Part shown: piece by piece, positions 1-64,000 of the stretch
Layout: every line of letters begins with the position of its first letter
Position numbering within the stretch: the first letter of the stretch is position 1
NCBI GenBank assembly: GCA_025057015.1
Contig: JANWYG010000002.1
Span: 1 to 64,000 of the forward strand
Direction of reading: 5' to 3'
Source: Blastocatellia bacterium
GTDB taxonomy: Bacteria > Acidobacteriota > Blastocatellia > Chloracidobacteriales > JADJPF01
DNA: 64,000 nucleotides
Notes under the pieces: model-generated
Databases searched by the model: none
Told to the model about the DNA's origin: nothing
What the model saw: the letters and a program-made list of their open reading frames with translations, nothing else
Made by a program: the position numbers and the translations under genes

Positions 1-101
1 ATTTGACTATCAAAAAGGCTATTCCTGAAGGCAAGACAGTCACTCTCAAGGTCAAGAATCCTGACGGCAAGCTCTCTTTAGGCGTATCTTTCAAGCGATA
101 A
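1..101 (+). CDS. C-terminal end of an IPT/TIG-like protein (partial)
   Basis: The frame that starts at position 3 is open from the window edge and ends in TAA at 99-101. It encodes the last 32 residues of a protein, including the stretch EGKTVTLKVKNPDGKLS and the end GVSFKR. The pattern 'V.V.NPDGK.S' followed by a short beta strand is what the last strands of IPT/TIG (immunoglobulin-like) domains look like; such domains occur in secreted or surface proteins. Everything upstream lies outside the window, so the architecture and function cannot be judged. A perfect hairpin follows 11 bp after the stop codon. Confidence is good that this is coding and moderate for the domain. Confidence 0.6.
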   Translation, partial: LTIKKAIPEGKTVTLKVKNPDGKLSLGVSFKR

Positions 102-112
102 CTCCCTCTACC

Positions 113-140
113 AGGTCGAGTAGAACCCTCTACTCGACCT
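113..140 (+). terminator. Stem-loop after the IPT/TIG-like gene
   Basis: A perfect 11-bp inverted repeat (AGGTCGAGTAG at 113-123, CTACTCGACCT at 130-140) with a 6-nt loop lies just downstream of the stop codon at 101. No T-run follows, so it is not a canonical intrinsic terminator. It may stabilise the 3' end or help terminate. Confidence 0.5.
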
Positions 141-208
141 AACCTCCAAAAGCCATCTGTGCGAGAAACGTATAACTTTCTTTCCCGAAAGCTGCACTGA
201 CCGCTACA

Positions 209-1051
209 ATGAGAATAATGAAAGTTACTTCGATAGTCCTTTTCTTCCTTCTGCAACAAGCACTTGCCAAAGAGAAGCTCGAGCTAGCCCTTCTACCCGA
301 AGGATTTGAAAGAAGCCAGATTGTCACCTTAGAAGCCGAGCTAAACAGAGCAGGTTTCTTATTAATAGAAACTGAGTTTGCGACAAAGATAGCTGAAAAA
401 CTAGAACTATCTGACAGGTTCAACCTCTCGTTGCGGGAAGCCTCAGCGCTTGGTCTAGCTCTTGGTACGGATGGATACTTGCTTGCGAGATTAGGATGCA
501 TTGAACGATTCAGAAGTGGCAAAACTTACACTGAGTCGACGCTGCTAGCAGCAGCAGTACTGACAAGGAGCGGCAAGGCCATCGATTTTTACTTCTTTGA
601 AGCTGAAGGCAACAACTGCAGCGAAGCAACTGCTGCAGTTCTTGAAAAGTTTCTACAGCAGCTACCAAAGCTGGCTGACTCCTTTAGGCAAAGTTTTCAT
701 GAACAGTTTGTTCAAGAGCAAGTCGATCCTGCCGATAGAGATGCTGTTCGGATCACAGAAGCTACGGATGATAAACTTCCACCCCAGATCGTAGATAGCA
801 CTAAGCCAACTTACACTCCGATAGCCGAAAAGCTTAGCTATTCTGCACGTGTTGAGTTAGAGGTTGTCCTTAGGGCAGACGGATCGATAGGAAGAATCAA
901 AGTACTTCGCTGGGCCTGCTGTGGACTAGTCGAGGCTGCTCAGGCAGCCGTCAAAAAGCTACGTTTTCGGCCGGCCTCAGTAGCCGGTAAGCCAGTTAAC
1001 TGTCTAGCCACTATAGTTTACAACTTTAATTATCTACGGCAAGCAAGATAG
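209..1051 (+). CDS. Secreted TonB C-terminal domain protein
   Basis: A 280-residue protein. The N-terminus (MRIMKVTSIVLFFLLQQALA) is a signal peptide or membrane anchor. A second ATG lies at 218, and neither start has a clear Shine-Dalgarno sequence. The last ~80 residues form a TonB_C-type domain: 'SARVELEVVLRADGSIGRIKV', a paired Cys-Cys, then 'AAQAAVKKLRFRPA...GKPV' and a final beta strand. The middle region (about residues 25-190) matches nothing I recognise. Unlike a classical TonB it has no proline-rich linker, so it may not span the periplasm; many Acidobacteriota encode such TonB_C proteins of unknown role. The following isocitrate dehydrogenase gene starts 64 bp downstream and is probably transcribed separately. 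Confidence 0.72.
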   Translation: MRIMKVTSIVLFFLLQQALAKEKLELALLPEGFERSQIVTLEAELNRAGFLLIETEFATKIAEKLELSDRFNLSLREASALGLALGTDGYLLARLGCIERFRSGKTYTESTLLAAAVLTRSGKAIDFYFFEAEGNNCSEATAAVLEKFLQQLPKLADSFRQSFHEQFVQEQVDPADRDAVRITEATDDKLPPQIVDSTKPTYTPIAEKLSYSARVELEVVLRADGSIGRIKVLRWACCGLVEAAQAAVKKLRFRPASVAGKPVNCLATIVYNFNYLRQAR

Positions 1052-1115
1052 TAGTTGCCGATTTTTGTTTTCAGTATAAAATCTACACTTCTCATATCTT
1101 GTCCAGGAGCAACCG

Positions 1116-2117
1116 ATGCATAGAATAACGCTCATTCCAGGTGACGGTATAGGCCCAGAAGTGACTTCTGCCGCTGTCAAAGTAATAGAAGCGGCTGGGG
1201 TAAGCGTCGAATGGGAAAGCTTTGTCATAGGAGCTGAAGCTATCGCTAGATATGGGGAACCATTACCTCAGCCGCTTATAGAGTCTATTTCCAGAAATAA
1301 AGTAGCGCTCAAAGGTCCGGTTGGTACTCCTATAGCCAGCGGCTTTGCTAGCGTAAATGTGGCTTTGAGAAAGAAGTTTGATCTATATGCTAATTTAAGA
1401 CCAGTAAAGAATATCCCCGGCCTTAAGACCAAGTTCGACAACGTAGACCTTGTTATAGTCAGGGAAAACACAGAGGATCTTTATTCAGGTCTTGAACACG
1501 TAGTAGTGCCGGGCGTAGTAGAAAGCTTGAAGATAATCACGGAAAAGGCTAGTAGCCGCATAGCTAGGTTTGCCTTTGAATATGCCCGCAAGAAGGGACG
1601 CAGCCGTGTTACTGCAGTACATAAAGCAAACATTATGAAGCTCTCCGATGGGCTGTTCCTAGATTGCTTTAGGCAAGTAGCACGCGACTATCCAGACATA
1701 CAAAGCGACGACATAATAGTAGATAACGCTTGCATGCAACTGGTAATGAGACCAGAAAAATATGACGTGCTGCTACTTGAAAACCTCTATGGTGACATAG
1801 TTTCGGATTTAGCGGCAGGCCTCGTAGGTGGCCTAGGAGTAGTTCCTGGTGCAAACATAGGTGAGCACGGAGCTATCTTCGAGGCAGTGCACGGCTCAGC
1901 ACCAGACATAGCAGGCAAGAACATAGCTAATCCTACAGCACTTATTAAGTCCGCTATACTAATGCTAGAACATATCAACGAAGTGGACGCTGCTAGCCGT
2001 ATCAATAAAGCTTTGGAAGAGCAACTTGCAGAAGGTCAGGTACTTACCAGAGATTTAGGTGGCACAGCCACAACTACAGAGTTTACCGATGCATTGATCT
2101 CTAGGTTGAAAGGTTAA
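1116..2117 (+). CDS. Isocitrate dehydrogenase, NAD-type (isocitrate/isopropylmalate dehydrogenase family)
   Basis: A 333-residue cytosolic enzyme of the decarboxylating beta-hydroxyacid dehydrogenase family. It begins with 'ITLIPGDGIGPEV', has the substrate-binding segment 'ASVNVALRKKFDLYANLRP', the 'VRENTEDLYSGLEH' loop, and the NAD-site signature 'EAVHGSAPDIAGKNIANPTA'. The Ser-x-x-Asn-x-x-Leu-Arg pattern and short length favour NAD-dependent isocitrate dehydrogenase (oxidation of isocitrate to 2-oxoglutarate in the TCA cycle) over 3-isopropylmalate or homoisocitrate dehydrogenase, which stay possible. The start ATG is preceded by AGGAG at about 1105. The leucyl aminopeptidase gene begins 3 bp after its stop, so the two are probably co-transcribed with the coiled-coil gene that follows. 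Confidence 0.9.
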   Translation: MHRITLIPGDGIGPEVTSAAVKVIEAAGVSVEWESFVIGAEAIARYGEPLPQPLIESISRNKVALKGPVGTPIASGFASVNVALRKKFDLYANLRPVKNIPGLKTKFDNVDLVIVRENTEDLYSGLEHVVVPGVVESLKIITEKASSRIARFAFEYARKKGRSRVTAVHKANIMKLSDGLFLDCFRQVARDYPDIQSDDIIVDNACMQLVMRPEKYDVLLLENLYGDIVSDLAAGLVGGLGVVPGANIGEHGAIFEAVHGSAPDIAGKNIANPTALIKSAILMLEHINEVDAASRINKALEEQLAEGQVLTRDLGGTATTTEFTDALISRLKG

Positions 2118-2120
2118 ACC

Positions 2121-3692
2121 ATGCGGATAGAAAAGATAAGCGTAGACACCTTCAGAATAGGTAAGGTGGAGGCTGATGCCTTAGTTATTCCTGTTTTCAA
2201 ATCAGAAAAGCCGAATACTAGGTTTTTCAAACAGTTAGACCTTCTATCCTCGGGTATGGTTAATAGGTTATTCGAGGCAGAAGAAATCACCGGCAATGTA
2301 GGAGAAACCTTGTACCTACTTGCGCCTATACATGTGTGTACAGAAGTAATCTCGTACGACCAAGGAATACCCTTGTACCTATCTAGGTATGAAGGCAAAC
2401 GACTGATGCGATGGATATTCGTAGGAGTAGGTGAGCAAGCAAGCTATGACTTCACTACTCCCGGCATGGCAGCTGCCACGGCACTTCGGTTAATAGTTAA
2501 GCACCGCATCTCCTCGTGTTGCGTGTTAGTAAGAGATCCAGATGGGCGGCTAGAAAAAGACAAAGTCGTTAGACTTATAGCAGAAGCAGTAGAAATGGCT
2601 CCCGTAGACCATGACAAGTACAAGAAGAAGGAAGAGAAGTTTATTCCTACAGCTGTGTACATTCATCTTGTTGAGTCGTATTTAGATGATCTAGCTGCTT
2701 CTACTGCCATAGAGCGCGGTAAAATAGTAGCCGAAGCGGTTAACTTCGCCCGCGAGCTTTGTGTCGAACCTGGCAGTACACTAAATCCCGTAGAATTTTC
2801 TCGACGCGTACAGGCAATGGCTGTTGAAAACGGACTAGAGTTTGAGTGCTACGGTGAAGAGCAGCTTAAGGAAATGAAGATGGAAGCGCTACTGGCCGTG
2901 GCTCGTGGGTCAGAACAACCTGCTCAACTTATGGTCATAAGATACAAAGGCACAGAGGATTCAGTAGCTCCCGTGGCCATAGTCGGCAAAGGCGTCACTT
3001 TTGATTCCGGAGGGCTGTGCATCAAGCCTCGCGACGCAATGTGGGAAATGAAAATGGACATGGCAGGTGCTGCGACAGTTGCCGGCACTATGCTTGCTGT
3101 TGCCAAACTACGCCCAAAGATAAACGTACTAGGCATCATACCTGCAGTGGAAAACCTGCCTTCGGGTAGTTCCTACAAACCAGGTGACGTACTACGAGCA
3201 GCTTCAGGAAAGACGATAGAAGTAATCGACACTGATGCCGAAGGTAGACTTATACTTGCCGACGCCATTCATTACGCCAACAAGTACAAACCTTGCTGCA
3301 TCATCGATCTAGCTACTCTGACCGGAGCTTGCGTAGTGGCTCTGGGAACTCTACGTGCAGCCCTATACTCGAACGACGATGATCTTAAGCGCGAAATCCT
3401 CGAAGCTAGCAAGCGTGCCGGCGAGAAAATGTGGCCAATGCCACTTGATGAAGACTATTCAGAAATGATCAAAAGTGATATAGCCGACATAAAAAATCTC
3501 GGTGGTCGCGGAGCAGGCTCCATCACGGCAGCAGCTTTTCTGAAAGAATTCGTAGACACGACACCGTGGGTACATTTAGACATAGCCGGTACGGCTTGGT
3601 TAGAAGAACATCGCCCAGAAATGGCTAAAGGGCCCACTGGTTACGGCGTTAAAACTCTAGTCGAATTCTTGCTCTCTAGAAGTGCATCATAG
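2121..3692 (+). CDS. pepA: Leucyl aminopeptidase (M17 family)
   Basis: A 523-residue M17 zinc/manganese aminopeptidase, normally a cytosolic hexamer that removes N-terminal residues from peptides. The catalytic C-terminal domain is complete. Expected metal ligands are K290 and D295 (GKGVTFDSGG), D313 (MKMDMAGA), and D372 and E374 in the signature DTDAEGRL; their spacing agrees with E. coli PepA. The N-terminal ~170 residues fit the macro-like M17 domain, and the total length is normal for the family. It sits 3 bp after the isocitrate dehydrogenase gene and 3 bp before the next gene, so it is most likely the middle gene of an operon. PepA proteins of some bacteria also bind DNA; nothing here tests that. 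Confidence 0.95.
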   Translation: MRIEKISVDTFRIGKVEADALVIPVFKSEKPNTRFFKQLDLLSSGMVNRLFEAEEITGNVGETLYLLAPIHVCTEVISYDQGIPLYLSRYEGKRLMRWIFVGVGEQASYDFTTPGMAAATALRLIVKHRISSCCVLVRDPDGRLEKDKVVRLIAEAVEMAPVDHDKYKKKEEKFIPTAVYIHLVESYLDDLAASTAIERGKIVAEAVNFARELCVEPGSTLNPVEFSRRVQAMAVENGLEFECYGEEQLKEMKMEALLAVARGSEQPAQLMVIRYKGTEDSVAPVAIVGKGVTFDSGGLCIKPRDAMWEMKMDMAGAATVAGTMLAVAKLRPKINVLGIIPAVENLPSGSSYKPGDVLRAASGKTIEVIDTDAEGRLILADAIHYANKYKPCCIIDLATLTGACVVALGTLRAALYSNDDDLKREILEASKRAGEKMWPMPLDEDYSEMIKSDIADIKNLGGRGAGSITAAAFLKEFVDTTPWVHLDIAGTAWLEEHRPEMAKGPTGYGVKTLVEFLLSRSAS

Positions 3693-3695
3693 CCT

Positions 3696-4241
3696 ATGTC
3701 GGATCACGAGGAAATAATTGCAGCCAAAATAGAGGAAATAACCGAACTGCTGGAACGGTTCTCTAGAGTGCAAACCGAGATACTTATCTATCTACAACGA
3801 GCACTTGACCTCTTTCAGGCAGCCGCTACTCCATCTCCAGCTACCGCTGTACCTAGCCACTACGAAGAGATGGAAGCTTTAGAAAAATCCTTCGAAAACA
3901 GCATCCACGAGGTCCTGAACATAGAGACTGCACTGAAGAACCTTACTTTACAGCGGCAGCTAGCTGAGGTAGATGAGGAAGGACAAAAAGCTGTACTCAT
4001 CTTCTCAGAGCTGCTCAACGCATTTACCCTGCAGATAGATACTGTCTCGATACTTCTACACTCAGGCGAAACCATGCTTTCTACTGTCAGTGTGACCGAT
4101 GGCGAAACACAGAACTACAAAGAAGGTTTCTTGCGCTTCTATAGTCAACTTAGACATGAGTTTACTTCGATGAAGGATTTCATCAAAGAAATGAGCAAGG
4201 ATTTCCAGCTACTTGGCGATACTAGCGATTTTGCTTCTTAA
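3696..4241 (+). CDS. Coiled-coil protein of unknown function
   Basis: A 181-residue protein, rich in Glu, Leu and Ser, with no signal peptide and no membrane segment. Residues 1-45 and 60-110 read as amphipathic helices with heptad-like leucines (for example EEITELLERFSRVQTEIL), separated by a short Ala/Pro/Thr-rich hinge (ATPSPATAVPS). I recognise no family. It starts 3 bp after the aminopeptidase stop and is therefore probably translated from the same mRNA. The composition suits a small helical adaptor, but that is only inference. About 145 bp with one hairpin separate it from the next gene. Confidence 0.7.
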   Translation: MSDHEEIIAAKIEEITELLERFSRVQTEILIYLQRALDLFQAAATPSPATAVPSHYEEMEALEKSFENSIHEVLNIETALKNLTLQRQLAEVDEEGQKAVLIFSELLNAFTLQIDTVSILLHSGETMLSTVSVTDGETQNYKEGFLRFYSQLRHEFTSMKDFIKEMSKDFQLLGDTSDFAS

Positions 4242-4343
4242 TACATAGTCGACAAAGCCACAGGGTCTCTTCTCTAAAACGGAGTAAAGTCCACAAGCTC
4301 TGGAAAGCCAAGTTAGAACATTAAACAAGCGCTGCTGACACTC

Positions 4344-4368
4344 AAGTGCACTCAGTTGTACTGCACTT
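4344..4368. other. Hairpin upstream of the amidohydrolase pair
   Basis: AAGTGCA (4344-4350) and TGCACTT (4362-4368) form a 7-bp stem with an 11-nt loop, ending 20 bp before the amidohydrolase start codon. No T-run follows on either strand. It could be a leader structure, an operator, or a weak end signal for the upstream operon. Confidence 0.3.
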
Positions 4369-4387
4369 TGATAAAAGATGAAGGAGT

Positions 4388-5986
4388 ATGAAAAGCTTTT
4401 GGCCCACAGTTTTATGCCTGATCATAGCTATAAATACCGCTGCTCAGCAACCTCCGACGAGTTATGCGATTACTAATGTGAAAGTAGTTGTTACCGGCGG
4501 AAAGGTTTTAGAGCCTGCCACGGTGGTTATTTCCGACGGCTTGATTTCCGCCGTCGGCAGCAAAGTAGCCATACCTGCTGAAGCAATGGTAATAGATGGC
4601 AAAGGCTTAGTAGTCTACCCCGGATTAATTGACGCCTTTACTGACATAGGCATTCAGGATGTCTCAATCGATGGTGCCAAGCAGCAACAATTTGTTCAAG
4701 GACCGGAACAACGACCGGCTACTACGCCATGGCTCATAGCAGCAACCGTATTCAAATCTGAAGACAAGCGGATAGAAACTTGGCGGCAAAGTGGGTTTAC
4801 TGCGATACTCTCTGTACCACAGAAAGGCATAGTGGCTGGTCAAAGCTCGCTCATAAATCTATCAGGCGAGGAAGCAGCCAAAGCAGTGGTGAAGCCAAAG
4901 GTCGCACTTCATCTGAGCTTTCAATCAACAGGTGGCTTCGGCACCTTTCCTAGTTCACTGATGGGCATCATAGCGTATGTTAGGCAATTACTACTTGACA
5001 GCCGACGCTACAGCAAAGTAAGAGCAGCTTACGAAGTAGCTCCACAGGGATTAAAGCGACCTGAGTATGATCCTGCTGCAGCCGAACTAGCAGAGATTCT
5101 AGAGGCAGGATTACCTGTGACACTCATAGCAAGTAGTGCTTCTGAGATCCGTAGAATAATAACCCTTGCTCAGGAGTTCAAGATAAAACCAATAATAGTC
5201 GGCGCACAGCAAGGGTATGAGGTAGCAAACGAGCTTGCCGCCTGTAAATGCCCAGCAATTGTAAACTTGAAATGGCCTGAAAAAAATCCTAACGCCGATC
5301 CTGAAGCAGATGAACCACTGCGTATATTGCGGCTACGGGCTTTCGCACCAAGCACACCCGCAGCACTTGCAAAAGCCGGAGTGAAGTTTGCCTTCTACAG
5401 TGGAGGGCTCAGTCCAAAAGAAGCCCTAAAGAAAGTCAAAAAAGCTATAGACGCCGGGCTACGTCCAGAAGACGGTATAAACGCACTAACTATCTGGCCT
5501 GCAGAAATCTTTGGTGTTGCCAGCCAACTTGGCAGCATAGAGGTCGGCAAGATAGCCAACCTTGTAGTCACTGACGGAGAATTGTTCGATGAGAAGACAA
5601 AAGTAAAAATGGTCTTTGTCGATGGACGCAAGTTTGAAATAAGAGAAGCCCAAAAGTCCAAACAGCCACCCGAAGTCGACCTAAGCGGAAAATGGACGCT
5701 CACGCTAAACACACCACAAGGTCAGCAAGACGTTACTTTAGATCTAAAAATGGCTCCAGACGGAACACTTTCAGGCACTATATCTAGCCACATGGGCACT
5801 ATACCTATCGATGAAGGCCAGGTAAGCGGGACTAGTTTCAGTATCAAGGCAAATCTCAGCTCCGGTCAGCGTAGCCTGACCATATCCTTTTATGGAAAAG
5901 TAGATAACAAAGAACTGAAAGGTACCATCAATTTCGGAGACCTGACTTCAGAATTTACAGGAAGACGACCAGAGGTAGAGAGATGA
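4388..5986 (+). CDS. Secreted amidohydrolase-like protein lacking the HxH metal motif, with C-terminal beta domain
   Basis: A 532-residue exported protein (signal peptide MKSFWPTVLCLIIAINTAAQ). Residues 25-85 are the small beta domain typical of amidohydrolases ('ITNVKVVVTGG...VVISDGLISAVG'), and 'GSIEVGKIANLVVTDG' is the usual C-terminal signature. Where active members read PGLIDxHxH, this one has PGLIDAFTD (residues 78-86), so both first histidine ligands are absent and hydrolase activity is unlikely. A beta-rich extension of about 105 residues follows ('DLSGKWTLTLNTPQG...LSGTISS...EFTGRRP'), a module that I associate with secreted acidobacterial proteins. The next gene, an intact paralogue, overlaps by 4 bp (ATGA), suggesting translational coupling and perhaps a complex. 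The AAGGAG ribosome site is only 1 nt from the ATG, which is unusually close. Confidence 0.85.
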   Translation: MKSFWPTVLCLIIAINTAAQQPPTSYAITNVKVVVTGGKVLEPATVVISDGLISAVGSKVAIPAEAMVIDGKGLVVYPGLIDAFTDIGIQDVSIDGAKQQQFVQGPEQRPATTPWLIAATVFKSEDKRIETWRQSGFTAILSVPQKGIVAGQSSLINLSGEEAAKAVVKPKVALHLSFQSTGGFGTFPSSLMGIIAYVRQLLLDSRRYSKVRAAYEVAPQGLKRPEYDPAAAELAEILEAGLPVTLIASSASEIRRIITLAQEFKIKPIIVGAQQGYEVANELAACKCPAIVNLKWPEKNPNADPEADEPLRILRLRAFAPSTPAALAKAGVKFAFYSGGLSPKEALKKVKKAIDAGLRPEDGINALTIWPAEIFGVASQLGSIEVGKIANLVVTDGELFDEKTKVKMVFVDGRKFEIREAQKSKQPPEVDLSGKWTLTLNTPQGQQDVTLDLKMAPDGTLSGTISSHMGTIPIDEGQVSGTSFSIKANLSSGQRSLTISFYGKVDNKELKGTINFGDLTSEFTGRRPEVER

Positions 5987-7272
5987 GGCTCATACTGCTT
6001 GTAGTGTTAGTAGTTACAGGGCGAGTCTTAGCGCAGGAAGAAATAGTAATTCGTAACGCCACCATCTTGACCATCACTAGCGGTACGATAGAAAAAGGCT
6101 CTATTCTTATTCGCGACGGCAAGATAGCAGAAATAGGCAACGTAAAAGAGCCACCTGGTGCGCAAGTAATAGATGCAGCCGGCATGTACGTCATGCCTGG
6201 AATCGTTGACTGTCATTCTCACATAGCTATCACTGGAGGAGTCAATGAAGGCACGCTCAGCGTGACCTCCATGGCCGGTATAGAAGACGTAATAGATCCC
6301 GACGACATAGACATCTACCGAAATCTTGCTGGAGGAGTAACTACTGCAAACATCCTACATGGCAGCGCTAATCCTATAGGCGGAAAGAATGCAGTAATAA
6401 AGCTACGCTGGGGCAAGCAGGCAAAAGAACTACTTTTTGAGGGAGCACCGCCAGGCATTAAGTTTGCTCTCGGCGAGAATCCAAAGCGATCGAACTTTCC
6501 GCCGCCTAGTAGTTCGCCACGTCGTTATCCTGCTACGCGAATGGGCGTCGAAGATGTCATCAGACAGGCCTTCGTTGATGCTCGCAAGTACCAGCAGACT
6601 TGGCAGCAGTACCGACAGCGCAAAGCAGCAGGAGAAAAGGTACTCGAACCAAAGCGCGATCTGGCTCTAGAACCACTAGTTGAAGTACTCGAAGGTAAGC
6701 GGCTGGTACACGCCCACTGCTACCGGGCCGATGAAATCTTAATGCTTATCCGCTTAGCCGAAGAATTTGGGTTTAAAATAGCTACATTTCAGCACGTTCT
6801 AGAAGGTTACAAAGTGGCCCGCGAAATAGCTGCCCACGGCGCTGGAGCATCTACTTTCTCTGACTGGTGGGCATTTAAAATAGAAGCCTATGATGCTATT
6901 CCTCACAATGCAGCGGTCATGCATGAATACGGTGTACTGGTATCTATCAATTCAGACAGCGCTCAAGAAGCTCGGTATCTTAATCTAGAAGCAGCTAAAG
7001 CGATCAAGTACGGCGGACTTTCTGAGACCGAAGCACTTAAACTGATCACCATCAACCCTGCAAAGCAGCTAGGTATAGACCGACGAGTAGGATCTATCGA
7101 AGTAGGTAAGGATGCCGATCTCGTCATCTATGACAAGCACCCTCTCTCGATCTATGCTGTCGTACAGAAAACCTTAGTAGATGGTAAGATATACTTCGAC
7201 CGTCAGAAAGATATCGAGGCAAGACGTGAAATAGAGAAAGAAAAAGAAATGTTGAAAAAGCAAAAGCAGTAG
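5983..7272 (+). CDS. Secreted amidohydrolase (imidazolonepropionase-like)
   Basis: A 429-residue amidohydrolase-superfamily enzyme with signal peptide MRLILLVVLVVTGRVLAQ, so it acts outside the cytoplasm. The catalytic set is present: HxH at H78/H80 (PGIVDCHSH), later histidines in 'VHAHCYRADEI' and 'ATFQHVLEGYK', and an Asp in 'SINSDSAQEARYL'. The C-terminal 'GSIEVGKDADLVIYDKHPL' completes the family pattern. Its substrate is unknown; relatives hydrolyse cyclic amides or peptides. Its ATG overlaps the stop of the preceding metal-less paralogue (ATGA), so the two products are probably made in fixed ratio. The C-terminus is a charged helix rich in Glu and Lys. Confidence 0.88.
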   Translation: MRLILLVVLVVTGRVLAQEEIVIRNATILTITSGTIEKGSILIRDGKIAEIGNVKEPPGAQVIDAAGMYVMPGIVDCHSHIAITGGVNEGTLSVTSMAGIEDVIDPDDIDIYRNLAGGVTTANILHGSANPIGGKNAVIKLRWGKQAKELLFEGAPPGIKFALGENPKRSNFPPPSSSPRRYPATRMGVEDVIRQAFVDARKYQQTWQQYRQRKAAGEKVLEPKRDLALEPLVEVLEGKRLVHAHCYRADEILMLIRLAEEFGFKIATFQHVLEGYKVAREIAAHGAGASTFSDWWAFKIEAYDAIPHNAAVMHEYGVLVSINSDSAQEARYLNLEAAKAIKYGGLSETEALKLITINPAKQLGIDRRVGSIEVGKDADLVIYDKHPLSIYAVVQKTLVDGKIYFDRQKDIEARREIEKEKEMLKKQKQ

Positions 7273-7280
7273 CAGTAAGA

Positions 7281-7303
7281 GTCTAACCGCTTACCAGTTA
7301 GAC
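7281..7303 (+). terminator. Stem-loop after the amidohydrolase pair
   Basis: GTCTAAC (7281-7287) and GTTAGAC (7297-7303) form a perfect 7-bp stem with a 9-nt loop, 8 bp after the stop codon. It is followed by the perfect 10-bp palindrome TCTTGCAAGA (7311-7320). There is no T-run, so a role as terminator is only plausible. Confidence 0.4.
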
Positions 7304-7365
7304 AAGGAACTCTTGCAAGAGCTTTCTACCGACTGAAATGCTAAATCGGAAAAGACGTTGGCTCT

Positions 7366-7391
7366 GCCAGAAAGCAGACTAGCTTTCTGGC
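7366..7391 (+). terminator. Second stem-loop between the amidohydrolases and the CARF-HEPN gene
   Basis: GCCAGAAAGC (7366-7375) pairs with GCTTTCTGGC (7382-7391) in a perfect 10-bp stem with a 6-nt loop, followed by the AT-rich stretch AAAGATAATTTTG. This is the strongest terminator-like structure in the gap and would isolate the CARF-HEPN gene from upstream transcription. Confidence 0.5.
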
Positions 7392-7430
7392 AAAGATAAT
7401 TTTGATTGATTCTCAAGGATGTATATTCGT

Positions 7431-7446
7431 CCTCCTCTGAAGGAGG
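7431..7446 (+). promoter_or_regulatory. Hairpin that includes the ribosome binding site of the CARF-HEPN gene
   Basis: CCTCCT (7431-7436) and AGGAGG (7441-7446) form a perfect 6-bp GC-rich stem closed by the tetraloop CTGA. AGGAGG is also the Shine-Dalgarno sequence for the ATG at 7455 (8-nt spacing), so folding would hide it. A weak -10-like TATATT lies at 7422-7427; transcription from there would begin near 7434 and lose part of the left arm, so the promoter position matters for whether the hairpin can form. Confidence 0.55.
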
Positions 7447-7454
7447 CATATCTC

Positions 7455-8666
7455 ATGAAGAAGAAACTAATCTCGTTCTTAGGAATAAATAAATATGAAG
7501 AAACGACCTACAAGCTACCTTTAAGTGACCAGAGTGTCAAAACACGATTTTTCGTAGAAGCCGCTGCCGAGTATTGTTCTCCAGACGAGATATTAGTCTT
7601 TGCTACCAAAGAAGCAAAAGACAAAAACGGGAACAAACTCATCCAAACGCTTACCAAATACCATCTTCAACTTGTAGATATCCCTCCCGGAAAGAATGAA
7701 GACGAGCTTTGGAAGATTTTCGAATTGTTGGTCAGCAAGCTAAACGAAAGAGATGAGGTATACTTTGACATAACGCATTCCTTTAGATCGATACCTATCT
7801 TTGTGCTACTCGCTTCGGAATTCTTGCGCGTTGCTAAATCAATCGAGGTAAAAGGCATACTTTATGGTGCCTTCGAGGCAAAGGAAGGAGAAATTGTACC
7901 TACCTTCGACCTATCGCCGTTTGCAGAGATGCTTAACTGGGTAACCGCTACAGACATATTCATTAAATATGGTGATTCCATAGAGCTTGCTAACATACTT
8001 AGTAAACTAAAGAACAAAGCTTGGAGAGAGCGCAAAGGCACTTCGGAGAACTCACCTAGGAAGATGGAAAGGCTAGCTAATACATTAGAAAATCTATCCC
8101 GTTGTCTGCGTTTAATGCGACCACTTGAAATCAAGTCTCCTGCCGAACTTCTCGAAAAGAATCTAGAAGAAGTAAAAGAGGAAACAGCCGTTTGGGCAAA
8201 GCCTTTCACCGTACTTCTGACAAAAGTCAAACAGAAATATGACGAACTGGTAGTCCCCTCACCACTTGAAGCTCAACGCCGCCTTATCTTTTGGTACGAA
8301 GAGCACGGACACTTAGTACAAGCTATAGCGCTTGCTCGCGAGTGGATTGTGTCTTTGGCTTGCGAACTTACCAACATTCCCTCTGACGAAGTTAAAGAGA
8401 GGGGAAAAGTAGAGAAAGTAGTAAATCGTTTTGCTATCGAACAGCGGAATAAAAAAACTGGCAGCGATACAAATATACCCTGCGATGAAAAACTATACGA
8501 AGCCTTTTCAAACCTTCCTCAGGCAAAAGAAATAGCCTCATTGTGGAACGAAATCTCAGACTTACGTAACAACGTCAGCCATTGCGGGATGCGTCAAGAT
8601 AGAGGGGAAGCTGAAGGTATAGAAAAACAGATAAAAAAAGCTATAAAGAAGCTTCGCAAGGTCTAG
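7455..8666 (+). CDS. CARF-HEPN ribonuclease, TM1812/Csx2 (Cas_DxTHG-like) family, without CRISPR neighbours
   Basis: I place the start at the ATG at 7455, because AAGGAGG precedes it at 8-nt spacing and the protein then opens like TM1812-family members (MKKKLISFLG, then a KYEET segment); an in-frame ATG at 7419 lacks a ribosome site. The product has 403 residues. Residues 1-155 form a Rossmann-type CARF domain with 'YFDITHSFRSIPIF' (D105-I-T-H108; the family's DxTHG motif with Ser instead of Gly) and 'GILYGAFEAKEGEIVPTFDLS'. Residues ~155-403 are helical and end in a HEPN RNase motif R371-N-N-V-S-H376. In type III CRISPR systems such proteins bind cyclic oligoadenylate and cleave RNA. No cas gene or CRISPR array lies in the window, so its activator is unknown. 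Confidence 0.85.
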   Translation: MKKKLISFLGINKYEETTYKLPLSDQSVKTRFFVEAAAEYCSPDEILVFATKEAKDKNGNKLIQTLTKYHLQLVDIPPGKNEDELWKIFELLVSKLNERDEVYFDITHSFRSIPIFVLLASEFLRVAKSIEVKGILYGAFEAKEGEIVPTFDLSPFAEMLNWVTATDIFIKYGDSIELANILSKLKNKAWRERKGTSENSPRKMERLANTLENLSRCLRLMRPLEIKSPAELLEKNLEEVKEETAVWAKPFTVLLTKVKQKYDELVVPSPLEAQRRLIFWYEEHGHLVQAIALAREWIVSLACELTNIPSDEVKERGKVEKVVNRFAIEQRNKKTGSDTNIPCDEKLYEAFSNLPQAKEIASLWNEISDLRNNVSHCGMRQDRGEAEGIEKQIKKAIKKLRKV

Positions 8667-8679
8667 GAGAAAATGGAAA

Positions 8680-8705
8680 CTCCCTCTTCCTCTTCAGAGA
8701 GGGAG
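8680..8705. terminator. Stem-loop between convergent CARF-HEPN and Spy-like genes
   Basis: CTCCCTCT (8680-8687) and AGAGGGAG (8698-8705) form a perfect 8-bp stem with a 10-nt pyrimidine-rich loop. It lies between the stop codons of two convergent genes (8666 and 8723), where a bidirectional terminator is expected. T-runs are poor on both sides. Confidence 0.55.
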
Positions 8706-8722
8706 CCAAGCGAATAGGAGCT

Positions 8723-9193
8723 TCAGTTCTTGTGGTAAAGTCCGCGTCTTTCCCTCCTTATCTGCTCTAGTTTTTGCTGCTGTTCTGAAGTAAGTATGTT
8801 GTAGAGTTTAGCTTTTAAGCGTTCGCGGGCAACTATCAGCTCAGAAAGTATTTTGCTCTGTTCATCTGCAAAAGCGCGTGCCTTTGCTTCATCAAAAATG
8901 CCTGGTATGGACGACTCATGAAAAGTTCTTCTCCGTTCTTTTAGCTTCTGATTTAGCGGCCTTAGTGTTTCGCGCTCTTGCTCAAGAATCCTCCTGATCT
9001 CGCTGCGCTGCTCATCGGTCAAATCTAGTTTTCTACCCAACTTAAGTAGGCTCAAAGCAGGTCTACGATGAAACCGGTTTTGGCCTCGCTGCCAATGACA
9101 AGAATCACTTCTTACAGCAGTAGTGATGGCAGCAGATGACAGGGAGCCGATGCTTATAAGCATTATTACAGAAAGTACAAAAAATTTTTTCAT
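8723..9193 (-). CDS. Spy/CpxP-like periplasmic protein (LTxxQ family)
   Basis: A 156-residue exported protein with signal peptide MKKFFVLSVIMLISIGSLSSA. The mature part is helical and has the two LTxxQ-type motifs of the Spy/CpxP family, 'LDLTDEQRSEIRRIL' and 'ILTSEQQQKLEQIRRERRG', around a basic middle. Family members are periplasmic chaperones or envelope-stress and metal-response proteins; which applies here is not visible. The start ATG has a strong AAGGAGG site about 7 nt upstream. It is a single gene downstream of the M16 peptidase gene on the same strand, separated by that gene's promoterless end only in the opposite sense: the Spy-like gene lies downstream of nothing else and ends convergently with the CARF-HEPN gene. 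Confidence 0.82.
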   Translation of the reverse strand: MKKFFVLSVIMLISIGSLSSAAITTAVRSDSCHWQRGQNRFHRRPALSLLKLGRKLDLTDEQRSEIRRILEQERETLRPLNQKLKERRRTFHESSIPGIFDEAKARAFADEQSKILSELIVARERLKAKLYNILTSEQQQKLEQIRRERRGLYHKN

Positions 9194-9290
9194 ATTTGCT
9201 CCTCCTTAAAAAACCTTACGAGCCAGTCTGTTTAATCTGACGGAGAGAACAAAGAAAAAGTTGGGAAATTTTAATGCTGGTTGAAAAGGG

Positions 9291-9316
9291 CCACAGAGAC
9301 TATAGGGCCTCTGTGG
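9291..9316 (-). terminator. Terminator of the M16 peptidase gene
   Basis: CCACAGAG (9291-9298) and CTCTGTGG (9309-9316) form a perfect 8-bp stem just after the peptidase stop codon at 9326. On the minus strand the stem is followed by CCCTTTTC, a short T-run. It would separate the peptidase transcript from the Spy-like gene. Confidence 0.62.
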
Positions 9317-9325
9317 TGAAGATGA

Positions 9326-12085
9326 CTATTTTTTAGCAAAATCGCCTGCTTTGAAGATTGTTATTTTGGCAGGATCAAGGTATTTACGCAGTGCAGCGTT
9401 TACCTGTTCTACAGTGAGCTCAGAAACCTTCTTTTCGAAGTCGGCATTCCAGCGGAAAGTCCTACCAATGTAGAGATGACTTGACACGCTCCGTGCTAGC
9501 TCTCTATCTTGAGAGCGACTTACTTGTTGCGATTGCAGATAGCCCCTTATAGCATCTTTCAACTCCTGTTCGGTAACACCTTCTTTGAGGATCTTCTCCA
9601 TCTCCTCCTTGAAGGCTGCCTCCAAACGAGAGACATTCTGCGGAGCATAAATAGCAAAGCATACGAAGATCCCGCTTTCATCAAACGACGAAGCTTGTAA
9701 CTGAGATCCTACGCCGTAACTTATGCCTTCCTTTTGTCGGATTCTAGTAGCTAAACGAGAATTCAAAAATCCGCCACCGAGAATTTGATTACCTATCACT
9801 AACGCAGGATAGTCAGGATTATCGTCTCGGAGCTTTATTTGCATACCAGCTATGAAGAAAGCATTCGCTTTATCAGGAGTTTCGAAGGACTTATTCTCTG
9901 GCTTAATATCTTGATAAGTCTGTGAAACACGCTTATAAGGTTTAGCACTCTTCCAATCGCCGAAGAGCTCTTCGAGCAGCTTGCTGATTTCCGCTTCATC
10001 AAAGTCGCCAATTACAGCTATTTCTGCATTGTTTGCACCATAGAAGTTCTCATAAAAACTCCTGATGTCTTCCAACTTGGCAGACTCTAGCATCTCCAAA
10101 GACTCGTCTATAGTAGCCGTGTAGCGAACATCACCTTTAGGATAAGGGTTAATGTAGCGCTGGAATTCGTTTATAGCTACAAACTGTGGTTCGCTACGCT
10201 GGGATTCCAAAGTGGCCTTACGCTCCTGTTTGAGTTGTTCAAACTGGTCTGCCGGGAAAGAAGGCTCTCTGAGTACCTCAGCAACGAGTTTTATCACCTC
10301 GACCAGATTTTCCTTAGTCGTCTCAATCGAGCCAACAGCTTGAGTAGGTGAGCCGAAGATGGAGGCCGTCGCTTTCATCCTATCCAGATCTTCCTTAATC
10401 TTATTGCGGCTTCTCTTCTTAGTACCGCGCATTAGCATGTCGCCAGTTAGATCTGCCACTGTAGCAAGGTTAGTCAACGATTTTTCATCTCCAAAGTGGA
10501 GCGCTATACTAACGAACACAGTACTCCCCCTAGTCTTTTTGGGAAGTAGGGCAACTTTCATTCCATTCGATAAAGTAGACCTTTTGATACGAGACTCTAT
10601 ATTTTCTGGAGATGGTTCAAATATCTCACCTTCAGCTATGGTAGAAGTTATCTTGAAGTCCTTGAAAAGCTCAGCCATCGAGGGAGTCTCAGGTATTTCT
10701 GCCCTATCAGGATTCTGAGTCGGGATAAATAACCCCAGAGTCCTATTTGAAGACTTCAGGTACCGAGCTGCTACTCGGTTTACATCTTCGGCTGTGACTT
10801 TCTTGACTCGTTCACGCTGCAAGAAGAGCAACCGCCAATCACCCATAGCCGCAAATTCGCTAAGCTGCAGAGCCAATCTTTGGCTGTCATTCAGCAGCAG
10901 CTCTATGTTTTTTAGCTCTTCAGTTTTTACCCGTTCAACTTCCTCAGCAGTCACAGGTTTTTTCGGGATGTTTTCTATGATATCCAGCATAGCGTCCTTA
11001 ACCGAATCAATCGAAGCTTCTTTGAGGAGCTCTGCCCCGAAAACAGCTACGCCAGGCTCACGCAATGAAAAACTGAAGCCCCAGCTCCTTGTAGCTTTCT
11101 TAGTCTCGACGAGTTCTCTATGTAACCGTCCGTTTGGTACAGCCCCAAGCACACTTGTTAGAATATCTACCGGGATATAGTCAGGATGCGCTGCTGCTGG
11201 TATGTGGTAGACCACGCAGATATTCTGCGTATCACCCACTCGCCGCAGCGTCACCATCCGCTCGCCGTCTTGTGTAGGATCAAGCGTGTAAGTCGGTATC
11301 AGTTTCCTTTCAGGACGAGGTATCGCACCAAAGTATTTTTGTATCTTTTCGAGAGCTTTCTCTTCATCGAACTTGCCAGCAACGATAAGAATAGCATTAT
11401 CTGGCTGGTAGTACTTTTTGTAGAATGCCTGTAGCCTCTCTATAGGCACATTCTCGAGGTCAGATTTTGCGCCTATGGTAGACTTGCCATAATTATGCCA
11501 AAGAAACGCTGTAGACAAAGTGCGTTCCATCAAGATACCGCTTGGATCATTCTCGCCAGCCTCAAGCTCATTACGTACTACGGTCATTTCGCTATCTAAG
11601 TCCTCTTTCCTTATAAACGAATTGACCATTCGATCAGCTTCTAGATCTAACGCCCAATCGAGATTCTCTTCTGTCGCCTGGAAAGTCTCAAAGTAATTTG
11701 TTCGGTCATACCAGGTAGTACCGTTAGGACGAGCACCATGAGCAGTAAGCTCCTGCGGAATATTCGGATGTCTAGGTGTTCCTTTGAACACAAGATGCTC
11801 TAACAAGTGTGCCATACCAGTTTCGCCATAACCTTCATGACGGGAACCAACAAGATACGTAATATTGACGGTAATCGTTTGTTTAGATTGGTCAGGCACC
11901 AGCAGCACTCTAAGCCCATTGTCTAAAAGATATTCATTTATGCCTTCAGCAGAAGTCACGTATTTTACACCCTTTGGCAACTTGACTTTTGGTTGCTCAG
12001 GCAAATTGGGTTGAACAGCATAAATAGTGAACGCGCCTAAAAGCATAACCCCTAAAGCACCTACTTTCTTGAGTAAAGTTGACAT
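9326..12085 (-). CDS. Two-domain M16 zinc peptidase (pitrilysin-like), exported
   Basis: I choose the ATG at 12085, which has GGAGG at 7-nt spacing and opens a signal peptide (MSTLLKKVGALGVMLLGAFT); 16 further upstream codons are open but have no such site. The 919-residue product contains two M16 halves. The first has the inverted zinc motif H93-L-L-E96-H97 and the likely third ligand E173. In the second half (from about residue 520) the corresponding segment reads 'NLATVADLTGDMLMRG', so the zinc site is lost and this half presumably only closes the chamber. Single-chain active/inactive pairs are known in periplasmic M16 peptidases such as PqqL. It probably degrades peptides in the periplasm. 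Confidence 0.93.
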   Translation of the reverse strand: MSTLLKKVGALGVMLLGAFTIYAVQPNLPEQPKVKLPKGVKYVTSAEGINEYLLDNGLRVLLVPDQSKQTITVNITYLVGSRHEGYGETGMAHLLEHLVFKGTPRHPNIPQELTAHGARPNGTTWYDRTNYFETFQATEENLDWALDLEADRMVNSFIRKEDLDSEMTVVRNELEAGENDPSGILMERTLSTAFLWHNYGKSTIGAKSDLENVPIERLQAFYKKYYQPDNAILIVAGKFDEEKALEKIQKYFGAIPRPERKLIPTYTLDPTQDGERMVTLRRVGDTQNICVVYHIPAAAHPDYIPVDILTSVLGAVPNGRLHRELVETKKATRSWGFSFSLREPGVAVFGAELLKEASIDSVKDAMLDIIENIPKKPVTAEEVERVKTEELKNIELLLNDSQRLALQLSEFAAMGDWRLLFLQRERVKKVTAEDVNRVAARYLKSSNRTLGLFIPTQNPDRAEIPETPSMAELFKDFKITSTIAEGEIFEPSPENIESRIKRSTLSNGMKVALLPKKTRGSTVFVSIALHFGDEKSLTNLATVADLTGDMLMRGTKKRSRNKIKEDLDRMKATASIFGSPTQAVGSIETTKENLVEVIKLVAEVLREPSFPADQFEQLKQERKATLESQRSEPQFVAINEFQRYINPYPKGDVRYTATIDESLEMLESAKLEDIRSFYENFYGANNAEIAVIGDFDEAEISKLLEELFGDWKSAKPYKRVSQTYQDIKPENKSFETPDKANAFFIAGMQIKLRDDNPDYPALVIGNQILGGGFLNSRLATRIRQKEGISYGVGSQLQASSFDESGIFVCFAIYAPQNVSRLEAAFKEEMEKILKEGVTEQELKDAIRGYLQSQQVSRSQDRELARSVSSHLYIGRTFRWNADFEKKVSELTVEQVNAALRKYLDPAKITIFKAGDFAKK

Positions 12086-12101
12086 TTGTATCCTCCATAG
12101 A

Positions 12102-12124
12102 TCTCCGCCCGAAGGGCACGGAGA
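12102..12124 (-). other. Leader hairpin before the M16 peptidase gene
   Basis: TCTCCG-CCC-GAA-GGG-CA-CGGAGA on the plus strand is a 6+3-bp stem-loop with a 2-nt bulge. It lies about 17 nt upstream of the peptidase start codon, in the likely mRNA leader. A -10-like TAAAAT is at 12139-12144 (minus strand) without a good -35. The hairpin may be a weak terminator for the upstream NYN gene or a leader element. Confidence 0.3.
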
Positions 12125-12181
12125 AAGTTCCATTTACCATTTTATCAACGTTAGTAAAGCTACAAGGTTCCTCTCGTACAG

Positions 12182-12622
12182 CTAATCCGCTTCAGGTCCT
12201 TCATAACCGAAATACCGCAACCAAGCATGCAGTTGCCCATCATATTCAGGTTTATCGTTACGCTCAAAGTCAGTCTCGTTCAGCTTCTTCAAAAACCTCG
12301 CCACGGAAACTATCCTCGCTCCTAGAGAACGCACCCTACAACCTAGCTCCCTATCGGATGTCACTACAACCACGAGCTCTCCCTTCGGGCTAGCTTCAAC
12401 AAGCTGCACTATCCGACTGTCTGCATCAGAACCAAACTTGCTGTAGCAAACCGTCACACCTCGCCATTGTGAGCCTTCAGGACAGAGTTCGTCCGCGGCA
12501 CCGTCAAAAACCACGGTCACCTTAACGTTAGTCCTATCAACAAACTTGCCCAAAAGCTCGAGAACTCTCCTTCTTGAGCGAGAATGCCCCATTAGGTTAT
12601 TGCCATCAACTATGTAACCCAT
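12182..12622 (-). CDS. NYN/PIN-like RNA-binding or nuclease protein (YacP/DUF901 type)
   Basis: Starting at the ATG at 12622 the product has 146 residues and begins 'MGYIVDGNNLMGHS', the hallmark of YacP-type NYN proteins, with further acidic positions in 'VTVVFDGAADE', 'GSDADSRIVQLV' and 'VVVTSDRELGCRVRSLGA'. The conserved aspartates fit a PIN-like metal-dependent RNase active site. Upstream in-frame sequence codes an unlikely hydrophobic and basic stretch, so the later ATG is preferred although its ribosome site is weak. Bacillus YacP (Rae1) cleaves mRNA on the ribosome; whether that holds here is unknown. The gene diverges from dus across about 120 bp that should hold promoters for both. 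Confidence 0.8.
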   Translation of the reverse strand: MGYIVDGNNLMGHSRSRRRVLELLGKFVDRTNVKVTVVFDGAADELCPEGSQWRGVTVCYSKFGSDADSRIVQLVEASPKGELVVVVTSDRELGCRVRSLGARIVSVARFLKKLNETDFERNDKPEYDGQLHAWLRYFGYEGPEAD

Positions 12623-12743
12623 TCTTATATAAAACCAGCGCCAGCGTCGCAGAAACTTTCTTTCCCGCAGCGTGAAGTAGATAAATAGCAAACAAAACAT
12701 TATATTAGTCAAAAACAGAACAGACGAGAACTTTTAGCAGGAA

Positions 12744-13739
12744 ATGAAGACAGAGTACTCTGTAGGAAAAGTGTTGATTAAGCCAAATCTAATCTTAGCT
12801 CCTATGGCCGGTGTAACTGACTCATCGTTTCGCAAGCTAATTAAGCGTCGCGGTGGCGTCGGTCTGATAGTCACGGAGTTTATCAGCGTGGAAGGCTTAA
12901 CGAGAAACAACCTCCGAACGCACAGAATGATGTATTTCGAAGAAGAAGAACGGCCTATCTCTATCCAATTCTTCGGACACAATGAAGATCGTATGGCTGC
13001 AGCAGCAGAAATAGCCGAAGCAGCAGGAGCAGATATAGTAGATGTAAATTGTGGTTGTCCAGCAAGAAAAGTGGTAAGTAGCGGTGGTGGAGCTAGCTTG
13101 CTGCGAGATTTACCCAAGATGGAACGGATTCTACGTGCCATGCGGAAGGTTATAAAAATACCCCTCACGCTAAAGTACCGCATGGGGTGGGATGAAAAAT
13201 CGATAAATGCCATAGAGGTAGCTAAGCTGGCCGAAGCTTGTGGCGTAGAACAACTAGTCTTACACGGTCGCACGCGAGTACAAGGTTATAGTGGACAAGC
13301 TGACTGGGATATCGTAGCCCGTGTAAAACAAGCAGTGAAGATACCAGTCGTAGGAAGTGGCGATGTTCGTACTCCTGAACAAGCTATACAAAGGATGAAA
13401 GAGACAGAGGTCGATGGAGTCATGATAGGCCGAGGAGCTATGGCTAACCCTTGGATCTTTCGGCAGACCTGGGAAATGATGCAAGGATTGACCCCCTACC
13501 AGCCCACTATTGAAGATAAACGCCTCTTCTTGAAAGACTATTTCGACGTGATGCTTCAGGAAATGCCGACAGAAAAAGCGGCCATAGGCAAAGTCAAACA
13601 ACTCTGCGCACAGTTTAGCCACGGGCTACCAGGTGGCGCACAGTTCCGTGAACGAGTGTTTCACTCACAGTCTGTAAGCGAGCTGTTGGGACAAATTGAC
13701 GAATACTTCTCCAGGCAAGTATATGAAGGTGCTGCGTGA
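12744..13739 (+). CDS. dusB: tRNA-dihydrouridine synthase (DusB-like)
   Basis: A 331-residue FMN-dependent enzyme that reduces uridine to dihydrouridine in tRNA. Visible family marks are 'LAPMAGVTDSSFRKL', the catalytic cysteine segment 'VDVNCGCPARKV', 'TLKYRMGWD', 'LVLHGRTRVQGYSG' and the FMN-phosphate loop 'VVGSGDVRTPEQ...GVMIGRGAMANPW'. Length and motifs fit the DusB group that is the usual single Dus of many bacteria. The ATG has AGGA closely upstream. Its end overlaps the start of murB by 17 bp, so the two are probably translationally coupled. Confidence 0.93.
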   Translation: MKTEYSVGKVLIKPNLILAPMAGVTDSSFRKLIKRRGGVGLIVTEFISVEGLTRNNLRTHRMMYFEEEERPISIQFFGHNEDRMAAAAEIAEAAGADIVDVNCGCPARKVVSSGGGASLLRDLPKMERILRAMRKVIKIPLTLKYRMGWDEKSINAIEVAKLAEACGVEQLVLHGRTRVQGYSGQADWDIVARVKQAVKIPVVGSGDVRTPEQAIQRMKETEVDGVMIGRGAMANPWIFRQTWEMMQGLTPYQPTIEDKRLFLKDYFDVMLQEMPTEKAAIGKVKQLCAQFSHGLPGGAQFRERVFHSQSVSELLGQIDEYFSRQVYEGAA

Positions 13740-14757
13740 CGTCCCGCTTGCACCGTTGACCACGTTACAAGTAGGCGGTCGAGCTTCATACTTCGCTGAA
13801 GCTACCTGTACAGAAGAGGTGCTCGAAGCCTATACCTGGGCCCGTTCGCAGAATCTACCGCTCTTCCCTCTAGGAAGTGGCAGCAACCTCTTAGTTTCAG
13901 ACGACGGCTTCGAAGGGCTAGTGCTGAAAATCTCCTTGAAAGGTATAACTGTCGATGAAGATGATCAGTACGTAACCCTAACGGCTGCAGCAGGCGAAGT
14001 CTGGGACAAGCTTGTAGCACAAAGTGTGGACGCCGGATGGGCAGGCATAGAATGCCTATCTGGTATACCCGGCAGCTGTGGCGCTACGCCTATTCAAAAT
14101 GTAGGAGCCTACGGCCAAGAAGTTTGCCAGACTATTACCTGCGTCAGCGTATACGATAAAGTCGAACAGAAGCAAAAGACGCTCCCGAATTCTGAATGTC
14201 GTTTTGAATACCGCAGCAGCATCTTCAAAAAGACCGACAGATATGTAGTCCTCAGCGTAACTTACAAGTTACAGAAAGACAGTACACCTACGATTACCTA
14301 TCCCGAGCTTAAAGCTCAGCTAACTCAACAGCCCACCCTCAAAGAGGTAAGAGCTGCTGTACTAGCTCTGCGGCGACGCAAATCCATGATTGTAGATGCC
14401 ACCGATATTAACTCCCGTAGTGCAGGGTCATTTTTCATAAACCCTGTGGTAGATGCCAGCTTTGCCGACGCACTAAGACATCGATACCCAAACCTGCCTA
14501 CATATCCCTTGGGCTCTGCCGTAAAGCTTCCCGCAGCATGGCTTATCGAACAAGCAGGTTTCAAAAAGGGTTATAGGCGCTCTAGAGCAGCCATATCAAG
14601 TAATCACGCCCTAGCTATAGTCAATCTAGGAGGGGCTACCGCAGCAGAAATAATAGCTCTAATGAAAGAGATCCAAGATAAAGTCGAGCAGACTTTCGGC
14701 ATAATTCTGCAGCCAGAGCCAGTATTCCTAGGATTCGAGCCCTCTCTTGCTCGATAA
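13723..14757 (+). CDS. murB: UDP-N-acetylenolpyruvoylglucosamine reductase
   Basis: MurB reduces UDP-GlcNAc-enolpyruvate to UDP-MurNAc in peptidoglycan synthesis. I choose the ATG at 13723 (344 residues, 'MKVLRDVPLAPLTTLQVGG'), which matches where MurB proteins begin; 9 more in-frame codons upstream would overlap dus further. FAD-binding marks include 'LPLFPLGSGSNLLVSDDGFEG' and 'GIPGSCGATPIQNVGAYGQE'; catalytic residues are expected in 'FEYRSSIFK', the Ser of 'RSAGSFFINPV' and the Glu of 'LQPEPVFLG'. The layout fits type I MurB as in E. coli. It ends convergently with ttcA. Confidence 0.94.
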   Translation: MKVLRDVPLAPLTTLQVGGRASYFAEATCTEEVLEAYTWARSQNLPLFPLGSGSNLLVSDDGFEGLVLKISLKGITVDEDDQYVTLTAAAGEVWDKLVAQSVDAGWAGIECLSGIPGSCGATPIQNVGAYGQEVCQTITCVSVYDKVEQKQKTLPNSECRFEYRSSIFKKTDRYVVLSVTYKLQKDSTPTITYPELKAQLTQQPTLKEVRAAVLALRRRKSMIVDATDINSRSAGSFFINPVVDASFADALRHRYPNLPTYPLGSAVKLPAAWLIEQAGFKKGYRRSRAAISSNHALAIVNLGGATAAEIIALMKEIQDKVEQTFGIILQPEPVFLGFEPSLAR

Positions 14758-14766
14758 ATAAAGCAT

Positions 14767-14787
14767 AGCAAGCTGTTACCGCTTGCT
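14767..14787. terminator. Stem-loop between convergent murB and ttcA
   Basis: AGCAAGC (14767-14773) and GCTTGCT (14781-14787) form a perfect 7-bp stem with a 7-nt loop in the 35-bp gap between two stop codons. Position and symmetry suggest a bidirectional terminator, though there are no clear T-runs. Confidence 0.5.
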
Positions 14788-14792
14788 GCGAG

Positions 14793-15641
14793 CTACAATC
14801 GTACGAATTGGCCAATGTCTGGAGAGAAAACGGAGTCGAGTTCGGTCTCTATATCACCAGTCTCTACGGCAAGTCTTTTGAAGTCATAGAGTTTGTGGTC
14901 CATCAGATGCGAAGGGATGACTCGACCAAGAGCAGAGAACATAGAGTTCCACGAGCGAGGAAATTCCTGTTCAAGCTCCGCTATCAAGCGCTTTACGCGC
15001 TTACGTTTGAGGTTTTCCTGCGAACCACACAAATCGCAGGGTATTATCGGAAAGTTCTGAGTCGCAGCAAAGGCCGCTATATCGGCCTCGCGGCAATACG
15101 CCAACGGACGGATTACCATGTTTCGCCCATCATCACTACGTAGTGCAGCTGGCATTGCTTTCAACGTGCCCACGAAAAGAAAATTGAGTAAGAACGTCTC
15201 CAATATATCGTCAGCATGATGACCGAGAGCTATCTTATTGCAACCTTCCTCTTGAGCCGTCCTGTAGAGTATACCTCGACGCAACCGCGAACAGAGCGAG
15301 CACATGGTTTCACCTTCAGGTACTAGCCTTTTAACTACAGAATAAGTATCCCGCTCGATGATGCGATAAGGTATTCCTAGACCAGACAAATATTCAGCAA
15401 GAACAGCCTTAGGAAAACCCGGTTGTTTTTGATCAAGATTGACCGCCAAAAGTTCAAACCTTACAGGCGCTCGCTTCTGTAAGTGACGTAGAAGCGTAAG
15501 CAAGGTGAAGCTATCCTTACCACCGCTGACGCAGACCATGACGCGATCACCTTCGCTTATCATGTTGTAGTCTTCTATAGCTTGACCCATCCTACGGTAA
15601 AGACGTTTTTGAAGACGCTCTACAATTTCCTTCGACATCAT
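14793..15641 (-). CDS. ttcA: tRNA 2-thiocytidine biosynthesis protein TtcA-like
   Basis: A 282-residue ATP-pyrophosphatase-type tRNA thiolase. The PP-loop SGGKDS starts near residue 39, followed by '[13 protein letters not shown]'. Two cysteine pairs, CSLC (near residue 116) and CDLC (near residue 202), fit the TtcA pattern that holds a [4Fe-4S] cluster; '[14 protein letters not shown]' is also characteristic. The expected role is s2C32 formation in tRNA. The start ATG overlaps the stop of the upstream TPR metallopeptidase gene by 4 bp (ATGA); the N-terminal Met-Met leaves a one-codon doubt about the start. It is the last gene of a five-gene operon. Confidence 0.9.
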
Positions 15642-17008
15642 TTCCCCAACCTGCTAGCTACTTCGCGTTCAAGCGCTTGTAAGCTATCAAACTTAGTATT
15701 CCTAGAAAGCGCCGTTTCTACGTCGTAGTTACGAGCAAGATCTTCTAATATAGCAACTACTACAGCCAGCCCTTTTTCAGCAAGCACTTCTACAGCAGCC
15801 AGAGAGTAGGCGTATGCTATGCGAGCCTCCACTGAGCTAAGGCCAGTAAAGGCAGTCGATAGAGTGCTCAATTTAGGCAATGATTGCAACGAAGCCAGCC
15901 AAACTATATCAGGACTGCGGCCTTCGAGCAGCTGTGCTAGTCCTTCATTGAGCCAAGTCGGACAACGTCCCTTTGACTTAAAATGAACGAAAGAATGAAC
16001 TAGCTCGTGAATCAGCGTTCGGGAGAGTTCGTCGCTCACACCAATTAAACCGCCTACAGGCACACGTATCTTGCCATCATTGAGGGCACCTGCCCAGCTT
16101 GGAGCACGCGTTATATCGAAGAACGCCTGTCGGGTGTAGAAGATAACACTTATTTTTTCACTGGGTACATACCCAAAGCGGCGACTAAGCAGAACATAAC
16201 TATCATCTAGCTTGCTTAGCAGTTCCGATTGCATCCAGGGCTCGACATTTCCTTCAAAGCTGACAACAAAGAAACGGTTATGCCTGCTAGTAAACTCTTT
16301 ATTTAGCGAGAGTTCCTTCTCAACCTTCGATATTAGAGCAGCGATAGCGGGATTTGGAGCAAGTTTCAGTGCCGAGCGCCAAGCCGTTAAAGCAGCCTCC
16401 AGCTTATCGAGCGCATAATTTGCAGCTCCTTTTTGATACAATGCTATTTGATTCTGAGGATCTATAGTTGTTGCTCGGGTGGCATACTCAAGCGATTCAG
16501 AATAGCGCCCATCTCTAAGACAGATATCAGCCAGAAGCACCAGCGCCGCAACGTCCCTATTGTCCCACGCTAGAGCTTGCAGTAACAAATCTTTGGCCTT
16601 TACAAACTCACCGCTTTGATGCCGCAAGTATCCGGTATCGACAAGCGCTCGAACAAGCCGACGTCGCAGCTCGACGTTACCAGGAGCAGCTCTAACACCC
16701 TCTTCAAGCCGCCTAAGTTCTGCATCATCTACACTAATACTAACGACCGATAAGCCAGATATAACACTGGGAAGCTGAGTTACATCCCTAGTCGACTTAA
16801 GTTCCTCACCTCGATCATCATCACGAGCAATCTTTTCAACACGTTCGATAGGTACTGACAAAGCAACATCGCCTATCCAATAGCGTAGCAATTTACCTTC
16901 CTGTCTAGCAGCATCGCACTTGATCTTACGGCCGTCTTTCAAATAAATAGTATCAGCTTTGAGCGATATCGGAAGCGCTAGCGCGAGAACCAGGACAAGC
17001 AATTTCAT
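15638..17008 (-). CDS. Exported TPR protein with gluzincin peptidase domain (peptidase MA-like)
   Basis: A 456-residue protein with signal peptide [18 protein letters not shown]. Residues ~20-60 ('[20 protein letters not shown]...VPIERVEKI') form a short beta module common at the start of secreted bacterial TPR proteins. TPR-like helical repeats occupy ~100-230. The C-terminal ~220 residues carry a metallopeptidase signature, H-E-L-V-H in '[18 protein letters not shown]', followed by '[14 protein letters not shown]', which supplies a third ligand Glu as in peptidase-MA-like gluzincins. It may be a periplasmic protease; the substrate is unknown. It starts 1 bp after the zinc-ribbon/SPOR gene stop and overlaps ttcA by 4 bp. 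Confidence 0.85.
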
Positions 17009-17009
17009 C

Positions 17010-18989
17010 TCAATTTCTCGCTAGGAAGCAATCTATACCTTTTGCCTTCAGCTCCGTCATAACTTTGCGAGCATCCGCATCAGACTCAAAACCCCCTACC
17101 CGAACCCGATACCAAATTCCCTTCGGGCCTAGATCAGCGCGAACAACATATGCAGGAAAGCCCATTTTCTGCAACTTATCCCTAAGGATATTCGCCTCAG
17201 CTTCGTTAGGAGAGGCCCCAACCTGTACAGCAAACTTACCCCCAGTTATAGGTTGTGCCGATCCAGTAACCGAAGGTTGTGTTTGGGAGTTCACCGGTTT
17301 GATATCTGACTTAGTAGACTGTTGATTGGCTACTGATTTGGGAGATGACTCAGTAGACTGTTTAGCCACTGGCTTAGTGATATCCGAGCTGGTCTGGTCA
17401 ACAGCAGGTGTTTCGGTTTTAGGCTGCTCGTCCACACTCTGTTTTGAAACAGCATCGTCTGAAACAGCACCCTCAGGACTAGCTTTATCATCCACAGGGC
17501 CAGACAGCCCAGTGCCTACAGGACCTACTTCGCCAGTCTGTACCGTCATGAGAGGCTGCTTTTGCTCAGTCAGAGCTACCCTCGCAGATAGCTGCTGAGG
17601 GGGCCTGAAATAGTAAAGGTACAGACTGATTACTAAAGCAGCTGCTAATATACCCAAAAAGCTACCATATATAGCCACACGTGCTCTACTTTTCTGCCTA
17701 CGTCCTTCCTCCATGGAAGAGTGATAAACTATCCTAGGCTGCTCTGAGATAGCCTCCTGACTAGAGAGCTGGGATTGGTTGGCTTTGGCAGTTGCCAGTT
17801 CGCCAGTTTTCCCGGTAAGCGGTGGCCTGGTCACTGTCTGCGCAGGTTCATTTTCAGTCGAAGGAGGCTTAGCTACAGGGACTGGTTGCTCGGCAGCTTC
17901 TGGTTGGGATGGAGGTGCTACAGTTTCTGGCTGAGCAAGTTTTTCCTGCTTCTTAGCTTCTTCTAGAAGATTTTGTATAGATTGACTGTCGAGCTTGGTG
18001 GTCTTTACTCCGCCCATTGGCGGTGAAGCTGCTGTTAGTTGTTCCCCTCCGACCCCCGATAAAGCAGAAGCTTTTGCAACAACATCAGTAGCTAATTTAG
18101 TGGTCTGTGACGCCGAACGTGTCAGTTCACTGATGCCAACCTCAGCTCCTTCACTCACAGGTTCTGAAAAAGGAACAGAAGGAGATAGCACAGAAGTCTC
18201 TCTAGCAGGGACTGATGGCTCCATTTTCGCAGCAGTCGTCGAGAACGTATCCACAGCAGCAGCATTAGAGGTGTCTATACTGGTCGAAGTCGAAGCAGGC
18301 TCGCCTATAATAGGTCTATCAGTACCCATATTCAAAGAACCTTCTTGCCTGCTCGGAAGGGAAGCTGTAGCATCCACAGCGAAAGGGTCGAAGACAATAG
18401 GTTTTCCCGTATCAGGAATTGGTGGAGGAACGCTAGTTGGCTCAGGAGGTTTTGGCAAAGAAGGCTTCGGTGGTGTTCCCATTACCATGGTCGTCTCACC
18501 GTCAAAAGGCGGCTGACTTGAAAGGACAGAAGGAGACACGCTAGCAGCTATTTTGCTACTACCTAATGGACGAACTTCTATTCGTGCTTGACATTTGCGA
18601 CAGCTAAATTTTCCTCCGCTAGTAGGTATCTTAGCCGGGTCTATCCTATATTCGCTACTACATTTTGGACACTTTATATGAAGCATCTCAGCAGCAGGCT
18701 TAGCGGCAGCAAGGCTAGCAGTGGGCGCAATGTCTGCCACAGCATCAACTGAAGAAGACTTTTCTCCCAAAGAGGCTTGAGTTGCAGGCAAAGAAACAGG
18801 CCTTTCTGCTGTCTTCGTGCCTAAAGTAGCCGTAGCTGCAACTACAGTTGCAGCCGCCTCATCTCCACTAGGAGGGCGTACTTCTACCTTTGCCTGACAC
18901 CCCCAACAAGTGAATCTGGCGCCTTTAGGGGTGATTTTAGTGGGGTCTAACCTATACTCACGTTTGCACTTAGGGCAGGCTATCTTCAT
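17010..18989 (-). CDS. Zinc-ribbon (MJ0042-type, two copies) / transmembrane / SPOR-domain protein
   Basis: A 659-residue protein with an unusual order of parts. Two MJ0042-type zinc ribbons stand at residues ~1-39 (C5, C8, C28, C31) and ~105-145 with near-identical wording ('CPKC..EYR.DP.KI'). Then comes a long low-complexity stretch rich in Pro, Ser, Thr, Ala and Val, a single membrane helix near residues 437-460, a second disordered linker, and a C-terminal SPOR domain ('GKFAVQVGASPNEAEANILRDKL...YRVRVGGFESDADA'). The likely topology is zinc ribbons inside and SPOR domain in the periplasm, where SPOR domains bind denuded peptidoglycan glycan strands. The start has a GGAGG site. It could link cell division or wall state with a cytoplasmic partner. 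Confidence 0.85.
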   Translation of the reverse strand: MKIACPKCKREYRLDPTKITPKGARFTCWGCQAKVEVRPPSGDEAAATVVAATATLGTKTAERPVSLPATQASLGEKSSSVDAVADIAPTASLAAAKPAAEMLHIKCPKCSSEYRIDPAKIPTSGGKFSCRKCQARIEVRPLGSSKIAASVSPSVLSSQPPFDGETTMVMGTPPKPSLPKPPEPTSVPPPIPDTGKPIVFDPFAVDATASLPSRQEGSLNMGTDRPIIGEPASTSTSIDTSNAAAVDTFSTTAAKMEPSVPARETSVLSPSVPFSEPVSEGAEVGISELTRSASQTTKLATDVVAKASALSGVGGEQLTAASPPMGGVKTTKLDSQSIQNLLEEAKKQEKLAQPETVAPPSQPEAAEQPVPVAKPPSTENEPAQTVTRPPLTGKTGELATAKANQSQLSSQEAISEQPRIVYHSSMEEGRRQKSRARVAIYGSFLGILAAALVISLYLYYFRPPQQLSARVALTEQKQPLMTVQTGEVGPVGTGLSGPVDDKASPEGAVSDDAVSKQSVDEQPKTETPAVDQTSSDITKPVAKQSTESSPKSVANQQSTKSDIKPVNSQTQPSVTGSAQPITGGKFAVQVGASPNEAEANILRDKLQKMGFPAYVVRADLGPKGIWYRVRVGGFESDADARKVMTELKAKGIDCFLARN

Positions 18990-19013
18990 TTTTAACCTCC
19001 TCTGCCTACGATG

Positions 19014-20939
19014 CTATAGAGAGGCTTCCCATTCCTTATACAACTCTTCTAGTCGATCGTTCAAACAAGCATATTCTCGAGTCAACTTTATAAGCAGCTC
19101 CGGGTCTTTAGCTGTCTCTACACTGGCAAGTAGAGAAGAAACCTGAGCTATACTGCTCTCCACGCAGTAAATATCCTGTTCGATCTCGTCAAGTCTACGA
19201 GCCAGCTTTGGCTTGGAAGCTACTTTAGCAGGAGGTTTTCTTGCAGGTTTGGTTTCCGCATGTTCAGTAGTAGTTTCAATCAAGCGTCGACGATAGTCAA
19301 GATACTCCGAGTAGTTCCCGCTGAATACCTCCGCACTAGAACCGTTTAAGTATACTATTGAAGAGGCAATCCGGTCGAGAAAATATCGATCATGTGAAAC
19401 GACTAGTATAGTCCCAGGAAAATTCCCTAAGGCTTCCTCTAATGCCTTTCTGGAATACACATCTAGATGATTAGTCGGCTCATCAAGCACTAACACGTTT
19501 GCTTTAGAGTAAACAATCCTAGCAAGGGCAAACCTGCTGCGCTCGCCACCACTTAAATCAGCTATCTTCTTATAAACCTCTTCTCCACAAAAGTTAAACC
19601 TAGCTAGAAAAGATCGTAACTTCTGCTCCTCAGCATACGGATCCAGCTTGCGCAGCTCGTCTATAAGCCGCTCGTTAAGATCCAGATCCGCCATTAATTG
19701 GTCATAGTATCCTATACGGACATTTTTCGCCCATCGGACACTACCTTCAAGCGGCTCGAGCAAGTTGACAAGAGTCTTAAGCAAAGTAGTTTTTCCAACA
19801 CCGTTCCCGCCTACTATTGCTAAACCCTCACCGCAACGCACTTGCAGATTCAGACGACTAAACAGCTTCTTTGAACCATAGCCCACGCTGAGCTGCTCTA
19901 CAGTAAGCACTATATTCGCAACATGACCCACTTGCTGCTGCAGATCAAACTTTGCTGTATCCTCAACTCTAACTGCTCCTATTCGCTCCAGACGCTCGAG
20001 CATATTGCGGCGAGATTTGGCTTGCTTGGCCTTTTGCCCAGCTATATTCCGGCGGATGAATTCTTCTGTACGTTCTATCAAAGCCTTCTGCTTTTCATAG
20101 GCCGCTATTTGGGCTTTCTGCCGCAGTTGCTTTTCTTTTACATAGAAGCTGTAATTACCGGCATAGCTCGTAATCTTGCCTTGCTCCAGCTCGAGAGTCC
20201 TTTCTGTAACGCGATCTAGAAGGAATCGGTCATGCGAGATAACAATATAGGCAGACTTATACGTTGCGAGGAAATCCTCCAACCATTCCACAGCCTTGAT
20301 ATCCAGATGATTAGTAGGCTCATCAAGCAAAAGGAGGTCTGGTTCAGCTAGCAGCAGCATTGCAAGTGCAAGCCGTGACCGCTGTCCACCGCTTAAGCAG
20401 GAAACCGGTACTCCCAAGTCCGACTTACTAAATCCCAGTCCGTAAAGTACAGACTCAGCCCTAGCAGCAGCAGTAAAGCCACCTTCAAGTTCATAGCGTT
20501 GTTGCAAGTCACCATAAAGCTGCATCGCTTGCCGAAGCGACTCTCCGTCAAGCACTTCCATTTGACGCTCCAAGTTGCGCATTTCAGCTTCTATTTGCCT
20601 CAGATGGGCAAAAACCCGTACTGCAGCGTCTAGGATCGTATCCTCAGCAGCAAACCTATGTTGCTGAACAAGTAGCCCTATAGTCAAATTTGCCGCAACG
20701 ACTATCTCACCATCATCGTGCCGTTCAAAATACTCCTCAGGAACTGTTTGTAAGCTAGCAGCATATCTATGCGCAGCCTCTGCCATTTGTCCGAGAAGAA
20801 GTCTAAAAACAGTAGTCTTCCCAGCACCGTTACGGCCAACTAGACCCACTCGTTCTCCAGGATTTATCTGAAAACTACATCCTCTGAGTACTTCGTGAGC
20901 ACCATACGACTTTTTAACATTCTCGAACTTAAAAAGCAT
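19014..20939 (-). CDS. ABC-F family ATPase (Uup/YbiT type)
   Basis: A 641-residue soluble protein with two ABC ATPase cassettes in one chain and no membrane domain. Walker A motifs are 'GLVGRNGAGKTT' and 'IVGGNGVGKTT', signatures are 'LSGGQRSRLALA' and 'LSGGERSRFALA', and both Walker B sites end in 'LLDEPTNHLD' or 'VLDEPTNHLD'. The linker between cassettes and a C-terminal coiled coil (after residue ~555, 'RRLDEIEQDIYCVESSIAQ') resemble Uup-like ABC-F factors, which act on ribosomes. Its start codon lies directly after the stop of the PpiC gene, so it belongs to that operon. Confidence 0.92.
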   Translation of the reverse strand: MLFKFENVKKSYGAHEVLRGCSFQINPGERVGLVGRNGAGKTTVFRLLLGQMAEAAHRYAASLQTVPEEYFERHDDGEIVVAANLTIGLLVQQHRFAAEDTILDAAVRVFAHLRQIEAEMRNLERQMEVLDGESLRQAMQLYGDLQQRYELEGGFTAAARAESVLYGLGFSKSDLGVPVSCLSGGQRSRLALAMLLLAEPDLLLLDEPTNHLDIKAVEWLEDFLATYKSAYIVISHDRFLLDRVTERTLELEQGKITSYAGNYSFYVKEKQLRQKAQIAAYEKQKALIERTEEFIRRNIAGQKAKQAKSRRNMLERLERIGAVRVEDTAKFDLQQQVGHVANIVLTVEQLSVGYGSKKLFSRLNLQVRCGEGLAIVGGNGVGKTTLLKTLVNLLEPLEGSVRWAKNVRIGYYDQLMADLDLNERLIDELRKLDPYAEEQKLRSFLARFNFCGEEVYKKIADLSGGERSRFALARIVYSKANVLVLDEPTNHLDVYSRKALEEALGNFPGTILVVSHDRYFLDRIASSIVYLNGSSAEVFSGNYSEYLDYRRRLIETTTEHAETKPARKPPAKVASKPKLARRLDEIEQDIYCVESSIAQVSSLLASVETAKDPELLIKLTREYACLNDRLEELYKEWEASL

Positions 20940-22100
20940 CTACTTCTTGTTATCGACACCTTTCTGTTCTTCAGTGACAGCTTTGTCGGTACTCTTCGAG
21001 TCTACAGGTTGGGCAGTAACAGCAGGCTTAGCTGCTTCGGTTGCAATTGCAGTAGGCCGCAGGAAGCCAAAATTATCAGGATTTTGCAAGATTCGCTGCG
21101 CAAGATAATTCTCTATGGGAAACTGATGTAGTACGGCGAGGCGTAAAGCAGTGCCTAGAATGTTCTTACGCTGAGTGACCATTAGCTGTGAAACTTGAGC
21201 TTTTACTTGCGGATTATCTATGCTGAGCTGCTCTTCTTGTAGGCGTTTTGCGGTTAGTTTGAATATGTAGTACCTTCCCCCTGACCCGGCTACTGGTTGT
21301 GTGATATCGCCCTCTTTCATAGAGAAGAAGAGCTGTATCAACTGTGCAGGGAATCCCACCTGCATCAGCGCTTCCTCATCCAGAAAGCCCAAATCACCAC
21401 CTTGATATGCAGAGGCATCTTCAGATTGAATCCTAGCAACAGTTGCAAAATCGGCTCCACCCTTTAGTTGTGCATATATGCTAGCTATCTTCTGTTTAGC
21501 CTGCTCCTCACCTATAGCATCGTTCTTGGCTTTATTGTCTGCCGGATCGACTATTATGGCGCTCAAATGCACTCCCTTACCAAGCCTAAATTGCTGCTGA
21601 TTTTGATTAAAGTAGTCTGTTATCTCTCGGTCAGTAGGCGGTTTGACCACGCTGTTCTTCTCGGTCATCTTTTCTATAGCTAACTGCCGACGCTGATTTT
21701 CGCGAAATTCTTCTTCGGTCAGACCAGCTTCTTTAAGCGATTTCTGAAAGTCTTCTTGAGAAAGGCCGCTTTCTTGTACCACCTTCTGTATATGATTGCG
21801 TACATCATCATCACTTATCTTTATGTTTTCCTGCACCGCTCGTTGATAGAGTGCTTCTTCTGTAATCAGCGTATCGAGTGCTTGTAATCGTGCTGCTGCC
21901 AGCTCTACTGCTGTCAGATCGGTTAGGCGCTTACCGCTGCCCTGTAGCCCACGTTCTATCAGCTTGTCCACTTTGGCTAGAGGTATCTCAGCACGACCTA
22001 CACGGGCAGCAATTTCGCCGCTAGCGCCAGATACTTCGCTTTGTCTTTTACAACCCCAAACCATTACTACTATCAAAAAAAGCACTATCGTCTTCCGCAC
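20940..22100 (-). CDS. PpiC/SurA-like peptidyl-prolyl isomerase, probable lipoprotein
   Basis: A 386-residue envelope chaperone. It starts at GTG (22100) with AGGAG 9 nt upstream. The N-terminus MRKTIVLFLIVVMVWGC fits a lipoprotein signal with C17 as lipid site, although Trp in the lipobox is unusual. Residues ~30-150 form a SurA-N-type helical chaperone domain ('ALDTLITEEALYQRAVQENI', 'LSQEDFQKSLKEAGLTEEEFR'). Residues ~160-290 form a parvulin domain ('VHLSAIIVDP...FATVARIQSEDASAYQGGDLGFLDE'). The end is low-complexity Thr/Lys. It probably assists folding of outer-membrane or exported proteins. First gene of the operon that continues with the ABC-F gene without any gap. Confidence 0.88.
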   Translation of the reverse strand: MRKTIVLFLIVVMVWGCKRQSEVSGASGEIAARVGRAEIPLAKVDKLIERGLQGSGKRLTDLTAVELAAARLQALDTLITEEALYQRAVQENIKISDDDVRNHIQKVVQESGLSQEDFQKSLKEAGLTEEEFRENQRRQLAIEKMTEKNSVVKPPTDREITDYFNQNQQQFRLGKGVHLSAIIVDPADNKAKNDAIGEEQAKQKIASIYAQLKGGADFATVARIQSEDASAYQGGDLGFLDEEALMQVGFPAQLIQLFFSMKEGDITQPVAGSGGRYYIFKLTAKRLQEEQLSIDNPQVKAQVSQLMVTQRKNILGTALRLAVLHQFPIENYLAQRILQNPDNFGFLRPTAIATEAAKPAVTAQPVDSKSTDKAVTEEQKGVDNKK

Positions 22101-22122
22101 TTTACAAAACTCCTAGAAAGGT

Positions 22123-22152
22123 TTGACTGAAAGAGTCTCAGTTTGCTATAAG
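22123..22152 (+). promoter_or_regulatory. Predicted sigma-70 promoter of rpmB
   Basis: TTGACT at 22123-22128 and TATAAG at 22147-22152 are separated by 18 bp. Transcription would begin near 22160, giving an rpmB leader of about 85 nt with a GGGGAG ribosome site. ACTGA and TCAGT form a small inverted repeat inside the spacer. Confidence 0.5.
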
Positions 22153-22243
22153 TATGTTTTTGCCTGTGTAGAGAAAAAAAGATCATATCAATTCCAGAAA
22201 TTATTGCAAATCTAACACGCTATTTAGGGGAGTAAAAGCAGCT

Positions 22244-22435
22244 ATGTCGATGAGATGCAAGATATGTAACAAAGGGCCGCAGTTTGGAAACAAAGTTAGC
22301 CATGCCAACAACCGCACTAGAAGGCGATTTAATCCTAACCTACAGCGGGTTCGTGCAGTGATAAACGGCAGCGTACGTCGCATACGAGTCTGTACGCGCT
22401 GTATTAAGTCCGGCTTCGTAGTCAAAGCGGCATAG
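22244..22435 (+). CDS. rpmB: 50S ribosomal protein L28 (bL28), zinc-binding form
   Basis: A 63-residue basic ribosomal protein. The N-terminus '[32 protein letters not shown]' is the L28 signature. Two CxxC pairs (CKIC near the start, CTRC near residue 51) identify the zinc-ribbon 'C+' paralogue. The ATG at 22244 has a GGGGAG site; a second ATG two codons later is possible but further from it. The gene stands alone, divergent from the PpiC operon and convergent with ridA. Confidence 0.96.
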
Positions 22436-22453
22436 CTTGCCTTACGAGCTATG
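22431..22453. terminator. Stem-loop between convergent rpmB and ridA
   Basis: CATAGCT (22431-22437) and AGCTATG (22447-22453) form a perfect 7-bp stem with a 9-nt loop that covers both stop codons of the convergent genes. A bidirectional terminator is likely by position; T-runs are missing. Confidence 0.45.
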
Positions 22454-22826
22454 AAACAGCTATGACCTCTATCTCTAGCTTTGCATTCTTAGGAAGTCCA
22501 GCTACAGCTACGGTCGAGCGGGCAGGAGGTTCTTTTGGGAAAAACCTCTCATAGACCATATTTACCTCTGAAAAGTCCGACATATCTGTCAGATAGATTG
22601 TCGTCTTAACCACTTTTTCCAAGCTGCTGCCAGCAGACTCAAGTATGGCTTTAATATTCAACAGGACTCTTTCAGCCTGTACATCTATGCCACCTTCTAC
22701 TAAACTCCCTGTAGATGGATCTAGCGGTATCTGACCAGAAAGAAAGATAAATCCTCCTGCCCTAACGGCCTGAGAGTAAGGCCCTATAGCCCTTGGAGCT
22801 GAATGCGTGAGTATGACTTCTTTCAC
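22449..22826 (-). CDS. ridA: RidA family enamine/imine deaminase
   Basis: A 125-residue protein of the RidA (YjgF/YER057c) family, which hydrolyses reactive 2-aminoacrylate and related imines released by PLP enzymes. Family marks are 'APRAIGPYSQAVRAGGFIFLSGQIPLDP', 'QAERVLLNIKAILESAGSSLEKVVKTTIYL' and the catalytic-arginine segment 'PPARSTVAVAGLPKNAKLEIEVIA'. The start codon is GTG and overlaps the spoT stop by 4 bp (GTGA), so it is translationally coupled to spoT. The spoT-ridA pair is a common arrangement. Confidence 0.95.
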   Translation of the reverse strand: MKEVILTHSAPRAIGPYSQAVRAGGFIFLSGQIPLDPSTGSLVEGGIDVQAERVLLNIKAILESAGSSLEKVVKTTIYLTDMSDFSEVNMVYERFFPKEPPARSTVAVAGLPKNAKLEIEVIAVS

Positions 22827-24988
22827 TGCTGAGTCCCTCCCATACGTTCCACTCCCAGAACTCCAGGTACTGACTTGACAGCTTTTATAACTCGTTCCAG
22901 GTGCTTGACGTCGTATATCTCTGCGGTAATGTCTATCATCCCATGTCCATCAGGTGAAATAGCTGCCCTGGCATCTCTGATGTCAGTTTTGATGTTAGAA
23001 ATCGCTGCAGTAAGGTCTGCCAGTATACCTTGCCTATTTTCAGTTAGTACCGAGATAGTAACCGAATAAGAAGACTGTGTGTCATCCTGTAGCCACTCAA
23101 CATCGAGTATGCGTTCTTTGTTTATCATCAGATTCTTAGCATTAGAACAAGTGACAGAATGTACGGCAACTCCTTTGCCTCGTGTGATATAGCCTATGAT
23201 TTTCTCACCTCTGATAGGATTACAGCATCTAGCACGATAGACCATTATTTCATCGATTCCTTTGACTCGGATACGGTCACCTATACGCAGCACTTTCTTG
23301 ATGACTTTTCCGAGAGTACTCTCCTTGTCGGCCAGTTCTTGGAACTGTTCTGGCGGAATAAGCTTAGCTATGACATTACGAGCAAAAAGTTTACCGTATC
23401 CTATCCAAGCAAAGAGATCCTCCGGACGCACAAGCCCATACTCGTTCGCCACCCGCGTTAAGTCACCGTCGGCAAGCAGTTTCTTCACATTCAACCTAAA
23501 ACGTTCAGCCTCCTTTTCAAAGAGTTTGCGGCCGATTTCTATAGCTCTAAGCTTTTCGCTCTCAGCCAAGTACTTCTTGATACGATTACGAGCCTTCGCC
23601 GTAACAACAAACTTCAACCAATCGCGAGAAGGATGAGAATTAGGCTGCGTTAAAATCTCAACTACATCGCCATTACGAATCTGGTATCTGAGCGAAACTA
23701 TGCGACCATTAACTTTCGCACCTGTACAAGTATGCCCTATGTCGGTATGGATAGCATATGCAAAATCGACAGGGGTAGAGTTGCGGGGCAGTTCTATGAC
23801 CTTACCCTTAGGAGTAAAGGCATATACATCCTGAGGATAGAGATCGAGCTTTAGGCTATCGAGGAACTCTCTAGAATCTGGTACTTCTTGTTGCCATTCT
23901 ATGAGCCTTTTCAGCCAGATAAACGCCTCATCATTTTCACCTTTGCCAAGTTTTTGTTCCTTATACTTCCAGTGAGCAGCTATACCTTCTTCCGCCACAC
24001 GGTGCATTTCCTCGGTGCGTATCTGTACTTCAAAGGGCTGCCCATTCTCACTTACTACGGAAGTATGCAGCGACTGATACATGTTATTGCGCGGTATGGC
24101 TATCCAATCTTTAAACCTTCCTGGCACAGGTTTCCAGATGTTATGAATCACGCCGAGAGCACCGTAGCAGTCTTTCACAGTCTTAGTAATAATTCTCACT
24201 GCTAGCAAATCGTAGACCTGGTCGATAGTAATACGCTGCCGCTTCAACTTGGCAAAGATGCTGTAGGGCCGCTTTATTCTACCTTGTATTTCTACAAGGG
24301 GAATTTGAGCTTCTTCGAGGCTCTCCTTTATAATTCTCTTAACGTCAACCAGGGTCTGCTCAAGTTCAGGCCTACGTCTTTCTAAGATCACCTGTATATT
24401 GTTGTAGTCCTCTGGGTAGAGATGCTTGAAGGCCAGATCCTCGAGTTCTCCTCGAATCCTTCCCATCCCCAATCGATGAGCTATCGGAGCATATATATCG
24501 AGCGTCTCTTCTGCTTTGCGTTTGCGCTTTTCTGAAGGCAGGTATTCAAGGGTGCGCATGTTATGCAGCCGGTCGGCTAATTTCACCAGAACGACGCGAA
24601 TGTCATCCACCATAGCAAGCAGCATCTTTCTTACCGTCTCGGCCTGACTTTCTTCTCTAGAAGCGTAGCCTATTTGCGATATCTTAGTAAGTCCATCCAC
24701 AAGGTGAGCTATCTCCTTACCGAACTGCTTTTCTACATCCTCTAGAGTAGCCGCCGTATCTTCTACGACATCGTGCAGCAGTCCGGTTGCCACACAAGTA
24801 ACATCGAGGCGCATTTCAGCTAAGATATTAGCTACCTCAAGTGGGTGAGCAAGATAAGGTTCACCAGATTTTCTAACCTGACCTTTGTGCACCATAGCAG
24901 AAAACAGATAGGCGCGCCTCAACAGATCAAGATCCTCTGCTTTGTAGTACTTTTCCACCTTTTCTAATATGTCCTCGAACCTGATCAT
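22823..24988 (-). CDS. rel: Bifunctional (p)ppGpp synthetase/hydrolase (RelA/SpoT, Rel type)
   Basis: A 721-residue stringent-response enzyme. The order of domains is HD hydrolase (residues ~25-180, with 'YLAHPLEVANILAEM' and the HD pair in 'TGLLHDVVEDT'), synthetase (~235-345, 'RPYSIFAKLKRQRI', 'DLLAVRIIT', 'NNMYQSLHTSV'), TGS (~385-445, 'FTPKGKVIELPRNSTPVDFAYAIH'), helical/zinc-finger region with 'YRARCCNPIRGEKIIGYIT', and a C-terminal ACT domain ending near residue 715. Both catalytic centres look intact, and it is the only family member in the window, so it probably both makes and degrades (p)ppGpp. First gene of a two-gene unit with ridA. Confidence 0.95.
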   Translation of the reverse strand: MIRFEDILEKVEKYYKAEDLDLLRRAYLFSAMVHKGQVRKSGEPYLAHPLEVANILAEMRLDVTCVATGLLHDVVEDTAATLEDVEKQFGKEIAHLVDGLTKISQIGYASREESQAETVRKMLLAMVDDIRVVLVKLADRLHNMRTLEYLPSEKRKRKAEETLDIYAPIAHRLGMGRIRGELEDLAFKHLYPEDYNNIQVILERRRPELEQTLVDVKRIIKESLEEAQIPLVEIQGRIKRPYSIFAKLKRQRITIDQVYDLLAVRIITKTVKDCYGALGVIHNIWKPVPGRFKDWIAIPRNNMYQSLHTSVVSENGQPFEVQIRTEEMHRVAEEGIAAHWKYKEQKLGKGENDEAFIWLKRLIEWQQEVPDSREFLDSLKLDLYPQDVYAFTPKGKVIELPRNSTPVDFAYAIHTDIGHTCTGAKVNGRIVSLRYQIRNGDVVEILTQPNSHPSRDWLKFVVTAKARNRIKKYLAESEKLRAIEIGRKLFEKEAERFRLNVKKLLADGDLTRVANEYGLVRPEDLFAWIGYGKLFARNVIAKLIPPEQFQELADKESTLGKVIKKVLRIGDRIRVKGIDEIMVYRARCCNPIRGEKIIGYITRGKGVAVHSVTCSNAKNLMINKERILDVEWLQDDTQSSYSVTISVLTENRQGILADLTAAISNIKTDIRDARAAISPDGHGMIDITAEIYDVKHLERVIKAVKSVPGVLGVERMGGTQQ

Positions 24989-25009
24989 GGCAAGCTCTTG
25001 ACCAGACTA

Positions 25010-25048
25010 CAAAAGAAAAAGTGCTAACCTATTTACAAGGTTAGCACC
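25010..25048 (-). terminator. Intrinsic terminator of the tonB-exb operon
   Basis: On the minus strand GTGCTAACCT, a 7-nt loop and AGGTTAGCAC form a perfect 10-bp stem (25022-25048), followed directly by TTTTTCTTTT (25012-25021). This is a textbook Rho-independent terminator, 28 bp after the stop of the TPR gene at 25076, and it isolates the spoT gene downstream. Confidence 0.88.
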
Positions 25049-25075
25049 TGCTGGATCAGATGGAAACACTAAAAT

Positions 25076-25876
25076 TTACCCTTCTGTCTGTGCCGCTTGC
25101 GCTTCTCTATTTAGCCGCTGAAACTCTTCTATATCTGCGTCAGCTTTTTGTCGCAACTGCTCCTTTACCTTTTCATCCGACTCAAGTTTAGCCTGTTCTC
25201 TGTAGAGCAAAGCTCTATAGCTATAGCAATTTGCGTATTTCGGGTTTATTTTAATTGATTCCTCCATATACTGAAGGCCCTTCATCACAGCCTCTTTGAC
25301 TTTCTCCTCGTCACCTTTTTCCCACTCTTTGACAGCTTTATATTGAGGCGGATTGGTCTTCGGTATCAGGTATTTCTGAGTTATCTTATAGGAATCATCC
25401 CAGTAACCTACGGCCAGGGTGTAATAAGACTGGGCGCGAATCTCATCTTTCTGATTCTTAAGGTTGATGCGCTTTAGCGTCCATTCCCTATGTTTTTCTT
25501 TTTCTTCGAGGCCTTTGTAGATATCAGCTATAAAAGCATGCGCTGCATCTATATCGCTCGGATTGGTGCTATACTTTATAACATCCTCATACGCTTGGAT
25601 GGCTTTTCGACCAGTAGCTTTGTTCTGTTCGGAATCTCCACCTGGCACAAATTGTGCTCTTATAGCAGCAGCAAGATAAAGTCGTGCTTGCGGGAAATCA
25701 GGACTTGCCTCTATAGATTCTCTAAAGAGCTGTTCCGCCTTTTCATATTCTCCTCTGTTGTATGCGCGCGTGCCTTCATTTAACCTATCTTTTGCCTTTA
25801 GCTTACCGCAACCGAAGCCCCAACCAAGAGCAATAAGCAGTACAGCCAATACAACCCTGATGCGTAACTTCGGCAT
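25076..25876 (-). CDS. TPR-repeat protein, possible lipoprotein
   Basis: I choose the ATG at 25876 (GGAGG 10 nt upstream); 15 more codons upstream are open. The 266-residue product starts with a hydrophobic segment (MPKLRIRVVLAVLLIALGWG) followed by FGC, so C23 may be lipidated although the lipobox is not ideal. TPR units follow: 'EGTRAYNRGEYEKAEQLFRESIEASPDFPQARLYLAAA', a repeat near residues 100-130, and 'GLQYMEESIKINPKYANCYSYRALLYREQAK'. It is the last gene of tonB-exbB-exbD-exbD-TPR and may help the TonB complex or form part of an envelope assembly; there is no direct proof. Confidence 0.8.
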   Translation of the reverse strand: MPKLRIRVVLAVLLIALGWGFGCGKLKAKDRLNEGTRAYNRGEYEKAEQLFRESIEASPDFPQARLYLAAAIRAQFVPGGDSEQNKATGRKAIQAYEDVIKYSTNPSDIDAAHAFIADIYKGLEEKEKHREWTLKRINLKNQKDEIRAQSYYTLAVGYWDDSYKITQKYLIPKTNPPQYKAVKEWEKGDEEKVKEAVMKGLQYMEESIKINPKYANCYSYRALLYREQAKLESDEKVKEQLRQKADADIEEFQRLNREAQAAQTEG

Positions 25877-25965
25877 AGAGCGCCGTCCTCCGATCTTAAA
25901 GAAATAAAAAAGTGCATCCAAACTCTCTCGAGGAAGGGCTCAAACAACCCTGCCCTCGAGATAAA

Positions 25966-26388
25966 TTACTCCAGATAGTCTATCTGAAGCCCTATAGGCG
26001 AAGCCCCTGCGCCCTTGACTACATCAATGATATTGACGACAAATCCGTATGGGATCTCTTTGGGAGCCTTAATGAAGAGCGTCTTACGGTCATCTGGCCG
26101 TTTGCTCAGCTCATCTTTGAGTCTGGTTCCCAGATCCTCTAGGCTCATTCCCTGCGAATTGAGCTCTATCTTTCGATCCTTGCTAACCGTGACCACAAGA
26201 AGCGAGGGATCTGGTTGTACATCTTCTGGTAGCTTATCCGGAGGCTTCTCCGGTATCTTCGTCTCAAACTTATGAGGCTTCATCGGCGTAATCACCATAA
26301 ATATGATGAGTAGCACCAGCAGCACGTCTATCAACGGGGTCACATTGATATCCGGCTGAGCCCCGCCTGCTCCCACTGCCATTCCCAT
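25966..26388 (-). CDS. exbD: ExbD/TolR family biopolymer transport protein (second copy)
   Basis: A 140-residue single-pass protein. After MGMAVGAGGAQPD comes the family segment 'INVTPLIDVLLVLLIIFMVITP' with the membrane helix and its conserved Asp, which takes part in proton use by ExbB-ExbD motors. The periplasmic part ends in 'PYGFVVNIIDVVKGAGASPIGLQI', the usual ExbD fold. It lies 12 bp after the first exbD. The two copies differ clearly in their periplasmic parts, so they may form a heteromer or serve different partners. Confidence 0.93.
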   Translation of the reverse strand: MGMAVGAGGAQPDINVTPLIDVLLVLLIIFMVITPMKPHKFETKIPEKPPDKLPEDVQPDPSLLVVTVSKDRKIELNSQGMSLEDLGTRLKDELSKRPDDRKTLFIKAPKEIPYGFVVNIIDVVKGAGASPIGLQIDYLE

Positions 26389-26400
26389 AAAAGTCTCTCC

Positions 26401-26835
26401 CTACTTATCTTTCTCTTTTCTCTTTTCAGAAACAAGTCCTATTCGATCTACGCCCGATTCACGAATGGCTTCTATAGTAGTAACCACCGAGCCATAACTG
26501 ACCATGTGCCCACCTTTGATATAGACTACTCTATCTTCCAGCTTCCGGTTTTCAAGTAGGCCCTTTATCTTCTCTGCCAGTCGACTGGAATCTACCTGAT
26601 CACGTCCGACATAGTAGACATTATTTTCAGGAATGGCTACTACTATCGCTGTCTCCTTATTTATAGCTTGATCTTCCTCAGGATTATCCGCCTTCGGCAG
26701 CACCACCGTCACACCAGCCTGCAGCATCGGCGTTACTACCATGAAGATGATAAGCAATACTAGCATCACATCCACCATGGGCGTGACGTTGATGTCAGAC
26801 GTATACTTACTGCCACCTCCAACTGCCATTCCCAT
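26401..26835 (-). CDS. exbD: ExbD/TolR family biopolymer transport protein (first copy)
   Basis: A 144-residue ExbD homologue with 'DINVTPMVDVMLVLLIIFMVVTPML' as membrane helix carrying the proton-relevant Asp, then a periplasmic domain ending in 'VSYGSVVTTIEAIRESGVDRIGLVSE' and a Lys/Glu-rich tail. It lies 6 bp after exbB and 12 bp before the second exbD. With ExbB and TonB it should form the inner-membrane motor that powers TonB-dependent outer-membrane receptors, none of which is encoded in this window. Confidence 0.94.
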   Translation of the reverse strand: MGMAVGGGSKYTSDINVTPMVDVMLVLLIIFMVVTPMLQAGVTVVLPKADNPEEDQAINKETAIVVAIPENNVYYVGRDQVDSSRLAEKIKGLLENRKLEDRVVYIKGGHMVSYGSVVTTIEAIRESGVDRIGLVSEKRKEKDK

Positions 26836-26841
26836 AGCGCT

Positions 26842-27576
26842 TTACCTCATTCTTCTCTTCAGGAAATAGTCTATCAGCTCGCTCGACGAGTTCTCCATCT
26901 CCACGGTGAAAGAATCTACCTTGCTTTGGAAATAGTTGAAAGCCCAAACAGCAGGAAGCGCTACGATCAAACCGAAAGCCGTCTCTACAAGAGCTTCAGA
27001 TATACCACCAGCCACTGCAGAGATACCAGCCGATTCAGCGCTTTTCATACCCTGGAACGAGTTGATAATGCCTACGACAGTACCAAACAGACCCACGAAG
27101 GGAGCCGTAGAACCTATCGTAGCAAGACCGGAAAGCCCGCGCTTAAACTCAGCAGACTTGACAGCTATAGCCCGTTGCAGCGCGCGCTTTGAAGCTTCTA
27201 TCGTATCACCAGAAATATCTGCACTCATTTGATGAGCCCGAAATTCTTGTAGTCCTGCATTCACTACTATCGCTAAGTGGCTCTTTCTATGCGAATCGGA
27301 GATGTTTATCGCTTCTTCTATTCTGTTGTCCTTGAGTGCTTGTGCCACCCGCGGAGCAAACTCCCGCGACTGATCCCGAGCTGCTTTGTAGGTCAGAAAC
27401 CGTTCGATCATAATAGCGATCGAATACATCGACATAAACGCCAGAATGATGGCTACCGCACGAGCGGTGAAACCCATCTTCTGGATCATACCCCAGATCG
27501 TAAAGTCTTCGCCTCCCTCCTCAAAAAAGAAAGCTAACTGGTAAGCTATCAAACCTAGTTTAGTCAAGAGCATCAT
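26842..27576 (-). CDS. exbB: ExbB/TolQ/MotA family proton channel protein
   Basis: A 244-residue inner-membrane protein. Hydrophobic segments are visible near residues 35-52 (AVAIILAFMSMYSIAIMI) and in the conserved pair at the C-terminal half: 'GLSGLATIGSTAPFVGLFGTVVGIINSF' and 'ISEALVETAFGLIVALPAVWAFNYF', which form the MotA_ExbB signature. The cytoplasmic loop between them holds charged helices. It follows tonB by 22 bp with a GGAGG site and precedes exbD by 6 bp, so the order is tonB-exbB-exbD-exbD. Confidence 0.94.
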   Translation of the reverse strand: MMLLTKLGLIAYQLAFFFEEGGEDFTIWGMIQKMGFTARAVAIILAFMSMYSIAIMIERFLTYKAARDQSREFAPRVAQALKDNRIEEAINISDSHRKSHLAIVVNAGLQEFRAHQMSADISGDTIEASKRALQRAIAVKSAEFKRGLSGLATIGSTAPFVGLFGTVVGIINSFQGMKSAESAGISAVAGGISEALVETAFGLIVALPAVWAFNYFQSKVDSFTVEMENSSSELIDYFLKRRMR

Positions 27577-27598
27577 CGAGCTTTAACCTCCAAATTTT

Positions 27599-28375
27599 TT
27601 ATAGTTTGAAACGAAAAGTAAGGACTCCGGATACCTTAACAGGCACATTATTGAGTAGTGTAGGTTTGAATTTCCACTGCCTTGCCGCTGAAAGTGCTGC
27701 CTGTTGTAACAGTGGGTGCCCACTAATCACTCGCGCCGAGGTTACATCACCCTCTTCGCTTATCGTAATCTCAACTACTACATCGCCCTCTATACGAGCA
27801 GACTTTGCCAACGGAGGATATTCCGGTATGGGCTTTGATATCGCATTTCCTCGGATTACACCTTCGCTCCTTCTTACTATCGACGGTGGTGGAGGATCAG
27901 GCCTCGTATCAGGCGGAGGCGGTGGAGGCGGCGGAGCTGCAGGCCCAGTGCCACCCACAACACCACCTACGACACCACCTACGACACCACCCATCACTCC
28001 ACCTTCTACTCCACCTTCAATTCCTCCCTCTAAGTCGCTCAACCCTTGGTCGCCCTTGCCCAAGTTGGTCACAGGAGGAATCTCTTTAGGCGGTTCCTTA
28101 ACAGCAAAGTTCGTGCTCAATACAGGAGCTTTAGTTATCACCTGACGTGGTGCAGAAGTTGCAGCCGGCGGTGGAGGCGGCGGAGGCGGCGGAGGCGGCG
28201 GAGCTAGCATAGTTAAAAGCTGCATCTGCTCATCCAACTTGGCGTCATAAAACATTATACCGCCAACTATTACTCCTATCAGGGATAGTATCCATACTAC
28301 CGCAGTCGTGATAAAGTAAGCAGCCCTGCTCTGCTTCTTCTGCGTAGTAGATTCTACCAGAGCCGATTCAAACAT
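27599..28375 (-). CDS. tonB: TonB energy transducer with poly-proline and Gly-Val repeat linkers
   Basis: A 258-residue inner-membrane protein. Residues ~20-45 form the membrane anchor (ITTAVVWILSLIGVIVGGIMF). A run of 12 prolines follows near residue 60; after 'KEIPPVTNLGKGDQGLSDLEG' come Gly-Gly-x-Val units (residues ~112-142), then a second run of 8 prolines. The C-terminal ~90 residues are a TonB_C domain ('GNAISKPIPEYPPLAKSARIEGDVVVEITISEEGDV', ending 'KVSGVLTFRFKL'). The start has GGAGG at 6-nt spacing. The operon with exbB and two exbD genes supports a role in energising outer-membrane import. The repeat linkers are prone to length change. Confidence 0.93.
   Translation of the reverse strand: MFESALVESTTQKKQSRAAYFITTAVVWILSLIGVIVGGIMFYDAKLDEQMQLLTMLAPPPPPPPPPPPPAATSAPRQVITKAPVLSTNFAVKEPPKEIPPVTNLGKGDQGLSDLEGGIEGGVEGGVMGGVVGGVVGGVVGGTGPAAPPPPPPPPDTRPDPPPPSIVRRSEGVIRGNAISKPIPEYPPLAKSARIEGDVVVEITISEEGDVTSARVISGHPLLQQAALSAARQWKFKPTLLNNVPVKVSGVLTFRFKL
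27950..28030. repeat. In-frame tandem repeat in tonB encoding Gly-Gly-x-Val units
   Basis: On the plus strand the unit 'CCACCTACGACA' and variants recur (for example 'caccacctacgacaccacct'), giving the GGVVGGVVGG run of TonB on the minus strand. Copies are imperfect, and the number of units is about ten GG[IV] steps. Two GC-rich proline tracts flank it at about 27910-27937 and 28170-28202. Confidence 0.7.
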
Positions 28376-28759
28376 AAATACCTCCGTCTATAACCACTGG
28401 GTCGAAGGTCTTTTACAACAGAAAGCAGCAACTCGTAACCCAACAAAGAAACCACCTTACCTATTGAAAATAGGTTACAGAATAGCCTATTTCTAGATTG
28501 CCAAGTGATATGCATGAAAGATTACAAAAACCGTAGGAAAAAGCTGCACCGTCAAGACTAATCTAACTGCCAAACCTGCAATGCCTTACTTTTGCCCTAA
28601 CAGCGCCCTCCAAGCTTTCCCTTCAAAGTTTGAGTCGATTTGTGTAGGCCAGCAACAGGCAGAGTGTACTATTGCAAGATTTATGAAGTCAAGCTTTTTT
28701 TCTACCTACCAGCAAAGAAGTTCGAACAGCCGCCTGAAAAAGCGGCCCCCCTAACAGAA
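28376..28759. other. 384-bp gap between secF and tonB
   Basis: No coding sequence, RNA gene or repeat family is recognisable here. It should contain the tonB operon promoter on the minus strand, but I find no convincing -35/-10 pair. Near 28458-28495 the motif CCTATT/AATAGG occurs three times in alternating orientation (CCTATTGAAAATAGG, then AATAGCCTATT), which could be an operator. GCCGC/GCGGC at 28730-28747 is a short hairpin after the secF stop that may act as a weak terminator. Confidence 0.5.
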
Positions 28760-30031
28760 TCAAGCTTTAGCTTTAGCCTTGGCCGGCTTAGTCGGCTGCT
28801 TATCTAAAGCCGCAGATTTAGCAACTTCCCGTGCAGCATAAAACCGCTTCCACCAAAGCATAAATGGCGTAGCTATGGCTATAGAAGAATATGTACCGAC
28901 GATTACACCTATAAATAGAGTAAGAGAAAATCCCCTAAGCACAGGGCCTCCGAAAAGTACCAAGGCTAGTACCGAAAAGAACGTCAGGCCCGAAGTAATG
29001 ATCGTACGCGATAGAGTCTGATTTATCGCATCGTTAGATATCTTTTCTATAGGATCCCGCTTGCGTAGCTTGAGCATCTCTCGAATGCGATCAAAGATAA
29101 CTATCGTGTCGTTCATCGAGTAGCCTATCAAAGTCAAAAGCGCTGCTATGACATTAAGGCTTATCTCCCACCCAAATATAGAGAAAAATGCAAGCGTCAC
29201 TATCACATCATGCGCCGTGGCAAGTACAGCCGCTACACCATAGACCCATTCAAACCGAAAAGCTATAAAAACAAGCATGCCGGCAAGCGCCGCTACAGTA
29301 ACGTATATAGCACGGTTGCGTAACTCACGACCTACCTGAGGCCCAACCACCTCAGCGTTAACTACGCTAAAATCCCCTGCATAAAAGTTCGCCTTAAAGA
29401 AGTCCCCAAGCTGCGATAGCCCACTCAAAGATGATACCTCAGAGACATCTCCTATCAACCCGCCCTTAACCTTATCACGATAGTCAACTACTGCTGTCGC
29501 TAGCTTCTCATACTCCTGCCTGGCAGATGCCTCACCTAAAGAGCTTCTATACTTAAGCGGATCTATCTCCAGCAGCTTCTCCCTTATCGTGTCCCGCCCA
29601 ACGTTGTTTACATCAAGCTTGCCTGCACGCTGCTCTGCAGTCACTTCACTGTAGTTAACCGAAAGTGCCTCTATGATAGCCCGCTTGTCAGTATCGATCC
29701 CACCAGCTACCTTCTCATCAGAAAAGGTCTGCGGCATACGTATGAGAACCTCATTCCTTGGAACTTCACCGATCTGACTTGCTACGGGCTGGATAACTAC
29801 TTTGCTCGAATCTATGCCGCGCTTAGACAACGCCGTGCGAAGACGAGAGTCATCGACAGGCTTTCTAAAACGTACGTTGACTAAAGTCCCACCAGCAAAG
29901 TCTATCCCGAGATTAAATCCCTTAAGAAAAAAGCACCCAATTCCTACTACGCAGATCGCTATAGACAGAGCAATGAAAAACTTACTCTTGCCTATAAAGT
30001 CATAGTTTGCATTCTTGAAGATCTCTATCAT
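28760..30031 (-). CDS. secF: Protein translocase subunit SecF with enlarged periplasmic region
   Basis: A 423-residue inner-membrane protein, about 100 residues longer than usual SecF (roughly 300-320). The N-terminal helix and 'GFNLGIDFAGGTLVNVRF' are standard. The extra residues (about 101-220, hydrophilic, from 'QTFSDEKVAGGIDTDKRAII' to 'FFKANFYAGDF') lie in the first periplasmic domain, before 'VVGPQVGRELRNRA'. The five C-terminal helices and the motif 'IGYSMNDTIVIFDRIREMLK' are intact. With SecD it uses proton-motive force to help Sec export. It ends in Lys/Ala. The secD stop is 21 bp upstream. Confidence 0.95.
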   Translation of the reverse strand: MIEIFKNANYDFIGKSKFFIALSIAICVVGIGCFFLKGFNLGIDFAGGTLVNVRFRKPVDDSRLRTALSKRGIDSSKVVIQPVASQIGEVPRNEVLIRMPQTFSDEKVAGGIDTDKRAIIEALSVNYSEVTAEQRAGKLDVNNVGRDTIREKLLEIDPLKYRSSLGEASARQEYEKLATAVVDYRDKVKGGLIGDVSEVSSLSGLSQLGDFFKANFYAGDFSVVNAEVVGPQVGRELRNRAIYVTVAALAGMLVFIAFRFEWVYGVAAVLATAHDVIVTLAFFSIFGWEISLNVIAALLTLIGYSMNDTIVIFDRIREMLKLRKRDPIEKISNDAINQTLSRTIITSGLTFFSVLALVLFGGPVLRGFSLTLFIGVIVGTYSSIAIATPFMLWWKRFYAAREVAKSAALDKQPTKPAKAKAKA

Positions 30032-30052
30032 AAACTTCGTAAGTCCATAAAA

Positions 30053-31711
30053 TTATATGCTTAGCGTTTCGGCCTTCGCACCACCGCTACGCTTCAACCA
30101 GTAGCCAAACATAGTCTTTGAGACAAAAACCGCTGTAAAAAGATTAGCAAGCAGCCCCGCTATCAGAGTTACAGCAAATCCTCGTATCGGGCCTGTACCA
30201 AAGATAAACAGAAAGAAAGCTGACACTATCGTAGTAACGTGCGTATCGATGATGGTCAAAAAAGCTTTGTTAAAACCGGCATCCACAGCAGATATGACCA
30301 CTTTGCCTGCTTTTAGCTCCTCGCGGATCCGCTCAAAAATCAACACGTTCGAATCCACAGCCATACCTATTAATAATATAATTCCTGCTATGCCAGGCAG
30401 AGTCAACGTCGCCTTAAAAAGTGCAAGCGCTGCCATCAGCATCACTAGATTTAAGATAAGTGCTAAAATGGCATTGATACCAGAAAGTCTGTAATAAAAA
30501 ACCATAAATATCATAATCAGCACTAAACCTACGATCGACGCCACTATTCCCTGACGAATCGAATCCGCTCCCAACGAAGGTCCTACAGTACGTTCCTCTA
30601 AATAAACTATTTTCGCAGGTAACGCACCAGAACGAAGAACAAGAGCAAGATCTTCGGCCTCCTCCTTGGAAAAATCGCCCGTAATCTGCCCACGATCGCT
30701 TATACGGTCGCGGATAGTAGGCCAAGATTTAACCTGTCCGTTGAGAACTATAGCCAGGTATTTCCCTATATTCGTCCCCGTCCACGCCTCAAAACGCTGT
30801 GCTCCGGAAGGATTTAAAGTAAAGTGGATCTCGTACTCCTCAGAGCCGTAGCGCGAGGGAATTGCTATGGCATCACGCATGTCAAGCCCTGTGATAATCG
30901 GCGTGCGTTCTACCACTAGATAACCACCTGCTACCTCAGAAGCAGACTTGCTTGGCGCTACGGGCAAAGCCTCTCCCTTTACTCCAGCAGCAGCTCGAGC
31001 TGCCTCTAACGTCGGATAAGGCGTACCATTACCTATAACAGGCCGAAGCTCGAGCTTCGATTCAGCTTTGATAGTGTCCTTTACTCGCTCAGGATTGTCT
31101 ATTCCTGGCAGCTGAAGAAGTATCTGATAGGCTTTCTCAGCACCATGTCGCTGAATAGTCGGCTCAGCTACCCCGAAGGCATTCACTCGATTTTCTATTA
31201 TGCTCATCGCCTGATCGACGGCTTGGTTCTTGCGTCTATCGGCATCCGCCGTGTTCATTCTGAACGTTATATTGTTTGCACTGACGCTTGCAGCCCACTC
31301 AGGCCCAAGATCATTCTGTGCCTTTTGCTTGGCCTCGTCAGCCCGAGCCGCATCGCTAACTTCTATTACTATCTCACCTAAAGAAGGGGACGTGACAGAC
31401 TTTACCGATATTCCAGCCTTCGCCAAAGTGTCCTTGATACTTACAACTCCGTTATCTGTAATCTGCTTGATTACATCGTCAACCTGTACTTGCATTACTA
31501 AGTGTGAGCCACCCTTAAGATCAAGTCCTAGCCTGATACGTGAAGCGACGTTTGCTTTGATAGCCGACCACGAAGTAAAGTCCTTAAGCATCTCTCTAGC
31601 AGAACGTTTGCGCCCTTTTTCGTCTACCATCCTCGGAAAAACCATCAGCAATATGCTGATAAACGTTACTACTCCTATAAAGATTGCCTTTTGACGAAGA
31701 TTCTTCTGCAT
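30053..31711 (-). CDS. secD: Protein translocase subunit SecD
   Basis: A 552-residue inner-membrane protein. After one N-terminal helix comes 'RIRLGLDLKGGSHLVMQVQ', then the large periplasmic P1 region with 'QAMSIIENRVNAFGVAEPTIQRHG' and 'LLQLPGIDNPERVKDTI', then the second periplasmic part ('GQITGDFSKEEAEDLALVLRSGALPA'). Membrane helices follow with 'GMAVDSNVLIFERIREELK', the segment that carries the residues important for proton-driven function. The start overlaps the yajC stop by 1 bp (TAATG). Order yajC-secD-secF after tgt is common in bacteria. Confidence 0.96.
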   Translation of the reverse strand: MQKNLRQKAIFIGVVTFISILLMVFPRMVDEKGRKRSAREMLKDFTSWSAIKANVASRIRLGLDLKGGSHLVMQVQVDDVIKQITDNGVVSIKDTLAKAGISVKSVTSPSLGEIVIEVSDAARADEAKQKAQNDLGPEWAASVSANNITFRMNTADADRRKNQAVDQAMSIIENRVNAFGVAEPTIQRHGAEKAYQILLQLPGIDNPERVKDTIKAESKLELRPVIGNGTPYPTLEAARAAAGVKGEALPVAPSKSASEVAGGYLVVERTPIITGLDMRDAIAIPSRYGSEEYEIHFTLNPSGAQRFEAWTGTNIGKYLAIVLNGQVKSWPTIRDRISDRGQITGDFSKEEAEDLALVLRSGALPAKIVYLEERTVGPSLGADSIRQGIVASIVGLVLIMIFMVFYYRLSGINAILALILNLVMLMAALALFKATLTLPGIAGIILLIGMAVDSNVLIFERIREELKAGKVVISAVDAGFNKAFLTIIDTHVTTIVSAFFLFIFGTGPIRGFAVTLIAGLLANLFTAVFVSKTMFGYWLKRSGGAKAETLSI

Positions 31712-32034
31712 TACTTCTTATCACTCTCCTTGGAATTCTTCGGCTCTTGAAGTGAAGAGATAGCGTCGCGACGAATGTTTATTTTGACCGTGTCAGCTAT
31801 CCGCACCTGTACCACTTGATCGTTGATGTCCGTGATCGTACCGTATATACCGCCAGAAGTTATGATCTTGTCACCTACCTTGAGGTTTCTCAGCATTTCC
31901 TCATGCGCACGCTGCCTAGCACGCTGAGGCCGGACTATCAAGAAATGATAAAAGATGAAGATCATTATAAAAGGCGGTAGAATAGCTAAAATGCCATCCA
32001 ACCCGCTACCTTGCAAAAAAACAGCTAACTCCAT
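31711..32034 (-). CDS. yajC: Preprotein translocase subunit YajC
   Basis: A 107-residue small inner-membrane protein. The helix 'ILPPFIMIFIFYHFLIVRPQ' with the family motif RPQRAR, then 'HEEMLRNLKVGDKIITSGGIYGTI' and a charged tail are typical. It is an accessory partner of SecDF-YidC. It starts 39 bp after the tgt stop codon and is coupled to secD by TAATG, so tgt-yajC-secD-secF are probably one transcript. Confidence 0.95.
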   Translation of the reverse strand: MELAVFLQGSGLDGILAILPPFIMIFIFYHFLIVRPQRARQRAHEEMLRNLKVGDKIITSGGIYGTITDINDQVVQVRIADTVKINIRRDAISSLQEPKNSKESDKK

Positions 32035-32073
32035 ATTTACAACAACTGGTTCAACCTTCCGACCCTATGACCC

Positions 32074-33198
32074 TTAGCCGGATAGTGCAGATAAGAAGCT
32101 TCTGCGAAAATCCCTAAAGAGGCCGCAGCGGATAGAGTGCCTAATCTTTTTCATAGTATCAAGATAGAAATAGATATTGTGATACGTACAAAGAATAGAT
32201 GCAAGTATCTCTGCCGACTTATAAAGATGACGAATATAAGAACGAGAATATCGTCTGCAGACCCTACAGCCACAGCTCGGATCAAGCGGCCGAACGTCCC
32301 TGGCAAATTCAGCATTCTTTATGTTTAACTTACCAGAAGAAGTAAATACCTGCCCATTACGGGCGTTCCGCGTAGGCATCACACAATCGAACATATCTAC
32401 CCCACGAGCCACACACTCGACCAGATCCTCAGGCGTTCCGACTCCCATCAGATATCGTGGCTTATGAGCAGGTAGACACGAAGCAGTGTATTCAGCTATG
32501 TCATAGGTGTACTGCTTCGCCTCTCCAACCGACAGCCCGCCTATCGCGTAACCAGCAAAACCAATCTCGAGAAGTTGCTCGACACTCCGCAGACGAGTCT
32601 CCTGCCAGATCCCCCCTTGCACTATGCCAAACAATACAGCCCTTTTAGAAAGAGCCAGATCTTGCTCAGCAAGACGCTTAAATTCATCCGCAGATCGACG
32701 CGCCCAACGAGTGGTAAGCTCAAGAGAGTCAATTACTTGCTCCTTGCTGGCCGGATACGGTGTACACTCGTCAAAGGCCATTATGATATCTGACCCTAGA
32801 GCTACTTGAATCTGTATCGACCTTTCAGGAGTAAGCAAATGAAAAGTCCCATCTATATGGGATTTAAAAGTTACGCCCTCTTCAGTCCTTCTGCTTATCT
32901 GGGCTAGACTGTAGACCTGAAAACCACCACTATCGGTCAAAATAGGCCGCCGCCAAGACATGAATTCATGAAGTCCGCCCATCTCTCGAATCAGTTCGTG
33001 CCCCGGCCGTAAATAAAGATGATATGTGTTACCTAAGATAATCTCAGCCCCAACCTCCTCAAGCATATCCTGCGTCATGGCCTTGACCGAACCACACGTA
33101 CCTACGGGCATAAATACAGGCGTTTCTATGACCCCATGAGCAGTCTCTATCAGGCCAAGCCTAGCACCGGAATCTTCTGCAACCAGTCTAAAAAACAC
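32074..33198 (-). CDS. tgt: Queuine tRNA-ribosyltransferase (tRNA-guanine transglycosylase)
   Basis: A 374-residue enzyme that exchanges guanine-34 for preQ1 in tRNAs with GUN anticodons. Catalytic and binding segments are 'PVFMPVGTCGSVKAMTQD', 'LTDSGGFQVYSLA' and 'AFDECTPYPA'; the nucleophile Asp is expected in 'GVDMFDCVMPTRNARNG'. A zinc site is visible as C-x-C-x2-C (CGCRVCRRYSRSYIRHL) with a later His. The start is GTG, preceded by AGGGGCGG as ribosome site. Its last ~12 residues are basic and not conserved as far as I can tell. First gene of the sec cluster. Confidence 0.95.
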   Translation of the reverse strand: MFFRLVAEDSGARLGLIETAHGVIETPVFMPVGTCGSVKAMTQDMLEEVGAEIILGNTYHLYLRPGHELIREMGGLHEFMSWRRPILTDSGGFQVYSLAQISRRTEEGVTFKSHIDGTFHLLTPERSIQIQVALGSDIIMAFDECTPYPASKEQVIDSLELTTRWARRSADEFKRLAEQDLALSKRAVLFGIVQGGIWQETRLRSVEQLLEIGFAGYAIGGLSVGEAKQYTYDIAEYTASCLPAHKPRYLMGVGTPEDLVECVARGVDMFDCVMPTRNARNGQVFTSSGKLNIKNAEFARDVRPLDPSCGCRVCRRYSRSYIRHLYKSAEILASILCTYHNIYFYLDTMKKIRHSIRCGLFRDFRRSFLSALSG

Positions 33199-33284
33199 CC
33201 GCCCCTCTCAAAAATTGCCCCAAAAAGAGCAACCTCTAGCAGTGCTATCTGCAGAACTTTTTAAAGGCAAAAGAGTAAGACTTT

Positions 33285-33310
33285 GTGAAGAAAAGACTCT
33301 AAAACTTCAC
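33285..33310 (-). other. Hairpin between the AtuA-like gene and tgt
   Basis: GTGAAG (33285-33290) and CTTCAC (33305-33310) can form a 6-bp stem. A competing pair, AGAGT (33273-33277) and ACTCT (33296-33300), overlaps it, so only one of them can fold at a time. It lies downstream of the acyl-CoA operon and upstream of tgt; end signal or leader cannot be told apart. Confidence 0.3.
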
Positions 33311-33381
33311 CAAGACAAACCTATCAACTACTTTCTCGCAAATGCATTTAACTAGAGCTACTGCGTAAGTTAAGTGCAAGC

Positions 33382-34734
33382 CTACAGCAGCTCTACCTGC
33401 GGCGAGACTTTGCTTTTCGGTATCAATGCCGGCCAATAGGCCACTACCTCTTCCACTTTCGGCCTGCCTCCAGCAAAACCTGTCACCGTAGGTGGCCCCG
33501 TCAAGATAAGCGGCGCTATCTCCTTGGTAAAACGTTCAACGTCGGCCTTACTACCGCTACGAACGCCTACACGTAACTGCACCTCGGCCAGATCGGGAGA
33601 AGGCTCTCCAGCTAAAGGACCGTGACAAGCATTCACGCCTACATACTCGGTCAGTATCTCCTCAAAGCGTAGACCCAGAGCTTCAAGCCGCTTTCTAAGT
33701 ATCTTATCTGCCGACTTCGCCTTTTTGTACGCATCCGGCCAAGCATAGACAAGCGTCCCAATCGCTTTATAACCACACTGGTAGCTTATCGACACTTTGT
33801 AACTGTCCGTAGCAGGCCTCCCTTTTATTCCCCAAAATCTAACTCTATCGTTGCCAAGATCTTCGAGCTGGATCGTGGTAAAGTCAGCTATACAATCCGG
33901 CGTGATATAGCTTCTCGGATCGCCCATCTCATAGACGAGCTGCTCCTTAACTATGGCAGAAGTAATCCTCCCGCCCGTTCCCTCATGCTTAGTAATGACA
34001 AAAGTGCCATCCTCATACGCCTCTACTATCGGATAGCCAACGTTCCAAAGGTCCGGTATCGACTCCCAATCGACTTGGCAATTACCACCACTAGCTTGTG
34101 CCCCACATTCTATAGTGTGACCAGCTATAGTACCTGCAGCAAGTTTGTCCCAATCATCCTCACTCCAATTAAACTCATAGATCATAGGAGCAAGCGTAAG
34201 TCCTGTGTCAGTGCAGCGTCCCGTAATCACTACTTGAGCACCTAGACGCAAGGCATCTACTATCGGCCATGCTCCAAAGTAAACGTTTGCGCTCTGTACT
34301 CGATCACGCACGCTAGCCAGTGGCTCTCCCGTATCGAGGTTAGCAAGCTCCAGCCCCTCGGCTAACATCTCGTCTAGCCGCGACATAATGTCATCACCAG
34401 CAACTATTCCTATCCGAACATCAATGCCTAGCTTCTGAGCCACTGCAGCCACTGCCTCAGCACAGCCACGTGGATTCACACCACCGGCGTTGGCTACGAT
34501 CTTGATACCGCGATCGATACATGTAGGCAGTATTCGTTCGAGCAGCGGAACAAAGTCACGTGCATAGCCAGCTTTCGGATCACGAGCCCGCTGTTTTTGC
34601 ATTATCGACATGGTCACTTCAGCAAGATAATCGAGTACAAGATAGTCCACCGGTCCGCCTTCTACTTGTTTTACCGGAGCTTCCAACATATCTCCCCAAA
34701 AACCTTGTCCGCTAGCTATCCTGATAGCCCTCAT
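33382..34734 (-). CDS. AtuA-like protein (DUF1446, acyclic terpene utilisation family)
   Basis: From the ATG at 34734 (AGGGGA site) the product has 450 residues and opens '[20 protein letters not shown]', as AtuA/DUF1446 proteins do; upstream in-frame codons lie inside the preceding gene and are unlikely to be used. Conserved patches include '[16 protein letters not shown]', '[19 protein letters not shown]' and '[20 protein letters not shown]'. AtuA is needed for citronellol/geraniol catabolism in Pseudomonas, but its chemistry is not settled and many homologues sit near acyl-CoA genes. The gene begins 7 bp after an enoyl-CoA hydratase gene and ends this operon. The usual small partner domain (C-terminal DUF4387-like) is not seen beside it. 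Confidence 0.85.
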
Positions 34735-34741
34735 ATATCCC

Positions 34742-35518
34742 CTACTTGCCAATAAACTGTGGCTTACGTTTCTCCAAGAAAGCCTTGACGCCTTCTTCTT
34801 TATCTTGGCTAGAGAAGCAAAGCGCAAACAGATCTATCTCACGCTCAAGCCCCTCACGCAACGTCAGCCGAGCAGCACTCTTTACAGCCTCTTTCGCCAT
34901 CCTAAGCGCAATAGGGCTCATCTCAGCTATGCGGTTTGCGAGCTCCATGGTCCTTGCCTCTAGCTCTGATTGCGGGTAGACATGGTTGACCAGACCAAGT
35001 GCCTTTGCTTCCTCGGCTTTGATCATATCGCCAGTAAGTATCAATTCCATCGCCTTACCTTCACCTATTAAACGCGTAAGACGCTGTGTGCCACCTCCTC
35101 CTGGAATGATACCAAGCTTTATCTCCGGTTGCCCAAACTGCGCATTTTCGCTTGCTATGCGTATGTCACAAGAAAGCGCCACTTCGCAGCCACCACCTAG
35201 GCAAAAGCCGTTGATCATAGCTATTACCGGCTTAGGAAACTCCTCAAAAGCATCAAACATCCGCTTAGCAAGCATCACCTCGCGCTGTTCGAGCGCAGTT
35301 CTACCAGCAAACTCGGTTATATCAGCTCCGGCTATGAAGGCTTTTTCTCCAGCACCAGTAACCACTAGCACTCGCACTTCATCATTAGCTCGAAGAGAAT
35401 CGAGCGCCGCAATTATTTCAGACCGCGTCGCTATGTTGAGCGCATTCAGTTTATTTGGACGATTTACGGTAAGTACCGCAACTCTACCACGTATATCTAG
35501 CAAGATATTTTCGTACAT
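34742..35518 (-). CDS. Enoyl-CoA hydratase (crotonase family)
   Basis: A 258-residue crotonase that hydrates 2-enoyl-CoA to 3-hydroxyacyl-CoA. The oxyanion-hole segment '[11 protein letters not shown]' and both catalytic glutamates are present, in '[11 protein letters not shown]' and '[20 protein letters not shown]', as in the well-studied mammalian enzyme. Length is normal and no targeting signal is seen. It lies 10 bp after the 3-hydroxyacyl-CoA dehydrogenase gene, which uses its product. Of the three crotonases in this operon, this one looks most like a standard short-chain hydratase (crotonase). Confidence 0.92.
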
Positions 35519-35528
35519 CGCTTACTCC

Positions 35529-36383
35529 TCATTCTGTCCACTTATAGAAACCTTCGCCAGACTTACGGCCCAGCTTACCTTCAGCTACCATTTGACGCAG
35601 CAGTCGAGGTGCACGAAATACCTCGCTACCCAGCGTCTGATATAAATAGTCAGCTATGCTGAGCCGCACATCTAGTCCTACCAGATCCGTCAACCTCAGT
35701 GGTCCCATCGGATGGTTATAGCCAAGCTCCATAGCTTTGTCTATGTCTTGAGCACTTGCTACGCCTTGCTCTAACATCCTTATAGCCTCTAACCCCAAGG
35801 CGACACCGAGCCTGCTCGAGGCAAAACCCGGATAGTTGCGTACCACGATAGGCTCTTTACCCATCCTACGGGCTATATCCTTTGCAGTGTCTATCGCTTC
35901 AGACGAAGTAGCCTCAGTATGCACTATTTCCAGCAGTTTCATAATATGTACGGGGTTAAAGAAATGCATACCGAGCACAAGCTCCGGCCTAGCCGTCGCT
36001 GCAGCTATCCTAGCAACGCTCAGCGAGGAAGTGTTTGTGGCCAGCAAGGCCTGAGGTTTACACAAACTGTCCAATTTCGCAAACACTTCAAGTTTAAGTT
36101 CTAACGACTCTGGCACAGCTTCGATCACAAGATCGGCATCAGCAACTGCTGCTGCCAGATCCAAAGTAGAGCTTATCCGGCACAGCACCGCATCCCTATC
36201 TTCGGAACGCATCTTGCCTTTCTCTACCGCTTTTTCCAAATTCCTTCCGATGTTAGCTAAGGCACGCTCCAATACTTCCTCAGCAAGGTCATACAAAGAA
36301 ACGCTGTAGCCTGCCTGAGCGGCTACTTGAGCTATGCCGTGCCCCATCGTTCCAGCACCTACTACAGCTACCTTCTGTATCAT
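35529..36383 (-). CDS. 3-hydroxybutyryl-CoA / 3-hydroxyacyl-CoA dehydrogenase
   Basis: A 284-residue NAD-dependent dehydrogenase without a fused crotonase domain. It starts with the Rossmann motif 'VAVVGAGTMGHGIAQVAAQAG' and has the catalytic stretch 'LVLGMHFFNPVHIMKLLEIV', in which the His is part of the catalytic pair with a later Glu; the C-terminal domain 'DKAMELGYNHPMGPLRLTDLVGLDV' is typical. Length matches Hbd/PaaH enzymes. It may oxidise short or medium 3-hydroxyacyl-CoA made by the neighbouring hydratase. Its ATG overlaps the end of the phosphatase gene by 4 bp. Confidence 0.92.
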   Translation of the reverse strand: MIQKVAVVGAGTMGHGIAQVAAQAGYSVSLYDLAEEVLERALANIGRNLEKAVEKGKMRSEDRDAVLCRISSTLDLAAAVADADLVIEAVPESLELKLEVFAKLDSLCKPQALLATNTSSLSVARIAAATARPELVLGMHFFNPVHIMKLLEIVHTEATSSEAIDTAKDIARRMGKEPIVVRNYPGFASSRLGVALGLEAIRMLEQGVASAQDIDKAMELGYNHPMGPLRLTDLVGLDVRLSIADYLYQTLGSEVFRAPRLLRQMVAEGKLGRKSGEGFYKWTE

Positions 36384-36835
36384 ATGCCTTCGATAAGATG
36401 TGGATAAGGTTCACAGAAGCGAGATAGTTTCATAACATCAGTCGCCTCGTCGAGGCTATGCCCCAAATACCAATGAAGATAGGCAATCACCACCGTAGGC
36501 GAGCGGTTTATTCCTGCCGTACAGTGTACGTAGACTCGATGTCCTTTGTTAAGTAGTTCAGAGAGCGCTAAAGCCGCACCTCGAAGATTGTTCCTCAAAT
36601 CCTCTGGATCAAAATCCCTAATAGGGTGTCGCACAACTTCTATGCCAGCTTCGGCGTAGTAGTTCAGCATTTGTTGCCAATCTATGGAATATAACCTCAT
36701 GTCTAAATCAGTCTGGAGGTTGAGCACAGCATCGATCCCGCAGCTAAGAAGTGTCTTTACGTCTGCTCGGTTAGTTGGTACAGAACCCACATAGATGTTT
36801 TCGGTTACTCTGTCAAAGTCTATGTCAAAACTCAT
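36380..36835 (-). CDS. Dual-specificity protein phosphatase
   Basis: A 151-residue cysteine phosphatase. The P-loop is 'VHCTAGINRSP' with catalytic C105 and R111, and the general acid Asp is expected in 'VRHPIRDFDPEDLR'. The N-terminal 'TENIYVGSVPTNRADVKTLLSCGIDAVLNLQ' is standard for DSPs of the plant starch-phosphatase/laforin-like type. It could remove phosphate from proteins or from a small molecule or glycan. Its place is odd: it lies between a PaaG-like isomerase gene (2 bp) and a dehydrogenase gene (4-bp overlap) in an acyl-CoA operon. Confidence 0.85.
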   Translation of the reverse strand: MSFDIDFDRVTENIYVGSVPTNRADVKTLLSCGIDAVLNLQTDLDMRLYSIDWQQMLNYYAEAGIEVVRHPIRDFDPEDLRNNLRGAALALSELLNKGHRVYVHCTAGINRSPTVVIAYLHWYLGHSLDEATDVMKLSRFCEPYPHLIEGI

Positions 36836-36837
36836 AC

Positions 36838-37620
36838 CTACCTTCCTGTAAAGACAGGTCTGCGGCGTTCTAGAAATGCCTCTATTCCCTCTTGTGCATC
36901 ATCTGACAAGAAACACTCCAGCTGTGCTTTTTCCTCTCTGTCCAGAGCAGCCTCTAGCTCAGCACCTGTAGCCGCATAAATAGATCTTTTAGCCAGAGCG
37001 ACGCTTCGAGGAGCAGCCTGAAGAAGCTTCTGTGACAAGCTTGTAACCGCCTGAGGTAAGTCTTCGGCGGGATACACAGCGTCCACTAGGCGTAGTTTGA
37101 GTGCCTCATAAGCATCTATGACTTCGCCGGTAAAGATGAGCCTACAGGCAGTTGAAGTACCTACCAGCTGTGGCAAAAGCAGCGAGCTACCCCAATCAGG
37201 ATGTAGACCAAGTTTAACAAACGACTGAGCAAAGCTTGCTTCCTGAGAGGCAATGCGTAGATCACAAGCTAGCGCTAAGCTCAGGCCTGCACCGGCAGCA
37301 ACACCGTTTATTACTGCTACTACTGGTTTAGGCAAGGTTCTGATCCTAATGACTATTCTTCGTCCAAGTTCTAGTAAGCGCTTGAAACCCTCGACATCGC
37401 CACACCGTCGTAGTTCTGCCATGTAGCTTACGTCACCGCCCGCACAGAAGGCTCGGCCTGCACCGGTAATAACAACGAGCTGTACTCCATCATCACTAGC
37501 AGCTTCTTCTAGAGCATCAAGCAGCAGCTCGCGCATATTTGCAAACAGAGCATTGAGCTTTTGCGGTCGATTGAGAGTAATTCGCAGCAGTTTGTCCTCG
37601 CGTTCAGTTAGTACCAGCAT
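36838..37620 (-). CDS. Enoyl-CoA hydratase/isomerase family protein, PaaG-like
   Basis: A 260-residue crotonase-fold protein. The first catalytic glutamate of hydratases is replaced ('GAGLSLALACDLRIA'), and the second region reads 'SFVKLGLHPDWGSSLLLPQLVG', where Asp replaces it. This pattern matches PaaG-type isomerases (1,2-epoxyphenylacetyl-CoA isomerase and delta3-delta2-enoyl-CoA isomerase activity), so isomerisation is more likely than hydration. The start shares one base with the stop of the upstream crotonase gene (TAATG). It could move double bonds of unsaturated acyl-CoA into place for the neighbours. Confidence 0.85.
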   Translation of the reverse strand: MLVLTEREDKLLRITLNRPQKLNALFANMRELLLDALEEAASDDGVQLVVITGAGRAFCAGGDVSYMAELRRCGDVEGFKRLLELGRRIVIRIRTLPKPVVAVINGVAAGAGLSLALACDLRIASQEASFAQSFVKLGLHPDWGSSLLLPQLVGTSTACRLIFTGEVIDAYEALKLRLVDAVYPAEDLPQAVTSLSQKLLQAAPRSVALAKRSIYAATGAELEAALDREEKAQLECFLSDDAQEGIEAFLERRRPVFTGR

Positions 37621-38408
37621 TACTCTCCCCGGAAAGATGGACGCCGCTTTTCAAGATATGCCGAAAGCCCCTCTTTCGCATCGCTGCTACGGAAGAGCTG
37701 TTGCTGCAGCTCTCTCTCCAAGGCTAATCCCTCATGCAAGCCCATTTCGAGCCCAGACTGCACGGCGCGCTTTATTGCACCTACAGCTAAGCAAGCACGA
37801 CCAGGCAAGGTAAACTGCCTTGCAAAGTCAAGCACCTTATCAAAGAAGCCTTCGTCATCATACACAGCATTTACTAGACCCAGACGAAGAGCTTCGTCGA
37901 AGTCATAAGTAGCTCCGCTAACCATCATCTCGATAGCGCGAGCTTTGCCCACAAGTCTTGCCAGCCGTTGTGTCCCTCCTGTACCAGGCAGCACACCGAG
38001 ATTAACTTCGGGAAGCCCTATCCGACCACCGCCGCGGCGAGCTATACGTACATCAGCTGCAAGCGCTACTTCCAGCCCTCCGCCTACGGTATGCCCGTTA
38101 AGAGCTGCTATAACAAGTTTTGGGGTTTGTTCGAGCCGATTGAGTGTCTCGTTAGCATGCAGACAGAAATAGTACTTGAACTCAGGACTAACCTCGGCCA
38201 GCATGCGGATGTTCGCGCCAGCGCAGAAGAACTTTTCGCCCGCTCCACGCAAGACTATGACGTCGACTTCGCGGTCCATCCTAGCTTCTAGGATAGCTTC
38301 GTCCATTTGCTTCATCATCTCGTAGCTGTAAGTATTTGCAGGTGGGTCATTAAGCTCTATAATTGCTATCCGGTCGACTTTGCTGTAATTGATCAGTTGC
38401 GAGGTCAT
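37620..38408 (-). CDS. Enoyl-CoA hydratase (crotonase family), first gene of the acyl-CoA operon
   Basis: A 262-residue crotonase. The oxyanion-hole region is 'FFCAGANIRMLAEV', and both catalytic glutamates stand in 'VGGGLEVALAADVRIA' and 'IGLPEVNLGVLPGTGGTQRL'. It is therefore expected to be an active hydratase; acyl chain preference cannot be told. It opens an operon of six genes (crotonase, PaaG-like, phosphatase, dehydrogenase, crotonase, AtuA-like) that diverges from cysS. A minus-strand promoter with a perfect TTGACA lies upstream. No FadR-type palindrome is found there, so this operon is probably not under the regulator of the fad operon. Confidence 0.9.
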   Translation of the reverse strand: MTSQLINYSKVDRIAIIELNDPPANTYSYEMMKQMDEAILEARMDREVDVIVLRGAGEKFFCAGANIRMLAEVSPEFKYYFCLHANETLNRLEQTPKLVIAALNGHTVGGGLEVALAADVRIARRGGGRIGLPEVNLGVLPGTGGTQRLARLVGKARAIEMMVSGATYDFDEALRLGLVNAVYDDEGFFDKVLDFARQFTLPGRACLAVGAIKRAVQSGLEMGLHEGLALERELQQQLFRSSDAKEGLSAYLEKRRPSFRGE

Positions 38409-38417
38409 ACTCGAAAG

Positions 38418-38475
38418 CTCCGCGTAACTACTTTGGAGAAAGCGGAGAATATCTTGATAAACTTAAGCCTGTCAA
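38418..38475 (-). promoter_or_regulatory. Predicted promoter and inverted repeat of the acyl-CoA operon
   Basis: On the minus strand TTGACA (38470-38475) and TATTCT (38446-38451) are 18 bp apart. An inverted repeat, CTCCGC (38418-38423) and GCGGAG (38442-38447), starts inside the -10 region and continues over the transcription start, so it may be an operator or leader hairpin. Confidence 0.5.
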
Positions 38476-38500
38476 TATCACAACACGGTAGGTCTTAACG

Positions 38501-39898
38501 ATGCTACGACTCTACAATACGCTCAGCAAACGCCTAGAACCATTTACACCCCTGCAAGCCGATCAGGTAAGCATGTACGCCTGTGGGCCTACGGTACATG
38601 ACTACGCCCATATAGGCAACTTTCGAACCTTTATGTTTGTTGACCTGCTCAGACGATATTTAAAGTTCAAAGGCTACAAAATACGACATGTAATGAACAT
38701 TACCGACATAGATGACAAGACGATACGCAAGTCACAAGAACAGGGCATACCGCTTAAAGAATACACAGAGCTTTACACGCGCTATTTTTTAGAAGATCTG
38801 ACAACTTTAGGAGCAGAGCTACCAGAGCACATAGTACCGGCAACAGAAAATATCCCCGAAATGATAGATCTAATAAAGCGTCTAGAGGCAAACGGGCATA
38901 CCTACGTTAGCGAAGGGTCGGTTTACTATCGCATAGCCTCCTTTGCCGAGTATGGAAAGCTATCAGGAGCGAAACTAGCCGGCAACGTTGCCGGTGCTAG
39001 GGTGGATGTAGACGAGTATGACAAGGAAGACGCACGAGATTTTGTACTGTGGAAAGCAGCTAAAGAAGGTGAGCCATTTTGGGAAACACCTTACGGCCGA
39101 GGTCGTCCAGGTTGGCATCTAGAATGCTCAGCTATGGCGATGAAGTATTTAGGCGAGAGCTTCGATATACACTGTGGCGGAGTCGATCTTATCTTTCCGC
39201 ACCATGAAAACGAGATAGCACAAAGCGAAGGTGCTACAGGCCGGCAATTTGTACGATTCTGGCTACACTGCGAACATCTGCTCGTAGAAGGCCAAAAGAT
39301 GTCCAAAAGTTTGGGCAACTACTACACATTGCGAGATCTGCTGAAGCTGGGGTTTTCTGCATCAGCAATACGTCTTCTACTTCTTTCCGTACCCTATCGC
39401 AAGCAACTTAACTTCACGTTGGAAACGCTACGCGGTATGGAAACACGGGTGAAGAAGCTGAGCGACTTTCGCCGCCGGCTAAAAGGAGCTCCGACCGTAG
39501 ACAGTGCTGACACCGAGCTTTTGTTAGCTATAGCCGAAGCTCGCAAGGCTTTTGAAGATGCCCTAGACGAGGATTTAAATACAAGTGCGGCGCTTGCCGC
39601 AGTCGCAGATTTCGAAACATCGATAAACCGAGCCCTTGCGCAAGGTAGTCTATCGCTAGAGTGTAAAGAAAGAGCGCTACGGCTGCTCAGCGAGTTTGAT
39701 GCCGTATTTGGTGTTCTTGCGCTACAATCGGACGAAACTGAATCATTAGACGAGGAAATACTGCGGCTGATAGAAGAACGTACAGCAGCCAAAGCTGCTA
39801 AGAACTACGCTCGGGCAGACGAGATCAGGCGATATTTGTTTGAACGAGGAATAATACTAGAGGATACTAAGACGGGCGTAAGGTGGCGCCGTGTTTGA
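38501..39898 (+). CDS. cysS: Cysteinyl-tRNA synthetase
   Basis: A 465-residue class I synthetase that charges tRNA-Cys. The HIGH-type motif is in 'YACGPTVHDYAHIGNFRTF', the first zinc-ligand Cys is in YACGPT, the later ones in 'GWHLECSAMAMKYL' and 'IHCGGVDLIFPHHENE', and the KMSKS loop is 'GQKMSKSLGNYYTLRDL'. The C-terminal helical domain is complete and ends 'GVRWRRV'. The gene is divergent from the acyl-CoA operon. A small YtxH gene begins 59 bp downstream. Confidence 0.97.
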   Translation: MLRLYNTLSKRLEPFTPLQADQVSMYACGPTVHDYAHIGNFRTFMFVDLLRRYLKFKGYKIRHVMNITDIDDKTIRKSQEQGIPLKEYTELYTRYFLEDLTTLGAELPEHIVPATENIPEMIDLIKRLEANGHTYVSEGSVYYRIASFAEYGKLSGAKLAGNVAGARVDVDEYDKEDARDFVLWKAAKEGEPFWETPYGRGRPGWHLECSAMAMKYLGESFDIHCGGVDLIFPHHENEIAQSEGATGRQFVRFWLHCEHLLVEGQKMSKSLGNYYTLRDLLKLGFSASAIRLLLLSVPYRKQLNFTLETLRGMETRVKKLSDFRRRLKGAPTVDSADTELLLAIAEARKAFEDALDEDLNTSAALAAVADFETSINRALAQGSLSLECKERALRLLSEFDAVFGVLALQSDETESLDEEILRLIEERTAAKAAKNYARADEIRRYLFERGIILEDTKTGVRWRRV

Positions 39899-39957
39899 CA
39901 ACAACTTGAAGATAAGATACCTAAATGATATATTCCAAAAGCTTGAAAGGAGGAGTT

Positions 39958-40314
39958 ATGAGCGAAAGAAATGACATTAGTTCAAAACTGGCCTATTTTT
40001 TGATAGGTGCTGGCGTAGGAGCTATAGTAGCGCTTCTATTTGCACCAAAATCAGGGCAAGAGCTACGCGAGGATATCGCCGGAGCGACTCGTCGCAGTCT
40101 AGATTATGCTAATCAGAACGTCAAAGCTCTTGGTCAGAAGGCATCTGCACTGTATGAAGCCGGGCGCGAGAAAACTTCCGGGCTAATAGACCATAGCAAA
40201 GAAGTTTTACAGGAACAAAAAGAGCGCGTTTCAGCAGCCATAGAGGCTGGCAAGCGTGCATATCAAGAGAAAAAAGCAGCTTCTGCGGCTGCTATCGAAG
40301 GTGAGCAAAGCTAA
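39958..40314 (+). CDS. YtxH-domain protein
   Basis: From the ATG at 39958 (GGAGG at 4-6 nt) the product has 118 residues; an in-frame ATG at 39925 has no ribosome site. The N-terminal 'LAYFLIGAGVGAIVALLFAPKSGQELRED' is a typical YtxH membrane segment followed by the glycine/lysine turn and a long amphipathic helix rich in Ala, Lys and Glu. YtxH proteins are small general-stress or envelope proteins of unknown mechanism. It overlaps no gene; the DUF948-like gene follows after 12 bp, so the two are an operon. Confidence 0.85.
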   Translation: MSERNDISSKLAYFLIGAGVGAIVALLFAPKSGQELREDIAGATRRSLDYANQNVKALGQKASALYEAGREKTSGLIDHSKEVLQEQKERVSAAIEAGKRAYQEKKAASAAAIEGEQS

Positions 40315-40326
40315 GGGGAGACAGCG

Positions 40327-41022
40327 GTGACCGCACTCGAAGGTTTCCTTATCGGCGCAATCTCAGTGCTAATACTAGTAATTGTAGTGCTACTCGTAGC
40401 GTTGCTTAACTCGCTCAGGCAGATGCGTGCCATGGCCGAGAAATTCAGAGAGCAGCTAATGCTGCAAACAGGTGAGGTACAAAAGCAGCTTACTACTCGC
40501 GTCGATAGGTTTGAGTCAATGGCCAAGCCTGTAATGGAGGACGCCCAAAGGCTGCTAATCTCAGCTAGGCCAGCCATCGAGCGGTTACCAGCCACGCTTG
40601 AAGCTGCTACTACCGCTATAGAAGAAACCAGGCAAGTGATATCGCTTGCCAAAGACAGTGCCGCCTTGGCTCGTGATGCGGCAGCCGTCCTGCGCGTAGA
40701 AACAGAAAGCTGTCTAGCTGCCTTCAAAGCCACAGCTTCTGAGCTGACAAATATGACCAAAGAGGAGGCCGAGCTAATGCGGCAAACTTTAGCAGACGTC
40801 AGAAAACGAGCGCTCTTACATATAGATAGGATGGATGCTATAGTCGGTCGTACCACTGACAGGATAGACGAGACTGTTGCAATGGTACAGACGGGCATAA
40901 TTAGACCGGTACACGAAATAGCAGCAATACTAGCCGGAATACAAACCTTCCTAGAGGTACTCTTTGCGCAGGAACGTAAGACCATAGACAAAGCTTACCA
41001 AGACGAAGAGATGTTCATTTAA
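40327..41022 (+). CDS. Membrane-anchored coiled-coil protein (DUF948-like)
   Basis: A 231-residue protein that starts at GTG with AAGGGGAG 7 nt upstream. An N-terminal helix (LIGAISVLILVIVVLLVALL) anchors it in the membrane, and the rest is a long helical region ('EKFREQLMLQTGEVQKQLTTRVDRFE', 'ATTAIEETRQVISLAKDSAALARDAA') with coiled-coil character, ending 'DEEMFI'. The layout resembles DUF948 proteins, which often stand next to YtxH genes, as here. Function is unknown. It is followed by ileS after 73 bp. Confidence 0.75.
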   Translation: MTALEGFLIGAISVLILVIVVLLVALLNSLRQMRAMAEKFREQLMLQTGEVQKQLTTRVDRFESMAKPVMEDAQRLLISARPAIERLPATLEAATTAIEETRQVISLAKDSAALARDAAAVLRVETESCLAAFKATASELTNMTKEEAELMRQTLADVRKRALLHIDRMDAIVGRTTDRIDETVAMVQTGIIRPVHEIAAILAGIQTFLEVLFAQERKTIDKAYQDEEMFI

Positions 41023-41095
41023 ATCAAAGATTCAGACTCTGACCCTGAAAAGAGATTTTTTGAGGAAACGCTTTCGTTTTCACTAGGAGCTTAAG

Positions 41096-43876
41096 ATGAC
41101 CACTGATGCATCTGCTGATCTTAAGTCTACGGTTAACTTACCTGAAACATCCTTTCAACAAAAGGGGAATCTGGTACAGTCTGAACCCCAAAGACTAGAG
41201 AAATGGAACAAGATGAAGCTCTACGAGAAGCTGCGCAAACTGCGTAGAGGTCGACCTATCTACAACTTACATGATGGTCCGCCGTACGCAAACGGCAAGA
41301 TACATATGGGAACAGCTCTCAACAAGATCCTCAAAGACTTCGTGCTGAAATCTCGTGCGATGATGGGTTTTGACACGCCTTACATACCAGGCTACGACTG
41401 CCACGGACTGCCTATAGAACACAAAGTTGACTCTGAACTTGGCGCTAAGAAGCGAGAGTTGAGTACGTTAGAATTCAGGCGCCGCTGCAGAGAGTTTGCA
41501 GAAAAGTACATTGTCGAGATGAACCGCGACTTTGCTCGCCTAGGCGTATTAGGTGAGTGGGATGCTGTATATAAGACGATGAGCACAGACTACGAAGCTG
41601 ACACGCTACGAGCACTCGGACAGTTCATTCGTCGCGGCAGCGTCTACCGTGGACTTAAACCAGTTCATTGGTGCATCAACTGTCAAACAGCACTGGCGGA
41701 AGCCGAAGTGGAGTATTCCCGACATATAAGTCCCTCGATCTATGTCAAGTTTCCGCTAAAGAGCGACGCTAGCCTGATCGACCCAGTACTAGCAAACAAG
41801 AAAGTCGCCGTACTCATTTGGACTACCACGCCCTGGACCTTACCAGCAAACCTAGGAGTTAGCTTCAACGCCGGCTTCAACTACAGCGCCGTAGCAATAG
41901 ACGACGAGGTATACATAGTAGCCTCAGGGCTAGTCTCAACAGTTGCTAACAAACTTGGGTGGAAAACTACAGAGGTTATAGCTGAGTTTAAAGGCGAACG
42001 CCTCAATGGTCTTTCGGCTAGACATCCCTTCTATGATCGCGAGTCGCTGTTTATGCTAGGCGATCATGTTACCCTAGATGCTGGCACCGGCTGCGTACAT
42101 ACGGCACCAGGCCATGGTCACGACGATTTCGTTATAGGCAAGACGCACGGGCTAGAGGTCTACTGCCCGGTAGATAATCGTGGGCGTTTTAAAGAAGACG
42201 TTTCACTCTTTGCAGGTCAAAACGTATTTGAAGCAAACCGGCAAATAGTCGAGCACCTGCGCGAGCTCGACCGGCTACTGCTAGCTGAAGAGTACGAGCA
42301 CGACTATCCGCATTGTTGGCGATGCCACAAACCTGTGATTTTCCGTGCCACACCGCAGTGGTTCATCTCTATGGACAAGACAGACTTACGAGGCCGAGCT
42401 CTGGCAGCCATAGAGAAGATACAGTGGCGCCCAGCCTGGGGGCGTGAACGAATGCACAACATGTTTGTCAATCGCATCGATTGGTGCATATCTCGGCAAA
42501 GAGCTTGGGGCGTACCTATTACAGTCTTCTACTGCGAGGATTGCGGAAGCGAGCTCATATCGGCCGATTTAATTGACCATATAGCGGATATCTTCGAACG
42601 CGAGGGCGCAGACGCTTGGTATGCTAGGCCAGTCGAAGAGCTCGTACCTAAAGGCACTTGCTGCAAGAACTGTTCTAGTACTAGACTGCGCAAGGAGATG
42701 GATATTCTGGATGTCTGGCTGGATTCAGGTGTTAGCTGGACCGCCGTTCGCCGTCGCGGATATGACATACCAGTAGACCTTTATTTCGAAGGCTCAGATC
42801 AGTACCGTGGTTGGTTCAACAGCTCACTCGTCTGCGGCCTGGAGATGAATGAATCTTCCCCGTACCGTATCTGTATCACACACGGCTATGTCGTAGACAA
42901 AGACGGCAGAAAAATGTCCAAATCCCTCGGCAATGTGATCGAGCCCGAAAAGGTCCTAAAGCAGCACGGAGCGGATATTCTCCGACTATGGGCAGCAAGT
43001 ATTGACTACACGGAAGATATTCGCATCTCGGATGAGATCCTAAAGCGACTCTCCGACAGCTACAGAAAGATTCGCAATACGGCCAAGTATGCCTTGGGAA
43101 ACTTAGCTGATTTCGATCCCGACAAAGACAGCGTAGCAATTGAGCAAATGCTTGAAATAGACCGTTGGGCACTTGCTGTTACCAACGAGCTTCTGCGCAA
43201 AGTACGTGCCGCATACGAAGCATATGAATTCCATACCGCTTATCGAGAAATACTCAGCTACTGCTCGGTAGAACTCTCGGCACTCTACTTCGACATCCTG
43301 AAAGACCGTCTTTACACATCAGCACCTAAATCGCTAGAACGCCGCTCAGCCCAAACAGTAATCTACAGGATAGTTAAAACCCTCGCCTTACTTGTAGCTC
43401 CGATACTCGCATTTACAGCCGATGAGATATGGGAGCACCTACCTGACTCTAGCGAGCTCGAATCAGTACATCTAGCAGAGTTCCCAGAATATGAGGAAGA
43501 CCTAGCAGAACCAGAGCTCCTAGCTCGATGGGAACGTATCTTTGCTATACGCAGTGCCGCCAAAAAGGCTATGGAAGAGGCTGGATTCGGAGGAGGATCT
43601 TCCCTCAAAGCTTGTGTAGAAATAAGAGCTAGCGGTAAAGACCTAGAGCTACTTCGCTCATACGAGCAGCAGCTACACGACATATTCATCGCCTCGTACG
43701 CAGTAGTAGTAGCAGATGAAACAGCTGGTCAACCGGTATTTAGAGTAACTCATGCCCCAGGCACTAAATGCGAGCGTTGCTGGCATTATACAGAAGACGT
43801 AGGCTATGATCCTGATTTTCCCCAAGTATGCCTACGTTGTGCCAAAAACATCAGAATTGGTTGGCTAAATGCGTAA
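41096..43876 (+). CDS. ileS: Isoleucyl-tRNA synthetase
   Basis: A 926-residue class I synthetase. The HIGH-type motif is 'PPYANGKIHMGTALNKILKD', the editing domain lies around 'IWTTTPWTLPANLGV' and 'GTGCVHTAPGHGHDDF', the KMSKS motif is 'DGRKMSKSLGNVIEPE', and the C-terminal zinc finger is CERC...CLRC with 'GTKCERCWHYTEDVG'. This is the bacterial type. The start follows AGGAGC. The lspA gene begins inside its last codons (8-bp overlap), giving the common ileS-lspA-lgt-type order. The genome's heavy use of ATA for Ile makes the supply of charged tRNA-Ile for that codon notable. Confidence 0.97.
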   Translation: MTTDASADLKSTVNLPETSFQQKGNLVQSEPQRLEKWNKMKLYEKLRKLRRGRPIYNLHDGPPYANGKIHMGTALNKILKDFVLKSRAMMGFDTPYIPGYDCHGLPIEHKVDSELGAKKRELSTLEFRRRCREFAEKYIVEMNRDFARLGVLGEWDAVYKTMSTDYEADTLRALGQFIRRGSVYRGLKPVHWCINCQTALAEAEVEYSRHISPSIYVKFPLKSDASLIDPVLANKKVAVLIWTTTPWTLPANLGVSFNAGFNYSAVAIDDEVYIVASGLVSTVANKLGWKTTEVIAEFKGERLNGLSARHPFYDRESLFMLGDHVTLDAGTGCVHTAPGHGHDDFVIGKTHGLEVYCPVDNRGRFKEDVSLFAGQNVFEANRQIVEHLRELDRLLLAEEYEHDYPHCWRCHKPVIFRATPQWFISMDKTDLRGRALAAIEKIQWRPAWGRERMHNMFVNRIDWCISRQRAWGVPITVFYCEDCGSELISADLIDHIADIFEREGADAWYARPVEELVPKGTCCKNCSSTRLRKEMDILDVWLDSGVSWTAVRRRGYDIPVDLYFEGSDQYRGWFNSSLVCGLEMNESSPYRICITHGYVVDKDGRKMSKSLGNVIEPEKVLKQHGADILRLWAASIDYTEDIRISDEILKRLSDSYRKIRNTAKYALGNLADFDPDKDSVAIEQMLEIDRWALAVTNELLRKVRAAYEAYEFHTAYREILSYCSVELSALYFDILKDRLYTSAPKSLERRSAQTVIYRIVKTLALLVAPILAFTADEIWEHLPDSSELESVHLAEFPEYEEDLAEPELLARWERIFAIRSAAKKAMEEAGFGGGSSLKACVEIRASGKDLELLRSYEQQLHDIFIASYAVVVADETAGQPVFRVTHAPGTKCERCWHYTEDVGYDPDFPQVCLRCAKNIRIGWLNA

Positions 43877-44360
43877 CATGCGGTATTTGCCAGTGTCGCT
43901 ACTCGTACTATTAGCCGATCAGGTAAGCAAGCTCTGGGCATACGACAACCTTCGCTATAGAGCAGATAGGGATCTAATAGACGGCTTTCTCAAGCTAAGC
44001 TACGCTGAAAATCCTGGTATAGTATTCGGGCTATTTGCTGAAACTGAATCACCTGCAAAGACCTGGCTACTAGCAGCAATCTCTTTATCCGCCGCAGCTT
44101 GCATCGTTCATCTGCTCTTAAAAGCTACCCCTCAACAGAAACTGCTGACCATTGCCCTATCTGTTCTGTTAGGCGGTATAGCAGGCAACCTCATCGATAG
44201 ATTCCGGCTCGGTGCAGTTATAGATTTCATAGAGCTCTACATAGGTCAGTATCACTGGCCGACCTTCAACATAGCCGATACAGCCATATGCGTAGGCGCT
44301 GTGCTGATTGGCATTGATACATTCCGTTCTTCCGAATCAAAGAGCCCTAAGGTGAATTAG
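43869..44360 (+). CDS. lspA: Prolipoprotein signal peptidase (signal peptidase II)
   Basis: A 163-residue inner-membrane aspartic peptidase that cleaves lipoprotein signals after lipidation. The four membrane helices are visible, and the catalytic aspartates are in 'GNLIDRFRLGAVIDFI' and 'HWPTFNIADTAICVGAVL'. The ATG at 43869 overlaps the ileS stop; an alternative ATG lies three codons later. It abuts lgt, the enzyme of the preceding maturation step, and both should serve the lipoproteins suggested by lipobox-like N-termini at 22100 and 25876. Confidence 0.95.
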   Translation: MRNMRYLPVSLLVLLADQVSKLWAYDNLRYRADRDLIDGFLKLSYAENPGIVFGLFAETESPAKTWLLAAISLSAAACIVHLLLKATPQQKLLTIALSVLLGGIAGNLIDRFRLGAVIDFIELYIGQYHWPTFNIADTAICVGAVLIGIDTFRSSESKSPKVN

Positions 44361-45146
44361 GTGTTTCCTGAGATATTTACTATCCCATACATAAACTTCA
44401 CTTTAAGCACTTACGGGCTGACGCTAGCCATAGGTTTTAGCAGCGGGCTATTGCTTGCAGCTCGGCTAGCTTCGACAAAAGGCTATGACCGAGCGAAAGT
44501 TTATGACATAGGAATATACCTGCTCATAGCGGTACTTATAGGCTCTAAGCTGCTTATGGTAGTAACAGAATGGCAAGAATTTGCGGAACGGCCTTCAAGG
44601 ATTTTCTCGATAGATTTCCTACGTTCTGGCGGAGTTTATTACGGCGGCTTTTTGGGAGCAGTTGCCGCAAGCATCTACCTAGCAAGGCGGTACAAAATGG
44701 ATTGGTGGGTATTGGCCGATGCTTGTGCTCCGGCAATAGCTCTGGGTCAGTTCTTCGGCAGGCTAGGATGCTTTGCAGCCGGCTGCTGCTGGGGTAAAGC
44801 AACGGATAGCTGGCTAGGTGTTGAGTTTACTGCTCGAGCTCACGAACTTACGGGTGTTCCGATAGGCGTAAGATTGCATCCCACGCAGCTGTACGAAGCA
44901 GGGCTTGCACTGGTGCTAACTGCAAGCTTGCTTATAATGTTTAAACGCAAGCACTTCGACGGTGCTGTGATTCTCACTTATGTTATGGCCTACTCAGTAG
45001 GTCGCTTCTTGATAGAGTTCTACCGCGACGATCCACGCGGCAACCTCTTTGGCCTGTCCACCTCGCAACTCATATCATTACTCCTGAGCGCCGTAGGGGC
45101 TACGAGCATCGCCTATCTATGGAAGAAAAACAGCTCGAAGAAATAG
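44361..45146 (+). CDS. lgt: Phosphatidylglycerol-prolipoprotein diacylglyceryl transferase
   Basis: A 261-residue inner-membrane enzyme that transfers diacylglycerol to the lipobox cysteine. It starts at GTG directly after the lspA stop, with AAGGTGA 5 nt upstream. Key features are 'YGLTLAIGFSSGLLLAARLA', 'RSGGVYYGGFLGAVAA', the signature 'GRLGCFAAGCCWGKATD' and 'LHPTQLYEAGLAL', with the C-terminal 'GRFLIEFYRDDPRG'. Order lspA-lgt puts the two lipoprotein-maturation steps on one transcript. It overlaps rluD by 28 bp. Confidence 0.95.
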   Translation: MFPEIFTIPYINFTLSTYGLTLAIGFSSGLLLAARLASTKGYDRAKVYDIGIYLLIAVLIGSKLLMVVTEWQEFAERPSRIFSIDFLRSGGVYYGGFLGAVAASIYLARRYKMDWWVLADACAPAIALGQFFGRLGCFAAGCCWGKATDSWLGVEFTARAHELTGVPIGVRLHPTQLYEAGLALVLTASLLIMFKRKHFDGAVILTYVMAYSVGRFLIEFYRDDPRGNLFGLSTSQLISLLLSAVGATSIAYLWKKNSSKK

Positions 45147-46087
45147 TCACTTTTACTGTCACGGCAAACGACGTCGGCAAGCGATTGGATAAGTATCTAG
45201 CCGAAAAATTACCTGACTTCAGCCGTAGCAAACTGCATCATCAGATCGTCGAAGGAGACGTACTGGTCAATGACTGCCTGTCAAAGCCTAGCTACCGAGT
45301 GAAGCTACATGACAGGATTGAAATTGAGCTACCGGAACTGGTTACCACAGAACTGATTCCAGAAAACCTACCCCTTGATATCCTTTACGAAGACGAAGCT
45401 CTGCTAGTAATTAACAAGCCAGCCGGCCAAGTAGTGCATCCTGGCGCAGGTGTGCAACAAGGAACAATTGCCAACGCTCTAGCTTGGTACCTCAGCAGAG
45501 AAATTAGCGGCTTCGAGTCTACCATACGGCCTGGACTAGTTCATAGGCTTGACAAAGACACCTCAGGAGTTATGGTCATAGCAAAGACCGAAGCAGCTCT
45601 ATCGTCTCTATGCGAACAGTTTGCAGCAAGAGCCGTAAAGAAACACTATCTGGCTCTAGTCTATGGACATCCTCAAAAGCAAGGGCGTATCGAGCTTCCA
45701 ATAGGTCGTCATCCGGTAGTACGTACAAAGATGGCAATAGTACCAACTGGCCGTCCTGCTTTGACCATCTACAAAGTACTCTGTAGCTATGACGAGTTTT
45801 CTTTACTCGAAGTCGAGATCAAAACCGGGCGCACACATCAAATACGTGTACACCTGTCATACGAAAAACACCCCGTAGTCGGAGATACAACCTACGGCAA
45901 AGGATACGAATCGAGGCTAAGCGAGCCAGCTCGAAAGGCAGTAAACAAGCTACAGCGCCACTTGCTGCATGCTCACAGACTCTCCTTCACACATCCCATC
46001 ACTGGTAAGCAGCTGATTTTCACCGCCAAGTTAGCAGAAGACTTTGCAGCTTTTTTGCAGCAGCTCGATCCTGAATATTCACCATAG
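45119..46087 (+). CDS. rluD: Ribosomal large subunit pseudouridine synthase RluD-like
   Basis: A 322-residue pseudouridine synthase. Residues ~15-80 form an S4 RNA-binding domain ('GKRLDKYLAEKLPDFSRSKLH'), followed by the RluA-family catalytic domain with 'LVHRLDKDTSGVMVIAKT', where the Asp of RLD is catalytic, and 'IKTGRTHQIRVHLSYEKHPVVGD'. RluD forms pseudouridines in helix 69 of 23S rRNA; the RluC/RluD distinction is by similarity only. The start ATG lies 28 bp inside the end of lgt, so expression is likely coupled. Confidence 0.92.
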   Translation: MEEKQLEEIVTFTVTANDVGKRLDKYLAEKLPDFSRSKLHHQIVEGDVLVNDCLSKPSYRVKLHDRIEIELPELVTTELIPENLPLDILYEDEALLVINKPAGQVVHPGAGVQQGTIANALAWYLSREISGFESTIRPGLVHRLDKDTSGVMVIAKTEAALSSLCEQFAARAVKKHYLALVYGHPQKQGRIELPIGRHPVVRTKMAIVPTGRPALTIYKVLCSYDEFSLLEVEIKTGRTHQIRVHLSYEKHPVVGDTTYGKGYESRLSEPARKAVNKLQRHLLHAHRLSFTHPITGKQLIFTAKLAEDFAAFLQQLDPEYSP

Positions 46088-46161
46088 ACGCAGGGCTTGT
46101 AGCATTAACTTTTATTTGTCATACTATGCAGTACTACGTAATCTCTACAGGAAAGATAAAC

Positions 46162-47064
46162 ATGCGAGCATTGTTGATACTATCTCTATTGGCCCAAACA
46201 ATCTTCGCACAAGATGAAGAAGCCGTAGTTAGAATCTCGACGTCCCTAATTAACTTGCCGGTGACGGTACTAAATGACAAAGGCAAGTTCGTAGTAAACC
46301 TCAAACGCGAAAACTTCAGGGTCTATGAAAACGGTCGCCAGCAACAGATAATACAGTTTGAATCACAGACCAACATGCCGCTCAGCGTAGTAATTCTTAT
46401 GGACACATCAACCAGCGTACGAAACCGGCTTGAGTTCGAGAAAGCAGCTATAAAGAGCTTCCTTTCATCCGTACTTCAAAGCCGGCGAGATCGCGTAGCG
46501 TTTGTCACTTTCGACACAGACATCAAGCTCGTCGTAGATTTCACCGAGGATCTTGAAAAGATATCCAAGGCAGTAGATGATATCAAGTCAGCAAGCGGAC
46601 AGACTTCCTTCTATGATGCAGTCGCAATGGTTTGTCGCGAGAAGATGACGCGTACCGGGCCACGTAGACGAGTCATAGTAGCTATCACGGACGGAGCGGA
46701 TACCAACAGCAAGACTTCCTTAGACAAGGCCATAGCTTTAGCCCAAAAGACTGAGACTACAATCTACGGAATCAGCACCAAAGGGGGAGCGGCTTTTCGG
46801 GTAGAAGGCACTTCTTATCTCAACGCCGACGATAGAGATCTGAAGAAGTTGTGTTTTGATACAGGTGGTGATGTACTGTTTCCGAAAAATCCGGAAGAGC
46901 TAAACCGTGCTTTCCAGATCGTCACCGACTTTTTACGAAACCAATACCTGATAGTCTACGAGCCAGATTCAGTAGCTGATGGCCGATATCACGCTATAGA
47001 AGTAAAAATCACAGGAGCCAAAAATCTTACCGCCATCACCCGCAAGGGATACTTTGCACAGTAG
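46162..47064 (+). CDS. VWFA-related acidobacterial-type secreted protein
   Basis: I choose the ATG at 46162, which has AGGAAAGA and opens the signal peptide MRALLILSLLAQTIFAQ; 12 codons upstream are open but lack one. The 300-residue product has an N-terminal strand region 'TSLINLPVTVLNDKGKFVVNLKRENFRVYENG', characteristic of the 'VWFA-related Acidobacterial' family, then a von Willebrand A domain with a complete MIDAS: D-T-S-T-S in 'LMDTSTSVRNR', T in 'ASGQTSFYDA' and D in 'ITDGADTNS'. It probably binds a metal-dependent ligand outside the cytoplasm. It ends only 4 bp from the convergent FHA gene. Confidence 0.88.
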   Translation: MRALLILSLLAQTIFAQDEEAVVRISTSLINLPVTVLNDKGKFVVNLKRENFRVYENGRQQQIIQFESQTNMPLSVVILMDTSTSVRNRLEFEKAAIKSFLSSVLQSRRDRVAFVTFDTDIKLVVDFTEDLEKISKAVDDIKSASGQTSFYDAVAMVCREKMTRTGPRRRVIVAITDGADTNSKTSLDKAIALAQKTETTIYGISTKGGAAFRVEGTSYLNADDRDLKKLCFDTGGDVLFPKNPEELNRAFQIVTDFLRNQYLIVYEPDSVADGRYHAIEVKITGAKNLTAITRKGYFAQ

Positions 47065-47068
47065 CAGC

Positions 47069-48499
47069 TTAGTGTTGCTTAAGTAGATCAGAATAGTGCA
47101 CTGGCTGCAAAGTAATCGAAGTTTGCCGTACGCCAAACTCAGCCAGGCGTTCGGTTTTTATCTGACCAGAGCGCAGCAGCTGCAGCAAGATCTGATAGAC
47201 GGTAAAATTACAGCAGTCAGCCTTACCCAAGATCTCATAAAGCGGGGCTCCTCGAAGCAGAAAGTTCCAAACCTGTTTGACAAACCGTTCATCAATAGCT
47301 TCATTGTCCTTCCATACAAGCTCTTCACTTTCCAAACTAAAGACCATAGTAAGGTCTGGCAGCTCCTGCTTGAGATTTTCAAGCTCATCCTTCAGCCTAT
47401 GGGCTTCAAGTAGTAGGTTCATGGTTGGCATTCGCACAGGTTCAGTAGCGGCCAGATCTTCAGGAAGGTCACCTGCTTCAAAAGAAAAGGTACCACACAG
47501 CGGCATTTGGAAGAGTTGATAGAATGCCTCCTCGCTAGTACGGGAGCCAAATCTTATGTACCTAACCTCACCTGCCTCAAAAAACAATCTCGCAAACGGC
47601 GGCAAATAGTTCATCGCAGAGGCATTAATATCATTCTCTACCTTTGGATAAAGCGCCAGCAATCCGCTGTCCTGCAGTCCGTTCAGTGTCTGAACTACGG
47701 TAGCTAAGTCAAAGTGAGACAAATCTCCCTGCAACTTACGCGCTGAGGCTCGCGTCTGCAATTGCAGTTCGCTTGCACTCAGTTTCTGGCAAAGCATCAT
47801 AGAAAATTTCAATGCAAACTCCGAGTTCTGCTGTATCAATGCTTTTAAGCCATCGCTAAAGAGCTTGAACACCTCTGCAGTTTCAATGACTTTTGCTTCT
47901 GATAGATGTTTTCCAGAAATTAAAGCAAGCGATTCACCTATCGAGTCGCCGCTTGAAAGAAAGCCTATGACGCTCGGTTTATCACTCGCTTCGCGCATAG
48001 CTGAGATTTCTATCAATCCACTATAGACAATATAGAGAGCTTCACACTCTTCGCCTATACGGAAGAGATAGCTTCCTGCTGGGTACTGTAACAATTCGCC
48101 GAACTGCATTATCTGCTCCAAAGTTTCCTGCGAAAGACCACCAAACAGCTGACAAGAAGATAGAAACTCGATTTCATCTTTAGAAGTAATGAGGAAATTT
48201 ATCTGAAGCTGCAGTCCATCAGGGCCAAACGTCAATACGTCTCCGTTCTTCAACAAAGCGCGTGTAACGCGATGACCGTTAAGGAAAGTGCCGTTACTCG
48301 AATTGAGGTCATAAACGTATAGCTCATTGCCCTCACAGCGCAGTTCGGCATGCGACCTCGAAGCCACAGAATGCCGCCCTTTAGTGTCATACAACGCAAA
48401 ATCACAGCTCGGCGCACGACCTATCTTGATTAGCGGCTGACTAAACTGCTTACTACTGCCAGGATGAGAACCATTAAGATACTTTAACTTTACAAACAT
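47069..48499 (-). CDS. FHA / cyclic-nucleotide-binding / DUF4388 protein
   Basis: A 476-residue cytosolic protein joining three sensory modules. An FHA domain (residues ~22-100, 'IGRAPSCDFALYD', 'RSHAELRCEGNELYVYDLNSSNGTFLNG') should bind phosphothreonine. A cNMP-binding domain (~115-230, 'GELLQYPAGSYLFRIGEECEALYIVYSGLIEIS', 'GESLALISGKH') follows, although the 'GE...A' ring pattern departs from well-known CRP sites. A DUF4388 domain comes last ('LQGDLSHFDLATVVQTLNGLQDSGLLALY'), as in PatA-like response regulators. No DNA-binding domain is seen, so it may be an adaptor that combines phosphorylation and nucleotide signals. The gene stands alone. Confidence 0.82.
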   Translation of the reverse strand: MFVKLKYLNGSHPGSSKQFSQPLIKIGRAPSCDFALYDTKGRHSVASRSHAELRCEGNELYVYDLNSSNGTFLNGHRVTRALLKNGDVLTFGPDGLQLQINFLITSKDEIEFLSSCQLFGGLSQETLEQIMQFGELLQYPAGSYLFRIGEECEALYIVYSGLIEISAMREASDKPSVIGFLSSGDSIGESLALISGKHLSEAKVIETAEVFKLFSDGLKALIQQNSEFALKFSMMLCQKLSASELQLQTRASARKLQGDLSHFDLATVVQTLNGLQDSGLLALYPKVENDINASAMNYLPPFARLFFEAGEVRYIRFGSRTSEEAFYQLFQMPLCGTFSFEAGDLPEDLAATEPVRMPTMNLLLEAHRLKDELENLKQELPDLTMVFSLESEELVWKDNEAIDERFVKQVWNFLLRGAPLYEILGKADCCNFTVYQILLQLLRSGQIKTERLAEFGVRQTSITLQPVHYSDLLKQH

Positions 48500-48540
48500 C
48501 GCACCCGAACTCTCCTAAGTTTAATTTGTAAAGAGTATAA

Positions 48541-48546
48541 ATTATA
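48541..48546 (-). promoter_or_regulatory. -10-like element of the FHA gene
   Basis: TATAAT (minus strand, 48541-48546) lies ~45 bp upstream of the FHA start codon, in a very AT-rich stretch. The sequence 17 bp further upstream (TTTTAT) is a poor -35, so the promoter call is weak. Confidence 0.35.
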
Positions 48547-48677
48547 TACCTCTATATCGGCTGATAAAATCAGTAGAGTAACCGGATTTTTACATCTTTT
48601 GGATGGTTGTGTACCAAGAAAGAACTTTTGCAAGCAAACAATCTGGAGGCTTTGAGCTAATCTTATTAATTAAGAAT

Positions 48678-48700
48678 AGGGAGCAGATGTTCTGCTCCCT
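48678..48700 (-). terminator. Terminator of the fad operon
   Basis: AGGGAGCAGA (48678-48687) and TCTGCTCCCT (48691-48700) form a perfect 10-bp stem with a 3-nt loop, 7 bp after the fadE stop. On the minus strand it is followed by TATTCTTAATTAATAAG, AT-rich but with few consecutive T. It probably ends the fadR-fadE transcript. Confidence 0.65.
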
Positions 48701-48706
48701 CGGAAA

Positions 48707-50491
48707 CTAAAATATGTATCTACCTACTTCGCAAAGCTTTACCGCTATGGCTTGCCTTGCTTCGATGGTATTGATCGGAGTGTGTTTAACGAAACGCTTG
48801 AGTGCAGCAAGATTGGTACGCATAGTGTCACCTTCTGAGATAGCAGCTATCATATTTCTCGCCTTGATTTCTATTTTGTCCATACTATCGCTGACAAAGG
48901 TACGTGTAGCAGCTATGCGAAATCTAGCCTCTTGCTCGCCTTGAGTCTGAGCGTACTTAAGCGTCCTAAGCAACATGCTTTCCATAGCAAACGTTTCCAT
49001 GATGATATCAGCAATCCCCATAAGCAACTCTTGCTGTTCTGAGAGCTTGTCAAGGTATTTTTGAGCTGCCAGGCCAGAGATCATTAAAGCAACTTTTTTG
49101 GCATTACGCACCGTTCGACGCTCCTCTGCCAAAAGACTATCGTCAAATTCCTCAAGCATAGGCATTGAAAGCAGCTCATCCATGAGCTTTTTCGAAGCCT
49201 GCAGCAGAGGTAGCTCACCCTTCATAGCTCGTTTCATAAGCATTCCAGGTATGAGCATGCGATTGATTTCATTAGTTCCTTCGAAGATACGGTTTATGCG
49301 CGAGTCACGATAGGCGCGTGCTGCAGGATACTCTTCCGAATAGCCGTAACCACCATAGATCTGAACCATTTCATCTACGACGTAGTCCAGCATTTCCGAG
49401 CCGTAAACTTTGTTTATAGAGCACTCTACGGCAAACTCTTCTATTCCTTTAAGTATACCTTGAGAATCATCTGGGTCGAGGCTATGTACAGCATCGTCTA
49501 TCAGTCCAGCAGTACGGTAGATCATAGACTCCGCTGCATAGATACGAATCGCCATCTCGGCAAGCTTATGTCTGATAGCGCCGAAGCTGGCTATAGGTTT
49601 CCCAAACTGATGACGTTCTAGTGCATAGGAGATCGCTTCTTTGAGAGCTACTTTTGCTCCGCCTACACAAGCAGCTCCGAGTTTGAAGCGACCTAAGTTG
49701 AGTACGTTGAAAGCTATGACATGCCCACGGCCTATTTCACCGAGCAGGTTCTCTACGGGTACGCGCGCATCCTGCAGTTCTAGCGTACGCGTGCTAGAGC
49801 CTACTATGCCCATCTTGTGCTCTTCTTTGCCGGTAGACACGCCGGGGAAGTTCTTTTCTACTATGAAGCAGGAGAACTTTTCGCCATCTACTTTAGCAAA
49901 AACTATAAACACATCAGCAAAGCCAGCGTTAGTAATCCACATCTTCGTGCCGTTCAGTATGTAGTATTTGCCGTCATCGCTCAGCACAGCACGGGTCTTT
50001 GCTGCCAATGCGTCAGAACCCGAATGTGGCTCGGTCAAAGCATAAGCAGCTATCAGTTCGCCAGTAGCTAGCTTCGGCAGGTAACGTCGCTTTTGCTGTT
50101 CGGTGCCAAAATAGATAATTGGCCAAGAGCCTATGCCGCTGTGCCCACCTACTGTAACAGCAAAAGAGCCATTAATAGCCACCTTTTCGCCAACGATCAT
50201 AGAACACACTTTATCCAAGCCGAGACCACCATACTTTTCGGGGACATCTACCGACAGCAAGCCTAGCTCACCAGCTTTGCGAAGCAGCTTGACAATCACA
50301 TCAAAGTTCTTATGCTCTATCTCGCCGATAGCAGGATAAACCTCGCCAACAACAAAATCGTGCGTAGTTTGGGCTATCATTTTTTGCTCTTCAGAAAAAT
50401 CTTCCACAGTGAATATTTCCGAAGGAGCTACGTCTTCTATAAGAAAACTGCCACCCTTGACAGGTGCTTTTGCCTTCACAGTACTCGACAT
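48707..50491 (-). CDS. fadE: Acyl-CoA dehydrogenase, FadE type
   Basis: A 594-residue FAD enzyme for the first step of beta-oxidation. The standard domains are present ('YALTEPHSGSDALAAKTRA', 'GTKMWITNAGFADVFIVFAKVD', 'QFGKPIASFGAIRHKLAEMAI', 'QIYGGYGYSEEYPAARAYRDSRINRIFEGTNEINRML'), with the catalytic glutamate in the IFEGTNE segment. About 170 extra C-terminal residues give a total of 594, which I recall is also the length of the Bacillus subtilis FadE protein. Last gene of the operon, 41 bp after fadA. No ETF genes are in the window, so its electron acceptor must be encoded elsewhere. Confidence 0.93.
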   Translation of the reverse strand: MSSTVKAKAPVKGGSFLIEDVAPSEIFTVEDFSEEQKMIAQTTHDFVVGEVYPAIGEIEHKNFDVIVKLLRKAGELGLLSVDVPEKYGGLGLDKVCSMIVGEKVAINGSFAVTVGGHSGIGSWPIIYFGTEQQKRRYLPKLATGELIAAYALTEPHSGSDALAAKTRAVLSDDGKYYILNGTKMWITNAGFADVFIVFAKVDGEKFSCFIVEKNFPGVSTGKEEHKMGIVGSSTRTLELQDARVPVENLLGEIGRGHVIAFNVLNLGRFKLGAACVGGAKVALKEAISYALERHQFGKPIASFGAIRHKLAEMAIRIYAAESMIYRTAGLIDDAVHSLDPDDSQGILKGIEEFAVECSINKVYGSEMLDYVVDEMVQIYGGYGYSEEYPAARAYRDSRINRIFEGTNEINRMLIPGMLMKRAMKGELPLLQASKKLMDELLSMPMLEEFDDSLLAEERRTVRNAKKVALMISGLAAQKYLDKLSEQQELLMGIADIIMETFAMESMLLRTLKYAQTQGEQEARFRIAATRTFVSDSMDKIEIKARNMIAAISEGDTMRTNLAALKRFVKHTPINTIEARQAIAVKLCEVGRYIF

Positions 50492-50532
50492 ATTACTACC
50501 CTTTCTCTATGATTCTCCCCACTTCTTGAGGG

Positions 50533-51711
50533 TTATATTAGCTCTATAATCCCAGCAGCGCCCATACCGCCACCTACGCACATAGTCACCATACCGTAGC
50601 GGCCAGAGCGACGTCTGAGTTCGTAAATGATAGTTGCCGCGAGTTTAGCGCCGGTGCAACCCAAAGGATGTCCAAGCGCTATCGCTCCACCGTTGACATT
50701 AACGCGAGCCAGATCTAGGCCGGCAACTTTTATTACCGACAGTGCCTGTGCCGCAAAAGCCTCGTTTAGTTCTATAAGGTCGATATCCTCAAGTTTGAGC
50801 CCAGCCATCTTAAGCACTTTTGGTATGGCAAAGACCGGCCCTATACCCATTTCCTCTGGTTCGACACCTGCCGTAGCAAAAGCAACGAACCTAGCTAGCG
50901 GCTTAATTCCCAGTTGAGCTGCCTTTTCATCAGACATCAAGATTGCTGCTGCTGCTCCATCAGACATTTGCGAAGAATTGCCAGCCGTGACCGTACCGTT
51001 GAGTTTGAAAGCGGGTTTGAGCTTTGCCAAGCTTTCCATATTGGTATCCTTGCGAGGCCCTTCGTCGGTATCCACTACTAGTTCAGAGACAACCTTCTTA
51101 CCCCCTTTATCAAGGCGATCTGAAATGACCCTGTAAGGAACTATCTCATCTTTAAACTTACCCTCAGCGATTGCAGCAACGGCTTTCTGATGACTAGCCA
51201 GAGAGAAAGCATCCTGCTCTTCACGAGAAATGCTGTGCTTCACTGCGAGGCGTTCCGCTGTAAGCCCCATGCTAAGATACGCATCTGGATAATGTTCGAC
51301 AAGATAAGGATTAGGCCTGATCTTATGCCCTCCCATAGGTATCATCGACATAGTCTCAGTGCCACCAGCTATGACCACCTCTGCTGCTCCAAGTCGTATC
51401 CTATCGGCAGCTATAGCTATGGCCTGAAGTCCTGAAGAACAGAATCGATTAATGGTCATAGCAGAGGACTTAACCGGAAGCCCCGCTCTTAGCGCAGCTA
51501 TACGAGCTACGTTCATACCCTGTTCAGCTTCAGGCATAGCACAACCTAGGATGACGTCTTCTATCTCGTTCGGATCAAGTTGCGGAGTGCGTCTAAGAAG
51601 GTCGCTAATTACTGCTGCCGCCATATCGTCGGGACGGGCATTAGCTAGGGCTCCTTTGAAGGCTTTGCCCACTGGTGTTCTGGCTATTGCTGCTATTACT
51701 GCGTCTTTCAT
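50533..51711 (-). CDS. fadA: Acetyl-CoA C-acyltransferase (3-ketoacyl-CoA thiolase)
   Basis: I choose the ATG at 51711, because AAGGAG lies 6 nt upstream, while it touches the earlier in-frame ATG at 51717 directly. The 392-residue thiolase has all three active-site parts: the nucleophile Cys in '[18 protein letters not shown]', the His in '[20 protein letters not shown]' and the second Cys in '[18 protein letters not shown]'. It cleaves 3-ketoacyl-CoA, the last beta-oxidation step. It lies 11 bp after fadN and 41 bp before fadE, matching the fadN-fadA-fadE order of Bacillus. Confidence 0.95.
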
Positions 51712-51722
51712 TACCATCTCCT

Positions 51723-54134
51723 TTAGTTTCTAAGCGGCTTTCCTGTCTTCAACATATGCTGGATACGTTCCTGCGTCTTGCGCTCTCCACAAAGACTCAG
51801 GAAAGCCTCGCGTTCTAAATCCAGCAAGTACTGTTCAGAGACCTTTGTTTCACGTGACAGATCTCCGCCAGTTAAGATATAGGCTACTTTTGTGGCTATT
51901 TTACCTTCATACTCAGTGGCAAAACCGCCCTGCACCATTATATGTATGCCGAGTTTAAGTGCCGCGAGCGCGCTTTGACCGAGGGCAGGTATATCTTGCC
52001 TAGGCTGTGGTTTGCGATAACCCTCGCGTACCATTGCCAGCACCGTCTGCTTTGCATCCTCTATCAACCGGTCTTTATTCATAGATATCCGATCTGACTT
52101 ACGGAGGTAGCCGTATTTGCGCGCCTCAGCGGCACTAGTAGCCACCTTAGCTGTGGCTATCGCTTCGAATGCCTGTTTGATATATGGGAACAGATCGGCG
52201 TCAGATGCTTCTATAGCTGCCCGTTCCGTAGCTCTGACAAGCATCTCTTTTGTGCCACCACCGGCAGGTATGAGGCCTACGCCTACCTCGACAAGCCCTA
52301 TGTATGTTTCTGCTGCTGCGCAGGCTCGGTCACCATGCATAGTTATCTCGCAGCCGCCGCCAAGCGTCAGCCCAAAAGGCGCTACTACAACGGGCTTTTC
52401 AGAATACCTGAGCAAACAGTTAACATTTTGAAAGCTACGCACCATCAGATCTATTTCTTCCCACTCCCCTTCTTGGGCAGCAAGCAGTAGCAACATCAGG
52501 TTAGCACCTGCAGAAAAATTTTCGCCTTGATTGCCTATGACCAATCCTTCGAAGTTCTGTTCCACTTCCTTTACAGCAAAGTTCATCAACGAGACCGTGT
52601 CTGCACCTATGGAATTCATCTTCGAGTGAAATTCTAAGCAGGCCACGCCGTCACCAAGGTCGATAAGCGATGCGCCTGGATTGCGCTTAATGACTTTCTG
52701 CCTATCTTTGAGCGCTGGCAGCAGAATCACACCCGGACGATCGTCTATCTTTTTGTATCCTCCACTTTGCAGATCAAAAAAGAAGGTATAACCATTCTCC
52801 TTTTTGTAGAAAGATTTACAGCCCGCAGCAAGCAGTTTTTCTGCCAACTCCGGGATTTGGCGACCCTCTTGACGCATCTTTTCCACAGAGCGTTCAACAC
52901 CACAAGCATCCCATGCCTCGAAGATGCCAAGCTCCCAGTTAAAGCCCCACTTCATAGCATTATCTACTTGGCAGATATCGTCGGCTATCTCAGGTATAAG
53001 CTCCGCTGTATAGAGAAAAGTCTCGCTTAAGACTTTCCACAGGAATGCCCCCACACGGTCACTGCCATAGACGAGCATGCGCAAACGTTCACGCAAGTCC
53101 TCTACATTTTTCGCAGCCTCAAGAGAAGGGAAATTGACTTTCTGTTGCGGTCGGTATTCTAGAGTGGATAAGTCAACTACCATAATCTGGTCGCCATCAG
53201 CAGCTTTAACTTTTTTATAGAAACCGCCGTTGGTCTTGTTGCCAAGCATCTTTTTTTCGACCATGGAGGAAAGAAAAGGCAGAGGTTCGAACATGTCGCG
53301 CCTTTTATCGCTCACAGCAGCCGAGTAGACGTTCCTTGCAACTAAGACGAGAGTATCTAGTCCTACTAGATCAGCAGTACGGAAGGACGCCGTTTTGGGC
53401 CGGCCTACGGCCGGGCCAGTTATCTTGTCTACCTCTTCCACCGTATAGCCATCTTCTATCATCACTCGCATCGTATACATCATTCCAAAAGTGCCGATGC
53501 GATTGGCTATGAAGTTTGGAGTATCTTTGGCGTAGACAACACCCTTACCAAGTTCTTTCTCACAAAACTGAGCTATCTGAGTAATAACTTCGGGTAGGGT
53601 TTCCGGCGCAGGTATGATTTCAAGCAACTTCATATACCGGGGGGGGTTGAAGAAGTGCGTACCCAGGAAGTGCTTGCGAAAGTCTTCGCTTCTACCTTCA
53701 GCCATAGCCTTTATGGAAATGCCAGAGGTGTTTGAGCTAACAATACTGCCTTGACGTCTGTACTTATCCACCTTCTCGAACAAAGCTCTCTTGATATCGA
53801 GCTTCTCAACGACAGCCTCTATTATCCAGTCGGCTTGAGAGATGCAATGGAGGTCCTCTTCGAAATTACCCACTCGGATGAGTTCTGCAAGTTCAGGAAC
53901 AAAGAGCGGAGCAGGCTTCATCTTGCGCAAGCCCTCTATGGCAGCCAGAGCTACTTTATTAGACTCACCTGCCGAGGCTAAGGAATGTCCCCACTTAGTA
54001 CTTTTAGGCTTAGGCTCGACGCCCGGCGGCAATATGTCGAGCAGCAGAACGTCCAGCCCAGCATTGACCAGGTGCGCAGCTATCTGAGCGCCCATTACGC
54101 CGGCACCTAATACTGCTACTTTTTCTATCTTCAT
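51723..54134 (-). CDS. fadN: 3-hydroxyacyl-CoA dehydrogenase / enoyl-CoA hydratase, FadN type
   Basis: An 803-residue bifunctional enzyme in which the dehydrogenase comes first: '[22 protein letters not shown]' at the N-terminus, '[21 protein letters not shown]' with the catalytic His, then the two C-terminal dehydrogenase domains. The crotonase part follows from about residue 480, with both glutamates ('[14 protein letters not shown]', '[20 protein letters not shown]'). This order is that of Bacillus FadN, opposite to Proteobacterial FadB. It begins directly after the fadD stop, with GGAGG 4 nt before its ATG. It performs steps two and three of beta-oxidation. Confidence 0.95.
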
Positions 54135-55985
54135 CTATCCTCCAGTTTCTTGGTACATTTCGTCGATAAGTTCTTTGTAATGCTGTTCAATAACTCGGCG
54201 TTTGAGCTTCATAGTAGGCGTAAGCTGACCATTTTCGATGCTAAATTCTTGCGGTATGAGAGCTATCTTCTTTATTTGCTCGTACTTAGCCAGATCTGAG
54301 GTCAGCGTCTGCACTTCTTTGAGCATCATCGCTCGCAGTTGCTCGTTCTTACACAGCTCCTCTCGCGAGCCAGTAATTCCCCGACTTTTGGCGTAGTTGC
54401 AAAAAGCTTCCCAATTAGGTACTATCAGTGCCGAAGGAAATTTTCTGTTATCACCTACAAGCATAGCCTGAGCTATGTAAATACTGCTTTTCAGCTTGCT
54501 CTCGATGGGTTGAGGGGCAAGATATTTGCCGCCGCTTGTCTTAAGGAGTTCCTTCTTACGGTCAGTGATATATAGAAAACCGTCCTCATCAAGGTGGCCT
54601 ATATCGCCAGTCTTGAACCAATCGCCGTCGAAAGCAGCCGCAGTTTCCTGAGGTTTGTTAAAATATCCTTGGAAGACATGCGTGCCGCGAGTAAGTATTT
54701 CGCCATCCTCAGCTATCTTAACTTCGACATTTTTAATAGGCTTACCGACACTACCTACACGGTTTGCCGTAGGAGTATTAGCAGAGACGACAGCAGAAGT
54801 TTCTGACAAACCGTAGCCCTGCAGTATAGGTATACCTGCAGCCAAGAAGAAGTAGGCAATATCCTCGGCTAGAGGAGCACCACCTGAGAGGAAAAAACGT
54901 ATTCGCCCACCCACCTTGTCCCTGATCTTCTGAAAGAAGAGCTTCTGAGCAAGCTTATACTGCAACGAAAGTAGAAAAGGTACGGCCTTTTTTGTGTGCG
55001 TAAGGCGGGCCCATTTTCTGCCAACATCGACAGCCCAGCGCACTATATTGGCTTTAGGAAAACCAGCAGTCATGCCCTGCTCAGTGATCTTTGCCATGAT
55101 TTTTTCGAACATTCTCGGTACGCTTGTCATCAGTGTGGGACGAATTTCGAGCAGATTATTAGCAACCGCATCGATGCTCTCCGCAAGACATATAGGAATA
55201 CCTTTGTGGATATAGAAGTAGAGTACCACGCGCTCAAACACATGAGAGAAGGGCAGAAAAGACAGAGCTTGCTCTTCGTCACTGTTCCAGGTGCCTTCGA
55301 ACGTCTCTGCCGTATAAAGCACGTCTGAGACTATGTTCCAGTGCGTCAGGATGACGCCCTTAGGCTCGCCCGTGGTTCCAGAAGTGTAGATAAGTGTTGC
55401 CAGGTCCTGCGGCTTGATGGCTTTGTTTGCTTGCTCGAACAATTGAGGTTGCTCTCGCTCTAGCGCCTTGCCTATTTCTTCCAGATTTGCTAGCGACATT
55501 AATTTTTCTTGTTCCTTGATGGCTGTCGGATCGTACCCATCAAAGACCACCACTTTCTTGAGCAAAGGCAACTCAGTCTGTACAGCAAGCAACTTTTTAA
55601 GCTGCGCTTCAGTAGAGACAAACGCTACTGTAGCTCCACAATCATTGACGATATACGCAACCTGTTTCTCGGTGAGAGTAGAGTAAAGCGGCACATTTGC
55701 TGCACCTAGACAAAGAATACCGAGATCGGCTGCTATCCACTCGATCCTATTTTCGGAAAGTATTGCCACACGGTCGCCCTTGCGCACGCCTAAGCTATGC
55801 AGTCCCAGAGCTATCTGACGCGCTCTTTTTAGCATTTCTCCATAAGAACAGGTTTTCCAAACGCCCTCATGCTTGTACTTGAAAGCATCCTGACGGTCCC
55901 TTTTTGCTGCCGAGTCGTGGAGAAGTTCGACGAGCGTGGTCGGCTTACCAGGTATAGTCTTGATCTCGTATGCCGGCGTAGTCAT
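54135..55985 (-). CDS. fadD: Long-chain acyl-CoA synthetase (AMP-binding, FadD type)
   Basis: From the ATG at 55985 the product has 616 residues. The AMP-binding signature is 'LIYTSGTTGEPKGVILTHWN', and the C-terminal part has 'YGLSETSAVVSANT', 'RGTHVFQGYFNKPQETAAAFDGDWFKTGDIGHLDEDGF' and 'ITDRKKELLKTSGGKYLAP', as in long-chain fatty-acyl-CoA ligases (AMP-forming). It activates fatty acids for the enzymes encoded downstream. Fourteen additional upstream codons are open but overlap fadR more; I prefer the ATGA overlap (4 bp) with the fadR stop. The fadN start follows immediately. Confidence 0.94.
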   Translation of the reverse strand: MTTPAYEIKTIPGKPTTLVELLHDSAAKRDRQDAFKYKHEGVWKTCSYGEMLKRARQIALGLHSLGVRKGDRVAILSENRIEWIAADLGILCLGAANVPLYSTLTEKQVAYIVNDCGATVAFVSTEAQLKKLLAVQTELPLLKKVVVFDGYDPTAIKEQEKLMSLANLEEIGKALEREQPQLFEQANKAIKPQDLATLIYTSGTTGEPKGVILTHWNIVSDVLYTAETFEGTWNSDEEQALSFLPFSHVFERVVLYFYIHKGIPICLAESIDAVANNLLEIRPTLMTSVPRMFEKIMAKITEQGMTAGFPKANIVRWAVDVGRKWARLTHTKKAVPFLLSLQYKLAQKLFFQKIRDKVGGRIRFFLSGGAPLAEDIAYFFLAAGIPILQGYGLSETSAVVSANTPTANRVGSVGKPIKNVEVKIAEDGEILTRGTHVFQGYFNKPQETAAAFDGDWFKTGDIGHLDEDGFLYITDRKKELLKTSGGKYLAPQPIESKLKSSIYIAQAMLVGDNRKFPSALIVPNWEAFCNYAKSRGITGSREELCKNEQLRAMMLKEVQTLTSDLAKYEQIKKIALIPQEFSIENGQLTPTMKLKRRVIEQHYKELIDEMYQETGG

Positions 55986-56644
55986 CGTCTTACTCCATTC
56001 AAAAAAAGGTCTATAAGCGGCCCACACGAGTCTACGAGTGGAGCCTCATCCTGAGACAGTATCCACTGTATCACCCTCTCTGCGAGGGCACCGTAGAGAG
56101 CTCTAGCCGCTATGCTTGGACTAATTTCTTCGCGGAAGCTGCCGCCAAGCTGGCCCTCTTTTACAGCAGCAACTATAAAGTCCAAAAACTCGTTTAGCTT
56201 AGTAGCAGAAAACTGCTCTATGAACTTAGGCTGACGAAGCTCAAAGTGAAAAACAACGGCAAGATTGCGGTCTTTGCCCATCAACCTCAGATAGAGTTTT
56301 GCAAGACGCTCAAGCTTCTGTGCGGGATCAGCCACTGCTTCTGTTTCTACCTTCGCTAAAGCAATAGCCTCATCTAAAGTGTAGTTGAAAATAGACGTCA
56401 AAAGCTCTTCTTTGTTCTTAAAATAGAGATACACCGTGCCATCAGCTACGCCTGCCTCCCGTGCTACATCAGCTACCTTAGCGTTGAAAAACCCATTGCG
56501 AGCAAATACCCTGATCGCAGCAAGCAATATTGATTCATACTTATCCGGCGAAGGCCCGGCAGCCAACACCTCAGACAACGGCTTATTTAACGACGGCCTA
56601 TTTACATCAGAAAGCGGCCTGTTTAACGACGGTCTGTTATTCAT
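55982..56644 (-). CDS. fadR: TetR family regulator, FadR (Bacillus YsiA)-like, with duplicated N-terminal peptide
   Basis: A 220-residue TetR-type repressor. The helix-turn-helix is at residues ~38-75 ('ILLAAIRVFARNGFFNAKVADVAREAGVADGTVYLYFKNKEELL'). The rest is helical, with ligand-domain features near 'LRLMGKDRNLAVVFHFELRQPKFIEQF'. It is the first gene of the fad operon and lies behind a palindrome that fits the Bacillus FadR box; the inducer in Bacillus is long-chain acyl-CoA. Its N-terminus is unusual: residues 3-26 are a perfect tandem copy of N-R-P-S-L-N-[R/K]-P-L-S-[D/E]-V. The GAGGTGA ribosome site precedes the ATG at 56644. Confidence 0.9.
   Translation of the reverse strand: MNNRPSLNRPLSDVNRPSLNKPLSEVLAAGPSPDKYESILLAAIRVFARNGFFNAKVADVAREAGVADGTVYLYFKNKEELLTSIFNYTLDEAIALAKVETEAVADPAQKLERLAKLYLRLMGKDRNLAVVFHFELRQPKFIEQFSATKLNEFLDFIVAAVKEGQLGGSFREEISPSIAARALYGALAERVIQWILSQDEAPLVDSCGPLIDLFLNGVRR
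56567..56638 (-). repeat. 36-bp tandem duplication encoding the FadR N-terminal extension
   Basis: Two 36-bp copies (56603-56638 and 56567-56602) each encode N-R-P-S-L-N-[R/K]-P-L-S-[D/E]-V. Codons differ at several third positions (for example AAC/AAT, AGA/AGG, GTA/GTG), while amino-acid changes are only R/K and D/E, so the peptide seems kept while DNA drifted. Confidence 0.8.
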
Positions 56645-56669
56645 CTATCACCTCGAATACTAGAGGATT

Positions 56670-56715
56670 TGAATGACTCGTCATTCATATTACTATCAGA
56701 CCTTCGCCAAGTCAA
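56670..56715 (-). promoter_or_regulatory. fad operon promoter overlapped by a FadR-type operator
   Basis: On the minus strand -35 TTGACT (56710-56715), a 17-bp spacer and -10 TAATAT (56687-56692) form a good sigma-70 promoter. The perfect palindrome TGAATGACTCGTCATTCA (56670-56687) begins in the -10 and covers the transcription start, ~25 bp upstream of the fadR start codon. The Bacillus subtilis FadR consensus as I recall it is TGAATGAMTANTCATTCA; the only mismatch is one of the two central A/T positions. Repression by steric block and autoregulation are expected. Confidence 0.8.
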
Positions 56716-57015
56716 AGTATATCAATGATTTGTCCGTTTATAGCTGTCAAGGTTACAAGCTACACCTACTTATTGAATTTACACCAGAAGCAGCTATTAA
56801 TTAACTAACCGGTCAAATATTAGCACATTGAAGAGAAAAGAGAAAAGAAAAAAAGCTTGAGCCTCTACAGCCCAAGCCGAATTAATAGCACGGATGTGGT
56901 ATTAGACAAGGTAGCAGCTAGCTGTAAACTTAGTGTTAAAAGAAGGTAACTTTTCTGGAACGTCTCCAGATCCAAGTCCATAGGGCGCCAATGATCGAAG
57001 CCTTAAACAGAAAGT
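56716..57015. other. Rest of the gap between fadR and the BatD-like gene
   Basis: No gene, RNA or repeat is seen here apart from the BatD operon terminator at 56841-56877. A possible TTGACA lies near 56744 (minus strand), but no -10 at proper distance goes with it. Nothing else recognisable. Confidence 0.5.
56841..56877 (-). terminator. Intrinsic terminator downstream of the BatD-like gene
   Basis: On the minus strand GCTTGGGC and GCTCAAGC form an 8-bp stem (one G-U pair, 7-nt loop; 56855-56877), followed by TTTTTTTCTTTTC. This is a strong Rho-independent terminator, about 140 bp after the stop at 57016, with no gene between. Confidence 0.82.
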
Positions 57016-58749
57016 CTAGTTTATCAAGTCTATTACCTTGCCCAGCAGCTCACGGGCCTGCTTAAAGCGGTAATAGTTAGTCTCTTTGTCAGCACTTCTA
57101 TTGGTAAGCGGAGCAAATCTTATGCGCTCGCATTCCTCATAGAGATCGGTCAAGTTCTTTATAAACGCAGCTTCACAACCTCTTGCTTTTAGATGAGCCA
57201 CAAGCCCTTCAAAATTTTGACTGCCAGCAAGCAATTCCGAAAGGCGTCGGATTACCATAAGCAAAGTGGTAGCGTAAGCCTTTTCGTCACTACGCGACAG
57301 CTTGCCGTATGAAGAATTGACTAATCTACGTAACTCTTCGCGCTCTCTGAGGAGTGCTAGCGCTTTAGTTTGCACCTCTTGTCGCCTACGAGACAGTTTG
57401 CTCAAGCCACGCCTTACAGCCACAACGCTAATAGCTAGGCAAGTAGCAGCAACCAGTCCCAAAAAAGGATATTTGACAAGCTGGATGAAGACAGCGACAC
57501 GTTCCGCTGCAAGCTCGCTTGTACCAAAGTTTCTATCTTCCAAGATTGTAGGCATACCTGCAGGAGCTATCTCTATACTCAGAGGGGTACTTCGGATAGT
57601 CTTATAAGCCTTAACTTCCGGCTCAAAGTAAGAAAATTCTATCTCTGGTACAGAGAGCATTCCTGCAGAAGTAGGAACAATTTCAGCCTCCCAACGTGCT
57701 AGCCGATCTGCAGCGCCGTAGCGCGACTGCTGTACCCGCTTCACCCTAGTCAAACCATACACCTTTGCACCGGAAATCTCCGGCATCGAAGGAGGAGTCA
57801 AAGCATCTATGTTCCCACTTTCAGTTTCTATCTCAACAGCTAAACGAAGCGGTACGCCTACTCTTCCGACGCTATCTGCCAAAGAGACCCGCATTGTATA
57901 CCTTCCGACGGCTCCCCTAAAGCTAGACGGTCGCCCACTTTCCGGTAGAGGAAGGACTTCTACGCTTAGCGGAGCAGTTTTGATAGTAAACGACTTGCCA
58001 TCGGCTAACATACTATAAGTCAAAGCGGGTATGGTAAGCGTTCCCGAAACGGCAGGATAAAGCCAAAATCTCGGTATTGACTGACTGATGTAGTCGCTGC
58101 CTGCTATTTTCACCTGTTTCGGTGGCGAGACATGTCGATCCAGTTCTACCTCTTCGTTCCAAAAGTTAGCAAATTGTGGCATTTTAAGGAGCTTTATCTC
58201 GCGCACCTGCGTGCTATTGTGAGTAATTCTTATAGAATAGGTAATTCGTTCGCCAACATAAACTCGCCTCTTATCGATCTCCGCTGAAAGACGAACGTCA
58301 ATCGAAGGCTTCATCTCGGGCTTTATTTCAGCAGGCAGCGGCTTAGCAGGTTCTGAAGCAGCCGCTCCGACCGGCCCTTCTACCTCTACTAATTCTCCCG
58401 AAGACCTATAAAGGATACCATTATGGTTCACCGAAAAAGCGCCCAGGCGAAACCTACCGCCAGAAAGCGCTTTGAGGTGTATACTAACCGTACGACCAAA
58501 AACAGTGTTACCGAAGGCATCTTGAAAGAGCATAGGATGATCTGAACGAGTAATCTCCTCGAAAGAAGAAGGAAAAAGTTCTGGCAAAGGCAATTTCTCG
58601 ATACCTGGCCCGCTCAGAGTCACCACCAACATCACCGTATCTCCGACAGCAAGACGCTTACGACTGACCCGTACGGTTACATTAGCAAGCAGTGCTACAG
58701 CCCAACCGACCAACAAAGACAGCAGCAAAAACCTCAGACAAGCTTTCAT
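57016..58749 (-). CDS. BatD-like exported/membrane protein
   Basis: I choose the ATG at 58749, which overlaps the stop of the preceding gene by 1 bp (TAATG); a TTG two codons earlier is possible. The 577-residue product starts with a signal peptide (KACLRFLLLSLLVGWAVALLA). The extracytoplasmic part consists of repeated beta domains, as in BatD ('VRVSRKRLAVGDTVMLVVTLSGPG', 'DVRLSAEIDKRRVYVGERITYSIRITHN'), followed by one membrane helix near residue 430 (PFLGLVAATCLAISVVAV) and a cytoplasmic helical tail. Bat proteins were linked to aerotolerance in Bacteroides and Leptospira. Only BatC-like and BatD-like genes are here; BatA, BatB and MoxR are absent from the window. Confidence 0.82.
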   Translation of the reverse strand: MKACLRFLLLSLLVGWAVALLANVTVRVSRKRLAVGDTVMLVVTLSGPGIEKLPLPELFPSSFEEITRSDHPMLFQDAFGNTVFGRTVSIHLKALSGGRFRLGAFSVNHNGILYRSSGELVEVEGPVGAAASEPAKPLPAEIKPEMKPSIDVRLSAEIDKRRVYVGERITYSIRITHNSTQVREIKLLKMPQFANFWNEEVELDRHVSPPKQVKIAGSDYISQSIPRFWLYPAVSGTLTIPALTYSMLADGKSFTIKTAPLSVEVLPLPESGRPSSFRGAVGRYTMRVSLADSVGRVGVPLRLAVEIETESGNIDALTPPSMPEISGAKVYGLTRVKRVQQSRYGAADRLARWEAEIVPTSAGMLSVPEIEFSYFEPEVKAYKTIRSTPLSIEIAPAGMPTILEDRNFGTSELAAERVAVFIQLVKYPFLGLVAATCLAISVVAVRRGLSKLSRRRQEVQTKALALLREREELRRLVNSSYGKLSRSDEKAYATTLLMVIRRLSELLAGSQNFEGLVAHLKARGCEAAFIKNLTDLYEECERIRFAPLTNRSADKETNYYRFKQARELLGKVIDLIN

Positions 58750-59336
58750 TACCAATCACGTTTAATCATCGTGTTAAAGTAATCATCCTTCTTGCCTCGG
58801 AAAGCAGGTCCACGCTCACTTTGTCTAGCAGCCTCAAGTATTCTCTCAGCTTCACTAAGGCTCATCTTTGGTTGTCGAGGAGGCGAAGAACTATCTTCAG
58901 AACTACCTCCTCCCGAAGATGAGTCACTCTTTGGCGATTGCGCTGGGGGCTGCTTGAGCGCTATTTCTAGATTATACTTTGCCAAACCGTCTCTATGATT
59001 GAGCCGCAATGCAGATTTATACGCTTCTATAGCCTCAGCTCTACGTCCAGCTCTATAGTGTATATTACCTATATTATAATATATCCGTGCTTTCTCTGCT
59101 GGCGTAGCCTCAAGCTGCAAGGCACTTTCAAGATAGTGTAGAGCCTCATCATCTCTACCTAGCCGATGTAAAGTACAGCCGATATTTGTAAGCGTACGGA
59201 CCGAGTGATGCTGCTTTGTAAGACGTGCCGTGAAAGCTTTCAATGCTTCTTCATATCTACCTAGGCGAAACATTAGCTCACCTTCGTCGCCCGCAACAGC
59301 AGCATCGAAAACCAAGGCTATGATAATCCAGCTCAT
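58749..59336 (-). CDS. TPR protein, BatC-like
   Basis: From the ATG at 59336 (ATGA overlap with the carA stop) the product has 195 residues; eight more codons upstream are open. A hydrophobic N-terminus ([15 protein letters not shown]) is a signal peptide or anchor. Three TPR units follow ('[29 protein letters not shown]', '[31 protein letters not shown]', '[27 protein letters not shown]'), then a Ser/Gly-rich low-complexity segment and a C-terminal helix '[15 protein letters not shown]', a pattern seen in BatC/BatE. TAATG coupling to the BatD-like gene supports the assignment. Confidence 0.8.
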
Positions 59337-60442
59337 CCAGCAACTTTTGCAGCTTGGCATTTGCTCACTAGCTGGTAGAAATAATCAAACAAGTAGAGTG
59401 AGTCGTGTGGGCCTGGGGCAGCTTCCGGATGGTATTGAACCGAATAGACCGGTAAATATCTATGTCTAAGTCCCTCGATCGTACCATCGTTGAGGTTAAC
59501 ATGTGTCACTTCCAGCTCCTGCGGCAGTGAGGAAGCATCTACAGCAAAGCCGTGGTTATGAGCGCTTATCTCAACTTTTCCAGTAAGCAGATTCTTAACC
59601 GGTTGGTTGCCCCCTCTATGTCCAAACTTCATCTTGTAAGTTCTCGCTCCGAACGCTATAGCCAGTATCTGATGGCCGAGGCAAATACCAAAAGTCGGAT
59701 ACTTTTCCGCCAATCGCCGCACTTGCCGAGCTATCTGAGTAAGCGGTTGCGGATCACCCGGACCGTTAGACAAGAAAATGCCATCTGGACACAGAGCGTC
59801 GATCTGTTCGGCAGTAGTATCGGCTGGCACAACCGTAATCCTTAGTTGCCGTTCAGCGAGAGCATTCAGTATAGCCCGCTTGATACCGAAGTCATATGCC
59901 ACTACATGAAGGCCACTCTTTTTAGAACTTAGCCAAGAGTAAGGCTGAGAGCAGGTCACTTGTTCAACCAGGGCACGCCCCAACATCTTCGGTGACTGCA
60001 GTACGGCGTCCAGCAATTTTTGACGGTCCGATTCCTCGGTCGAGATTATACCTCGCATAGCACCATGCTCGCGGATGTGCCTTACAAGTCGGCGCGTATC
60101 TACTCCCGCTATGCCAATTACCCCATGCTTAGCCAAGTATTCACTAAGCGACAGTTCGCTACGCCAGTTACTAGCTCTAGCAGAGTAGTTGCGCACTACC
60201 AACCCTTCAACAAAAGGCCTACGTGACTGCTCATCGGCAAGGTTAACTCCATAGTTACCTATTTCAGGATATGTCAACACTACTATTTGACCAGCATAAG
60301 ATGGATCGGTGAGTATTTCCTGATAACCAGTAATCGAGGTGTTAAAAACTACTTCTGCAGTCTTCTCTCCACAAGCACCGAAGCTGTAGCCCTTAAAGCA
60401 AGTGCCGTCCTCCAGTACGAGATATGTCGTGCGATTTTTCAA
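59333..60442 (-). CDS. carA: Carbamoyl-phosphate synthase small subunit
   Basis: A 369-residue glutaminase subunit that supplies ammonia for carbamoyl phosphate (arginine and pyrimidine synthesis). The N-terminal domain ('[17 protein letters not shown]', '[24 protein letters not shown]') and the class I amidotransferase domain are intact: nucleophile Cys in '[17 protein letters not shown]', and His-Glu in '[16 protein letters not shown]'. The start codon is TTG at 60442, preceded by AGAGGGGA at 7 nt. The large subunit carB is not in the window. It is followed by the BatC-like gene with a 4-bp overlap, which is an unusual partner. Confidence 0.95.
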
Positions 60443-60487
60443 ATAGTGTCCCCTCTCAAAAAAGCTAGATGCGATAATCCAAGAAAA

Positions 60488-60931
60488 CTATTCCACATTA
60501 CGCTCAGGACGCTTGATCATAACTATTTGGTTACCCCGCGTATTATATCGAACTTCGTCCATGATATGGTAGATAAGCATCACTCCCCTACCACAAGGCC
60601 GCAGAATGTAGTCAGGATCCGTAGGATTTGGCAAGCTCCTAAAATCAAACCCCTCGCCCTCATCCCGGATAGTGAAAGTGGCCTCATGGCGGGTAATCTG
60701 TGCCGTTATATAGACCTTCTTATCTGGATCACATTTATTGCCATGCTTGATAGCGTTAGCTATGGCTTCATCTAAGGCTACAAACATGTTAGAAGTCGAT
60801 GGTTTTATTATGCAATAACGAGCAGTACGATCTATCAAAAAAGGCAGCACTTCGTGCATACACTCTATTTTGCTTGGTATTATGTACTCTATCTTCTCGA
60901 TTTCAAACGGCAAAATATCACAGTCCTGCAT
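60488..60931 (-). CDS. RsbW-like anti-sigma factor / serine-protein kinase (HATPase_c)
   Basis: I choose the ATG at 60931, with GGAG 6 nt upstream, instead of a TTG four codons earlier. The 147-residue product has the small GHKL ATPase fold of RsbW/SpoIIAB: N box 'VALDEAIANAIKHGNKCDP', G1 box 'IRDEGEGFDFRSLP', and G2 box 'RPCGRGVMLIYHIMDEV'. Such proteins bind a sigma factor or phosphorylate an anti-anti-sigma factor; neither partner is adjacent, so the target is unknown. It precedes carA by 45 bp and may be its first operon gene or a separate unit. It diverges from the TPR gene at 61087. Confidence 0.85.
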   Translation of the reverse strand: MQDCDILPFEIEKIEYIIPSKIECMHEVLPFLIDRTARYCIIKPSTSNMFVALDEAIANAIKHGNKCDPDKKVYITAQITRHEATFTIRDEGEGFDFRSLPNPTDPDYILRPCGRGVMLIYHIMDEVRYNTRGNQIVMIKRPERNVE

Positions 60932-61086
60932 ATCGCTCCACAAGTTACCAAAGAGAGTATTTTAGCCTCTAGCACATCCATATAAGAAAATCAACTTTCA
61001 AGAAACTAGCCCTGAAGTACTAATTCTACAATACCAGAAAGTAGCTGTTTGCAAGTGAAAAGTTTAATGCTAGAGTCTCAAAAAGA

Positions 61087-62547
61087 ATGAGAGCAGGGAT
61101 TATCATCTTGCTAGTGTATATCGTAACGGCAGCAGCAGCTCAAAAACAACTGCCTGCCGGCCGCTCGGTCTCCTATTATCTTTCCAAAGGCGGTAGACTG
61201 TTAGAAACCGGCGATTATGCTACAGCGATCCTCTATCTCGAGGCAGCCTTGCGAGCACCACGCCGAGGAGTAAAGCCAGCCGTAATAGAACTTACTGAGA
61301 AACTGCTTGTTTCGGCGCGAATCTATGAGCAAGCCCGCATCGCTCGCGAAGCCGGCCGTATAGAAGAAGCTGTAGAAAAATACTGCCAAATAATGGCCAT
61401 CAACCCCATAGACCCCAAACCTTTAGAATTTATCTCCGAAGTGTACGACTATGCCACCGAAGGAGCGGAAAAAGCCGGTCAATACGAAGAAGCGGCTAGG
61501 CTATACGCCGCCTGGATGAAGTTTCATCCTTCAAGCGAACTGCCGCGCCAAGGATACATTAGGAATTTAAAGCGCGCTGCAGAAGCAGCCGTTTCCGAAG
61601 GTAAAACAGACCTTGCGATAAAGTTTTACGTACTACTAGTAACAGCCGATCCTTCAGATGAAACCAACAAAAGCCAGCTACGTAGCTTGCAGCGATCAAA
61701 TGACATAAAGAATGCTCAAGCGCTTATATCTTCAGGCAAGCTGACCGAAGCTATTACCGAACTTACCCGCCTCACTACGGTCTACCCAAAAGACGAAGAG
61801 ATAGAGCAACTGCTGAAAATGACTCGTGGCCAACGAGAGCTAGAGCTAGCAGAAAGAGCTTTTTCAAAATATAACTACCACGCCGCCTATGGATACTACA
61901 AACGAGCGCTTGCTGACCTACCCGAGCAACGTTCAAAAATAGCAGAGCGGCTTAGAGAAATAGAACAACGTACCGGAGCAAACTACGCTTCAGATGGTTT
62001 TATCATCCTGAAGGGAAAGGCAACTAAACCTGCTAAAATAGTAATAAGAGCAGACAAAGTAGAAACTACGGAAGGTGTTACGGTTACTTTAGGTGGCAAA
62101 GGGCTCCCCGAACGTGCCTACACAGCTAAGGTGCGTAACGCTGTCGGGGACATCAGATGTGAAATACTAGACCGACCATCGATGTCAAACGGCTACGCTC
62201 TCGCCCTAGGCCTTTGGCCAGGTAAAGACAAGGACTTCACCTTAGAAGTCGACTGGAAATTAGCCAGCAGCGGCACCATTTTCTGGGAAGGCGAGATAGA
62301 AAAAACTGCCAGAATAAGACTACAAGGCCCTTATGTAGACACCTCAGGCGCACAGCGCGTAAGCTGGAGCGGAGATCCACTACCACATGCGGCATACGAG
62401 CTCAAAATAGAACTAGCAGAAGCTTCTACAGCAAAGGTAGAACTCTTAGAAGCTCCTTCGACAGAAAATGACTACGCTACGACAGTCAGTATATCTGCAG
62501 TACGACAACAGGTGAAGTTGCAACTAACATGGAAACTTGTCGATTAG
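61087..62547 (+). CDS. Secreted TPR-repeat protein
   Basis: A 486-residue exported protein (signal peptide MRAGIIILLVYIVTAAAAQ). TPR-like helix pairs fill residues ~25-300, for example 'GRLLETGDYATAILYLEAALRAPRRG', 'AGRIEEAVEKYCQIMAINPIDPKPLEF', 'SGKLTEAITELTRLTTVYPKDEEI' and 'YNYHAAYGYYKRALADLPEQ'. The final ~190 residues are beta-rich ('IVIRADKVETTEGVTVTLGGKGLPERAYTAKV') and match nothing I can name. It may act as a scaffold in the periplasm or envelope. Ribosome site weak (AAAAAGA). Its stop overlaps the convergent small gene by 4 bp. Confidence 0.75.
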   Translation: MRAGIIILLVYIVTAAAAQKQLPAGRSVSYYLSKGGRLLETGDYATAILYLEAALRAPRRGVKPAVIELTEKLLVSARIYEQARIAREAGRIEEAVEKYCQIMAINPIDPKPLEFISEVYDYATEGAEKAGQYEEAARLYAAWMKFHPSSELPRQGYIRNLKRAAEAAVSEGKTDLAIKFYVLLVTADPSDETNKSQLRSLQRSNDIKNAQALISSGKLTEAITELTRLTTVYPKDEEIEQLLKMTRGQRELELAERAFSKYNYHAAYGYYKRALADLPEQRSKIAERLREIEQRTGANYASDGFIILKGKATKPAKIVIRADKVETTEGVTVTLGGKGLPERAYTAKVRNAVGDIRCEILDRPSMSNGYALALGLWPGKDKDFTLEVDWKLASSGTIFWEGEIEKTARIRLQGPYVDTSGAQRVSWSGDPLPHAAYELKIELAEASTAKVELLEAPSTENDYATTVSISAVRQQVKLQLTWKLVD

Positions 62548-62792
62548 TCGTCCACACGTATCCTCAAGCTACGAAGGAAGTTACGGTCCTCAGCGCTGAT
62601 CATATCCGCTAGCTCAGGCTTAGCTTCAGCCCGTATACGCGCAAGGCAAATGTTGGCTTCCACCATCAAGATGGTTTCATAGCCCGCATCACGTATCCGC
62701 TCCATCGCCGCCTTGACCATAGGTGATTCATGTATCGCTTGATCTATAGCCTGGCCCAGGAGCTTTGTTAAATCTCGTACCTTTTCATCCAC
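62544..62792 (-). CDS. Small hypothetical protein
   Basis: An 82-residue acidic/helical protein that starts at GTG (62792) with AGAAG upstream and ends in 4-bp convergent overlap with the TPR gene. The sequence 'LTKLLGQAIDQAIHESPMVKAAMERIRDAGYETILMVEANICLA' could be two helices and a strand. It contains no signal peptide and no known motif. Codon use and the fitting position between two genes suggest a real gene, but its function is unknown. Confidence 0.6.
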   Translation of the reverse strand: MDEKVRDLTKLLGQAIDQAIHESPMVKAAMERIRDAGYETILMVEANICLARIRAEAKPELADMISAEDRNFLRSLRIRVDD

Positions 62793-62800
62793 TACAGCTT

Positions 62801-63562
62801 CTATTTTACATCGATAGTCATAGTAGTAAACGTGCTTTGCCAGTTTTCAGCAGACCTCAGATAAACCGCAAAGAAAAGCGTCTTTCCAGGACACTTCAGC
62901 TTGAACCTAGCAACACCATTAGAGTCAGTGTGAACAAACTCACGACGAAGGCAGATAATGCCCACAGGAAAACCTTTAAGTGGCTCACCTTTAAACAACA
63001 GTCGCACTGAAAAATCCTTACCTACAACAGCTTTGAATGGATCATCCTGTGGAACAAGTTCAAGCTCCAACCCAACAGGCAATACCCAAGAGCTATCTTG
63101 CCCATCACCAACCTTCACAAAAGTCTTCATGCACTTAGTATAGGTCTCATACCAAGGTTTGCGCCCTCTCTGCCTCATCCAAAGAGCTCGGATCTCCTCA
63201 GTAGCTCCTATCTCAGTAAAGTAATGTTCCACATCGTCATCAGAAAGAGTTATCTGCCTCGGCTTTAGCTGCAACCAGATCGTGGCCACTCCGTTTTCCG
63301 AAAATTCATGCAAGAAAGTCAAAGAACGCTCACTCACAGAAAAATTGTCTAATGTAGTCTTCTTACCATTTATGCGGCAGGTAGCCTCTGAGATCCTGCT
63401 AGGATCGATAGGAAACTCGACGTTAGGAAAGTCCATTCCAGAACTCACGTCAAAACGCATCGAGCAACCTGCAGATAGGTAGAATTCGGCTGGCATCAGC
63501 CAAGTCTCATGCGGAGCCGCGCTTGCAGCCAGTAATAGCACTAATAAACTTACAAGTCTCAT
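62801..63562 (-). CDS. DUF4198-like secreted protein
   Basis: A 253-residue exported protein with a short signal peptide (MRLVSLLVLLLAASA) followed by 'APHETWLMPAEFYLSAG', the start seen in DUF4198 proteins (HExWLxP). The middle ('GVATIWLQLKPRQITLSDDDVEHYFTEIGA') and the C-terminal domain ('PVGLELELVPQDDPF', 'VRLLFKGEPLKGFPVGIICLRREFVHTDSNGVARFKL') also fit; the latter is Ig-like. DUF4198 proteins are often near metal-uptake genes and contain conserved histidines, so metal binding is possible. No transporter is next to it. Its start codon lies in a long inverted repeat shared with the next gene's upstream region. Confidence 0.82.
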   Translation of the reverse strand: MRLVSLLVLLLAASAAPHETWLMPAEFYLSAGCSMRFDVSSGMDFPNVEFPIDPSRISEATCRINGKKTTLDNFSVSERSLTFLHEFSENGVATIWLQLKPRQITLSDDDVEHYFTEIGATEEIRALWMRQRGRKPWYETYTKCMKTFVKVGDGQDSSWVLPVGLELELVPQDDPFKAVVGKDFSVRLLFKGEPLKGFPVGIICLRREFVHTDSNGVARFKLKCPGKTLFFAVYLRSAENWQSTFTTMTIDVK

Positions 63563-63612
63563 AAGTGTCAGTCTACCTTTGCTTTACCAAATCAAAAATT
63601 TTGGCACTTATG
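63560..63612. promoter_or_regulatory. 8-bp inverted repeat with 37-bp spacer in the divergent region
   Basis: CATAAGTG (63560-63567) and CACTTATG (63605-63612) are perfect inverted copies. The left arm contains the start codon of the DUF4198 gene. A smaller inverted repeat, CCAAA/TTTGG, lies between them. It could be an operator pair for divergent control or a leader structure. Confidence 0.4.
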
Positions 63613-63619
63613 GGCTCGG

Positions 63620-63648
63620 TTGCTTTTTCCATGCCCGATTCTTATAAT
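63620..63648 (+). promoter_or_regulatory. Predicted promoter of the DnaC-like gene
   Basis: TTGCTT (63620-63625), a 17-bp spacer and a perfect TATAAT (63643-63648) precede the ATG at 63677 by about 30 bp. The -35 is only partly canonical. Confidence 0.5.
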
Positions 63649-63676
63649 CATTCAAAATTTGCCTCGAAGAAACGTT

Positions 63677-64000
63677 ATGCTAGCTCTAGATCAAGAGAGA
63701 AGCAAAGAAGGTGATCCTTGTCCCCTATGTTACGGTACTGGGTGGGAAGAAGTAGACAGTTACGCTGTACGACCCTGCCAGTGCAGAAAGAAGAGCCGCA
63801 CCGAGTCACTACTTACAGCTGCTCGCATACCTAAACGATATGAAAACTGCAGTTTTGAAAACTATATTCCCCAAGGCTCGCCTAGTAATAGCAACGCTTT
63901 AATCTCCCAAGCCCGTGCCGTGCTAGAATGCAAAGCTTTCGTCCGCGAGTATCCAAACGTGGACTTCGGCTTACTATTCCTAGGAAACTGTGGCGTAGGA
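63677..64000 (+). CDS. DnaC-like helicase loader / ATP-binding protein (partial, N-terminal part)
   Basis: The frame is open from the ATG at 63677 to the window edge (108 codons) and runs on beyond it. It begins MLALDQERSKEGD and carries a zinc-binding motif C-P-L-C (CPLCYGTGW) and C-Q-C (RPCQCRKK), then 'RIPKRYENCSFENY', and breaks off in 'GLLFLGNCGVG', which is the start of a Walker A motif. This matches bacterial DnaC/DnaI-type ATPases with an N-terminal zinc finger, which load replicative helicase; IstB-type transposition helpers are related but usually lack this zinc region. The rest is outside the window. Confidence 0.8.
   Translation, partial: MLALDQERSKEGDPCPLCYGTGWEEVDSYAVRPCQCRKKSRTESLLTAARIPKRYENCSFENYIPQGSPSNSNALISQARAVLECKAFVREYPNVDFGLLFLGNCGVG

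What the first reader, a model, noticed from the sequence alone, without database searches (positions are those of the whole stretch)
7455..8666. Stand-alone CARF-HEPN ribonuclease without CRISPR-Cas
Seen: a 403-residue protein with a DITHS motif (variant of DxTHG) in a CARF-like domain and R371-x4-H376 HEPN motif; no cas gene, repeat array or other defence gene in the 64 kb. Known: TM1812/Csx-type CARF-HEPN proteins cut RNA when activated by cyclic oligoadenylate from type III CRISPR complexes. Inference: this copy either works with a distant type III locus, or senses a nucleotide from another source, and so could be an independent abortive-infection or RNA-decay system.
Basis: partly seen in the sequence, partly recalled or inferred. 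Interest (0 to 1): 0.75.

Follow-up and report, generated by a model that had tools for sequence, protein, structure and literature searches.

The report
Detached Csx1 CRISPR-activated RNase
This is an ordinary Csx1-type RNA-cutting enzyme normally switched on by the alarm molecule of type III CRISPR systems; it looks alone in the 64 kb window, but the same genome carries an apparently complete type III-A CRISPR system elsewhere that can be expected to switch it on.

Summary
In detail: window 7455-8666 (+) encodes an intact 403-aa CARF-HEPN protein with D105-I-T-H-S-F-R111 and R371-x4-H376. It is a full-length Csx1/TM1812 (CARF2) protein; its predicted fold best matches Marinitoga Csx1-Crn2, whose structure is solved with cA4. 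"Without CRISPR-Cas" is true of the window only. The genome (3.33 Mb, 97% complete) carries an apparently complete type III-A operon on another contig (Cas6, Cas10 with HD and GGDD, Csm2-5), a decayed type III-B locus with an intact second CARF-HEPN protein, and type I-C and I-E loci with arrays. Relatives lie beside type III effector genes in 66 of 80 loci, and in 33 of 36 with more than 4 kb held on both sides. Acidobacteriota genomes with this protein carry a clear Cas10 in 16 of 18 cases, against 45 of 378 without it. Detached relatives are scattered singly on the tree, so no separate CRISPR-free family is visible. Best reading: a detached type III accessory RNase, activated in trans by cyclic oligoadenylate (probably cA4). 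Signalling between loci has already been proposed (PMC11229360). Rare relatives without detectable type III genes leave a small opening for the novel reading.

The parts
7455..8666 (+). Csx1 (TM1812/CARF2 family) CARF-HEPN ribonuclease, 403 aa
   Evidence: start at 7455 supported by a GGAGG Shine-Dalgarno just upstream of the ATG
7461..7916 (+). CARF sensor domain (about residues 3-154), with D105-I-T-H108-S-F-R111 at about 7767-7787
   Evidence: TIGR02221/TIGR02549 hits; alternating strands and helices in the AlphaFold2 model; domain limits are approximate
8238..8663 (+). HEPN ribonuclease domain (about residues 262-403), catalytic R371-N372-x3-H376 at about 8565-8582
   Evidence: R371, N372 and H376 invariant in 12 homologues; all-helical in the model; domain limits are approximate

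Best explanation
A detached accessory effector of type III CRISPR-Cas. When the Csm complex (encoded on contig C13 of the same genome) meets invader RNA, Cas10 makes cyclic oligoadenylate, which diffuses to this Csx1. The ligand, most likely cA4, binds at the CARF dimer interface (D105/T107/H108/R111) and switches on the HEPN site (R371/H376), which cuts single-stranded RNA nonspecifically, causing dormancy or slowed infection. The gene need not be near the cas operon because the signal is a small molecule. Shown here: the family, the conserved sensor and catalytic residues, the predicted fold, an apparently intact type III-A operon in the genome, and linkage and co-occurrence of orthologues with type III. 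Inferred: RNase activity, the ligand, and the actual signalling in trans.
For: Full-length match to CARF2 CARF_HEPN/Csx1 models. Predicted fold (pLDDT 86.6) best matches Marinitoga Csx1-Crn2, including the cA4-bound structure 8y7g (E 4e-15); the M. piezophila Csx1-Crn2 RNase is activated only by cA4 among cA3, cA4 and cA6 (PMC7293037). SyCsx1 with the same DxTH..R and RxxxxH residues is cA4-dependent, and changes at H117, R120 or H388 nearly or wholly abolish activity (PMC9676260). Own genome: Cas6, Cas10 with HD and GGDD, Csm2-5 contiguous on C13. 66 of 80 relatives have type III effector genes within the DNA held (up to 10 kb each side), and 33 of 36 with more than 4 kb both sides. Twelve of 13 relatives in the class have a Cas10 match on the same contig. 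Cas10 (E<1e-8) in 16 of 18 Acidobacteriota genomes with a P0001 match versus 45 of 378 without, Fisher p about 2e-12, ignoring phylogenetic dependence. Detached relatives are scattered on the tree, not a clade. A statistical link between effector-lacking, cyclase-positive loci and genomes with several type III loci is published (PMC11229360).
Against: No direct evidence that the Csm Cas10 makes a cOA species this CARF binds; the nearest CRISPR-linked relatives include type III-B (Cmr) loci rather than III-A. No closely related detached orthologue is known, so persistence in the detached state cannot be tested. Two of 18 Acidobacteriota genomes with a relative, and one further genome, show no convincing Cas10 and no RAMP gene.
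Confidence: 0.88

Rival explanations
1. A relic of the decayed type III-B system (or of an older one): once served a Cmr complex, now an unlinked leftover without a working partner, drifting towards loss.
For: Several nearest relatives sit directly downstream of cmr6; the genome's cmr locus on C23 is broken into fragments with internal stops; P0001 is on a different contig.
Against: The ORF is intact with all invariant CARF and HEPN residues, while cmr genes are visibly decayed; an intact cyclase-competent Cas10 (III-A) remains, so a signal source exists.
Confidence: 0.07
2. An independent defence or RNA-decay system: the CARF domain senses a cyclic nucleotide not made by Cas10 and triggers RNA decay or abortive infection without CRISPR.
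For: No defence gene near it in the window; G056 (99% complete, gene truncated at a contig edge), G069 (98% complete, 30% identical) and G059 have relatives but no convincing Cas10 and no RAMP gene.
Against: This genome has a type III-A system; strong co-occurrence with Cas10 in the phylum; detached copies do not form a clade; the cA4 contact residues are conserved.
Confidence: 0.04

Closest known systems
Marinitoga Csx1-Crn2 (PDB 8y6z, 8y7g, 8y75; PMC7293037)
   Same: Same CARF2-type CARF plus HEPN fold (best Foldseek and profile hit), DxTHxxR and RxxxxH motifs
   Different: P0001 lacks the C-terminal Crn2 ring-nuclease domain and lies away from any cas gene; Csx1-Crn2 lies in a type III-B locus
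SyCsx1 of Synechocystis (slr7061; PMC9676260)
   Same: CARF-HEPN, same CARF and HEPN key residues by motif; cA4-dependent cytosine-specific ssRNase
   Different: SyCsx1 is encoded in its type III-D locus; P0001 has S instead of G in the fifth place of DxTHG; substrate specificity of P0001 unknown
Csx1 of Blastocatellia relatives (e.g. L034 in G018, 43% identical; L036-L041)
   Same: Same family, alignable over full length
   Different: These lie directly beside cmr (and in L036, L037 and L040 also csm) genes; some carry a further C-terminal domain absent from P0001

Membership tests
Csx1 / TM1812 (CARF2) CARF-HEPN ribonucleases | N-terminal CARF domain with DxTHG-like ligand motif | tested here: met
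   TIGR02221 and TIGR02549 above cut-off; D105, H108, R111 invariant in 12 homologues
Csx1 / TM1812 (CARF2) CARF-HEPN ribonucleases | C-terminal HEPN domain with RxxxxH (R-N-x3-H) | tested here: met
   R371, N372, H376 invariant; helical C-terminal half in the model and Csx1 fold match. Pfam Csx1_HEPN PF09455 gives no hit in the whole genome, so this HEPN domain is outside that one Pfam model
Csx1 / TM1812 (CARF2) CARF-HEPN ribonucleases | Full-length match to family models and fold | tested here: met
   PADLOC PDLC01824 E 1e-118 over 3-402; Foldseek E 2e-15 to Csx1-Crn2
Csx1 / TM1812 (CARF2) CARF-HEPN ribonucleases | RNase activity activated by cyclic oligoadenylate (cA4 in characterised members) | not testable with these tools
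   Needs protein and ligands; only conservation of key residues was seen
Type III CRISPR-associated effector | Type III system in the same genome | tested here: met
   Contiguous Cas6, Cas10 (HD, GGDD), Csm2-5 on C13
Type III CRISPR-associated effector | Encoded beside the cas operon | tested here: not met
   No Cas10, RAMP or Cas1 match lies on contig C6; the csm operon is on C13. Usual but not required for the family: 3 of 36 well-flanked relatives are likewise unlinked
CRISPR-independent abortive-infection system | Consistent presence in genomes lacking type III, or a linked non-Cas10 nucleotide cyclase | tested here: not met
   16 of 18 phylum genomes with it have a strong Cas10 match; neighbours are amidohydrolases, LTXXQ protein, M16 peptidase, Dus, MurB

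The most novel reading that the evidence does not exclude
A lineage of Csx1 proteins has left CRISPR and responds to a cyclic nucleotide from another enzyme; this copy could do so in addition to, or instead of, serving the type III-A system. The evidence does not exclude it because ligand and activity are untested and three genomes with relatives show no convincing type III genes.
Probability: 0.04. Interest if true: 0.75.

Novelty: new member of a known kind. Interest (0 to 1): 0.2.

Why it matters
It shows why a cOA effector can look stand-alone in a 64 kb view: the signal is diffusible, so effector and sensor need not be neighbours. This genome (intact csm operon without a CARF-HEPN gene beside it, decayed cmr locus, two intact CARF-HEPN proteins on other contigs) is a natural example of the inter-locus signalling proposed from statistics in PMC11229360, and could be used to test it. 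If it were CRISPR-independent it would be a new defence pathway, but nothing here supports that.

Tried and rejected
Pfam Csx1_HEPN (PF09455) on the own genome: no hit, uninformative. Single-sequence search of PDB: no relevant hit; only the alignment profile and the fold search worked. Synteny of the neighbouring M16 peptidase in nine relatives: M16 is conserved but none of the other window genes tested is near it, so it does not tell when csx1 arrived. sigma-70 promoter scan found nothing, uninformative for this phylum. Weak Cas10 palm hits (E 1e-4 to 1e-6, many covering only about profile positions 52-132) were treated as probable GGDEF cyclases and left out of the co-occurrence test; I did not classify each one. 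P0003 (L029:432-1349), next to the csm operon, was considered as a linked cOA nuclease: it matches mainly the nuclease part of a CARF-PDDEXK model and no Pfam family, so its dependence on cOA is unclear.

Full report
Observation. Window 7455-8666 (+) encodes an intact 403-aa protein. NCBIfam TIGR02221 (cas_TM1812) scores 128 bits against a cut-off of 76, and the DxTHG domain 39 against 21. PADLOC's CARF2 CARF_HEPN model matches residues 3-402 at E 1e-118. In an alignment with 11 relatives, D105, H108 and R111 of the CARF motif and R371, N372 and H376 of the HEPN motif are invariant; the fifth letter of DxTHG is G, A or S among them, so DITHS is an ordinary variant.

Fold and ligand. An AlphaFold2 model (mean pLDDT 86.6, pTM 0.73) matches Marinitoga Csx1-Crn2 best (8y6z E 2e-15; 8y7g with cA4, E 4e-15), then Sulfolobus islandicus Csx1 and Thermus Csm6. 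M. piezophila Csx1-Crn2 is activated by cA4 and not by cA3 or cA6 (PMC7293037). SyCsx1, with the same motif residues, is cA4-dependent and nearly or wholly loses activity when H117, R120 or H388 is changed (PMC9676260). cA4 is therefore the most likely activator of P0001, by homology only.

Whole genome. The window lies on contig C6 of a 3.33 Mb, 97% complete genome in 23 contigs. Contig C13 holds a contiguous type III-A operon: Cas6, Cas10/Csm1 (822 aa, with an HD domain and the cyclase motif GGDD in TYAGGDDLF), Csm2, Csm3, Csm4, Csm5. No CARF-HEPN gene lies beside it among the neighbours scanned; an upstream PD-(D/E)xK-like protein (P0003) matches mainly the nuclease part of a CARF-PDDEXK model. 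Contig C23 holds a decayed type III-B locus, with fragments of Cmr2, Cmr4 and Cmr6 and internal stops, followed by an intact CARF1-type CARF-HEPN protein (P0005). There are also a type I-C locus with an array at the end of C16 and a type I-E locus on C23. Copies of the I-C-linked repeat also lie at the end of C23, and a near-copy lies a few kb from the csm operon (C13:111107). "Without CRISPR-Cas" is thus wrong for the genome.

Orthologues. In Blastocatellia relatives, Csx1 often lies directly beside cmr6; 12 of 13 have a Cas10 match on the same contig. Among 80 loci from genomes across many phyla, 66 have type III effector genes in the DNA held, with a median gap of 249 bases to the nearest one; of 36 with more than 4 kb on both sides, 33 do. 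Profiles for this step were built here from the relatives, so divergent cas genes may have been missed; the true linkage is probably higher. In 396 Acidobacteriota genomes, a clear Cas10 (E<1e-8) is present in 16 of 18 with a P0001 match and 45 of 378 without (Fisher p about 2e-12, not corrected for relatedness). On a tree of 81 sequences the unlinked copies are scattered singly and show no clustering; P0001 falls in a small, weakly supported group that mixes III-B-linked, other type III-linked and one short-contig row.

Exceptions. G056 (gene cut by the contig end), G069 (30% identical; next to a protein that by eye looks like a Card1/Can2 nuclease) and G059 have no convincing Cas10 and no RAMP match. 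G066 has neither, but its genome is small (1.3 Mb) and its locus (L048) lies near a CRISPR array; G065 lacks a Cas10 match but has RAMP genes. These are draft assemblies, so absence is not proven.

Conclusion. The protein is a detached member of the Csx1 family, best explained as an accessory RNase activated in trans by the type III-A Cas10 of the same cell. Signalling between type III loci was proposed for effector-lacking loci in PMC11229360. Activity, ligand and trans signalling are untested here.

Noticed in passing
L030:9442-17159 (own genome C23, about 161.4-169.2 kb): Decayed type III-B cmr locus in fragments with internal stops, yet the CARF1-type CARF-HEPN gene at its end (427 aa) is intact, as if kept while its Cas10 decayed.
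   Followed up: partly
L029:432-1349 (own genome C13, about 123.4-124.3 kb): 305-aa PD-(D/E)xK-like protein upstream of the csm operon, matching mainly the nuclease part of a CARF-PDDEXK model, with a coiled-coil-like N-terminus and no Pfam hit.
   Followed up: partly
L127:5283-8527 (G069): A distant CARF-HEPN gene convergent with a protein that by eye looks like a Card1/Can2 nuclease, on a 10.5 kb contig of a 98% complete genome with no Cas10 or RAMP match: possible cOA effectors without a visible type III complex.
   Followed up: partly
L043:3-710 (G056): Truncated Csx1 relative at a contig edge beside housekeeping genes in a 99% complete genome without RAMP genes and with only weak, GGDEF-like Cas10 matches.
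   Followed up: partly
L036, L037, L040: Type III-A and type III-B operons side by side with this Csx1 family between them or in the III-B part; in L036 and L037, as in L038 and L041, Csx1 carries an extra C-terminal domain with a conserved GQAPIWxYLxxAHALHGKARRL stretch, perhaps a ring nuclease.
   Followed up: no
own genome C16:168861-169166, C23:231942-232394, C13:111107: Same CRISPR repeat family at the ends of two contigs, with a near-copy near the csm operon, which suggests that arrays may be shared between the I-C and III-A systems and that arrays broke the assembly.
   Followed up: partly
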